Positions 1 to 38,085 of a stretch of 38,085 bases of DNA are shown here, piece by piece. Where the stretch lies: the NCBI GenBank assembly GCA_017419165.1, contig JAFOLW010000012.1:1-38085 (forward strand), given 5' to 3'. Every line of letters starts with the position of its first letter. Within the stretch, counting starts at the first letter, position 1. Source of the stretch: Erysipelotrichaceae bacterium (GTDB lineage Bacteria; Bacillota_I; Bacilli_A; Erysipelotrichales; Erysipelotrichaceae). Made by a program: the position numbers and the translations under genes. The notes beneath the pieces were generated by a model. That model saw only the letters and a program-made list of their open reading frames with translations. It was not told the origin of the DNA and ran no database searches.

Positions 1-135
1 CAGGAAAACTATGACCGCTATTTACATTCTGGATTTCATGTGATAATCAGGAATGAAAACCGAAGCATTGAGCAAACACTGGAAATGGTAGAAAAGGCCT
101 TCGGTTTGCAGGTAGTACAATCAAAATCCAGTTGA
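1..135 (+). CDS. C-terminal end of a protein cut by the window edge
   Basis: An open frame runs from the first base to a TGA at 133-135 and gives the last 44 residues of a protein, ending in QVVQSKSS. The segment (YDRYLHSGFHVIIRN followed by a helix with SIEQTLEMVEKAFGL) would suit the C-terminal helix of a P-loop nucleotide or small-molecule kinase, where a beta strand is followed by a helix that starts near a T/S-xE-Q-T motif. That is only a resemblance. No catalytic motif is inside the window, so no function is assigned. The next gene starts 130 bases downstream on the same strand. Confidence 0.5.
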   Translation, partial: QENYDRYLHSGFHVIIRNENRSIEQTLEMVEKAFGLQVVQSKSS

Positions 136-264
136 GACGGTGACACTTTTATCCCGCAGAAAAGATGAGCCGAGAGTACAGGTGACGATGACTTGCAAGT
201 CTGACTAATACAGTAAAGAAACGTTTTAATAAATTAACAAATCGTATTTATGGGGATGACTCAG

Positions 265-915
265 ATGAACTATAAGGTAATTGACAGAGAAACATATTAT
301 AGAAAAGGTGTGTACCGTCACTTCTCGGAAGATTGTAAATGCTCGACATCCATGACGGCGAGAATAGATGTCACAAATCTCGCTGCATATTCCAAGAAAA
401 CAGAAACAAAGTTTTATATCAACTTTTTATATATTCTTTCAAAGGTTATGAATTCACGCGAAGATTACAGAATGGGATATCTCTGGCAGACAGATGAACT
501 GATTTGCTATGACGTGGTCAATCCCACACAGTATGTCTTCCATGAAGACACGGAAACCTGCACCCCTGTGTATACGGAATACTTTGAGGACTATGATAAG
601 TTCTACGCTGCTGCATTGCGGGATGTTGAAGAGGCGAAGAAGACAAGGGAATACGAGCTGGATATGCAAAATCATCCCAACTGGTTCGATGCCTCGTTTA
701 TTTCATGGCTCTCTTATGATTCACTGAATCTTGAGCTGCCCGATGGAAATCTGTATTTTGCGCCAATTGTCAATTGGGGAAAATACAGGGAAGAAAACGA
801 AAGACTTGTCATGCCTGTAACTGTTCGGCTGAATCACGCGATTGCTGATGGTTATTTGGTCGCAAATGTATTCCGCCTTCTGGAGCAAGAAATAAAGTTG
901 TTTGTCGGGCTTTGA
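265..915 (+). CDS. cat: Chloramphenicol acetyltransferase (CatA family)
   Basis: Predicted cytosolic trimeric enzyme that moves acetyl from acetyl-CoA to the 3-hydroxyl of chloramphenicol. The 216-residue length fits the CatA family (about 210-220). The N-terminus (MNYKVIDRETYYRKGVYRHF), the central F-Y-I-N-F segment and the C-terminal active-site motif NHAIADGY match the family. By alignment of the family motif HHxxxDG, His191 is the catalytic base and Asp195 the structural aspartate. The first His of the motif is Asn here, which also occurs in chromosomal CatA-like proteins. An in-frame ATG exists at 250, but 265 gives the family N-terminus and has a GGGG ribosome binding site 9 bases upstream. 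Whether chloramphenicol is the true substrate cannot be told from sequence. A xenobiotic or streptogramin acetyltransferase role is less likely because the left-handed beta-helix repeats of Vat enzymes are absent. Confidence 0.9.
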   Translation: MNYKVIDRETYYRKGVYRHFSEDCKCSTSMTARIDVTNLAAYSKKTETKFYINFLYILSKVMNSREDYRMGYLWQTDELICYDVVNPTQYVFHEDTETCTPVYTEYFEDYDKFYAAALRDVEEAKKTREYELDMQNHPNWFDASFISWLSYDSLNLELPDGNLYFAPIVNWGKYREENERLVMPVTVRLNHAIADGYLVANVFRLLEQEIKLFVGL

Positions 916-1023
916 TTGATATATTCAAAACTGTCGAGACGGTCGTGAAACTCACTCGAGCCGTGTCGCGGTCATAGAAATACCGTGATCAAATCAGCAG
1001 GCAGGTATTAGCGGAGGAGAAAA

Positions 1024-1881
1024 ATGCTGCGTTTATGTTCTAAAGAGGAATTTGATCGATACATCGATTTCGCCTATGTGCTGGCTTTGGATGTGACGAA
1101 GTCCGGATACCCGACATATTGTGACGGCGTCAAAACGAAAGCGATGTTTATCGAACGTTCGCTGAAAGCATTTGACCGGGAAACTGAACAGATGCTGCTG
1201 TTTGAACTTGAGGGCGAAGTACAAGGGCTGATCCACTGTTATTGGATCCCGGATGACCTTTATCTCGGTACTTGTCTTTTTCTGATCGACAAAGGGACCG
1301 AACAAGTTCTTTCGGAGTTTTTGGCTTTTGCAAGAGAAAGGTTCCGGGGATATGACTTGTATTTGGGCTTTCCTGCCGATAATCATGCAGCTGTAAGTTT
1401 TCTTGCCGGACTAGGATCCGAATGTATCGAGGACGATTATAACAATACTTCGCTTCTTGATCGCTTGGGGCACTTTCCGGAAAACGAAAGCATCGTGCGT
1501 ATCAAAAAAGATAACTACGAACTCTTTCAAATCCTTCACGGTCAGACCGATGGCGATATGTACTGGAATTGTGAGAGGATATATGATGATCTGGACAATT
1601 GGACCGTCTTGATAAAGGAGAAAGACGGAAAACCGCAAGGCGCCGTCTATTACATGGATGCCAATGACGGATGGTTTGAGATATTCGGGATCGACATCGA
1701 TCAAGGTATCTATGATGCGGGACTGTTTAAGGAATTGCTGCAGGCGGCATTGTCGGATGCCAAGCGCCGGAAAGGCAAAGTAATGACGTTCTTTTGCGAT
1801 GAGGAATATGAAAAAGCTGCGAAGGAGTGCGGTCTTGAATGCATTGGAAATTATCTCTGTTATAAGACCCGCTTGAACTGA
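1024..1881 (+). CDS. Tandem GNAT-family N-acetyltransferase
   Basis: A 285-residue protein with two GNAT-like halves. The N-terminal half (about residues 1-140) ends in GFPADNHAAVSFLAGLGSE, which matches the GNAT motif B pattern (N-x-x-A-x-x-F-x-x-x-GF). The C-terminal half (about 155-285) has the beta strands WTVLIKEKDGKPQGAVYY and ends with a second motif B-like segment (EEYEKAAKECGLECIGNYLCYK). Neither half has a textbook Q/R-x-x-G-x-G/A acetyl-CoA loop, so one half may be structural. The substrate is unknown. The start is clear: GGAGGAG lies 6 bases upstream of the ATG. It is transcribed in the same direction as the neighbouring acetyltransferase and Nudix genes and belongs to the same island of small modifying enzymes. 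Confidence 0.75.
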   Translation: MLRLCSKEEFDRYIDFAYVLALDVTKSGYPTYCDGVKTKAMFIERSLKAFDRETEQMLLFELEGEVQGLIHCYWIPDDLYLGTCLFLIDKGTEQVLSEFLAFARERFRGYDLYLGFPADNHAAVSFLAGLGSECIEDDYNNTSLLDRLGHFPENESIVRIKKDNYELFQILHGQTDGDMYWNCERIYDDLDNWTVLIKEKDGKPQGAVYYMDANDGWFEIFGIDIDQGIYDAGLFKELLQAALSDAKRRKGKVMTFFCDEEYEKAAKECGLECIGNYLCYKTRLN

Positions 1882-2052
1882 CGGATCCCGGTTTGCCGGT
1901 ATGTTCTTTCTTGAACATTCTGTTGAGACGGTATGCTGCCTGTACCGTCAGAAGAAGGACCGGATCTCTGTGCCATATGAACCGAAAGATGCGGAATGTC
2001 CCAAAAAAAGATTGAAGATCTCAGCTGAAGAGAGTTTGTGGGGGTAAGACCA

Positions 2053-2571
2053 ATGAGATTGTTATTTGAAATGGATAAGAAGGATTACGGTCAGTGTACG
2101 CATACTTTCACACGTAATTCCGCAAGAAGTATCATCATCAGTGACGGCAAGGTCGCCATGATCCACAGCTTAAAATATGATTATTACAAATTTCCCGGAG
2201 GAGGAGTGGAAAACGGCGAAGATCCGATCGAAGCCATGATACGGGAGACACGGGAAGAAGCGGGCTTGGTCGTTATTCCCGAGTCGGTCAAAGAATACGG
2301 ATATGTACACAGGATTCAGAGGAGCGATATAGACGCCACCGAATGTTTTGTACAGGACAATTTCTATTATCTCTGTAAAACAACGGAGGAATCAGTGCCT
2401 CAGCAACTGGATGATTATGAAGCGCGGGAATCCTATAGATTGGAGTATGTGGAGCCTTTTGCTGCCATTGCCAAGAACCGCAATGTAAAAGACAGCCCAT
2501 ATAATCAGCTGATGTTTGAAAGAGAAGCAAGGGTACTTGAAATCCTGATAGCGGATGAACTGCTGAAGTAA
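2053..2571 (+). CDS. Nudix hydrolase
   Basis: A 172-residue cytosolic hydrolase of nucleoside diphosphates linked to another moiety. The Nudix box is complete: GGVENGE at about residue 52, then seven residues, then RETREEAGL (GX5EX7REUXEEXGU), which supplies the metal-binding glutamates. It sits after a strand reading AMIHSLKYDYYKFPGGG, the usual entry to the box. The C-terminus carries a W-less extension of about 90 residues that may shape the substrate pocket; the substrate is unknown. A GTG at 2038 is in frame, but the ATG at 2053 has a G-rich ribosome binding site (GGGGGT, spacing about 7) and is preferred. It lies between two acetyltransferase genes. Confidence 0.88.
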   Translation: MRLLFEMDKKDYGQCTHTFTRNSARSIIISDGKVAMIHSLKYDYYKFPGGGVENGEDPIEAMIRETREEAGLVVIPESVKEYGYVHRIQRSDIDATECFVQDNFYYLCKTTEESVPQQLDDYEARESYRLEYVEPFAAIAKNRNVKDSPYNQLMFEREARVLEILIADELLK

Positions 2572-2733
2572 CGGATCCTCTTGGCAGAGAGACCGGGTGC
2601 AGATAAATATGACCGGGAGGGCAAAGGACGAGACCGGTATCTCCCGACCCGGCTTATAAAGATAAAGCTGTCGAATATATAAAGAATCCTATGAGTATGG
2701 ATCTGAGATCAACAGGAGCGGAAGACCGGATCG

Positions 2734-3234
2734 ATGATAAATGTTGCGGAACTGAGTAAAACGTATGATGTGCGTAAAATGGAAGATCCGGACGCTGAAA
2801 GCATCCTGGATCTGTGTTTTGGCAATGTACAGTTTTGTCGATACTGTGAAGCGAAGCCCACGATGGAACAGACCCTTAACGATCTGCACATCACACCGCC
2901 GGGTATCCCGATGTCGGATAAGTATTATGTGGGATTCTACGAAGATGAAACATTAGTGGCAGTCATGGATCTGATCGACGGATATCCATATGCGGAGATT
3001 GCGTTCATCGGATTCTTCATGATGGATCGGGCATACCAGGGGAAGCAGATCGGAACGGCTATAATCAGTGAAGTTTCGGATCATCTGAGGTCGATCGGTA
3101 AAACGGCAGTCCGGCTGGCAATAGAAAAAGGAAATCCGCAGTCGACTCATTTCTGGAAGAAAAACGGATTTGAGATCATTGCGGAAAAGGATGTCAACGG
3201 CTGGACGAAGCTGGTGGCTGAAAGGAAACTGTGA
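2734..3234 (+). CDS. GNAT-family N-acetyltransferase
   Basis: A 166-residue single-domain GNAT enzyme. The acetyl-CoA binding motif A is clear (FMMDRAYQGKQIGTAI, with Q-G-K-Q-I-G around residue 105), preceded by strand 4 (AEIAFIGFF). Motif B follows (KGNPQSTHFWKKNGFEII). The length matches the RimI-like group. The substrate is unknown: it could be a protein N-terminus, an amine metabolite or an antibiotic. An AGGAG lies 15 bases upstream, rather far for a ribosome binding site, so the start is slightly uncertain. It is co-directional with the Nudix gene upstream and the Nudix-GNAT fusion downstream. Confidence 0.85.
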   Translation: MINVAELSKTYDVRKMEDPDAESILDLCFGNVQFCRYCEAKPTMEQTLNDLHITPPGIPMSDKYYVGFYEDETLVAVMDLIDGYPYAEIAFIGFFMMDRAYQGKQIGTAIISEVSDHLRSIGKTAVRLAIEKGNPQSTHFWKKNGFEIIAEKDVNGWTKLVAERKL

Positions 3235-3337
3235 TATCTTCTGTATTGCTTAAGTCTTTACAAAGGACATGTCTTTGTGCGAAGGATGAAATGTTCCGAA
3301 GGAAGAACGGGAGGATCTGTATACAAATGGAGAAACT

Positions 3338-4414
3338 ATGGTCATGAAGAAGATCGATATTTTCGGAGAAAACCGTTTTGATGCCTTCAGCAAGATGAGA
3401 GAGGCGAGCCGCGGCATCATCGTCAAAGACGGGATGATCCTGCTGAGTCACGAGACCGCTTCGGGCTGCTGGATGATCCCGGGCGGCGGCAGAGAAGAAG
3501 GGGAAACGTCCGAGGGATGCTGTGTGCGTGAGATCGAAGAAGAGACAGGCCTTATCGTAAGGGTGCTGCAGCAGCTTTTGGAACTGAATGAGTATTATGA
3601 GGAATACCGCTATCTCAGCCGTTATTATATCTGTGAAGTGAGCGGCAAAGGGCAGCTGTGTCTTACGGAAGCGGAGTTGGAACGCGGCGTCCGGCCGGAG
3701 TGGATCCCGCTTGAAGAGGCGGTCGGCATATTTTCAAAACATGCGTCGTATGCTGCCGAGAGCGAAGAAAAACGCGGCATCTATCAAAGGGAAGATGCGG
3801 CACTTCAGACGTATCTGGAATGGAAAAGGACCGCAGGAAAAAGACGCAGAACGGTCGAAGTGAAAGAAACGGCGAAAGAGGATCTCGATGATGTCCGGCG
3901 TCTCTGGGCGGACGGAAACGTCATGAGATATGTCGGATTTCCCGACGGTCTGATCAAGACGGACGGACAGATGAAAGACTGGTTCAAACGGATCGAAGCC
4001 GGCCGGCCGCTCTTGGATCATTATTCCGTTTTTGAAGATGGGAGATACTGCGGAGAGTCGTTCTATGAGATCGATGAGGAACATGAGAGTGCCGCATTGG
4101 ACATCAAACTGTTTGATTTTGCGCGCGGACGGGGCATTGCGGCGGCAGGCCTGTCCCATGCGATCAAAGAAGCGTTCAAAAACGGCGCAAAGACCGTTTG
4201 GGTCGATCCGGTAAAGGAAAACGCAAAAGCGATCGCACTGTATGAAAAATTGGGATTTGTACAGAAAGACTATCCGGATCATCTTAGATACAAAGGCGAA
4301 GAGTGGAATTCGGTCTATATGGAACTGCATAAAGACGGAATAAAACAGGTCTTCTGCCCGGATGAGAAACTATTGCTTACGGAAACAAAGAAAGGGGAAG
4401 ATCATGATCATTGA
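3338..4414 (+). CDS. Nudix hydrolase fused to a GNAT acetyltransferase
   Basis: A 358-residue two-domain protein. Residues about 20-160 form a Nudix domain with the complete box GGGREEGE-x7-REIEEETGL, after a strand reading GCWMIPGGG. Residues about 170-335 form a GNAT domain with an acetyl-CoA loop (FARGRGIAAAGLSHAI) and motif B (ENAKAIALYEKLGFVQKDY). The linker (about 145-172) is charged and helical. No stop or frameshift separates the domains, so this is a true fusion. The two activities may act on one metabolite or nucleotide conjugate; that is inference. The last 11 bases overlap the following phosphorylase gene, and its final residues (KKGEDHDH) are read through that gene's ribosome binding site, so the two are probably co-transcribed. 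Confidence 0.88.
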   Translation: MVMKKIDIFGENRFDAFSKMREASRGIIVKDGMILLSHETASGCWMIPGGGREEGETSEGCCVREIEEETGLIVRVLQQLLELNEYYEEYRYLSRYYICEVSGKGQLCLTEAELERGVRPEWIPLEEAVGIFSKHASYAAESEEKRGIYQREDAALQTYLEWKRTAGKRRRTVEVKETAKEDLDDVRRLWADGNVMRYVGFPDGLIKTDGQMKDWFKRIEAGRPLLDHYSVFEDGRYCGESFYEIDEEHESAALDIKLFDFARGRGIAAAGLSHAIKEAFKNGAKTVWVDPVKENAKAIALYEKLGFVQKDYPDHLRYKGEEWNSVYMELHKDGIKQVFCPDEKLLLTETKKGEDHDH

Positions 4415-5168
4415 TTCCTTTGACGACAGATCGCCTGCCAAGATCAATGTCAAGAAAAATGAGGATGCGGTGCAAGTCGATGCCGTCATCTATACTTTTT
4501 CTCAGGAATTGGAGAAGTATGTGACGGAGAATTATGACTGCAAGAAGGTCGGTGAGTATAAGTTGGCCAGCGGAGCTCATTCCGCTTATGTCTTCGATCA
4601 CAACGGAAAGAGATTCGGTTTCTATAAGACGTGGGTAGGAGCTCCTGCCTGTATCGCACCGATCGAAGAACTGACGACCGTCATGCAGACAAAGAAGTTC
4701 ATTCATTTCGGAGGTGCCGGCTGTCTCGACAAGCAGATCGCCAGAGGCAAGGTCATGATACCGAGAGAGGCTTACAGAGACGAAGGCACGTCCTATCATT
4801 ATGCCCCTGCATCCGACTACATCGGGATAAAGAACTGGGAGACCGTCAGGGACTTCATGGAAGCAAACAAGATCCCTTATGTTTTGGGTAAGACCTGGAC
4901 GACGGATGCTTTCTACAGAGAGACATTGAACAATTTTGAGAAGCGCAAGGCGGATGGCTGCATCTCCGTGGAGATGGAGGGATCTGCCGTGCAGGCCGTC
5001 TGCGATTTTCGAGGCTATGAAGTCTATATGTTTTTCACGGGCGGCGATCTGCTGGATGCACCGGAATGGACGGCGCGAAGAGAAAAAGGCCAGATCAGGC
5101 ATACCCAGCACGATCCGGGCCACTTCGACATCGCACTGGCGCTGGCGGAATATGTGACGGATCGGTAG
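4404..5168 (+). CDS. Nucleoside phosphorylase (uridine/purine phosphorylase family)
   Basis: A 254-residue enzyme of the NP-I family, which splits nucleosides with phosphate into base and pentose 1-phosphate. The glycine-rich strand (KKFIHFGGAGCLD, about residues 95-107) corresponds to the phosphate site. The segment CISVEMEGSAVQAVCDFRG (about 190-208) is the family signature, in which Met-Glu contacts the ribose. The length fits the family. The ATG at 4404 has an AAAGGGGAA ribosome binding site and overlaps the end of the Nudix-GNAT gene. The exact base specificity cannot be read from sequence. Together with the nucleoside hydrolase, adenosine deaminase and phosphohexomutase elsewhere in the window it suits a nucleoside salvage diet. 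After the stop, a 9-bp inverted repeat (5166-5194) has no T-run and is not called a terminator. Confidence 0.88.
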   Translation: MIIDSFDDRSPAKINVKKNEDAVQVDAVIYTFSQELEKYVTENYDCKKVGEYKLASGAHSAYVFDHNGKRFGFYKTWVGAPACIAPIEELTTVMQTKKFIHFGGAGCLDKQIARGKVMIPREAYRDEGTSYHYAPASDYIGIKNWETVRDFMEANKIPYVLGKTWTTDAFYRETLNNFEKRKADGCISVEMEGSAVQAVCDFRGYEVYMFFTGGDLLDAPEWTARREKGQIRHTQHDPGHFDIALALAEYVTDR

Positions 5169-5288
5169 TTTCATCCGGGAGGATCATGAAACTATGGAAG
5201 ATATCGTTTGAGATCTATCGATCGGTACAGGCATAATAAAAGAAACACGATAAGATCTGCAGATCGGGATCTTCAGGAGGCGGTATTT

Positions 5289-5612
5289 ATGGAAAAGATC
5301 GCATGGCTGCTGATCATGATCCCCCTCAGTGCATTGTTCACGGGGATCGGGATCTATGCATGGAGACGCAAAGAACCGATGTGGTTTTTTGCGGGTATGA
5401 AAACGGAAGGAGCCAGGATCAAAGATGTCGGTGCATTTAATAAGGCAAACGGCATCCTTTGGCTCGTCTATTCTTTGTTCATGTGGATCGCTGCAGCCGT
5501 CGGTGCCGTGAACGGCAAAGCCGGCGGCATGATACTGACCGCCGTCTGCATCCTCGGTGCATTGGTCCTTCCGGTCGCTTATACGCAGATCCTGCGGAGA
5601 TACGTAAAATGA
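5289..5612 (+). CDS. Small membrane protein with three predicted helices
   Basis: A 107-residue hydrophobic protein of unknown function. Three membrane spans can be seen: residues about 5-26, 60-82 and 84-102, with a basic loop YAWRRKEPMWFFAG after the first and a short C-terminal RRYVK tail. The motif DVGAFNKANGILWLVYS resembles small membrane proteins of the SdpI/DUF3784 type in Gram-positive bacteria; the match is a resemblance only. An upstream in-frame ATG exists at 5208, but AGGAGG lies 9 bases before 5289, which decides the start. The stop overlaps the start of the next hydrolase gene (ATGA), so the two are translationally coupled. Confidence 0.75.
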   Translation: MEKIAWLLIMIPLSALFTGIGIYAWRRKEPMWFFAGMKTEGARIKDVGAFNKANGILWLVYSLFMWIAAAVGAVNGKAGGMILTAVCILGALVLPVAYTQILRRYVK

Positions 5613-6349
5613 AGATCGTCGAATACGGAAAAGAAAACAAAGAGGTCATCCTGTTCCTGCACGGAGGCGGGCTTTCGTGGTGGGATCATAAGGCGGAGGC
5701 GCTGGCGCTGGCGGACCGTTTTCATGTAGTGCTGCCGGTCCTTGACGGACACGCGGACAGCGATGAAGCTTTCGCCGGTATTGAGGAAAACGCCGAGCGT
5801 CTTTTGTCTTTCATCGATAAAGAATACGGCGGCCATGTGCTGTGCATCGGCGGGCTCTCGCTCGGTGCCCAGATCCTGGTCGAGATGCTCAGAAGACGGA
5901 AGGGCATCTGCCGTTATGCGGTCATCGAAAGCGCGTCGGTGATCCCCGACCGGCTGACGAACGCCCTGATCGGACTCTCGTTCTCAATGAGTTACGGCCT
6001 GATCAAAAGAAGGTGGTTCGCCAGATTGCAGGCTGCCTATCTGCGCATTCCCGATGAGCTGTTCGAGGAGTATTATCGGGACAGTTCAAAGATCGGAAAA
6101 GACGATCTGATCGCTTTCCTGAAGGCAAGTACGTCTTATGAGATCGGCCGGAACCTTATTGAGACATCGGCCGATCTGCGGATCGTTGTCGGAAGCAAAG
6201 AACAGAAAAAGATGATCGCTTCGGCAAAGCTGTTGAAAGAAGTCTTTCCCGAGAGCCGTCTGGAGATCAAAGACGGACTGCAGCACGGAGAGTATTCCAT
6301 CGTTCATCCGGATTTGTACGTGAGCGAACTGTTACGGATGATAAAGTAA
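5609..6349 (+). CDS. Alpha/beta-hydrolase
   Basis: A 246-residue cytosolic hydrolase. It starts with the strand EVILFLHGGGLSWWDHK, the oxyanion-hole HGGG segment. The nucleophile elbow is GLSLGAQ with Ser84 as nucleophile. A late strand LRIVVGSKEQKK and the segment GLQHGEYSIVHPDLY provide a plausible catalytic His near residue 230. The lid region between contains a basic stretch (IKRRWFARLQ). The start codon overlaps the preceding stop (ATGA), which favours 5609 over any upstream in-frame start. The substrate is unknown. A second alpha/beta hydrolase follows 11 bases after its end. Confidence 0.85.
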   Translation: MKIVEYGKENKEVILFLHGGGLSWWDHKAEALALADRFHVVLPVLDGHADSDEAFAGIEENAERLLSFIDKEYGGHVLCIGGLSLGAQILVEMLRRRKGICRYAVIESASVIPDRLTNALIGLSFSMSYGLIKRRWFARLQAAYLRIPDELFEEYYRDSSKIGKDDLIAFLKASTSYEIGRNLIETSADLRIVVGSKEQKKMIASAKLLKEVFPESRLEIKDGLQHGEYSIVHPDLYVSELLRMIK

Positions 6350-6360
6350 AGGAAGAAGAT

Positions 6361-6969
6361 ATGGACGCTGTCATTTATATTCACGGAAAGGGCGGAGATG
6401 CAAAGGAAGTGGAACATTACCGGCCGCTGTTTCCTTCGTGCGAGGCCATCGGCATTGAGTATGAAGGCGATACGCCATGGTCTGCCGGTGAAAAGATCCG
6501 TCAAGCCGTTAAAAAACTGAAGTCTTGTCATGATGGTCTGATCCTGATCGCCAACAGTATCGGCGCTTATTTTGCGATGCATGCGCAGATCGAAGAAGAC
6601 ATCGTCAAAGCGTATTTCGTCTCGCCGATCGTCGATATGGAAAAGCTGATCGGTGATATGATGGCCCTGGCCGGTGTCAGTGAGTCCATACTTCGGAAAC
6701 AGGGGAGGATCCCGACGGGATCCGGGGAAGACCTGTCCTGGGAGTATCTGACTTATGTCAGGGAACATCCGCTCGTTTGGAACGTTCCGACAAAGATCCT
6801 CTACGGCAGTGAAGATCAGCTGACATCGAAAGAAAGTATCGAGGCATTTGCGAAGAAGCATCACGCAAAGCTGACGGTTATGGAAGGCGGGGAACACTGG
6901 TTCCATACGAAGGAACAGATGGCATTCCTCGATGCATGGATCACGGAGGAGGACTATGGCATCGGATAA
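6361..6969 (+). CDS. Alpha/beta-hydrolase (small, YdeN/RBBP9-like)
   Basis: A 202-residue hydrolase. The first strand reads DAVIYIHGKGGDAKE, the nucleophile elbow is ANSIGAYFA (Ser66), an acidic residue follows the strand TKILYGSEDQLTS, and the catalytic His lies in GGEHWFHTKEQ near the C-terminus. The short lid and overall length resemble small serine hydrolases such as RBBP9/YdeN. The ribosome binding site GGAAGAAG precedes the ATG. Its last 14 bases overlap the TfoX-like gene. It is not a copy of the preceding hydrolase: the two share only the fold motifs. Confidence 0.85.
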   Translation: MDAVIYIHGKGGDAKEVEHYRPLFPSCEAIGIEYEGDTPWSAGEKIRQAVKKLKSCHDGLILIANSIGAYFAMHAQIEEDIVKAYFVSPIVDMEKLIGDMMALAGVSESILRKQGRIPTGSGEDLSWEYLTYVREHPLVWNVPTKILYGSEDQLTSKESIEAFAKKHHAKLTVMEGGEHWFHTKEQMAFLDAWITEEDYGIG

Positions 6970-7264
6970 AGCATTTCTCGATTTCATCCTTGAACGATTG
7001 TCGCTGCTGGAAGAGGTGGCGTACCGTCCGATGATGAAGGAGTATATCATTTACTATAGAGGCAAAGTGATCGGCGGGATCTACGACGACCGTTTTCTGA
7101 TCAAGCCGACGGCAGCTGCCTTAAGACTCATGCCGGACGCTGCGTTTGTCTCGCCTTATGAAGGGGCTAAGAAGATGCTGGCGGTGAGCGAGGTCGAGGA
7201 TAAGGAGTTTCTCAAGGAGCTCTTTGATGCGGTGTATGAGGAACTGCCGGCAAGGAAGAAATGA
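6956..7264 (+). CDS. TfoX N-terminal-domain protein
   Basis: A 102-residue single-domain protein of the TfoX/Sxy N-terminal family. It matches in its opening (a helix LDFILERLSLLEEVAYRPMM), then the strand pair EYIIYYRGKVIGGIYDDRFLIKPT, and in the C-terminal FVSPYEGAKKMLAVSEVEDKEFLKELF segment. In Gammaproteobacteria TfoX regulates competence together with a C-terminal domain that is absent here, so a competence role should not be assumed. The ATG at 6956 has GGAGGAGG just upstream inside the previous gene. The end overlaps an ATG at 7261, suggesting coupling with the next gene. Confidence 0.82.
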   Translation: MASDKAFLDFILERLSLLEEVAYRPMMKEYIIYYRGKVIGGIYDDRFLIKPTAAALRLMPDAAFVSPYEGAKKMLAVSEVEDKEFLKELFDAVYEELPARKK

Positions 7265-7278
7265 AGAGAGGTTCGACA

Positions 7279-7785
7279 ATGGATATCTATGAAAGAATAC
7301 TGGAAGAGATCGCCGAAAGAAGATATGTGATCCACAGATATGAGGAAAAGGAATTCGGATATCTGGGTCCCGAGGGCTATGCGCTGGAAGTTGTCAATGC
7401 GACGGGGAATCAGGAGGATTCTCTGTTCATCGAATATGACGGGACGAGATATTCTTTGTATTTCGGCGGGAATTTCGAGACGTTCATTCCGGAATATGAG
7501 GAAGACGTCTATGCGATGCTGAAGGAGATCTCCGACATTCTGAACAGCCGCAAGTGTTCGGTGTCGCTGTTCTACAATACCGATGACTTCCCCAAATGCA
7601 TGGCCGGCGGTTTCATGAAGGCCAAAGACATCCGCGGCAAAAGCATCGACGAGGTCTTCCGCTACGTCTTTATGGCCAAGGAGCTGAAGGACAAGCTGGA
7701 GATCAACGGCGGCCGGGCGGACTACCGTTATTTCGATACTTCGAAAAACGAGACAGTCCATATCGATAAGAAGAAGAGGAACTAG
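7279..7785 (+). CDS. Protein of unknown function
   Basis: A 168-residue soluble acidic protein with no family I recognise. It reads as an alpha/beta domain: an N-terminal helix (MDIYERILEEIAERRYVIH), strands EFGYLGPEGYALEVVNAT, SLFIEYDGTRYSLYFGG, then helix DVYAMLKEISDILNSRK and a strand CSVSLFYNT. It ends in a lysine-rich tail. Two starts are possible: an ATG at 7261 overlapping the TfoX-like stop, and the ATG at 7279 with AGAGAGG 7 bases upstream, which I prefer. Its stop directly abuts the start of the GrpB-HD gene, so the cluster is almost certainly one transcript. Confidence 0.7.
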   Translation: MDIYERILEEIAERRYVIHRYEEKEFGYLGPEGYALEVVNATGNQEDSLFIEYDGTRYSLYFGGNFETFIPEYEEDVYAMLKEISDILNSRKCSVSLFYNTDDFPKCMAGGFMKAKDIRGKSIDEVFRYVFMAKELKDKLEINGGRADYRYFDTSKNETVHIDKKKRN

Positions 7786-8898
7786 ATGCCGGTCGGTCTG
7801 AAACGCGGGACAGTCGTCCTGGAGGAACATCAAAGCATCTGGCAGGACTATGCAAAGAAGGCCATGGATCTTCTGCGTGCGGTCCTGAAAGAGAAGATCT
7901 GTGCAGTCGAACATGTCGGCTCGACGGCGGTGCCTTCGATCAAGGCCAAGCCGATCATCGATCTGGCCGTTGCCGTAGAAGATCTTGACGATGTTTTGGA
8001 CGAAAAGGAAGAACTGGAAAGAAGGGGCATCTATTTAAGGAATGTCTCCGATGAGGAGCTGCTGCTGGTGATGGGCGATCTGAAAAAGGACACCAGGAGC
8101 CATCACATCCATGTCGTGCCTTTCGCTTCGAAGAAGTGGAAGGATTACCTCCTTTTCCGCGATCATCTGCGGAAAAACAGGGAGGATGCGTCTCGTTATG
8201 AAAAGCTCAAGGAGGAGCTTTGTGAGAAATACGCTGAGGACAGGGCTTCCTATACCAAGGGCAAGGAAGGCTTCATCAGTGAGATCTTGAAGAAAGCGGA
8301 GGAAGAAGAGATGGACAAGCGGATCGAAAAGCAGCTGGCATTTGCCCTGGAGATCGACAAGGAGAAGAACATCTTCCGGCAGACCCATCTGTCCGGACAC
8401 GGAAGGGCGGAGAACGATGCCGAACATGCCTGGCATATGGCGATCATGGCGTATCTTTTACGGGAATATGCCAATGAGGAAGTAGATATCGCCAAGGTGA
8501 TGCTGATGTGTCTGATCCATGACATCGTGGAGATCGATGCCGGGGATACTTACGCATATGATGCGGAGGGTCTCAAGACGCAGAAGGAAAGGGAAGACAA
8601 GGCGAAGGAGCGGATCTTTTCGCTGCTGCCGGAGGATCAGAAAAAGGAGTTCATTTCTTTGTTCGATGAATTCGAAGACTATAAGAGCGCGGAGTCGAAG
8701 TACGCTCATGCGATGGACAACCTGCAGCCGCTGCTGTTGAACGATGCCAATGAGGGCGGTGACTGGAAGCAGCACGATGTCAACGCAAAGACCGTCTACG
8801 GGCGGCAGACCAAGACGAAGCTCGGTTCGGAAAAGCTCTTCGAGGTCAGTGACCGCATCCTGAAGGAGCACATCAGAAAAGGAAATCTCAAGGAATGA
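7786..8898 (+). CDS. GrpB-family nucleotidyltransferase-like domain fused to an HD-domain hydrolase
   Basis: A 370-residue fusion. Residues about 1-170 are a GrpB/UPF0157 domain, a nucleotidyltransferase-like fold, with its signature VEHVGSTAVPSIKAKPIIDLAV and SHHIHVVPFASKKWKDYLLFRD. Residues about 180-365 are an HD phosphohydrolase of the YfbR/5'-deoxynucleotidase type, with metal ligands in NDAEHAWHMAIMAYLL, CLIHDIVEIDAGD and the late YAHAMDNLQPLLL helix. A charged linker (KKAEEEEMDKRIEKQLAF) joins them without a stop. HD domains of this group remove phosphate from deoxynucleotides; GrpB has no firm biochemical role. The ATG follows the previous TAG with no gap, and no separate ribosome binding site is obvious, pointing to coupling. 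Confidence 0.88.
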   Translation: MPVGLKRGTVVLEEHQSIWQDYAKKAMDLLRAVLKEKICAVEHVGSTAVPSIKAKPIIDLAVAVEDLDDVLDEKEELERRGIYLRNVSDEELLLVMGDLKKDTRSHHIHVVPFASKKWKDYLLFRDHLRKNREDASRYEKLKEELCEKYAEDRASYTKGKEGFISEILKKAEEEEMDKRIEKQLAFALEIDKEKNIFRQTHLSGHGRAENDAEHAWHMAIMAYLLREYANEEVDIAKVMLMCLIHDIVEIDAGDTYAYDAEGLKTQKEREDKAKERIFSLLPEDQKKEFISLFDEFEDYKSAESKYAHAMDNLQPLLLNDANEGGDWKQHDVNAKTVYGRQTKTKLGSEKLFEVSDRILKEHIRKGNLKE

Positions 8899-8900
8899 AA

Positions 8901-8921
8901 AAGCGATGCAATGCATCGCTT
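8901..8921. terminator. Bidirectional intrinsic terminator
   Basis: Inverted repeat AAGCGATG / CATCGCTT around a CAATG loop, immediately after the stop of the + strand GrpB-HD gene and before the stop of the convergent membrane-protein gene. A T-rich tract (TATGTTTTATTTT) follows on the + strand and A-rich sequence precedes it, so it can serve both directions. Confidence 0.7.
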
Positions 8922-8926
8922 ATGTT

Positions 8927-10405
8927 TTATTTTGCGGCCGGCTGCCCGATCAGATCGGAGAGCGCCTGCAGATAAGGATTCTTGTAGTCCATGCGTTCTT
9001 TCAGACCGTCGATCACGCCTTTGTTGTAGATGGCGGAGAGATCGTCGATGTCGGCGCCGTACTTCTCATTCAGCATCTTGAAGATGTCGAAGGGGATCGT
9101 CATGTCCATCAGGTCCGTCCGCTGGCCGTTGTATCGGCCTAGGCCGTAGATCTCGATGTTGATCTCGATCTCAGAGATGTCAGCCCCCAAGGAGTTGATG
9201 AAGCGTTCGGTACGTTTCTTCGACAGGCGGTTGTAGATCAGCCGGATCAAAGAGGCGATGAAGAAGGAGAAGATGAACACCATCGGCAAGGAGAAGGTCG
9301 CCGGGATCCATTCCGTGAATTTGTAGAAGTCCCTCCAGCCGCCGTTTTCCGGTCCGATGAAGATCGCGTTGATCATATAGAAGATCGAATACAGGAAGAA
9401 GGGCGACATGGCGATCAGCGAGTCCCTGACGCTGAGCGTCCGGTCGATCTCGACGGAGAAGAACAGGGCAAGGGACAGGATCGGGCAGACCACATGCATC
9501 CAGAAGTTCGGTCCGCCGAAGGCGGTCTCGGCTCCGGAGGACAGGTAGATGAAGGTGAAGGCAAAGGACATCGTCACGCTCGTGCAGGAGGCTCCGGCAT
9601 ACTGGAACAGGGTGACCCATTTGGGCAAGACGAAGCGTTTCTTGCGGATGCCTTCGATCGCGTAGGGGATCATGAAGGCGGCACCTAAGGAAGACAAGAG
9701 CGCGGAGTTGACCGTGAAGTAGTTCAGGAAGGAATAGGACTGATCGTCCGCTTTGATCAGGTATTGATTCAGCAGCCCTCTCGAGATCGCCCGCAGGTTC
9801 AATAAGACCAGCAGACTTCCGGAGAACAGGGCGATGTAGCTCCTTTGCCGGTACAGAGAGATCATGTAGCTGCGTTTCGCCTTCTGGGAGCGCGTGAGCT
9901 TGGGCCGCTTGAAAGAGATCTTCTTACTGCTGATGCAGGGTCCGCTGTATTTGTTTTCGTTGAGTCCCAGAACGAAGAAGAAGACGGCTTCCATGAAGAT
10001 GAGTCCGTAGGCCAGATAGACGTCGCCGTGAAAGCTTCTCGCCAGCTTGAGTTTCATGAAGGCGTGGAGAGCATAAGCGATCAGGAAACACAGGATCGCG
10101 GGGATGCCCAGCACCGGATCCTCCAGGAGCCTGCCGTCATGAAAAGACAGGGCGGCGGAGATGACAGCGAAGAACAGATAGATGTATGCATATCTCTTAT
10201 CCCAGCACAGTCCGTAGATCTCCGTCAGATCATAAAAGGGAAGGAAAGCTTTCCAGGGCTTGATCCCGGCTTTTCTGAAGATCAGGAAGATCCCGTAGAA
10301 TTCCAGTCCCAGAAGGACGGCGGAAACGACGATGATCTCGGTCGCGAGGTCGCGGGGATAGATGATCATTTTAAGGATCGTATAGATGAGAAACAGGATA
10401 TCCAT
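8927..10405 (-). CDS. Polytopic membrane protein with N-terminal DUF5684-like domain
   Basis: A 492-residue protein with about ten or more predicted membrane helices. The N-terminal 150 residues resemble the DUF5684 family: a first helix, then YGIFLIFRKAGIKPWKAFLPFYDLTEIYGLCW, in which the conserved KAG-xxxWKAFLPxYxxxxI pattern is plain, followed by further helices. A basic cytoplasmic loop (KKISFKRPKLTRSQKAKRS, about 165-183) separates it from a second membrane region (about 190-400) that I do not recognise. The last 90 residues (from about 400) are soluble and acidic. Function is unknown; in other proteins this domain lies next to signal peptidase-like or secretion genes. It is divergent from the STAS/kinase pair, with which it shares the short intergenic region 10406-10529. 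Confidence 0.72.
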   Translation of the reverse strand: MDILFLIYTILKMIIYPRDLATEIIVVSAVLLGLEFYGIFLIFRKAGIKPWKAFLPFYDLTEIYGLCWDKRYAYIYLFFAVISAALSFHDGRLLEDPVLGIPAILCFLIAYALHAFMKLKLARSFHGDVYLAYGLIFMEAVFFFVLGLNENKYSGPCISSKKISFKRPKLTRSQKAKRSYMISLYRQRSYIALFSGSLLVLLNLRAISRGLLNQYLIKADDQSYSFLNYFTVNSALLSSLGAAFMIPYAIEGIRKKRFVLPKWVTLFQYAGASCTSVTMSFAFTFIYLSSGAETAFGGPNFWMHVVCPILSLALFFSVEIDRTLSVRDSLIAMSPFFLYSIFYMINAIFIGPENGGWRDFYKFTEWIPATFSLPMVFIFSFFIASLIRLIYNRLSKKRTERFINSLGADISEIEINIEIYGLGRYNGQRTDLMDMTIPFDIFKMLNEKYGADIDDLSAIYNKGVIDGLKERMDYKNPYLQALSDLIGQPAAK

Positions 10406-10456
10406 AATCTTTTTTTATTCTTATTTGATGTAAAAGTCAACGAAGATGTTCAGTTT

Positions 10457-10484
10457 TTGCGTAGATGGGAAAATACCTTATAAT
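10457..10484 (+). promoter_or_regulatory. Probable sigma-A promoter for the STAS/kinase pair
   Basis: A perfect TATAAT -10 box lies at 10479-10484, with a weak -35 (TTGCGT at 10457-10462, 16-base spacing). Transcription would start near 10491, giving a leader of about 40 bases with AAGGAGG placed 8 bases before the STAS start codon. Confidence 0.6.
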
Positions 10485-10529
10485 AGAAGAGGATCAATGG
10501 ATCACAAATGAAGCAAGGAGGATCAATCA

Positions 10530-10832
10530 ATGGAAATCAATAAGATCTTGAATGATAAAACCTGTACGATCGAACTGACGGGACGTTTGGATACCCTGAC
10601 TTCACCGCAGCTGGAAGAAGCTTTGAAGGAAGTTCCGGCCGACATCGAAAAGCTCGTGCTGGATCTCAAGGCTCTTGAGTACGTTTCTTCTGCCGGCCTG
10701 CGTGTCTTTCTGAACGCGCAGAAGTCGATGGCGGGCAAGGGAGAGATGATCCTTCGCCATGTCAACGAGGAGATCATGGAAGTCCTCAGCATGACCGGTT
10801 TCACCCAGATCCTGACGATCGAAAACGAATGA
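10530..10832 (+). CDS. STAS-domain anti-sigma-factor antagonist
   Basis: A 100-residue single STAS domain, the RsbV/SpoIIAA class. In partner-switch systems the unphosphorylated form sequesters a kinase that would otherwise hold a sigma factor or other target. The family signature LVLDLKALEYVSSAGLRVFL is present; by alignment with SpoIIAA, Ser54 is the residue phosphorylated by the partner kinase. The closing motif SMTGFTQILTIENE matches the STAS C-terminus. The matching kinase follows 3 bases downstream. The STAS half of the 19989-21086 fusion is clearly homologous over the full domain (for example shared ALTSxEFEKAL-like helix, YISSSGLR and DMTGFTDMF). AAGGAGG precedes the ATG. Confidence 0.92.
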   Translation: MEINKILNDKTCTIELTGRLDTLTSPQLEEALKEVPADIEKLVLDLKALEYVSSAGLRVFLNAQKSMAGKGEMILRHVNEEIMEVLSMTGFTQILTIENE

Positions 10833-10835
10833 ACC

Positions 10836-11291
10836 ATGACACAGGCAATGGAAAATATCGATATCGATCCAGCAAAAGCCTGTTTTATCGAAAGAGAGTT
10901 TGAAGCCGACGACAAGGAGCTTCCCGCCATCTTGGCGTTTTTGGAAGAAGAACTGGAGAAACACTATGCCGGTCCCAAACAGACGATGGCACTGTCTCTG
11001 GCTCTGGAGGAGGCTTTTGTCAATGTGGCGCATTACGCCTACGAAAACATGCCGAAAGGCAAGGCTTGGATCGGCTTATCGTTCGAGAACGATCGGGTAA
11101 CGGTCACTTTAAAAGATCACGGCATGGAATTCGATCCGCTGGCCAATGAGGATCCGGATATCACCGCCAGCGCGCAGGATCGGAAGATCGGCGGGCTGGG
11201 CATCTTCATGATCAAGAAGTCCACGGATTCCTGTTCCTATGTGAGGAAACAAGGTTACAATATTCTGACGATGACCAAAACGATCCGCTAG
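10836..11291 (+). CDS. RsbW-like anti-sigma factor serine kinase
   Basis: A 151-residue GHKL ATPase of the RsbW/SpoIIAB class, which phosphorylates the serine of its STAS partner and binds a target. The N box is EEAFVNVAHYAY (residues 58-69), with Asn63 as magnesium ligand. The G1 box is LKDHGMEFDPL, and the G2-like loop is KIGGLGIFMIKK. The N-terminal helical region carries no membrane span, so the protein is cytosolic. No sigma factor gene and no PP2C phosphatase is in this window, so the target is unknown. Start codons at 10836 or 10848 are both possible; neither has a strong ribosome binding site, in keeping with coupling to the STAS gene. The stop codon lies inside the terminator hairpin. 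Confidence 0.9.
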   Translation: MTQAMENIDIDPAKACFIEREFEADDKELPAILAFLEEELEKHYAGPKQTMALSLALEEAFVNVAHYAYENMPKGKAWIGLSFENDRVTVTLKDHGMEFDPLANEDPDITASAQDRKIGGLGIFMIKKSTDSCSYVRKQGYNILTMTKTIR

Positions 11292-11302
11292 CGGATCGTT
11301 TT
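11277..11302 (+). terminator. Intrinsic terminator of the STAS/kinase pair
   Basis: Perfect inverted repeat: AAAACGATCCGC (11277-11288) and GCGGATCGTTTT (11291-11302), with only TA between them, followed by further T/A. The TAG stop codon of the kinase is at the centre of the hairpin. Confidence 0.85.
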
Positions 11303-11349
11303 TAAATCGTCCTAGTGGACTGTTGAGCACGCAGTGCGAAACACATAAT

Positions 11350-11368
11350 CCACCTGCTTGGCAGGTGG
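11350..11368 (+). repeat. IS200 left-end hairpin
   Basis: CCACCTGC and GCAGGTGG around a TTG loop, 8 bp, extended outward by ATAA/TTAT after a one-base bulge. This is the imperfect palindrome expected for transposase binding at the left end. Confidence 0.75.
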
Positions 11369-11376
11369 TTATGATG

Positions 11377-11399
11377 ACGCTGTTTATAAAAAACGGCGT
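11377..11399 (+). promoter_or_regulatory. Leader hairpin upstream of tnpA
   Basis: ACGCTGTTT (11377-11385) pairs with AAACGGCGT (11391-11399) around an ATAAA loop, with one G-T pair. IS200 elements are known to limit their own expression with leader structures that block read-in transcription or translation; this hairpin is in the place where such a structure is found. Its function here is inferred. Confidence 0.5.
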
Positions 11400-11473
11400 T
11401 CCTTCCTTCTGTGTACTATCATGGTGATTGTCTAAGTCGCTATGCAGTTCATAAGAAAGGAAGGAAACGCTAT

Positions 11474-11971
11474 ATGGCAGAAAAATATGATTCTCTTGCC
11501 CACACAAAGTATTATACAAGATATCACATCATCTTCACTCCCAAGTACAGAAGAAAGGTGATCTATAACCAGTTAAGAAAGGATATATCGGAATACATCA
11601 GAAGACTGTGCCGATATAAGGGAGTGAAGATCGTTGAGGGGCATATGATGCCCGATCACGTTCACCTGCTTGTAAGTATCCCGCCAAAGTATTCTGTTTC
11701 CGAGATCATGGGCTACCTCAAGGGGAAATCCGCTATGATGATCTTTGAGTATCACGCCAACCTGAAATACAAGTTCGGCAACAGGCATTTCTGGGCCGAA
11801 GGGTACTATGTCAGCACGGTAGGACTCAATGAGTCGACCGTGCGCAAGTATATCCAGGATCAGGAGAAGGATGACATCGCAAAGGATAAGCTTTCCGTGA
11901 AGGAATATGAAGATCCGTTTGGCGAAGACAAGGAAGTCAGAAAAGAAAACAAAAACAAGAAGAAAGAATAA
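11474..11971 (+). CDS. tnpA: IS200/IS605-family Y1 transposase
   Basis: A 165-residue single-strand transposase. The HUH motif HVHLLVSIP is at about residues 61-69 (after GHMMPDH), which binds the catalytic metal. The catalytic tyrosine is in the helix VRKYIQDQEKDD near residue 136. The opening SLAHTKYYTRYHIIFTPKYRRKVIY is typical of the family. It ends in a lysine-rich tail (KEVRKENKNKKKE). An in-frame GTG at 11411 lies further upstream, but AAGGAAGGAAA just before the ATG at 11474 decides the start. The gene looks intact, with no frameshift. Confidence 0.95.
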   Translation: MAEKYDSLAHTKYYTRYHIIFTPKYRRKVIYNQLRKDISEYIRRLCRYKGVKIVEGHMMPDHVHLLVSIPPKYSVSEIMGYLKGKSAMMIFEYHANLKYKFGNRHFWAEGYYVSTVGLNESTVRKYIQDQEKDDIAKDKLSVKEYEDPFGEDKEVRKENKNKKKE

Positions 11972-12066
11972 GCCGTTCACGGCTCGCTGTATTTAACAGC
12001 AAGACGGCTTAGACTCTATAAGCCAGCCTCTTAAGGGGCTGGCAGATAAAAAGGGCTTATAGCCCT
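11970..12066 (+). repeat. Series of hairpins between tnpA and the IS right end
   Basis: Three stem-loops follow the transposase stop. The first has AAGCCGT (11970-11976) and ACGGCTT (12004-12010) enclosing GCTGT/ACAGC (11986-12000). The second is GCCAGCC/GGCTGGC (12022-12043), 7 bp extended by a G-T and a C-G pair. The third is AGGGCT/AGCCCT (12052-12066). They may act as terminator, RNA-stability structure or part of a structured 3' RNA; no function is shown by sequence alone. Confidence 0.6.
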
Positions 12067-12073
12067 AGTGCAA

Positions 12074-12094
12074 ACCACCCGTTTCACGGGTGGT
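12074..12094 (+). repeat. IS200 right-end hairpin
   Basis: ACCACCCGT and ACGGGTGGT around a TTC loop, a perfect 9-bp stem. It shares the CCACC/GGTGG core with the left-end hairpin, as expected when one transposase binds both ends. Confidence 0.75.
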
Positions 12095-12132
12095 CATGAT
12101 TAAAATAATTAAAGTGTGGTGTGTATTTTTTA

Positions 12133-12161
12133 TTGATGCAGATGGATAGTATCAGTAAAAT
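12133..12161 (+). promoter_or_regulatory. Sigma-A promoter of the adhesin gene
   Basis: TTGATG (12133-12138) and TAAAAT (12156-12161) are separated by exactly 17 bases. Start of transcription near 12168 would leave an AT-rich leader of about 70 bases. The promoter lies just downstream of the IS200 right end. Confidence 0.7.
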
Positions 12162-12239
12162 ATAAGAAACTGAATAGTTATGTTTTTATTATGGAAATGA
12201 ATATTTGATCCTTCATGACATATGAATTGGGGAGCGCTT

Positions 12240-15200
12240 ATGAATAAAAAACAGATTCAAACGGTACTGCAAAAGGTCTGTATCGTACTTATTGCTGCAT
12301 TGATCTTTCTGAACACATATTTATCAATGATCCTGCCGACGAATACGTTGGACAGCGATACCGCAGCAGAAGAGCCGGGCATCGGTCTTATCGAAGAAGA
12401 TAACACCGAAAAAGAAGTTACGGATAATAATACGGAAGCGCAAGAAGAGGATATCATAGTTCAGGATGGCTATGATCCTTTTGCCGTAGAAGAACAAAGA
12501 GAAGCGCAGCTCAATAAAGCAGCTGTTCCCGTTCCGGCTGAAGAAGAAGTGCAAGAAATAGGTACGGAAGAACAAGCCCCAATGTATTTTTATGATGATT
12601 CGACCGATGTCATCGTCTCCGTTGAAGCTCCCTTCGGTGCTTTTGAAGAAGGCACGGAGATGTTTGTCATGCCAGTCTATGAAGAGGATGTCATCGATGC
12701 GGTCAATGAGGCGCTTGATGCCGGAAACATCGCCGATGAGATCCTGGCTGTCGACATCAGCTTCAGATACGGCGGAGAAGAAACCGAACCGAAGCTGCCG
12801 ATCAAGGTCTCGCTGAGTGCCAAGATCATCGAAGAAGCAGAAGATCTGCAGATCGTTCATATCGATGACCGCGGTGAAGCTTCTGTTGTAGAACGTGTGC
12901 CGGAAGAAGGCGGAAGCGATGAAGTCATCTTCGAGTCCGGCAGTTTCTCGACCTACGTCGTCGTAAAGACAAAAACGGTCATCAATTATGTCACAGACAA
13001 CGGAGAGTCATATACGGTCACAGTGACATTCGATGAAAATGAGAAGCTTTATGGAAATGAAAGTCTCTCCGTAGAAGAGATCCCTGTCGGTTCCGATGAA
13101 TACATGAGTTATTATGCAAAGTCTGCCGCTGCAATGGGACTGACAGAAGACGAAGAGATCACGCAAGCCAGATTCTTCGATATCAAAGCACTGCGTGACG
13201 GACAGGTCTTCGAACCTGAATATCCGGCAGAAGTAAATATCGTTTATGAAGATCCGATGAAGATCGAAGACGGTGAGTTTTTGAGCATCGTTCATTTTGC
13301 CAGCGAAGGAACGGAAGTCATCGATACTTATGAGATCGATGATACAAACAGCGAACTGACTTACAAGCAGAGCAGTTTTTCCGTTACCGGTACCGTTGTG
13401 GCGGCGAACAATATACAAGATGGCGAACAATATATCGTTTATGCAAGCAGGGACAACGCCTATTATGCGATCTCGCATTATTCGGAAGGCCGTGACGGGG
13501 ATCTGGTCTACGGTGTAGAGATCGACGGAAGTTCGCAGACCGGTGCAACAGTAGGCAGTGATGACTATGGAAGCAGTATCGTCTGGACGGTACACAAAGT
13601 GACTGTTTCCGGAAATACTTACTACACGCTATCATATGAAGAAGGTGGAAAGACTTATTATCTCAGATCTTTCGGCGGTCTCATGGTCGGCGCCGACAGC
13701 GATTTCGACGATAACGATTACAAAAATGCGAGCAGATATCAGTGGCGGTATTCCAACCGCCGATTGAGAAATCGCAACAACGAAAATAATGAAAATCGAT
13801 ATTTGAGATATTCCGCATCTAACAACGGATTCAAAGAACGGGATAACGGATCTTCGGATTTCTATTTTGCAAAAGTGAATAGCGTTACTCCGGATATCGC
13901 GAACAATCCCGAGATCCATTTCGTCGATGAGGACGGGAATGAACTAGAGCTCGTCAACGGCAGAGACTGGGAAAGTGACGGCAATACCACCCCTGCTTTC
14001 CTGATCTATGACATAGATGGATACGATTATGTAAAGACGGCTTTGAACGGTGTTTCCGGAACGGAAATCCGTCCGATCCTGCGCAAGTCGGCAGGAAAAT
14101 GGCAGTATACGACTTCGGTCGAACAATCCACATCGATCTCATGGAGCGGTCTTTCCGATACCGATAAGATCTATGTCGTTTATAAAGAATCGACCGAACC
14201 GAAAAACGGCGGAACGCCGAAAGTTAAAGAATCATCTTCGACGGAAGATCCGGTCGATCCGGTGATCCATAAGGAATCCGTTTCCAACAGAGACGGTACC
14301 AACACGATCGGTCTGTCGATCACAGCCGATACTTCACCTTTGGAAGTTGAAAAACTGGCGGATGTCATCGTTATTTTCGATACATCGACGAGTATGCGCA
14401 GGAAAATGGGCACGAGTACTACGACGTATAACAACGATTCTACGCCTGCATCGCAGTGTGATCCTGAAACAAGGATCTATATCGCCGCACACCAAGTGAA
14501 TGTTCTTGCGGAAATGCTGATCGGAGACGAGACGAATTTCAAAGATTCTGCCGGAAACAAACTGATCCGCATGTCGCTGATCTCATTCAACAGAGATGCA
14601 AAGATCGAGCAAACATTTACAGACAATGCTTCAGATTTCCAGGGAAAAGTCAACGCTTTGACAACGAGTTCGGGAACGAACTGGGAAGCGGCTTTGGATC
14701 TGGCCAACCATATGGAGGTCGATCCGGAACGTGCGACCTTCGTCATCTTTGTCACAGACGGCAACCCGTCATATCGTTTATCAAGAGGAAATCTTCTGAC
14801 TCTGGACGGCTATCCTGCTACGGTCTCAGACCCGAACCTGGATGTTAATAGAGCAAATCAATATTATTTTTACAGAGCATTGAATTATTTCGGCGCTTTG
14901 GATGAGACTGACGTCCGAAACTACAACACAGCAGTTACCGAAGCAAAATCGATCGTCGATCATAAAAAGAATCTCTATACGATCGGCATCGGCAATGCGG
15001 CAGGCGTATCCAGACTGCAGAGCCTGACGATCAATGCATATAATAATGAAAGTATCGGAAAAGACCGAACGAAGACGGCAGAGACTGATGAAGAGCTGGT
15101 TAATGCGTTCAGCGATATCGCGGCTTCGATCGTCGCGCTGCTCGGCTGGGGCGACATCAATATGTCAGACGGTATCACAAGTCTGACCAATACGGTGGAG

Positions 15201-17810
15201 AAGAGCGGTCTGGTCAATGTAGACGGGAAATTCCAATACTGGAAAGCAAAAGCACCGGAAGGCTGGTCTGCCATGAGCAAAGCGGAAAGAGCAGAATTCC
15301 TGAAGACCTATCAGCCGACCGGTTTCGAACCGTGGGATCCGGCAACGGAAAACTGTGATCCGGCTCAATACGATGAAGCTACAGGTTCCGTAAAATGGGA
15401 TATGGGACATAATTTCGTTCCGGAGTCCGGTGCGACTTACAAAGTCACATTCCGCGTCTGGCCGAGTCAGGAAGCTTATGATATCCTTGCCAATCTTAAA
15501 AACGGAACAATCACTTATGACGAACTGGATGACAGTCAGAAGGCACAGATCGTAGATCACGGGAACGGCACTTACAGCTTAAAGACCAACGATAAAGATC
15601 CGAGCACGACATACAAGACCGCCAGAAAGACCGGCGATGGAGTCACGACGACGGGAGAAACGAAGACGCTGAGATTCAACAATGTCGATCCGATGGCACT
15701 GGTACCGGAGAAGATGACGGTCAGAAAAGATTGGGATTACGAGATCAATGACTCCCATGCGGCTGATGCGCTGAAGTTCCGGCTTCTGGTCGATGGCAAG
15801 TATTATCAGAACGACGGTACATTCAAAGAATCGACTGAGAATGCGAAGGTTTTGGATATCAGCGATAAAGAGAGAACAGTCAGCGGGGAAATCATCCCTG
15901 CCTGGTCCAATTCGGTCAATATCGCACCGGGTATCGTGAAATTCGTTGATGGCAAAGCCGAAGTATATGAGACAGGCCATCATTATCAGCTGGAAGAATT
16001 CGACATCACGCTGAACGGAGAAGATGCTTCGCAGTTTGCAGGCAGCTATGAATTCACTACGCAGACCGTAAGACCGATGGTCCTGACGGATGAAATAAAC
16101 AATTATCACGCCAAGCTCATTTATCTGATCCTGGCCGATGAGAACAATCCGGTACCGGAAGGAGCTCAGCAGTATACGATCGGAGAAAACACATATTTCG
16201 TTGCGGATGCAAACAACTCCGTAATGGTCGGTACGAACCACAGAAAAGCAGAGCTCGACATCACCAAACTGATCATCAACCTTTCTGAAAAGCCGGTTGA
16301 GGAGCTGATCAATGAAACCTTCACTTACAGGATTACCTTGAACGTTCCTGCCGATGCAGATCTGTCTTTGATTACCGGTTATGAATATGTCCAAAGAGCG
16401 GATCCGAATACCACACTGCACGGCTATCAGGAAGGTGACCATCCTTTGCCCGGCGATGAAGAAAGGTTCCGCGGACATATCTTCAGATGGGCCACGTTCA
16501 AATACGGAGCACAGCAAATCGGCGATGCATTTACGGATTTGGAAGAAGGAAGAAAAACTCTGACGATCGATGCGACGCTTCTTTACAATGAAGTCCTGCG
16601 TCTGACCAATCTGCCGACCGGAACGGTCTATACCATCGAGGAAGTCTATGCGAATCTGAAAAGAGCGAATCTGACAAGCGATGCGGAAGCCGTTCCGGAT
16701 CTCAGTGTCGAAAGCAACCTTGCTGAACAGGGATACACGGTGAGTAAGATCCTGACTTCCGCGACAGTAAAGACCGTCGATCTGGAACACAACAAGATCA
16801 CTGGTACGATCGATGAACCGGACAAACGTTATTACAATCAGTTCACCAATACTTTAGGCAATGTGATCGATGTCGAATTGAAAGGCACGAAACACCTTGA
16901 CGGATATGCGTGGAGCGGCGAAAGCTACTATTTCAATCTGTCAGGGGGAGAAGGGACACCGTTGCCTGTTATCGGTGCCTATGGCAGAGTGAGGTTCTTC
17001 CTTAAAGAATCAAGCGGCAACGCCGATAAGACTTATTCTTTCGGAAAGATCCGTTTTGATAAAGCCGGAGAGTACGTTTATACCATCAGTGAGGATAATG
17101 CCGGTACGACGCAGACGGTCAACGGCAGAGAAGTCTTGTTTGGTGACCCGGAAACAGTCACGATCAAGATCGTTGCTGATGAAAATGACAACGGCAAACT
17201 CAAGGTCGCTTCCGTTACAGGAAGTGACAACATGGTCTGGAATGTAGATGCATTAACAGCGACGGTGACCATCACCAATACGTCAGTCACGAAAGAGACC
17301 GATGTGAAACTTAAAAAGGTCGATCAAACCGGTGCTTTGCTCAGCGGTTCCGAATTCGCCTTATATAAGTTTGTCAATAATGCCTGGACTCCTGTGGAAG
17401 GGTTCACGCAAATAACTCCGGGAAGCACGGAGGCCAACAATCCATTCGATCTCGGTATGCTGGAGACGGGACGTTACAAGCTCACCGAGACGAAAGCGCC
17501 GGACGGTTATATCATCCGGATCAGGGATACCTACTTCGAGATCAGGAATGAAGAACAGAGCGTCACTGCTGTTCTCACAGATGCAGACGGTGCGCCGATC
17601 ACTTCGGAAGATCCCGCAAAGATCTCCCGGGAAGGATTGGGAGAATCCGCTTACTATCTGATCACCGTCAAGAATATCGCAGGTACACCGCTTCCGATGA
17701 CCGGCGGTATCGGCACACAGATCTTCCGCGTCGGCGGTGCAGTGCTGATCGGTGTGGCTGCGATGTTGAGAAAAAGATCGGATAACAGATCATTCCATAA
17801 AGGTACATAG
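12240..17810 (+). CDS. LPXTG-anchored giant adhesin with VWA, FctA-like and SpaA-like domains
   Basis: A 1856-residue surface protein. Residues 1-35 form a signal peptide (MNKKQIQ start, hydrophobic core VCIVLIAALIFLNTYLSMIL). An acidic spacer follows, then two related modules (about 110-245 and 255-390) that both contain an F-x-x-G-x-E/FEPEYP-like strand and end in SGSFSTYVVV or QSSFSVTGTV. A von Willebrand A domain occupies about 708-960; its MIDAS is intact: DTSTS at 714-718, a later TSSGTNWEAALD threonine and the aspartate in FVTDGNPS. An FctA/Spy0128-like pilin domain lies at about 1540-1683 and a SpaA/Cna-B-type domain at about 1685-1790; both types commonly form Lys-Asn isopeptide bonds. 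The sorting signal LPMTG is at 1818-1822, followed by a membrane span and RKRSDNR. A GGGGAG site favours the ATG at 12240 over 12222. No sortase gene lies nearby, so a housekeeping sortase is expected. Confidence 0.92.
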   Translation: MNKKQIQTVLQKVCIVLIAALIFLNTYLSMILPTNTLDSDTAAEEPGIGLIEEDNTEKEVTDNNTEAQEEDIIVQDGYDPFAVEEQREAQLNKAAVPVPAEEEVQEIGTEEQAPMYFYDDSTDVIVSVEAPFGAFEEGTEMFVMPVYEEDVIDAVNEALDAGNIADEILAVDISFRYGGEETEPKLPIKVSLSAKIIEEAEDLQIVHIDDRGEASVVERVPEEGGSDEVIFESGSFSTYVVVKTKTVINYVTDNGESYTVTVTFDENEKLYGNESLSVEEIPVGSDEYMSYYAKSAAAMGLTEDEEITQARFFDIKALRDGQVFEPEYPAEVNIVYEDPMKIEDGEFLSIVHFASEGTEVIDTYEIDDTNSELTYKQSSFSVTGTVVAANNIQDGEQYIVYASRDNAYYAISHYSEGRDGDLVYGVEIDGSSQTGATVGSDDYGSSIVWTVHKVTVSGNTYYTLSYEEGGKTYYLRSFGGLMVGADSDFDDNDYKNASRYQWRYSNRRLRNRNNENNENRYLRYSASNNGFKERDNGSSDFYFAKVNSVTPDIANNPEIHFVDEDGNELELVNGRDWESDGNTTPAFLIYDIDGYDYVKTALNGVSGTEIRPILRKSAGKWQYTTSVEQSTSISWSGLSDTDKIYVVYKESTEPKNGGTPKVKESSSTEDPVDPVIHKESVSNRDGTNTIGLSITADTSPLEVEKLADVIVIFDTSTSMRRKMGTSTTTYNNDSTPASQCDPETRIYIAAHQVNVLAEMLIGDETNFKDSAGNKLIRMSLISFNRDAKIEQTFTDNASDFQGKVNALTTSSGTNWEAALDLANHMEVDPERATFVIFVTDGNPSYRLSRGNLLTLDGYPATVSDPNLDVNRANQYYFYRALNYFGALDETDVRNYNTAVTEAKSIVDHKKNLYTIGIGNAAGVSRLQSLTINAYNNESIGKDRTKTAETDEELVNAFSDIAASIVALLGWGDINMSDGITSLTNTVEKSGLVNVDGKFQYWKAKAPEGWSAMSKAERAEFLKTYQPTGFEPWDPATENCDPAQYDEATGSVKWDMGHNFVPESGATYKVTFRVWPSQEAYDILANLKNGTITYDELDDSQKAQIVDHGNGTYSLKTNDKDPSTTYKTARKTGDGVTTTGETKTLRFNNVDPMALVPEKMTVRKDWDYEINDSHAADALKFRLLVDGKYYQNDGTFKESTENAKVLDISDKERTVSGEIIPAWSNSVNIAPGIVKFVDGKAEVYETGHHYQLEEFDITLNGEDASQFAGSYEFTTQTVRPMVLTDEINNYHAKLIYLILADENNPVPEGAQQYTIGENTYFVADANNSVMVGTNHRKAELDITKLIINLSEKPVEELINETFTYRITLNVPADADLSLITGYEYVQRADPNTTLHGYQEGDHPLPGDEERFRGHIFRWATFKYGAQQIGDAFTDLEEGRKTLTIDATLLYNEVLRLTNLPTGTVYTIEEVYANLKRANLTSDAEAVPDLSVESNLAEQGYTVSKILTSATVKTVDLEHNKITGTIDEPDKRYYNQFTNTLGNVIDVELKGTKHLDGYAWSGESYYFNLSGGEGTPLPVIGAYGRVRFFLKESSGNADKTYSFGKIRFDKAGEYVYTISEDNAGTTQTVNGREVLFGDPETVTIKIVADENDNGKLKVASVTGSDNMVWNVDALTATVTITNTSVTKETDVKLKKVDQTGALLSGSEFALYKFVNNAWTPVEGFTQITPGSTEANNPFDLGMLETGRYKLTETKAPDGYIIRIRDTYFEIRNEEQSVTAVLTDADGAPITSEDPAKISREGLGESAYYLITVKNIAGTPLPMTGGIGTQIFRVGGAVLIGVAAMLRKRSDNRSFHKGT

Positions 17811-17831
17811 GATGTCTTATGTACTTTTTTT
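17803..17831 (+). terminator. Intrinsic terminator of the adhesin gene
   Basis: GTACATA (17803-17809) pairs with TATGTAC (17818-17824), followed by seven T. The adhesin stop codon is inside the 5' arm. Confidence 0.85.
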
Positions 17832-17862
17832 CGCTTAAAGGCCTTTGCGAAAGAATTCTTAT

Positions 17863-17868
17863 TATAAT
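17863..17868 (+). promoter_or_regulatory. -10 box of the kinase operon
   Basis: A perfect TATAAT lies 20 bases before the histidine kinase start codon. No good -35 is visible at 16-18 bases upstream. Transcription would begin about 8 bases before the ATG, leaving room for only a weak ACGGAA site, so the mRNA may be almost leaderless. Confidence 0.55.
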
Positions 17869-17882
17869 AAAAGTAACGGAAC

Positions 17883-19190
17883 ATGACAGGCATACAGTAC
17901 ATGCTGAATATCGCGATCGACTGCTTCGGAGCCGCGATCAGTGTCGTAGGGCTTCTGGCATCCATCATCGCGTCGAGGATCAATCAGCTGGTGAAGAGGT
18001 ATTTCATCATCCTTTTTGCCGTACATCTGGTCTACATCCTTTCCAATCTGACGGCTCTGCTGTTCCGGGGCGTGCCGGGGTCATTTTCCCGAAGCGTCGT
18101 CTACATCTCCAACTTCGGGGAATTCTTCTGTTCGGCGATGCTGGCGTACTGGGTGTCCCACTACATGGTGGACATCACTTTGAAAGATGAAGTGTCGATC
18201 AGAAGATACAAGAACGTCTTCAACATCCTCATGACCATCCATACGGTCATCCTGCTGATATCTCAGTTTACCGGTCTCTATTACACGATCGATGAATTCA
18301 ATGTCTACCACCGCAACACGATGTTTCCGCTGTCCTTTTTGTGGGCGGGGATCATGCTGCTGATGGACATGAAGGTGATCTTGGACAATACCGGTTCGCT
18401 GTCCAAGAAACAGATCGTCGGTTTCTGGGCCTATCTGATCTCGCCGTTCATCGGCATCATCATTCAGGCTTTCGTCTACGGCGTGGATTTTCTGGTGGCT
18501 TCGACGGTCCTGGCGGGCATGTTCATGTTCATGATGATGGCGTTCGACCAGACGGAGCGCAATATCAAGGCGATCGTCGAGAACGAGACCATCAAGGCAT
18601 CTTTATTGCTGGGACAGATCTCGCCGCATTTCATATTCAATTCTCTGATGTCGATACAGGACCTGTGTTATACCGATCCGCAGATGGCGGCCGACAGTAT
18701 CGGCGATTTTGCCGTCTATCTGCGTCACAATATGGAGGATCTGACCGCCAACGAGATGATTCCGTTTGAAAAGGAGCTGGGTTTCATCAGGGAATATGTC
18801 CGTCTGGAGAAACTCGATCCCGACCGGGATTTCGATATGGAATATGACCTGGAGATCAAGGAGTTCCTGATCCCGACGCTGACGCTGCAGCCGGTGGTGG
18901 AGAATGCGATCAACTACGGCGCCCTCACCTGCAAGAAGGAGAAGGGCAAGGTCGTTTTGAGCACCCGGCGGATGAACGATCAGATCGTGATCCGGGTCTG
19001 GAACAATTTTGAAGGCAAACGGTCGGTAACGGAAGGTCAGAAGAAGCACCGCAGTATTGCCACGGAAAATATCAAGTCGAGGCTCAAGTACTACTGTCAG
19101 GGGACCTATGAGATCGACATCCGTGAGGAGGATGCGGAGGCAAGGATCATCCTGCCGATGAATGAAGTGATGGGAGGGCAATCCGTATGA
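17883..19190 (+). CDS. LytS/His-kinase-type sensor histidine kinase
   Basis: A 435-residue sensor. The N-terminal 225 residues are membrane embedded with about six to seven spans and no extracellular domain of note. The kinase domain belongs to the His_kinase (LytS/AgrC-neighbour) class: LLGQISPHFIFNSLMSIQ carries the phospho-acceptor His249, and the ATPase N box is TLTLQPVVENAINYGAL. A GHKL tail with NIKSRLKYYCQGTYEI follows; the glycine-rich lid is short, as is usual in this class. The gene overlaps the response regulator by four bases (ATGA). The ligand is unknown. It lies directly downstream of the adhesin terminator, so adhesin control is possible but not shown. Confidence 0.9.
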   Translation: MTGIQYMLNIAIDCFGAAISVVGLLASIIASRINQLVKRYFIILFAVHLVYILSNLTALLFRGVPGSFSRSVVYISNFGEFFCSAMLAYWVSHYMVDITLKDEVSIRRYKNVFNILMTIHTVILLISQFTGLYYTIDEFNVYHRNTMFPLSFLWAGIMLLMDMKVILDNTGSLSKKQIVGFWAYLISPFIGIIIQAFVYGVDFLVASTVLAGMFMFMMMAFDQTERNIKAIVENETIKASLLLGQISPHFIFNSLMSIQDLCYTDPQMAADSIGDFAVYLRHNMEDLTANEMIPFEKELGFIREYVRLEKLDPDRDFDMEYDLEIKEFLIPTLTLQPVVENAINYGALTCKKEKGKVVLSTRRMNDQIVIRVWNNFEGKRSVTEGQKKHRSIATENIKSRLKYYCQGTYEIDIREEDAEARIILPMNEVMGGQSV

Positions 19191-19978
19191 GAACGATCAC
19201 CGTCGACGACCGCAGATCCGTCGTCAATATGATGCTGAGGATCCTGGATAAGATCGATCCGGAGGGCGAACACATCGGGACGACCGATCCGGAGAAGGCA
19301 CTGAAGGTCCTGAAGGAAAAGGATGTGACGGCCGCTTTCGTCGATGTGGAGATGCCCAAGATCAACGGCATCGTCCTGGCAAAGATGATGCAGGAGATCA
19401 AGGCGGAGATCAACATCATTTTCATCACGGGCTATGAGGAATATATGCCCGAGGCTTTCGAGCTCTATGCCAGCGGTTATCTGATGAAGCCGGTGGATGA
19501 GGATGATGTGCGCAAGTCGCTGGAGCACCTGCGTTACAAGAATGATAAAATTAAGACATCTGCACTGCGTGTGCAGTGTTTCGGCAATTTCGAAGTCTTC
19601 GTTGGCAACACGCCGATGTTGTTCCACCGGTCCAAGTCCAAGGAACTGTTCGCTTATCTGATCGACCGCAAAGGCGCGGCCTGCACCAACGATATGATCA
19701 TCGGCAATCTCTGGGCGGACAAGCCGCTGACGGAGTCGCTCAAGTCTTTGCAGAGGACGGTGACTTCCGAGATGATCAAGGACTTTGAACAGATCTCAGT
19801 GGAAGGCCTTTTCATCAAATCGAAGAACGGCATCGCCGTGAATACCGAGATGGTGGACTGTGATTATTACAGGTATCTGGACGGGGATGAAAAAGCGGTC
19901 CGCCAGTTCAAAGGGGAGTATATGACCCAGTATGAATTTGCGGAAGAGACGAGAAACAATCTGCTGAAGAATTATTGA
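19187..19978 (+). CDS. Response regulator with a SARP-like winged-helix output domain
   Basis: A 263-residue cytosolic regulator. The receiver domain (1-120) has the acidic pair Asp7-Asp8, the phospho-acceptor Asp53 in AAFVDVEMPKINGI, the switch threonine in IFITGYEE and the lysine in GYLMKPVDEDD. The output domain (about 128-263) opens LRVQCFGNFEVFVGNTPMLFHRSKSKELFAYLIDRKG, the hallmark of the OmpR/SARP-type winged helix of regulators described as CheY-SARP, but lacks the long TPR-like BTAD tail. LytS-type kinases normally pair with LytTR regulators, so this partner is a little unusual. The gene overlaps the kinase gene by four bases and is followed 10 bases later by the STAS-HAD gene. Confidence 0.88.
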   Translation: MRTITVDDRRSVVNMMLRILDKIDPEGEHIGTTDPEKALKVLKEKDVTAAFVDVEMPKINGIVLAKMMQEIKAEINIIFITGYEEYMPEAFELYASGYLMKPVDEDDVRKSLEHLRYKNDKIKTSALRVQCFGNFEVFVGNTPMLFHRSKSKELFAYLIDRKGAACTNDMIIGNLWADKPLTESLKSLQRTVTSEMIKDFEQISVEGLFIKSKNGIAVNTEMVDCDYYRYLDGDEKAVRQFKGEYMTQYEFAEETRNNLLKNY

Positions 19979-19988
19979 GGATGAGACT

Positions 19989-21086
19989 ATGAAGATCGAA
20001 AGACTCGAATATGATGATATCCTGATCCTGTGCCCTTTCGGGCGGATCGATGCCCTGACCTCGGCGGAATTCGAAAAAGCGCTGCTGGAAGCGATCGATG
20101 AAGATCCCAATCTGATCATCGATCTGCAGGAGACCGAATACATCTCCTCTTCCGGACTGCGGGCTTTTCTTGCGGCCAAAAAGAAGATCGGCGACCGTGG
20201 CGCATTCTCGATCATCAATGTGAACGATGACGTGCTCGAAGTCTTTGACATGACCGGTTTCACCGACATGTTCCACATCGAACGTACGGACGATGCGAAG
20301 AAAGACATCAAAGTCATCTTTTTCGATATCGACGGGACGCTGCTTTCCCACAAGACCGGCAAGGTACCGGAAAGTGCGATCGATGCGATCGGCAAGGTAC
20401 AAAAAAAGGGCATCAAGATCGCCGTCGCGACGGGAAGAGACATCGTCGAGATGAAGAAACTGCCGCTCGACGGCATCCATTTCAACGGCTATCTGACGCT
20501 CAACGGCAATATCTGCCTCGATGAGGATGAGAAGATGTTTGCGGGCAATGCGATCGATCCGGGTGAGGTGGAGGTCCTGGTCTCCATCTTCAAGGCCGGC
20601 AGGATCCCGTTCGTGCTGATCGGCGAAGAGAAGCGCTACATAAACTATGTGGACGACGTCGTCATCCGCACACAGGAAGCCACCCACGGGACCATCCCGG
20701 ATATCGGGGAATACCAGGGTGAAAAGATCTACCAGTGTATCGCTTTCGCCGACAAGACGACCAGAGAGAAACTGGAAAAACTGCTGGATCACTGTCACAT
20801 CACTTCCTGGAACGATACCGGTATCGATATCATCGCCAAGACCGGCGGCAAGGCGGCCGGCATCCAGAAGTTTCTGGATAAGGAAGGCATCCTGAGGAGT
20901 CAGACCATGGCCTTCGGTGACGGAGAGAACGACCGCACGATGCTGAAGTATGCCGGGACCGGCATCGCGTTGGGTAACGGATCGCCGTTATTGAAAAAGG
21001 ATGCCGACTACATCACCGACGACATCGATGAAGACGGTGTCCGCAACGCTCTGATCCATTTCGGGCTTCTGGGAGAGAACGAATGA
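19989..21086 (+). CDS. STAS domain fused to a Cof-type HAD phosphatase
   Basis: A 365-residue fusion. Residues 1-100 form a STAS domain with the phosphorylatable-serine motif EYISSSGLRAF (Ser54 by alignment to SpoIIAA) and the closing DMTGFTDMFHIE. Residues about 107-362 form a Cof-type HAD hydrolase with all catalytic motifs intact: FFDIDGTLL (nucleophile Asp113, acid/base Asp115), VATGRD, the lysine in GGKAAGIQKFL and GDGENDRTML. The C2-type cap lies between. STAS domains are normally dephosphorylated by PP2C enzymes; a HAD in cis suggests a self-contained switch, or a metabolite-phosphate sensor reporting to a partner-switch kinase. This is inference. GAGGATGA precedes the ATG. The stop overlaps the start of ruvX (ATGA). 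Confidence 0.9.
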   Translation: MKIERLEYDDILILCPFGRIDALTSAEFEKALLEAIDEDPNLIIDLQETEYISSSGLRAFLAAKKKIGDRGAFSIINVNDDVLEVFDMTGFTDMFHIERTDDAKKDIKVIFFDIDGTLLSHKTGKVPESAIDAIGKVQKKGIKIAVATGRDIVEMKKLPLDGIHFNGYLTLNGNICLDEDEKMFAGNAIDPGEVEVLVSIFKAGRIPFVLIGEEKRYINYVDDVVIRTQEATHGTIPDIGEYQGEKIYQCIAFADKTTREKLEKLLDHCHITSWNDTGIDIIAKTGGKAAGIQKFLDKEGILRSQTMAFGDGENDRTMLKYAGTGIALGNGSPLLKKDADYITDDIDEDGVRNALIHFGLLGENE

Positions 21087-21508
21087 AATATATCGGACTC
21101 GACCTGGGTTCGGTGACCTGCGGTATCTCCAAGTCGGACACCGGAAGACTGGCGCAGCCGGTCAAGACGCTGCGTTTTCATCCGGACGACTACGATGAGG
21201 CGATCGACAAGATCCTGGAATACATCAAAGAAGAACAGCCGGATCTTATCGTCATGGGTTATCCTTTGTTGTTGAACGACGACGAAGGTCCTAAGGCAAA
21301 ACTGTGCCGGGAAGTCGGGGAGATCATCGAACAGGAATCCGGCATCAGGGTCGTTCTGCAGGATGAGCGCAATACGACCAAGGATTCACAGGACTTTCTG
21401 ATCATGGCCAACGTCTCCCGGAAAAAACGCAAGAAGGTCATCGACCAGCAGGCGGCGGTGAGGATCCTGCAGTATTATCTCGATAAGAATGAAAAAAACG
21501 CTCTCTAG
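21083..21508 (+). CDS. ruvX: Holliday junction resolvase-like RuvX (YqgF family)
   Basis: A 141-residue RNase H-like protein, the usual family length (about 138-150). The family motifs are present: IGLDLGSVTCGIS with Asp7, IVMGYPLLLNDDEGPKAKLC, LQDERNTT and the closing DQQAAVRILQYYL. Two positions differ from the usual form: DERNTT in place of DERLTT and Val-Thr-Cys after the glycine-serine in place of Arg-x-Gly. RuvX is implicated in 16S pre-rRNA 5'-end processing and in resolvase activity. It is translationally coupled to the STAS-HAD gene and ends the signalling operon. The stop codon is in the terminator loop and overlaps the convergent gene's stop. Confidence 0.88.
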   Translation: MKYIGLDLGSVTCGISKSDTGRLAQPVKTLRFHPDDYDEAIDKILEYIKEEQPDLIVMGYPLLLNDDEGPKAKLCREVGEIIEQESGIRVVLQDERNTTKDSQDFLIMANVSRKKRKKVIDQQAAVRILQYYLDKNEKNAL

Positions 21509-21517
21509 GAGCGTTTT
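21495..21517. terminator. Bidirectional terminator between ruvX and the nucleoside hydrolase gene
   Basis: AAAACGCTC (21495-21503) pairs with GAGCGTTTT (21509-21517) around the loop TCTAG. A-runs and T-runs flank both arms. Both convergent stop codons (TAG at 21506-21508 on +, TAG at 21505-21507 on -) are in the loop. Confidence 0.88.
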
Positions 21518-22446
21518 ATCAATTCACTGACCGATGAGATGTAATCATCGCTAAAACGTTTGGCATCGACGTCCAAAGCCACTCTGTGACGTTTTTCTTT
21601 CAGATTGAGTTCTTCGAAACTGCCGATGGTCCTCCCGTTTTCTTCGACTGTGAGGTTGCAGGGAAACCAGTTGGTGATGATCGAAGGATCCTTGGAGGCA
21701 TAGGCCGCCAGAGGATCGTGCATGGCGCCGCCGGTCTCTTCCCCGCCGAGCTCATGGACATAGTAGAAGCGGGCGATCTCATACAGGGATCTTCCGGCAA
21801 AGCCGAGGTCTTTCCAGGAGCGGATATCGGAGACTTTGAACAGGGTCTTCAATGTGGCATCCAGAGGGATGACCGACAGATGCAAGGGCGAAGCGAAGAC
21901 CTCTTTGGCAGCCGAAGGGTCGGAGCAGATGTTGGCTTCCGCATAGACCGACTTGTTTCCTTTGACCGTGAGGGCACCGCCCATGATGGTGATGTCGCCG
22001 CAGAGTTTCATGGCTTCGAGGTCTTTGCGGATGCAGTCGGCCAGATCCGTCAGAGGTCCGACGAAGACCAGATGCAGGTCTTCCTTATATCTTTTTGCGC
22101 TGTCGATGATGAAGTCGACGGCGTTTTCTTTGTTCGGCTGTTTTTTCGGCGATCCCAGATCGACGTTGCCGATGCCGTTTTCACCGTGGATCAGCGGAGA
22201 CTTGTTCCCTCGGACATAAGAGGTCTTGTCATAGGCGTGTTCCGCACCTTTGTAAACACCGACATCCTCCCGATGGAAGAGCTCCAGGATGCTGAGGGAA
22301 TTTCTTGCGGCGGAATGCAGGTCGATATTGCCGTAGGTGGCCGTGATGCCCAGAACTTCGATCTGCGGATCCGCCAGGATATAAGCGATCGCCAGGGCGT
22401 CGTCGACACCGGTATCGCAGTCGATGATCATTTTTGTCTTTGTCAT
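21505..22446 (-). CDS. Inosine-uridine preferring nucleoside hydrolase family protein
   Basis: A 313-residue cytosolic enzyme that hydrolyses ribonucleosides to base and ribose. The calcium-binding signature DCDTGVDDALAIAY is at residues 9-22. VFVGPLTDLADCIRK, ITIMGGALTVKGN and EANICSDPSAAKEVF are the family blocks, and MHDPLAAYASKDPS holds the late His-Asp pair. Length fits. The start has GGAGG 6 bases before the ATG and a TATACT box (rc of 22473-22478) about 27 bases upstream. It may work with the adenosine deaminase upstream on the same strand, although a terminator (22495-22510) separates them. Confidence 0.92.
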   Translation of the reverse strand: MTKTKMIIDCDTGVDDALAIAYILADPQIEVLGITATYGNIDLHSAARNSLSILELFHREDVGVYKGAEHAYDKTSYVRGNKSPLIHGENGIGNVDLGSPKKQPNKENAVDFIIDSAKRYKEDLHLVFVGPLTDLADCIRKDLEAMKLCGDITIMGGALTVKGNKSVYAEANICSDPSAAKEVFASPLHLSVIPLDATLKTLFKVSDIRSWKDLGFAGRSLYEIARFYYVHELGGEETGGAMHDPLAAYASKDPSIITNWFPCNLTVEENGRTIGSFEELNLKEKRHRVALDVDAKRFSDDYISSVSELIKRS

Positions 22447-22472
22447 GGCTTGCCTCCGATCTTGTTTTTTTC

Positions 22473-22478
22473 AGTATA
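22473..22478 (-). promoter_or_regulatory. -10 box of the nucleoside hydrolase gene
   Basis: Reading the - strand, TATACT lies about 26 bases before the ATG. No convincing -35 is seen. Confidence 0.45.
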
Positions 22479-22494
22479 CTACAGAAAAAGAAAT

Positions 22495-22510
22495 GACCGG
22501 TTGCCCGGTC
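22495..22510 (-). terminator. Intrinsic terminator of the adenosine deaminase operon
   Basis: On the - strand GACCGG and CCGGTC enclose a GCAA loop, followed by ATTTCTTTTTC. The stop codon of the unknown gene overlaps the 5' arm. Confidence 0.65.
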
Positions 22511-23027
22511 AAAGGATCTGTTCCTTGTTTTCGATCTTTTTCAGTTCGATCTTCCAGTCGTTCAGTTCCGGGATCTCGGAAATGAAGGTCTTGATGGCTT
22601 CCGTCAGAGGAAGATCGGTCTTGTAGGTATCGCTGAGTGCGTTCAGTAAGCCCGGCACGGTCAATAAGAGGTTCTTCCTGGCCAGGGTCTTGCCGATGGC
22701 ATCGATGACTTCATCGAAGCGACCGTCGTAAACGCTCTGCAGGGCTTGTTTTCCGTCGATGTGTCCGGAAGCAGTTTCGATGCCGCCGAGCCGGTCGGTG
22801 AGTTTGACGATCAGATCGGAGAGGATCTCGATCTTGTATTCCGGTGTCCTGCCAAACAAAGCAGTCAGCTGGTCATTAATGTCTTTGTCTTCATCGATCA
22901 TGTCCGGGGAAAGCTGGTAGATCAGCGTCTGATTCTTAATGGTGTCGACCTGAGCCAGCAGATGAGTCTTCCCGTTTGCCCGTCCCGTATCGGTCAGGAC
23001 CGCGTGGATGGAAAAGGTCTTGTCCAT
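22509..23027 (-). CDS. Protein of unknown function downstream of adenosine deaminase
   Basis: A 172-residue soluble protein that I do not recognise. The N-terminal part is strand-rich (TFSIHAVLTDTGRANGKTHLLAQVDTI) and the rest is helical, with repeated leucine spacing (LSDLIVKLTDRLGGIE, LLLTVPGLLNALSDTYK). It has no signal peptide or membrane span. The ATG at 23027 comes one base after the adenosine deaminase stop codon; an in-frame ATG at 23042 inside that gene is also possible. Neither has a clear ribosome binding site, so translation is probably coupled to the deaminase, which suggests a related role. A function cannot be given. Confidence 0.65.
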   Translation of the reverse strand: MDKTFSIHAVLTDTGRANGKTHLLAQVDTIKNQTLIYQLSPDMIDEDKDINDQLTALFGRTPEYKIEILSDLIVKLTDRLGGIETASGHIDGKQALQSVYDGRFDEVIDAIGKTLARKNLLLTVPGLLNALSDTYKTDLPLTEAIKTFISEIPELNDWKIELKKIENKEQIL

Positions 23028-23028
23028 C

Positions 23029-24039
23029 TCAATCGCAGTCATGCAGAGCTTTGGTGAGCTCGGCGATGATCGTTTCCTTGCCCGGGCAGAAGGACTTGCG
23101 GGCAGAGTAGAGGTTGCAGAGGATGAAGTCTTTTTCGTTGAAGCCGAAGGTCTCGGCGATCACGTCGTATTCGTGCTTCAAGGAGATGCCCATGAGGCCC
23201 GGGTCATCGGTGTTGATGTTGATCATGACGCCCTGATCGTAGAGCTTGCGGATCGGATGCTTGTCCAAAGCCGGGATGCAGCGGGAGAAGTAGTTGGAGG
23301 TCACGGAGATCTCCAGCAGGACGTCGTTTCTGATCAGCTCATCGACGACTTTCGGATCTTCGATCGCATGGATGCCGTGCCCGATGCGTCCGCCTTTTTG
23401 GGCGATCGCAAAGGCGACATTGGATGCCGGACCGGATTCCCCGGCGTGGATGGTGTAGTTCAGGCCGAGCCGCTGCGCCAGTTCAAACTGCGGTTCGTAG
23501 TTTTCGATCGGTGTCGCCAGTTCATCACCCGCCAGGTCGATGCCGACGACGCCCTGATCCTTGTATTTTTTGGCCAGAAGGATGGTCCTGGTGTTGTTTT
23601 CGATGGTGCCTAAGTCCTGACCGAGGTTCATCATGCACAACAAGAAGCCGCAGACCATGTCCGGATAGACGTCCAGTGCTTTCTTCCTTCCGCGTAAAAC
23701 GGCCTGAACGGCCTGTTCCATGGTCAGATGTTCGTTGGCGTGGGATTGCGGAGAGAAGCGCAGTTCGACGAGTTTCGAACCCGATTCATACATATCCTTG
23801 AGCAGTTCGAAAGAGAGCTCTTCAAGGCGTTCCTCGTTCTGCAGAAGTCCCGTCAGCAGGGCGAATTCTCCCATGCATTCCGACAGGGTCATCGTGTCGC
23901 TCATCACATGGGCTTCGATCCATTCTCGGTCGCTCGTACGTTCGTCGAGAAGTCCGTCTTCACGGCAGTATTTGACGAACAGGCGTTCCGGGATGGCACC
24001 GTCCATGTGGCAGTGCAGTTCAACTTTGGGATATGACAT
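23029..24039 (-). CDS. add: Adenosine deaminase
   Basis: A 336-residue zinc enzyme converting adenosine to inosine. The motifs are complete: ELHCHMDG (zinc-binding His-x-His near residue 9), VGIDLAGDE, YTIHAGE (zinc His and catalytic Glu), IGHGIHA and NINTDDPGL (zinc and catalytic aspartates). The length matches the family. GGAGG precedes the ATG with a spacing of 7. A TATAAT box (rc of 24066-24071) lies about 27 bases upstream. The inosine made could feed the nucleoside hydrolase gene downstream or a nucleoside phosphorylase such as that at 4404-5168. It could prefer adenine (adenine deaminase-like family members are close), but adenosine is the more likely substrate. Confidence 0.93.
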   Translation of the reverse strand: MSYPKVELHCHMDGAIPERLFVKYCREDGLLDERTSDREWIEAHVMSDTMTLSECMGEFALLTGLLQNEERLEELSFELLKDMYESGSKLVELRFSPQSHANEHLTMEQAVQAVLRGRKKALDVYPDMVCGFLLCMMNLGQDLGTIENNTRTILLAKKYKDQGVVGIDLAGDELATPIENYEPQFELAQRLGLNYTIHAGESGPASNVAFAIAQKGGRIGHGIHAIEDPKVVDELIRNDVLLEISVTSNYFSRCIPALDKHPIRKLYDQGVMININTDDPGLMGISLKHEYDVIAETFGFNEKDFILCNLYSARKSFCPGKETIIAELTKALHDCD

Positions 24040-24065
24040 ATCGGTTCCTCCAAATCATATTCAAC

Positions 24066-24071
24066 ATTATA
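24066..24071 (-). promoter_or_regulatory. -10 box of the adenosine deaminase gene
   Basis: The - strand reads TATAAT 27 bases before the start codon. The -35 is weak and would overlap the terminator of the gene behind. Confidence 0.55.
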
Positions 24072-24082
24072 TAACAAAAAAA

Positions 24083-24106
24083 GCCGCACAGAGTCTGCTG
24101 TGCGGC
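24083..24106 (-). terminator. Intrinsic terminator of the UBA/DUF4342 gene
   Basis: GCCGCACAG (24083-24091) and CTGTGCGGC (24098-24106) form a 9-bp GC-rich stem. On the - strand it is followed by seven T. Confidence 0.88.
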
Positions 24107-24120
24107 GGTGGATCGTTTGT

Positions 24121-24552
24121 CTAGAGGATGGTCTCCGAACCGTCCGAACGGATGAGGACGAATCGGCAGTTCATGCCGAACCTTGTGACGAGGCCGGCGA
24201 TGATGAGTAACGGTGCGGTGTTGGAGATCAAGGCGAGTGCGCCGATGGCGGCGCCGCCGTTGAGGCTGACACCGGCAAGTTTCTTTCCGTCTCTGTCACG
24301 GACTTCGAGTCTGGATGCGTTACCTTCTTTGATCATGTCTTTGATCTTGTCCATGATCGTCTCTGCGCTTCTCTCTGTATCTTCCGAAAAACTTCTGAAG
24401 AATGAGCCGAATGGTGAACGATCTTTGTTTTCAAGGTAGATGATCGCATCGATCACAACGCCGTCTGCGTAGTCCAGGGCTTCTTTTGCCTGGGCGTAGG
24501 AACAGCCGGTCCTCTCAATGACCTGATCCACATCATGAATCGTATAATTCAT
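24121..24552 (-). CDS. UBA-like domain and DUF4342 protein
   Basis: A 143-residue protein. Residues 1-42 form a UBA/TS-N-like three-helix domain (VDQVIERTGCSYAQAKEALDYADGVVIDAIIYLE), the fold seen in EF-Ts and NAC. Residues about 75-140 match DUF4342: DKIKDMIKEGNASRLEVRDRDGKKLAGVSLNGGAAIGALALI and a hydrophobic C-terminal half that may form a membrane-associated hairpin. Function is unknown; UBA-like domains bind proteins or nascent chains. Its promoter carries a CIRCE operator (24566-24592), placing the gene under HrcA heat-shock control and so suggesting a proteostasis role. The gene stands alone between its own promoter and terminator. AAAGGAGGG lies 7 bases before the ATG. Confidence 0.85.
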   Translation of the reverse strand: MNYTIHDVDQVIERTGCSYAQAKEALDYADGVVIDAIIYLENKDRSPFGSFFRSFSEDTERSAETIMDKIKDMIKEGNASRLEVRDRDGKKLAGVSLNGGAAIGALALISNTAPLLIIAGLVTRFGMNCRFVLIRSDGSETIL

Positions 24553-24565
24553 TTTTGGCCCTCCT

Positions 24566-24592
24566 TTAGCACTCTAGTGCTTAGACTGCTAA
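24566..24592 (-). promoter_or_regulatory. CIRCE operator (HrcA binding site)
   Basis: On the - strand the arms read TTAGCAGTC and GAGTGCTAA, separated by exactly nine bases. The CIRCE consensus is TTAGCACTC-N9-GAGTGCTAA, so 17 of 18 arm positions match. It covers the predicted start site of the promoter at 24594-24622 and abuts the ribosome binding site, the usual position for HrcA repression. Confidence 0.9.
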
Positions 24593-24593
24593 C

Positions 24594-24622
24594 AGTATAT
24601 CTTATCTTTGCCGTCCCGTCAA
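24594..24622 (-). promoter_or_regulatory. Sigma-A promoter of the UBA/DUF4342 gene
   Basis: On the - strand TTGACG (24622-24617) and TATACT (24599-24594) are spaced by exactly 17 bases. Start of transcription would fall near 24587, inside the CIRCE operator. Confidence 0.85.
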
Positions 24623-24663
24623 GAGAGATCATGCATGATAGAATGAGTGTAAGAGGTAAGGAT

Positions 24664-26991
24664 ATGATCTGTTTGAATAATGACTGGAAATTCACGGAAA
24701 ACTTTTCGGAAGCTTTTTTGAACGGAAGCGATGAGGGATGCAAAGACGTCCGTCTTCCCCACACCGTCAAAGAGCTTCCTTTGCATTACGGCGACGATAA
24801 AGACTATCAGATGATCTCGGGCTACCGGCGGACGTTCTTCGCTGAAGAAAATTGGAAAGAAAAGCGCCTGTTCTTACAGTTTGATGCGGCCGGCCACATC
24901 GCGACGGTCTACATCAACGGAAAGGAAGTCTTCACCCATTTGGGCGGCTATACGGCCTTCCGCTTTGAGATCGGCGAATATGTGGACTACGGCAGGGACA
25001 ACGTGATCTGCGTGAAGCTCGACTCCACCGAAAACGGAAAAGTCCCGCCATTCGGCTATGTCATCGACTATCTGACCTATGGCGGACTTTACCGCAGCGT
25101 CTGGCTGGATGTGCAGGAGAAGGAATACATCAAAGACGTCTTCGTCTTCACACCGAAGAGCGATACCGCGCATATCCGGATCGACATCGACGGCGATCAG
25201 AGACAGAAGAAGGATATCCGCATCAAAGATGCTTCGGGAACGGTCGTTTATCGAAGCGAAACGAAGGACGATGAACTTGAATGCAAGATCAAAGGTGTCA
25301 GAACCTGGGATGTCGATACGCCGTATCTTTATACCTTGGAAGTCTCTCTGGACAACGGGGCAAAAAGAGAAGTCCGTTTCGGTTTCCGGACGATCCGGTT
25401 CCGGGCGGACGGTTTCTATCTCAACGGCAGACGTCTGGTGATGCGCGGACTGGACCGCCATCAGTGCTATCCTTACATCGGTTATGCAGCCGTCGATTCT
25501 CTGCAGAGAGAGGATGCCAGGATCTTGAAGGAAGAGCTTTCCTGCAACGCGGTTCGTACTTCCCACTATCCGCAGTCGCAGGCGTTCATCGATGCCTGCG
25601 ATGAACTTGGCCTGCTGGTCTTCACGGAGATCCCGGGCTGGCAGCACATCGGCGATGAAGCCTGGAAGGACGTCGCCTGCAAAAACGTCGAAGAGATGGT
25701 CATGCAATACCGCAATCATCCCTCGATCGTCCTATGGGGCGTGCGGATCAACGAGTCGCAGGACGACGATCGTTTCTATGCAAGGACCAATGCGATCGCC
25801 CATGAGCTCGATCCGTCGAGACCTACTTCGGGCGTTCGTTATCTTCTGAAGTCTTCCCTGCTGGAAGATGTCTATGCCTACAACGATTTCTCGCACAGCG
25901 GAAAGAACGCCGGAGCGAGAAGGAAGAAAGAGGTCACGACCGATATGAACAAGGCTCTGCTGATCTCGGAGGCCAACGGGCACATGTTCCCGACGAAGTC
26001 TTTCGACAACTGGTCCAGGCGGCAGGAACATGCCCTGCGTCATGCCAAGGTCATGAATGCGGCGCTGGGTTCCGGCGAACATGCCGGTGTCTTCCAGTGG
26101 TGCATGTTCGACTATGCGACGCATAAGGATTTCGGATCGGGCGACCGCATCTGTTACCATGGCGTCATGGATGCCTTCCGCAATCCGAAGCTGGCTGCTT
26201 CCGTCTATGCGATGCAGGGAGAAAACGAAGATGTCCTGGAGGTCTCTTCACTGATGGACATCGGCGATTATCCGGCATCCAACATCGGTGACATCTATGT
26301 CTTTTCCAATGCCGACAGCGTGAAGCTGTACAAGAACGGCGTCTTCGTCAAGGAATACAAGGGCGGAGCTTACCGGGCCCTTCCGCACTCACCGCTCAGA
26401 ATCGACGATCTGATCGGCGAACAGCTGAAGGAAAACGAAGGTTTCGATGCGCAGAAAGCCAAAGACGTCCATGACCTGCTGCAGGCGGCAAAGAAGCACG
26501 GTTACGACAAGCTTCCGCTTTACTACAAGGCAAAGCTGGCGGCGAATATGAAGAGGTACAAGCTCTCGCTGAAGGATGTCACGGATCTCTATGGCAAGTA
26601 TGTGGGCAACTGGGGCGGCAGCGCGACGGTATGGCGCTTCGACGCCGTCAAAAACGGCAAAGTCGTCAAGTCGAGGACCTTGTGTCCGAATGCCGATCTG
26701 CATCTGGAAGTCAAAACTTCGGCGACCGTTTTGCAGGAAGGCGAGACCTACGATATGGCCGCCGTCAGGATCCGCGTTCTGGACGGCAATGGCAACATCG
26801 CCCCCTACAGCATGTCGGCGATCCGCTATGAAGCGAAAGGCGCCATAGAGCTCGTCGGACCGTCGGTCTCCGTCGCGGAGGGCGGCATGACCGGGACGTA
26901 TGTGAGGACGGCCGGAAAGAAGGGGAAAGGCCTTCTGAAGATCCGTGCGGACGGGCTCGAAGACGTCGAGATCGGATTCAGCGTAGAATGA
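24664..26991 (+). CDS. Glycoside hydrolase family 2 protein (beta-galactosidase/beta-glucuronidase-like)
   Basis: A 775-residue retaining glycosidase with no signal peptide, hence cytosolic. Domains in order: a sugar-binding jelly roll (about 1-170, with HTVKELPLHYGDDKDYQMISGYRR), an immunoglobulin-like domain (about 170-270), a TIM barrel (about 270-540) and C-terminal beta-sandwich domains (from about 560). The acid/base Glu364 lies in VLWGVRINES and the nucleophile Glu436 in LISEANGH, both in standard family context. Specificity is not readable. The ATG at 24664 has AAGAGGTAAGG before it; upstream in-frame codons run through the CIRCE operator and are not part of the gene. It ends with a strong terminator. 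Confidence 0.92.
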   Translation: MICLNNDWKFTENFSEAFLNGSDEGCKDVRLPHTVKELPLHYGDDKDYQMISGYRRTFFAEENWKEKRLFLQFDAAGHIATVYINGKEVFTHLGGYTAFRFEIGEYVDYGRDNVICVKLDSTENGKVPPFGYVIDYLTYGGLYRSVWLDVQEKEYIKDVFVFTPKSDTAHIRIDIDGDQRQKKDIRIKDASGTVVYRSETKDDELECKIKGVRTWDVDTPYLYTLEVSLDNGAKREVRFGFRTIRFRADGFYLNGRRLVMRGLDRHQCYPYIGYAAVDSLQREDARILKEELSCNAVRTSHYPQSQAFIDACDELGLLVFTEIPGWQHIGDEAWKDVACKNVEEMVMQYRNHPSIVLWGVRINESQDDDRFYARTNAIAHELDPSRPTSGVRYLLKSSLLEDVYAYNDFSHSGKNAGARRKKEVTTDMNKALLISEANGHMFPTKSFDNWSRRQEHALRHAKVMNAALGSGEHAGVFQWCMFDYATHKDFGSGDRICYHGVMDAFRNPKLAASVYAMQGENEDVLEVSSLMDIGDYPASNIGDIYVFSNADSVKLYKNGVFVKEYKGGAYRALPHSPLRIDDLIGEQLKENEGFDAQKAKDVHDLLQAAKKHGYDKLPLYYKAKLAANMKRYKLSLKDVTDLYGKYVGNWGGSATVWRFDAVKNGKVVKSRTLCPNADLHLEVKTSATVLQEGETYDMAAVRIRVLDGNGNIAPYSMSAIRYEAKGAIELVGPSVSVAEGGMTGTYVRTAGKKGKGLLKIRADGLEDVEIGFSVE

Positions 26992-27008
26992 TCTGATGAA
27001 AAGAAAAT

Positions 27009-27040
27009 GCCTGAAGTGCTGAGATGTCTTCAGGCGTTTT
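27009..27040 (+). terminator. Intrinsic terminator after the GH2 gene
   Basis: GCCTGAAG (27009-27016) and CTTCAGGC (27028-27035) form the stem, followed by GTTTT. Confidence 0.82.
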
Positions 27041-27077
27041 GATCTGCAGGAGAATTATCTGCAGTTTAGTATCACTT

Positions 27078-27086
27078 TGTTATAAT
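27078..27086 (+). promoter_or_regulatory. Extended -10 promoter of the ABC transporter operon
   Basis: TG-T-TATAAT forms a perfect extended -10 element; the -35 is poor, as is common with extended -10 promoters. Transcription would start near 27093, only about 4 bases before the ATG at 27097, suggesting a leaderless or near-leaderless mRNA. Confidence 0.6.
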
Positions 27087-27096
27087 TTAGGTGACT

Positions 27097-27795
27097 ATGA
27101 GTTTTATTTCATTCAAGGACGTTTCGAAGATCTATAAGATGGGTGAAGTCGAGATCAAGGCGCTGGACGGCGTCTCTTTTGACATCGACAAGGGCGAATT
27201 CGTGGTCGTCTTAGGCGAATCGGGTGCCGGCAAGACGACGATCCTGAACATCCTGGGCGGTATGGATACCGCCACAGCAGGTGCGGTCGTCATCGACGGC
27301 AAGGACATCGCCGGAGCTTCAAGAAGGGAGCTTTGCGATTACCGGCGCTATGATATCGGTTTCGTCTTTCAGTTCTACAATCTCGTACAGAACCTGACAG
27401 CCAAGGAGAACGTCGAGCTCGCCCTGCAGATATGCAGAGATCCTCTGGATCCGGTCTTCGTTCTGAAGATGGTGGGGCTCGAAGAGCGCATGAACAACTT
27501 CCCGAGCCAGCTCTCCGGCGGCGAGCAGCAGCGCGTGGCGATCGCCCGTGCCGTAGCGAAAAATCCCAAACTCTTGCTTTGCGACGAACCGACCGGCGCT
27601 TTGGACTACGTGACCGGCAAGCAGGTGCTGAAGGTCTTGCAGGACATGTGCTATAAGAACGGGATCACCGTCGTGATGATCACTCACAACCAGGCGCTCG
27701 CACAGATGGCACAGAAGATCATCCGGGTCAAATCCGGCAAGGTCGTCGACATCCGCAGCAACGATCCGGTCGATATCGGGGAAATCGAATACTGA
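27097..27795 (+). CDS. ABC transporter ATP-binding protein (MacB/LolD type)
   Basis: A 232-residue cytosolic ATPase that drives the FtsX-type permease encoded next. Walker A is GESGAGKTT (about residues 42-50), the Q loop is [13 protein letters not shown], the signature is [14 protein letters not shown] and Walker B is [12 protein letters not shown], followed by the H-loop in MITHNQALA. The family moves proteins, peptides or lipids by mechanotransmission and includes antimicrobial-peptide and cell-wall-hydrolase systems. A GTG at 27091 is in frame but would precede the predicted transcript start, so the ATG at 27097 is preferred. The end overlaps the permease start by one base. Confidence 0.93.
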
Positions 27796-30700
27796 TGTTC
27801 AATAAAGATACTTTCCGGCTGATCAGGAAGACGTCCAACCGTTTCCTGTCTTTATTCATGATCGTATTGGTCGCATCGGCTTTCATGATGGGACTTTTTA
27901 CCAATTCATTGATCTTAAGGGAAAGTGTCGATCTTTACAACGATAAGTATCATCTGCAGGATCTGCAGATCTATTCTTCCTACGGCTTCTGTGATGAAGA
28001 TATCGAGGCTTTGAAACAGAACGAAGATGTCAAAGAGGTCTTCGCTTCGAAGTTCGTCGATGCCTACGGGCAGATCGGCGAGCGTCCCGCCATCGTCTTC
28101 CGCCTGGAGGAACTGGAGAGGAGCGTCAATGAGTTCGAACTGACGTCCGGCCGGCTGCCCCGCAATTCTTTTGAGGTCCTGCTGCTGGAAGAGGGGCTCA
28201 ATTCCGCCGAAGCGTATCTGGACCGCTATGTCCATGTCTACCTCAACGGGGAAGACCTGCATGAACGTCTTCTGAACGATCAATTCAAGATCGTCGGTAC
28301 CTGCAAGTCGCCGGCGTATACCGCCAAGATCCTCGGAGCTTCCAATTGCGAGAACCAGGACCTCGATGCGATCCTTTTCGTCCCTGAGAAGAACTTCATC
28401 TTCGATTACTATACGACGCTGTACCTGAATATCGCCGGGGCGGATGAGAAGATGTCGTATACGGCGGGCTATGAAGACTATATCGAAGAGAAGAGCGCTT
28501 CGATCGAGGCGACCAAGATCAAACAGGAAGGCTATCTCCGCGACAAGATCTACAACGAGAACCTGAAGAAGCTGCAGGATGGAGAGGCGGAATTCCAAGA
28601 GAAAAAACAAGAGGGGCAGAATGAACTCGATGAGGCAAAGAAGAAGCTCGATGATGCCAACATCGAACTCATCGTTTCGCAGAGTCTGATCGATTCCAAC
28701 AGGGTCACTCTGCAGACGACGCTGTCGCAGCTCGATGCGGCGGAAGCGGTCCTGGAAGAGAATGAAAGGCTGGTCGAAAACGGCATCCGCCAGGCGGAAG
28801 CGCAGGGCGGTATGGACTTCGATACCTTATATACGGAAGTTTCGGCGGCTTATACCTCTTACATCATGATCCGGGAATCCAATTTCGATACGGGCAACGT
28901 GACCGACCGGATCCTGGATGAGCTCGTGAAAGAAAAGGAAAACAATCTCGCCCGCATCGCGGCGATCGATGCCGAGGTCGCGGCGCTTGATCCGCTGGCG
29001 GAAGATTATGCGGAAAAGGCGGCTGACCTGCAGGTGGAAAAACAGGGCCTGCAGATCCGCAATACGGTCATCGATGAGACGATCCGTTCCTATGAGCAGG
29101 ACGCTTCGGAGAACATGCAGCAGTCCAAGGAAGAGATGATGAAGGCACTCGACGATCAGTTCGGCGGTTCCGTGGAGTCGACGTTCATCCAGCTCAAGAC
29201 CTTATATGACGGAAGAGAAAAACTGCGGAATTCCCGGATCGAACTGGAAGCCGGACGCCAGCAGGCGGCGCAGGGTCAGGCGGCGCTGGATGAGGCGCAG
29301 GCCAAGCTCAATGCCGGCAAGCGGGAATATGAGAAGGGCCTGAAGGACTATGAAGAAGGTCTGATGAATTTCAACGACGAGATCGAGAAGGCGGAGAACG
29401 AACTCAAGAAGGCCAGAGAAGAGCTCGAGGCACTGCCGAACGCTTCCTGGGTCCTGCTGGACCGCGATCAGCATTATTCTTCCTACATGTTCAAGAACAC
29501 GATCTCGCAGATGAAGGCGATCGGCTATGCGCTGCCGTTCCTGTTCTATCTGGTGGCTGCCCTTGTCTGCATGACCACGATGACCAGGCTCATCGATGAA
29601 CAGCGTTCGCAGATCGGCATCTTCATGGCGCTGGGTTTCTCCAACGCACAGATCATCTCCAAATATGTCATCTATGCCCTGACGGCATCCCTGGGCGGAT
29701 CGCTTTTGGGCGTTCTGGCCGGTCAGGCGGTCTTCCCGACGGTCATCTACAATACCTGGCGGCTGATGTATGCCCTGCCGCCGATCAAGCTTTATTATCC
29801 TCTGGGCTATGTGCTCGCCTGTATCCTGGCTTTCAGCCTGCTGATGGGCGGAGTGACGTTCTTAGTCACGCGCAGCTCCTTGCAGGAGATGCCTTCCCAG
29901 CTCCTGCGTCCGAAGGCACCGAAGTCTTCCAAGCGGGTCATCCTGGAAAGGATCGGCTTCCTGTGGAAGCGGCTTCCGTTCACTTCCAAGATCACGGCCA
30001 GGAACATCTTCCGTTACAAGGCGCGGTTTTTGATGACGGTCATCGGCGTGGCCGGCTGTACGGCTCTGCTGGTCGTGGGCTTCGGCATCAAGGATTCGAT
30101 CTCCGACATCGTCTCGATCCAGTACGGTCAGATCTTTGCCTACGATTATCAGATCAATCTGGAGAACGACCATCATCTGGACTATGATCTGGATATTCTG
30201 AAAGACGACCTGAACAACAAAGAGGTCGTTCCGTTCATGACGTATACGACCAAGGCGTATCTGAACGAAAAAGAAGATGACACTTTATATGTCGAAGTCT
30301 TCGATGCGAGGGAGTCCAAGCAGGTACTGAACCTGCGAAGGACCGACCATAAGACGGAGATCGAGCTCGACAATTCCGGCGTGGTCATCTCGCAGAAGTT
30401 CGCGATCAATCACTCGCTCAAGGAAGGCGATACCCTGACCGTCGAATCGCTGAATGGCATCAAGCGGGAAGTGCGGATCGCAAAGATCTGCGAATTCTAC
30501 TTCCAGCATTATCTGTTCATCTCGCAGTCTTACTATGAGAGCGTCTTTGAAGAGAACGTCCACGTCAACTGCATCGCCGTCACGGCCGATGACAAGGAAG
30601 GACTGAAGAAAGACTGCGAAGCGCTGGAGGACTTCATCTCGCTGGTGGATTTCTCAGGCCTGATCGAACAGTTCGAGACGATGATCAAGGCGCTCGACAT

Positions 30701-31094
30701 CATCATCGCCGTCATCATCGTGGCCGCCGGTTCGCTGGCTCTGGTCGTCCTGATCAATCTGATCCAGGTCAACATCGCCGAACGGATACGGGAGATCGCA
30801 ACGCTGAAAGTTTTGGGTTTCCACGATCAGGAGGTCAATTCCTACATCTTCAAGGAGGTCTTCCTGCTGACCATCATCGGCGGTCTTGCGGGATTGCCGC
30901 TGGGGGTCGTGGAACATCATTTCATCATGAACGTCATCAACATGGATATGATGATGTTCGGCATGAACATTTCCGTTTTCAGTTTCTCGGTATCGCTGGC
31001 GATCACCTTACTGTTCACGCTGCTGGTGATGCTGGTGATGAAGAAGCACCTGCAGGAGATCGAAATGGTCGAATCGCTCAAATCGGTCGAGTAG
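27795..31094 (+). CDS. FtsX-like ABC transporter permease with a long extracellular coiled coil
   Basis: A 1099-residue membrane protein. One N-terminal membrane helix (about 17-38) is followed by an extracellular region (about 40-570). Its second half (about 255-560) is an antiparallel-looking coiled coil (FQEKKQEGQNELDEAKKKLDDAN and KREYEKGLKDYEEGLMNFNDEIEKAENELKKAREELEAL). A first FtsX core (about 575-700) has TRLIDEQRSQIGIFMALGFSNAQI. A second helix (GRF-like segment ITARNIFRYKARFLMTVIGVAGCTALLVVG) leads to a MacB-type extracellular domain, and the second FtsX core near the C-terminus has NIAERIREIATLKVLGF. Coiled-coil FtsX proteins of Gram-positive bacteria commonly control cell-wall hydrolases or export peptides; the cargo here is unknown. 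The permease overlaps its ATPase gene by one base. Confidence 0.92.
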   Translation: MFNKDTFRLIRKTSNRFLSLFMIVLVASAFMMGLFTNSLILRESVDLYNDKYHLQDLQIYSSYGFCDEDIEALKQNEDVKEVFASKFVDAYGQIGERPAIVFRLEELERSVNEFELTSGRLPRNSFEVLLLEEGLNSAEAYLDRYVHVYLNGEDLHERLLNDQFKIVGTCKSPAYTAKILGASNCENQDLDAILFVPEKNFIFDYYTTLYLNIAGADEKMSYTAGYEDYIEEKSASIEATKIKQEGYLRDKIYNENLKKLQDGEAEFQEKKQEGQNELDEAKKKLDDANIELIVSQSLIDSNRVTLQTTLSQLDAAEAVLEENERLVENGIRQAEAQGGMDFDTLYTEVSAAYTSYIMIRESNFDTGNVTDRILDELVKEKENNLARIAAIDAEVAALDPLAEDYAEKAADLQVEKQGLQIRNTVIDETIRSYEQDASENMQQSKEEMMKALDDQFGGSVESTFIQLKTLYDGREKLRNSRIELEAGRQQAAQGQAALDEAQAKLNAGKREYEKGLKDYEEGLMNFNDEIEKAENELKKAREELEALPNASWVLLDRDQHYSSYMFKNTISQMKAIGYALPFLFYLVAALVCMTTMTRLIDEQRSQIGIFMALGFSNAQIISKYVIYALTASLGGSLLGVLAGQAVFPTVIYNTWRLMYALPPIKLYYPLGYVLACILAFSLLMGGVTFLVTRSSLQEMPSQLLRPKAPKSSKRVILERIGFLWKRLPFTSKITARNIFRYKARFLMTVIGVAGCTALLVVGFGIKDSISDIVSIQYGQIFAYDYQINLENDHHLDYDLDILKDDLNNKEVVPFMTYTTKAYLNEKEDDTLYVEVFDARESKQVLNLRRTDHKTEIELDNSGVVISQKFAINHSLKEGDTLTVESLNGIKREVRIAKICEFYFQHYLFISQSYYESVFEENVHVNCIAVTADDKEGLKKDCEALEDFISLVDFSGLIEQFETMIKALDIIIAVIIVAAGSLALVVLINLIQVNIAERIREIATLKVLGFHDQEVNSYIFKEVFLLTIIGGLAGLPLGVVEHHFIMNVINMDMMMFGMNISVFSFSVSLAITLLFTLLVMLVMKKHLQEIEMVESLKSVE

Positions 31095-31096
31095 TC

Positions 31097-31102
31097 TATA
31101 AT
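31097..31102 (+). promoter_or_regulatory. -10 box of the phosphohexomutase gene
   Basis: TATAAT lies 31 bases before the ATG, immediately after the permease stop. No good -35 is visible within the end of the permease gene. Confidence 0.5.
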
Positions 31103-31127
31103 AATAAATGAAAGAGGGTTTCATATC

Positions 31128-32822
31128 ATGAATGCAAGAGACAGATATAATGAATGGCTGGAGAAGCTCGACAAGAGCGATCCTTTGTATCAGGAACTTT
31201 TGGACATCAAAGACGATCCGAAAGCGATCGAAGAAAAATTCTACCAGAACATCACCTTCGGTACGGCAGGCCTGCGGGGCAAGGTCTCCGTCGGTACCAA
31301 CTGCATGAACTACTACATGGTCGGCAGAGCGACCCAGGGCGTCGCCAACTATATCAAACGTTTCGGACAGGAGGCGATGGACAGAGGCGTCGTCATCGCG
31401 CACGATTGCCGTCACATGTCCAGGGAGTTCTGTCTGCATACGGCGGCGATCTTAGCGGCCAACGGCATCCGGGCGTTCATCTTCAGAGATCTGACTGCGA
31501 CACCGGAGCTGGCTTTCATGGTCAGCCGTCTGGAGACCAAGGCCGGCATCAACATCACCGCTTCCCACAATCCGAAGGATTACAACGGCTACAAAGTCTA
31601 TTGGGAAGACGGCTGTCAGGTGTCGAGCAGCGTCGCGGACGGCATGTTGGCGGAGATCGACAAGATCGATCCGTTCAAGAACGTGCTCAACGGCCATTAC
31701 CGGGCGGAACTGGAAAAGGGAATGATCACCGTCCTGGATGAGAAATACGACAGGGAGTACATCGACCATGTCAAGTCTCTGGCGATCCATGAAGGCGACG
31801 AGCTCGATCTGGATATCCCGATGGTCTATTCTCCGCTGAACGGATGCGGCACCAAGCCGTTTGAGGCCATGATGAAAGAGCGGGGCTTCCGCAACTGGCA
31901 CTTCGTCGAGGAACAGAAGGAACCGGATCCCGACTTCAAGACCGTCGGCTATCCCAACCCCGAAGATCCGAAAGCCTTCAAACTGGCGGAGGAACTGGGC
32001 AAGAAGGTCGGCGCGGAACTGCTGATGGCGACCGATCCGGATGCGGACCGTTTCGCGATCGAACTGCGCAACGATGAAGGCGAATATGTGCCTCTCAACG
32101 GCAACCAGACCGGTTACCTCCTGGTCAATTACATCCTGGAAGGCAGGAAAGACGCCGGAACGCTGCCAGGCAACGGAGCGATGGTCAAGTCGATCGTCAC
32201 ATCGACGATGTCCACCGAGATCGCGGAGTCTTACGGCGTGAAGATGTTTGAAGCTCTGACCGGATTCAAGAACATCTGCGGACGCATCCCGTATCTGCAG
32301 AAGAACGGCTACGAGTATCTCTTCGGTTACGAAGAGTCGGTCGGCTATGCGGCTTCTCCTTTGATCCGTGACAAAGACGGCATCTCCGCCGGCATGTTGG
32401 TGACGGAAGCGGCAGCCTACTACCGTAAACAGGGCAAGACGCTCTTCCAGGTCCTGATGGAACTCTATGACAAGTACGGTTATTATGCCGAAGATGAACC
32501 GAATCTGATCCTGGAAGGCATCGAAGGGGCAAAGCGCATCAAACGGATGATGGCTCATGTCAGAAACAACCTGCCGAAGGAAGTTGCCGGCATCAAGGTC
32601 GAAAAGGTCATCGACTACATCAACGGCTACGAAGACATCCCGGCATCCGATGTCCTGCGCTTTTTCCTGGAAGACGGCAGCTGGTTCGCGGTCCGTCCTT
32701 CCGGAACGGAACCGAAGATCAAGTTCTACTTCTACACCGATCAGGATTCCCGACAGAAGGCTCTGGAGGTCAACAAGAAGATCAAAGAAGCCGTCATGGC
32801 GATGATCACGGCCGTGGAATAA
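31128..32822 (+). CDS. pgcA: Phosphoglucomutase/phosphomannomutase (alpha-D-phosphohexomutase)
   Basis: A 564-residue four-domain enzyme interconverting hexose 1- and 6-phosphates. The catalytic serine is Ser146 in TASHNPKDYNGYKVYW. The magnesium loop is DPDADR (303-308). The sugar-binding loop is in GYEESVGY (about residues 401-408), and the phosphate-binding loop is RPSGTEPKIKFYF near the C-terminus. The opening TFGTAGLRGKVSVGTN is family typical. Length matches PgcA-type enzymes of Bacillota. AGAGGG precedes the ATG, and a TATAAT box lies at 31097-31102. It may link pentose and hexose use to cell-wall precursor supply. It could also act on ribose 1-phosphate (phosphopentomutase activity occurs in close relatives). 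Confidence 0.93.
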   Translation: MNARDRYNEWLEKLDKSDPLYQELLDIKDDPKAIEEKFYQNITFGTAGLRGKVSVGTNCMNYYMVGRATQGVANYIKRFGQEAMDRGVVIAHDCRHMSREFCLHTAAILAANGIRAFIFRDLTATPELAFMVSRLETKAGINITASHNPKDYNGYKVYWEDGCQVSSSVADGMLAEIDKIDPFKNVLNGHYRAELEKGMITVLDEKYDREYIDHVKSLAIHEGDELDLDIPMVYSPLNGCGTKPFEAMMKERGFRNWHFVEEQKEPDPDFKTVGYPNPEDPKAFKLAEELGKKVGAELLMATDPDADRFAIELRNDEGEYVPLNGNQTGYLLVNYILEGRKDAGTLPGNGAMVKSIVTSTMSTEIAESYGVKMFEALTGFKNICGRIPYLQKNGYEYLFGYEESVGYAASPLIRDKDGISAGMLVTEAAAYYRKQGKTLFQVLMELYDKYGYYAEDEPNLILEGIEGAKRIKRMMAHVRNNLPKEVAGIKVEKVIDYINGYEDIPASDVLRFFLEDGSWFAVRPSGTEPKIKFYFYTDQDSRQKALEVNKKIKEAVMAMITAVE

Positions 32823-32843
32823 AAGGTCTCAAAGAAAAAAGTC

Positions 32844-33206
32844 ATGGAAAAGTATCGGAAAAAGTATGACAGGACCGTATTGGCGAAAAAACTGTGCGTG
32901 ATTCCGCTGCTTTCTTCGCTGATCCTTTACATCCTGTCGGTCTACATGTACACGCGTTATGATGCGTGGATCGTCTCGCATATCCGTCATAACTCGTTCG
33001 CAGTCTTGTTCATCACTTTGGCGGGCATCATATATCTCCATCTTTTTACGCGCAATCTCAAGGTCAATTTCGACTACTGCCGGATCGATCCGGGGGCATT
33101 CGAGCTGAATATCAAATATTCTTCTTTCGGGATCGTTCTGATGGGGATCATGTTGATCGTCTCTGCCGCCTGGAACGTGACCCTGCTGATGCATCTGTTT
33201 TCGTAG
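32844..33206 (+). CDS. Small membrane protein of unknown function
   Basis: A 120-residue protein with a basic N-terminus (MEKYRKKYDRTVLAKK) and three predicted membrane helices (about 17-37, 50-67 and 95-118). The family is not recognised. It follows the phosphohexomutase by 21 bases on the same strand and is closed by an intrinsic terminator, so it is probably the last gene of that transcript. The ribosome binding site is weak (AAGAAAAAAG). Confidence 0.65.
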   Translation: MEKYRKKYDRTVLAKKLCVIPLLSSLILYILSVYMYTRYDAWIVSHIRHNSFAVLFITLAGIIYLHLFTRNLKVNFDYCRIDPGAFELNIKYSSFGIVLMGIMLIVSAAWNVTLLMHLFS

Positions 33207-33252
33207 CTGTGCACAGCAGATGAAACGGCGTTCGGAAAGCTTTCAGAAAAAC

Positions 33253-33283
33253 AGGCATACGCTTGAAGCGTATGCCTTTCTTC
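33253..33283 (+). terminator. Intrinsic terminator after the small membrane protein
   Basis: AGGCATACGC (33253-33262) and GCGTATGCCT (33268-33277) around TTGAA, followed by TTCTTCT. Confidence 0.82.
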
Positions 33284-33322
33284 TGCACAGAAAACGCAAC
33301 CGCCAAGGATGCGTTTCGTGTC

Positions 33323-33865
33323 TTACTGGTTTTCGAGGGAATGTCCGTAGCGGGCGATGTGATAAAGCAGATACTTTTCACATGCGTAGACTAAGAAGGA
33401 CAGGTGGATCGTGTTCATCGAAGAGACCAGCGAGGTGCCGTTGATCTGTATGCCGGAGCCCATGATGGAGGAGACGAGCGAACCGATGATGCCCACGATT
33501 CCGCCGATGACTTCATAGCGGGCGGATGCCTTGATGGCTTGCACGGAGGCGTCGGAGAACGGCGTCTCTTTCTTGCATTCGGCGAGGGCTTTCCTGAACT
33601 TGGACGTTCCCAAGAAGGCGAAGATGACGGCAGCCAGGGCGAAACCGAAGGCGACCAGCAGGTTCGGCTTCAGGGCAGTGAGCTGTTCGGGAGTCAGTGC
33701 TTCACCGGAGACCGTGATGGCTCCGCCGGTCTTGTCGGAAAACTGTGAAAAGTCTTTGATCAGAAGGATCACGCCGAAGACGAAAGCGACGAAGATCCCG
33801 ACGATGACTTCGAAGAACATCGTCAGCGAGCATGCAAATTTTAAAAATCCTGCAGTTTTTTTCAT
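33323..33865 (-). CDS. DUF2975-like membrane protein
   Basis: A 180-residue protein with four predicted membrane helices (about 8-35, 70-88, 118-137 and 146-165). The segment FRKALAECKKETPFSDASVQAIKASARYEVIGG fits the pattern of DUF2975 proteins (an interhelix loop with G/T-PFS followed by a basic helix); the assignment is tentative. DUF2975 genes often sit next to a small HTH regulator, which is absent here. AAAGGAG lies 11 bases before the ATG. Its 3' end faces the terminator at 33253-33283. Confidence 0.6.
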   Translation of the reverse strand: MKKTAGFLKFACSLTMFFEVIVGIFVAFVFGVILLIKDFSQFSDKTGGAITVSGEALTPEQLTALKPNLLVAFGFALAAVIFAFLGTSKFRKALAECKKETPFSDASVQAIKASARYEVIGGIVGIIGSLVSSIMGSGIQINGTSLVSSMNTIHLSFLVYACEKYLLYHIARYGHSLENQ

Positions 33866-33936
33866 ATATCTGAAACTCCTTTTATTCTTTCTTATTGTAG
33901 ACCAGTTCTTTGAAAACGGACACCATAAAAAAACAG

Positions 33937-34629
33937 CTACAAGAGCGTAAGCTGTTCTTCCTGTCCATCTTCTTCTTTTGTCTTATGACAATAGCCGTAG
34001 TACCAGCACTCATACGGATGAAGACACTGGTCTCCCGGCGGAACTGTTAATTCTTCTTTTTCTTTCTGACAGCGGTTGAGACGCCAGATGTTCTCGTTGA
34101 TCCAGGGATACAGTTTCCTGACTTCTTCGGTCACTTCGACGGGCTGAAAAGGATCGTTTTCATCTTCGCCGTGGATGACGATGAAGATCTTTCCGATCTC
34201 TAGCCGGTTGCGCTTGACGATGTAGTACTGGAAGGCGGCATCTTTGATAAACTGTTCATGGACTTCCGGTGAATTCTTGACTTCATACATGTCGTAGCCG
34301 CGGTCCGTTTTGCGCAAGATGTCGACTGCACAGTAATTGTTGTAATCGCTGAAGGCGGCTTCACAGATGACCTTTGTGCCCAGTTCAAGATGTTCCTTCG
34401 TCTTTTCGACCATCGCTTTTTTATCGGGGATCTGCGTGCCGGGGCGGAAGACCGTCATCTCTTCATAGGGCCCGAACATCCCCATCGCCGCATCGCCGAA
34501 TTCATTGCCCTGATCCAGGCGCTTCTGTACTTCTTCCGGGATCACTTTCAAAGAAGGCTTGTGTTTGTCGAGCCATAGCATCTTCTCACATTGCATGCCG
34601 CGCATGAAATCGGTCTTGGTGATCGCCAT
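33937..34629 (-). CDS. Stand-alone Fe-S PD-(D/E)XK nuclease (Cas4/DUF2779 N-terminal-like)
   Basis: A 230-residue protein. The opening TDFMRGMQCEKMLWLDKHKP and the RLDQGNEFGDAAMGMF block match the N-terminal part of the large DUF2779 nucleases. The catalytic set reads Glu90 (CEAAFSD), Asp103 (CAVDIL), and Glu116-Val-Lys118 (YEVKNS), followed by an AAFQYYI helix that corresponds to the Q-x-x-x-Y motif. Four cysteines (Cys14, Cys202, Cys208, Cys214; the last three spaced C-x5-C-x5-C) are arranged as in Cas4/AddB-type 4Fe-4S nucleases. The usual C-terminal DUF2779 domain is absent. A TTG at 34647 is in frame, but ATG 34629 has GGGGGAT 9 bases upstream. No helicase or CRISPR gene lies near, so its role is unknown. 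Confidence 0.85.
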   Translation of the reverse strand: MAITKTDFMRGMQCEKMLWLDKHKPSLKVIPEEVQKRLDQGNEFGDAAMGMFGPYEEMTVFRPGTQIPDKKAMVEKTKEHLELGTKVICEAAFSDYNNYCAVDILRKTDRGYDMYEVKNSPEVHEQFIKDAAFQYYIVKRNRLEIGKIFIVIHGEDENDPFQPVEVTEEVRKLYPWINENIWRLNRCQKEKEELTVPPGDQCLHPYECWYYGYCHKTKEEDGQEEQLTLL

Positions 34630-34740
34630 GTTTTCATTATCCCCCAAAGGATGAAAAATTCATGGACCATTCGTCAAAGGAGGATATGAGATAATACAAT
34701 CGGAAAAACAAGAAAGATAATGTTAACGGAGGGAAACAGG

Positions 34741-35859
34741 ATGTCAGAGAGAAAACTCGGTTTCGGCACGATGCGACTGCCTCTGCTGGAGAGCGACGAT
34801 CCCACAAGCATCGACCTTGAACAGTTCAAAAAGATGGCCGACATCTTCATGGAACGGGGCTTTACTTATTTCGATACCGCGTATCCGTATCATAAAGAAC
34901 AGTCGGAAGAGGCTTTAAGGGAAGCGGTCGTCCGGCGTTTCGACAGGGACAGGTTCACGGTGGCCGACAAGATGCCGGTCTACAAGGTGAAGTGCAGCGA
35001 AGACTATGAGACGATCTTCAATGAGCAGCTGCGCCGCTGCGGCGTCGAATACTTCGATTATTATCTTCTGCATAATCTGGGCAGAGACCGTTATCCGGAT
35101 ACGCAGAAGTTCGGCGGATTCGATTTCGTCATGAAGAAGAAGGCGGAGGGGAAGATCCGTAAGGTCGGTTTTTCTTTCCACGATACGGCGGATGTTCTGG
35201 AGCAGATCCTGAACGATCATCCGGAAGTCGACTTCGTGCAGCTGCAGATCAATTATCTCGACTGGGATTCTCTGGTCGCCCAGTCGGGCAAGTGCTATGA
35301 AGTCGTGAAGAAACACGGCAAGAAGGTGGTGGTCATGGAGCCGGTCAAGGGCGGCACTCTGGCGAAGCTTCCGGAAAAGGCGATGGAAAAGTTCAATGCC
35401 TTCTACAAGGATGAGACTGTGACGCCGGCTTCCCTGGCGATCCGCTTTGCGGCATCTTTGGACAACGTGATGATGGTCTTAAGCGGCATGTCCGATCTCA
35501 AACAGCTGGAAAACAACACGGATTACATGCAGAACTTCAAGCCGCTGAGCGAAGAGGAATACAAACTGGTGGAGGAGATCACGGCGATCCTGAAATCGAC
35601 GACCAAGGTCCCTTGCACGAGCTGCCGCTACTGCCTCGAGGTCTGTCCGATGAACATCAATATGCCGGGTTACTTCGGCCTTCTGAATCTTTATGCGGTG
35701 ACCGGCAACAAGACGGGGATGTACTACCAGCGCTATTCGATGAACCACGGCAAGGCGTCGGACTGTCTCAAGTGCGGACAGTGCGAAGCCAACTGCCCCC
35801 AGCATATCCGGATACGCGATCTGCTGGAAGAATTTGCGGCACTTTATGAAACAGAATAA
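34741..35859 (+). CDS. Aldo/keto reductase with a C-terminal ferredoxin domain
   Basis: A 372-residue oxidoreductase. The AKR barrel (1-285) has the catalytic Asp45 and Tyr50 (FDTAYPYHKE), the lysine in ADKMP and the His in YLLHNL. The C-terminal domain has two 4Fe-4S motifs: PCTSCRYCLEVCPM and DCLKCGQCEANCPQ. This architecture is common in anaerobic Bacillota and points to electron exchange with ferredoxin in addition to NAD(P)H. The substrate is unknown. GGAGGG precedes the ATG at 34741 (an earlier ATG at 34720 lacks one). It is divergent from the nuclease gene and ends with a bidirectional terminator. Confidence 0.93.
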   Translation: MSERKLGFGTMRLPLLESDDPTSIDLEQFKKMADIFMERGFTYFDTAYPYHKEQSEEALREAVVRRFDRDRFTVADKMPVYKVKCSEDYETIFNEQLRRCGVEYFDYYLLHNLGRDRYPDTQKFGGFDFVMKKKAEGKIRKVGFSFHDTADVLEQILNDHPEVDFVQLQINYLDWDSLVAQSGKCYEVVKKHGKKVVVMEPVKGGTLAKLPEKAMEKFNAFYKDETVTPASLAIRFAASLDNVMMVLSGMSDLKQLENNTDYMQNFKPLSEEEYKLVEEITAILKSTTKVPCTSCRYCLEVCPMNINMPGYFGLLNLYAVTGNKTGMYYQRYSMNHGKASDCLKCGQCEANCPQHIRIRDLLEEFAALYETE

Positions 35860-35882
35860 AAGCGGATCTGAGATCCGCTTTT
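35858..35882. terminator. Bidirectional terminator between the reductase and DUF4139 genes
   Basis: AAAAGCGGATCT and AGATCCGCTTTT around a single G. It overlaps the reductase stop codon and precedes the stop of the convergent - strand gene. Confidence 0.88.
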
Positions 35883-35909
35883 ACTATCTTTGAAGGATAT
35901 TGACTATGG

Positions 35910-37412
35910 TCAGAGATACAGTTCCTTGTCTTTCGGCCAGGCGACGCTGTAGGCAAGAAGGAAGGTCTCGGTCTTTCCGGCATCCAGCGGGAATTCCCAG
36001 GTGATCTCGCCGGTCTTTTCTTCCAGAGTCCCCTGACTCAGATCTTTGACTTCGACCTGGATGGTCTTGTCCTGAGAGACCGGGATCTGGTCCTTCAAGG
36101 TGATCTTTGCGGTCTTGGATTTGCGGGAAGAGACTTCGATCTCGTATTCGAAGTCGACTTTCGTCTGTCCTTTCAATAAGACATTGGAACGGTATTTCTT
36201 CTTCTGGGTGCGCTTGATCCGGATCCCTTCGTCTTTTCCAAGGGAGATGTCATAGGTCTCTTTGGAAGGATCGGGCGAAAGATAGACATTACCCAGATAC
36301 GTGTCTTTATGGAAGATGTTGGCCGAGGTGTTCAGGACATCCTGGATATCGGAGGTCTTGACCTCTGCCGCCAGATAACCCAGCGGATCGGCTTTCGGTA
36401 TCGCGACGACGTGATACTGGCAAGGGATCTCGCGGCTGGTGAGTTCCAGGGTCAGCGGGTTTTTGTTGGAGAGGTCATAGAGACCTTCCAGTTCATATTC
36501 GGTCATCGTGTCGTTCTCGCTGGCCTGTGCGGAGCCGAAGTGAAGTTCTTCCGTGGCATCTTCCATGAGCTCCTGATCTCCCATGGCTTCTTCTTCGACG
36601 TAGGCGCTGTCTCTCATGGCGGTGGCCATCATGCCGGCGATCGCCGATCCTTTTGCCGCAGTGTTTTTGTATAAGCGCGGCTGATAGAAGGAGAGATCCT
36701 GCGGATGGAGTTCCGGGATCTCGGAGGACGTGCTCGGATCACCGGTGAACAGGACGATCTTTACCTGTTTCCAGTCTTCCCGGGTCCCCTGACGGATATC
36801 GGCTTTCAGAAGGACGGAAGCCGTTTCTTCTTCACCGGTGCGGATCTCGTAGTTGGGATCCCAGGAGGCGCTGCGCTCAAAGTAGCGCAGTTTGACCGGA
36901 TAGGTCCCTTCTTTTTCCGTCTGCAGGTCGATCTTCACGATATAGGCTCGGACTTCCTTGTTTTTTCCGTTCAGTTTTTTCTGCAACTGTTTTTCTTCTT
37001 CTTTCAGTGCGTAGATCTCATCGTACAAGGCTTCCGTTTTTGACGGTAAACCGTCGATGTAGTCGCTCATCTCTTTCAAGGAGATGTTTTCTTTGGCTGT
37101 GAAATCGGTGTTCTTTTTTAAAAGTTCGATCTGATCGTTCAGGATCGCCGTTTTCCTCTGTACCTTTTCCAGAGAAGAGAGCAGTTCTTTTCTGAGCTCG
37201 TCCTGCTGCTCGGTGCTGTAGTGTTCCACGCGGAAATTGCTGCCGGAGACTTCCCTGCTCAGGGAGACGGTCAGCGTGGAGGGATCGAGGGAATCGGAGA
37301 GCCCTTCGATGAGGATGCTTTGTTTGCCCGGTTTGAGTTCGATATTTCCCAGCCTTGTGATATAGGCTCCGTTGCGGTAGACGGAGACTTCTTTTACGCT
37401 TGTTGTGATCAT
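35910..37412 (-). CDS. DUF4139 (mucoidy-inhibitor-like) protein
   Basis: A 500-residue protein. The N-terminal part (about 1-95) resembles DUF4140 (VKEVSVYRNGAYITRLGNIELKPGKQSILIEGL). A coiled coil follows (about 66-150, LRKELLSSLEKVQRKTAILNDQIELLKKN). The C-terminal DUF4139 domain begins near 180, with the family hallmark RYFERSASWDPNYEIRTG and a beta-rich end. The family was named for MuiA of mucoid phenotypes, but its molecular function is unknown. There is no signal peptide or sorting signal, so the protein is cytosolic or peripheral; many homologues are exported. The ATG has AAGAGGTACATATC upstream. A TACAAT box (rc of 37434-37439) lies about 22 bases from the start. Confidence 0.82.
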   Translation of the reverse strand: MITTSVKEVSVYRNGAYITRLGNIELKPGKQSILIEGLSDSLDPSTLTVSLSREVSGSNFRVEHYSTEQQDELRKELLSSLEKVQRKTAILNDQIELLKKNTDFTAKENISLKEMSDYIDGLPSKTEALYDEIYALKEEEKQLQKKLNGKNKEVRAYIVKIDLQTEKEGTYPVKLRYFERSASWDPNYEIRTGEEETASVLLKADIRQGTREDWKQVKIVLFTGDPSTSSEIPELHPQDLSFYQPRLYKNTAAKGSAIAGMMATAMRDSAYVEEEAMGDQELMEDATEELHFGSAQASENDTMTEYELEGLYDLSNKNPLTLELTSREIPCQYHVVAIPKADPLGYLAAEVKTSDIQDVLNTSANIFHKDTYLGNVYLSPDPSKETYDISLGKDEGIRIKRTQKKKYRSNVLLKGQTKVDFEYEIEVSSRKSKTAKITLKDQIPVSQDKTIQVEVKDLSQGTLEEKTGEITWEFPLDAGKTETFLLAYSVAWPKDKELYL

Positions 37413-37480
37413 GATATGTACCTCTTTTTCTTCATTGTATCATCAAGGACGTACATACACAGCGATAAGAAAAGAGGTGA

Positions 37481-37486
37481 TATACT
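37481..37486 (+). promoter_or_regulatory. Extended -10 promoter of the split-barrel flavoprotein gene
   Basis: TGA-TATACT forms an extended -10 box; the -35 is weak. The start codon at 37511 follows after about 25 bases, with AGAAGGTAAAG as ribosome binding site. Confidence 0.5.
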
Positions 37487-37510
37487 GAACTTGGAAAGAA
37501 GGTAAAGATC

Positions 37511-37903
37511 ATGAATGAAGTATGGAAGTTTTTGAAAGACTGCGGAACATATTATCTGGCGACGGCCGACGGCGATCAGCCAAGAGTGAGGCCGTTCGGC
37601 ACGGCGGAAATCTTTGAAGACAAGCTCTATATCCAGACCGGCAAGAAGAAAGACTGCTACAAGCAGCTTCTGGCAAATCCCAATGCCGAGATCTGCTGCT
37701 TCAAGGACGGCAAGTGGCTGAGGATAACCGGCAAGCTGATCCCGGATGAGCGCATCGAGGCAAAGAAGGACATGTTGGACAAGAATCCGGCTTTGCGAAG
37801 CATGTACGACGAGAACGACGACAATACGATCGTCCTGTATTTCAAGGATGCCGTGGCGACATTCTCCTCCTTCACCGAAGCACCAAGAGAGATCCGTTTC
37901 TGA
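37511..37903 (+). CDS. Pyridoxamine 5'-phosphate oxidase-family split-barrel protein
   Basis: A 130-residue FMN-binding split-barrel protein. The opening TYYLATADGDQPRVRPFGTAEIFEDKLYIQTGKKKDCYKQLLANPNAEICCF is typical of the NimA/PNPOx-like group that binds FMN or haem and acts on small aromatic or nitro compounds. Its role could be detoxification or a reductase partner; the substrate is unknown. It is divergent from the DUF4139 gene and followed by a strong terminator. Confidence 0.88.
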   Translation: MNEVWKFLKDCGTYYLATADGDQPRVRPFGTAEIFEDKLYIQTGKKKDCYKQLLANPNAEICCFKDGKWLRITGKLIPDERIEAKKDMLDKNPALRSMYDENDDNTIVLYFKDAVATFSSFTEAPREIRF

Positions 37904-37915
37904 GAATAAAAAAAG

Positions 37916-37943
37916 AAGGCCGGCAGTGACTGCCGGCCTTTTC
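37916..37943 (+). terminator. Intrinsic terminator and group II intron target
   Basis: AAGGCCGGCAG (37916-37926) and CTGCCGGCCTT (37930-37940) around TGA, followed by TTC. The intron begins six bases after the stem, the position used by class IIC introns. Confidence 0.88.
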
Positions 37944-37946
37944 GTA

Positions 37947-38085
37947 GTGTGCCGGGCATGGCATATATCTTGATGGTGAAAGTCCATCGTGGGGATTATC
38001 ATCGCAGTGGTCAACCACTAGTCGAACACCAAGGGTGTCTTCCGCGAGGAAGAATCTGAAGGAAGGTGCAGACAAAACTGCGGCC
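37947..38085 (+). mobile_element. Class IIC group II intron, 5' part (cut by window end)
   Basis: The sequence starts GTGTGCCGGGCATGG, which differs at one position from the start of the Oceanobacillus iheyensis class IIC intron as I remember it (GUGUGCCCGGCAUGG). Further conserved blocks follow in the same order: GGTGAAAGTCC, then CACCAAGGGTGTC, then GAATCTGAAGGAAG. These lie in domain I. The intron sits right behind an intrinsic terminator, as IIC introns do. Neither the reverse transcriptase nor domains V and VI are inside the window, so intactness cannot be judged. Confidence 0.88.

Follow-up and report, generated by a model that had tools for sequence, protein, structure and literature searches.

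The gene at 19989-21086 of a 38,085-nucleotide stretch of Erysipelotrichaceae DNA (contig JAFOLW010000012.1; hereafter the window) encodes a STAS domain joined to a HAD hydrolase. Genes of a partner switch recur around relatives of this gene. We propose that the STAS-HAD protein is the enzyme arm of a partner-switching module, in which phosphorylation of the STAS domain would set HAD activity; judged from sequence comparisons and predicted structure, this reading has a probability of about 0.5.

Architecture and conservation of the STAS-HAD fusion

19989-21086, + strand: STAS-HAD fusion gene, ATG start, 365 aa, single open frame
Residues 1-100: STAS domain
Residues 101-106: linker
Residues 107-361: HAD-IIB Cof domain

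Pfam matched STAS (PF01740) to residues 4-100 (E=1.2e-17) and Hydrolase_3 (PF08282) to residues 110-355 (E=8.4e-51). The protein scored 173.9 bits against the NCBIfam Cof profile TIGR00099 (cut-off 137), and its STAS half scored 61.6 bits against TIGR00377 (cut-off 53.45). When 35 fusions were aligned, Ser54 (35/35) and D21 of the STAS half were invariant, as were HAD residues D113, D115, G149-R150, K288, D311, and D315; T148 was T or S, with S in 2 of 36 relatives. All four HAD catalytic motifs are intact. Profile, motifs, and fold all class the HAD half as a Cof-type HAD. Ser54 aligned with the phosphorylated serine of SpoIIAA and RsbV. In the AF2 model of the fusion (pLDDT 89.8, pTM 0.85), Ser54 is the first residue of helix 54-67, the place expected for a phosphorylatable serine, at the opening of helix 2. 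An earlier note on the window had described an intact STAS domain with Ser54 and an in-frame HAD with four catalytic motifs; the profile matches and the residues bear out both descriptions.

Values of dN/dS were ~0.08-0.18 for the STAS half and ~0.04-0.11 for the HAD half (comparisons with finite dS only); these ratios are rough because synonymous sites are near saturation, as seen in the STAS dS. Purifying selection thus acts on both halves, indicating that the fusion is not due to chance. Assembly artefact or read-through was ruled out by the recurrence of the fusion in 34 genomes and in other MAG sets.

Genes of the window and interruption of an ancestral cluster

The genes associated with the fusion in the window are as follows.

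10530-10832, + strand: single-domain STAS protein of anti-sigma-antagonist type, phospho-serine motif YVSSAGLR
10836-11291, + strand: RsbW-like HATPase_c_2 protein (PF13581, 2.4e-25, 89 bits)
11411-17810, + strand: insertion that splits the ancestral cluster; locus L017 has none between these genes
11411-11971, + strand: IS200-type transposase
12222-17810, + strand: vWA/SpaA surface protein, 1862 residues
17883-19190, + strand: LytS-type sensor histidine kinase (HK; PF06580)
19187-19978, + strand: response regulator (RR), receiver PF00072, C-terminal region weakly like Trans_reg_C
21083-21508, + strand: RuvX (YqgF; PF03652), 4-base overlap with the fusion gene

The RsbW-like protein has an EEAFVN box with N63 and a glycine-rich GGLG motif. 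It missed the equivalog cut-offs of RsbW (41.1 bits; cut-off 145) and SpoIIAB (25.5 bits; cut-off 135). By score, it is a HATPase_c_2 kinase-type protein and not an RsbW equivalog.

In loci L017 and L018, the genes for STAS, RsbW, HK, RR, STAS-HAD, and RuvX form one run. The RsbW-HK gap is ~136 bases in L017; the same gap in the window holds the transposase and the surface protein. Because L017 and L018 keep these genes in one run, the STAS/RsbW pair of the window (10530-11291) and the fusion are, as judged from gene order, pieces of one ancestral cluster. The earlier note had linked the separate STAS protein and the kinase at 10836-11291 to the fusion, and this gene order supported the link. 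Its broader suggestion that the fusion is tied to a partner switch was supported by the L017/L018 run and by the module genes shared among loci (see below).

The same note had placed the fusion in a two-component operon with a LytS-type kinase, a winged-helix response regulator, and RuvX. The kinase, the receiver, and RuvX were confirmed by profile; the winged helix of the response regulator is only likely (Trans_reg_C, E=0.087). The operon is present in the window, but it does not hold as a general context: an HK/RR pair is found with the fusion at no more than 8 loci (7 fetched ones plus the window), and the pair was therefore ruled out as the main context. In L019 and L020 the pair lies on the opposite strand. 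These findings indicate that the two-component pair is a local feature, and that the partner-switch genes are the wider and more telling association. RuvX accompanies 7 loci and is probably a housekeeping passenger; it was set aside as a functional partner of the fusion.

Two other ORFs of the window also combine domains. One (7786-8898) encodes a GrpB domain and an HD_3 (YfbR-like) domain, and the other (3338-4414) a NUDIX domain and a GNAT acetyltransferase domain.

A recurring partner-switch gene module

All fetched loci were scanned with profiles derived from proteins of the module itself, and identities were assigned by Pfam and NCBIfam. A same-strand set of genes recurred: STAS, RsbW-like HATPase_c_2, PP2C, HD_4, STAS-APH, and HAD. 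Gene order was STAS, RsbW, HAD (three separate genes) in L059; STAS, STAS-APH, RsbW, HAD, MatE-HATPase_c_2 in L055-L057; and STAS, PP2C-RsbW, HD, STAS-APH, STAS-HAD, RuvX in L050. PP2C was often fused to the HATPase_c_2 kinase or encoded in the same cluster as the fusion. Further fusions among the partners were STAS-APH, PP2C-RsbW, HD-STAS (L053), and a triple fusion STAS-APH-RsbW (L065). The phospho-serine position was occupied by Ser in every STAS class of the module. STAS-APH had the APH fold, the motifs HGDYH and IDMD, and conserved catalytic residues.

The genome of the window carries STAS, PP2C-HATPase_c_2, HD, and STAS-APH on another contig (L006), and MatE-HATPase_c_2 several kb farther along that contig (L016). 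This MatE transporter with a C-terminal HATPase_c_2 (RsbW-like) domain is often encoded directly after the HAD gene.

L016 (own genome, C23), 25-1860: MatE-HATPase_c_2, Pfam-checked
L055, 6782-8578: MatE-HATPase_c_2, Pfam-checked

The corresponding proteins of L056, L057, L059, L062, L065, and L069 were assigned by membership of the blastp family of the L055 protein. Inside the switch module, L006 (6157-6723) encodes a stand-alone HD_4 protein that resembles RelA/SpoT hydrolases and carries an HDxxED motif; this protein, STAS-fused in L053, possibly links the switch to alarmone turnover. In the L059 cluster, one gene (9380-11611) combines a HAMP-containing PP2C with a GNAT acetyltransferase. 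An MscS-type channel gene lies directly 5' of the STAS gene in L028 (5126-5953), with homologues in L026, L032, L050, and L063; a gene in the window's own genome (L006, 3167-3961) looks similar.

A module gene (STAS, RsbW, PP2C, APH, or HD) was found within 3 kb at 23 of the 46 HAD-clade loci with enough flank, vs. none of the 13 Cof HADs of the outgroup (Fisher p=8e-4). Comparison of unfused HAD-clade members alone with the outgroup gave p=1.6e-3. A point against the proposed role is that 14/26 fused loci had no module gene within 3 kb. The window is one of these 14 because of its insertion.

Fold and phylogeny of the HAD domain

The HAD domain has a C2-type cap at about residues 187-275 of the fusion protein. 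In a Foldseek search with the AF2 model, the HAD part gave 3r4c as best match (E=3.6e-26, TM 0.88 by target), followed by BT4131 (1ymq, E=1.3e-23; 2rb5); identity in the structural alignment with BT4131 and its relative 3r4c was 31%. On this model, the nearest solved structures are sugar-phosphate phosphatases, and the domain is predicted to be a small-molecule phosphatase.

The HAD domain of the fusion fell in a distinct clade of the HAD tree (SH-aLRT 99), within which STAS-HAD formed a single clade (38 rows, support 98). A reverse-order fusion, HAD-STAS, was met once (L071) and arose apart from the STAS-HAD clade. Cap residues were kept in unfused clade members at 82% of 40 positions, vs. 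51% in the outgroup.

Distribution of the fusion

The earlier note had considered that the fusion might be limited to one genome, and had proposed a search for its architecture across Bacillota. A full or nearly full fusion with at least 53% identity was present in 34 of the 273 genomes of the window's family. The HAD clade was absent from all 391 other genomes of the phylum in an evenly drawn sample. Thus, the fusion recurs but is confined to the family and the few other lineages named below, and phylum-wide spread of the HAD clade was ruled out. Roughly 30 fused relatives were found in the genome collection, mostly in rumen/gut Erysipelotrichaceae and Solobacterium MAGs and in a minority of cases in Coriobacteriales and Clostridiales MAGs; names and bins of these MAGs may be wrong. 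STAS and HAD occurred as adjoining but unfused genes in Clostridia and Chloroflexi MAGs. Many of the genomes are MAGs of ~70-95% completeness, and gene absences are therefore soft. STAS-APH was found in 11 of the same 391 genomes, in some cases with PP2C/RsbW adjoining, whereas the HAD clade was found in none; HAD is thus an accessory to a more widespread module.

Co-occurrence, proposed mechanism, and alternatives

PP2C (PF07228) was found in 34/34 fusion genomes vs. 24/35 control genomes, and STAS-APH in 39/42 HAD-clade genomes vs. 19/35 controls (p=1e-4); the controls were drawn from the same two main genera, and these figures ignore relatedness. Among the 34 fusion genomes, 33 had HATPase_c_2 and 32 had STAS-APH. 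Co-occurrence of the fusion with RsbW-like kinases lacking a PP2C partner, which the earlier note had suggested looking for, is contradicted by the presence of PP2C in every fusion genome. No SigB/F/G sigma factor exceeded the TIGR02980 cut-off in the 34 fusion genomes, and one did so in 1 of 14 control genomes; the switch may have some other target. Because of this result, we regard the STAS half as working like a partner-switch antagonist, by likeness, and do not file it as part of a sigma-factor switch.

In the proposed mechanism, HAD would be a Cof/BT4131-type phosphatase with one conserved phosphometabolite as substrate. We infer that the RsbW-like kinase, whose gene adjoins that of the fusion, would bind the STAS domain and phosphorylate Ser54. 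A PP2C phosphatase, in some cases one with sensor domains, would remove this phosphate. Whether Ser54 is phosphorylated would determine if the fusion is kinase-bound or free, and by this route the switch would control HAD activity. The STAS-fused APH-type kinase would be governed in parallel, and the target of the switch would be a kinase and a phosphatase, either in place of a sigma factor or in addition to one. Most simply, STAS would put HAD under the control of the RsbW/PP2C pair or let it report to that pair. That the APH kinase and the HAD phosphatase act on a common substrate is a guess, made because STAS-APH co-occurs with the HAD clade. A fuller scheme, in which one PP2C/RsbW switch sets the level of a phosphometabolite through STAS-APH and STAS-HAD acting on the same compound, with MatE-kinase and RelA/SpoT-like arms, is tentative, and we doubt that it holds as a whole.

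The same module data are also consistent with a metabolite input, which the earlier note had named as an alternative. STAS-HAD and STAS-APH would then be sensors: turnover or binding of a phosphometabolite would alter the shape or availability of STAS, which would titrate the RsbW-like kinase, and the true outputs would be other proteins (a sigma factor, the MatE-RsbW transporter, or GNAT-PP2C). The single-domain STAS proteins of the module could be the real antagonist, and MatE-HATPase_c_2 is a candidate output. However, the fusion genomes yielded no SigB/F/G factor over the cut-off, and the conserved catalytic residues of HAD and APH fit working enzymes but do not distinguish input from output. 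We consider such an input possible but on the unlikely side.

STAS domains act as docking modules in other proteins, and a few HADs of the clade have no STAS (L049, L051). Both points favour a role of STAS as an oligomerisation or docking tag for HAD, with no phospho-switching. A plain tag would not need Ser54 kept, and this reading is weakened by the invariance of Ser54 and D21 and by the RsbW-like kinase and PP2C that accompany the fusion; it is rather improbable.

The earlier note had suggested that HAD strips phosphate from a STAS serine, either its own or that of the separate STAS protein, in place of PP2C; the physical fusion of STAS to an intact phosphatase favours this. It is nevertheless very improbable in view of the ubiquity of PP2C in fusion genomes (often in the same cluster or kinase-fused) and of the theme of enzymes joined to the switch (STAS-APH, HD-STAS, STAS-APH-RsbW). 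Phospho-STAS is also an unlikely substrate because the HAD, a Cof enzyme with a C2 cap, is closest to BT4131-type sugar phosphatases, and because clade members with a separate STAS gene, or with none close by, conserve the cap.

Comparison with known systems and implications

The SpoIIAA/SpoIIAB/SpoIIE and RsbV/RsbW/RsbU switches of Bacillus resemble the present module in their phospho-serine STAS protein, HATPase_c_2 kinase, PP2C, and common gene clusters. The module differs from them in the lack of SigB/F/G above cut-off in the fusion genomes, in the fusion of STAS to HAD, APH, and HD, and in the fusion of the kinase to PP2C, MatE, and STAS-APH. BT4131 (1ymq) and 3r4c share with the fusion the whole HAD fold, all catalytic motifs, and the C2-type cap; however, they have no STAS, and the present HAD clade is set apart by conserved cap residues of its own. 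STAS-APH resembles TIGR02172/APH-type kinases in its fold and motifs, but it is STAS-fused and its match to TIGR02172 is below cut-off. In the open-licence literature, we found no description of STAS-HAD or STAS-APH fusions, which does not prove that there is none, and no paper on TIGR02172.

Partner switches are usually taught as controllers of sigma factors. An enzyme as target is known for only a few of them (SiaABC-SiaD and HsbA-HsbD). Binding of HsbA to the diguanylate cyclase HsbD depends on Ser56 (PMC5085249), and SiaC, cycled by the SiaB kinase and the SiaA PP2C, controls SiaD (PMC7647112). An enzyme output of a partner switch thus has precedent. In both Pseudomonas aeruginosa systems (SiaABC-SiaD and HptB-HsbR-HsbA-HsbD), the switch has a diguanylate cyclase as its target, in place of a sigma factor or alongside one (PMC7647112, PMC5085249), as an enzyme target is proposed here; their target is a separate enzyme that makes c-di-GMP, whereas the putative target here is a STAS-fused HAD phosphatase.

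The cluster is repeated in uncultured rumen lineages, where phosphatase, kinase, hydrolase, acetyltransferase, and transporter proteins are all found covalently joined to switch domains. Because the module joins several enzymes and a transporter to switch parts, the switch may steer metabolism directly. If it controls the fused enzymes, a signal would reach a metabolite by a short path that bypasses transcription. The proteins of the module are testable cases for the role of RsbW/PP2C/STAS systems that have no sigma factor.
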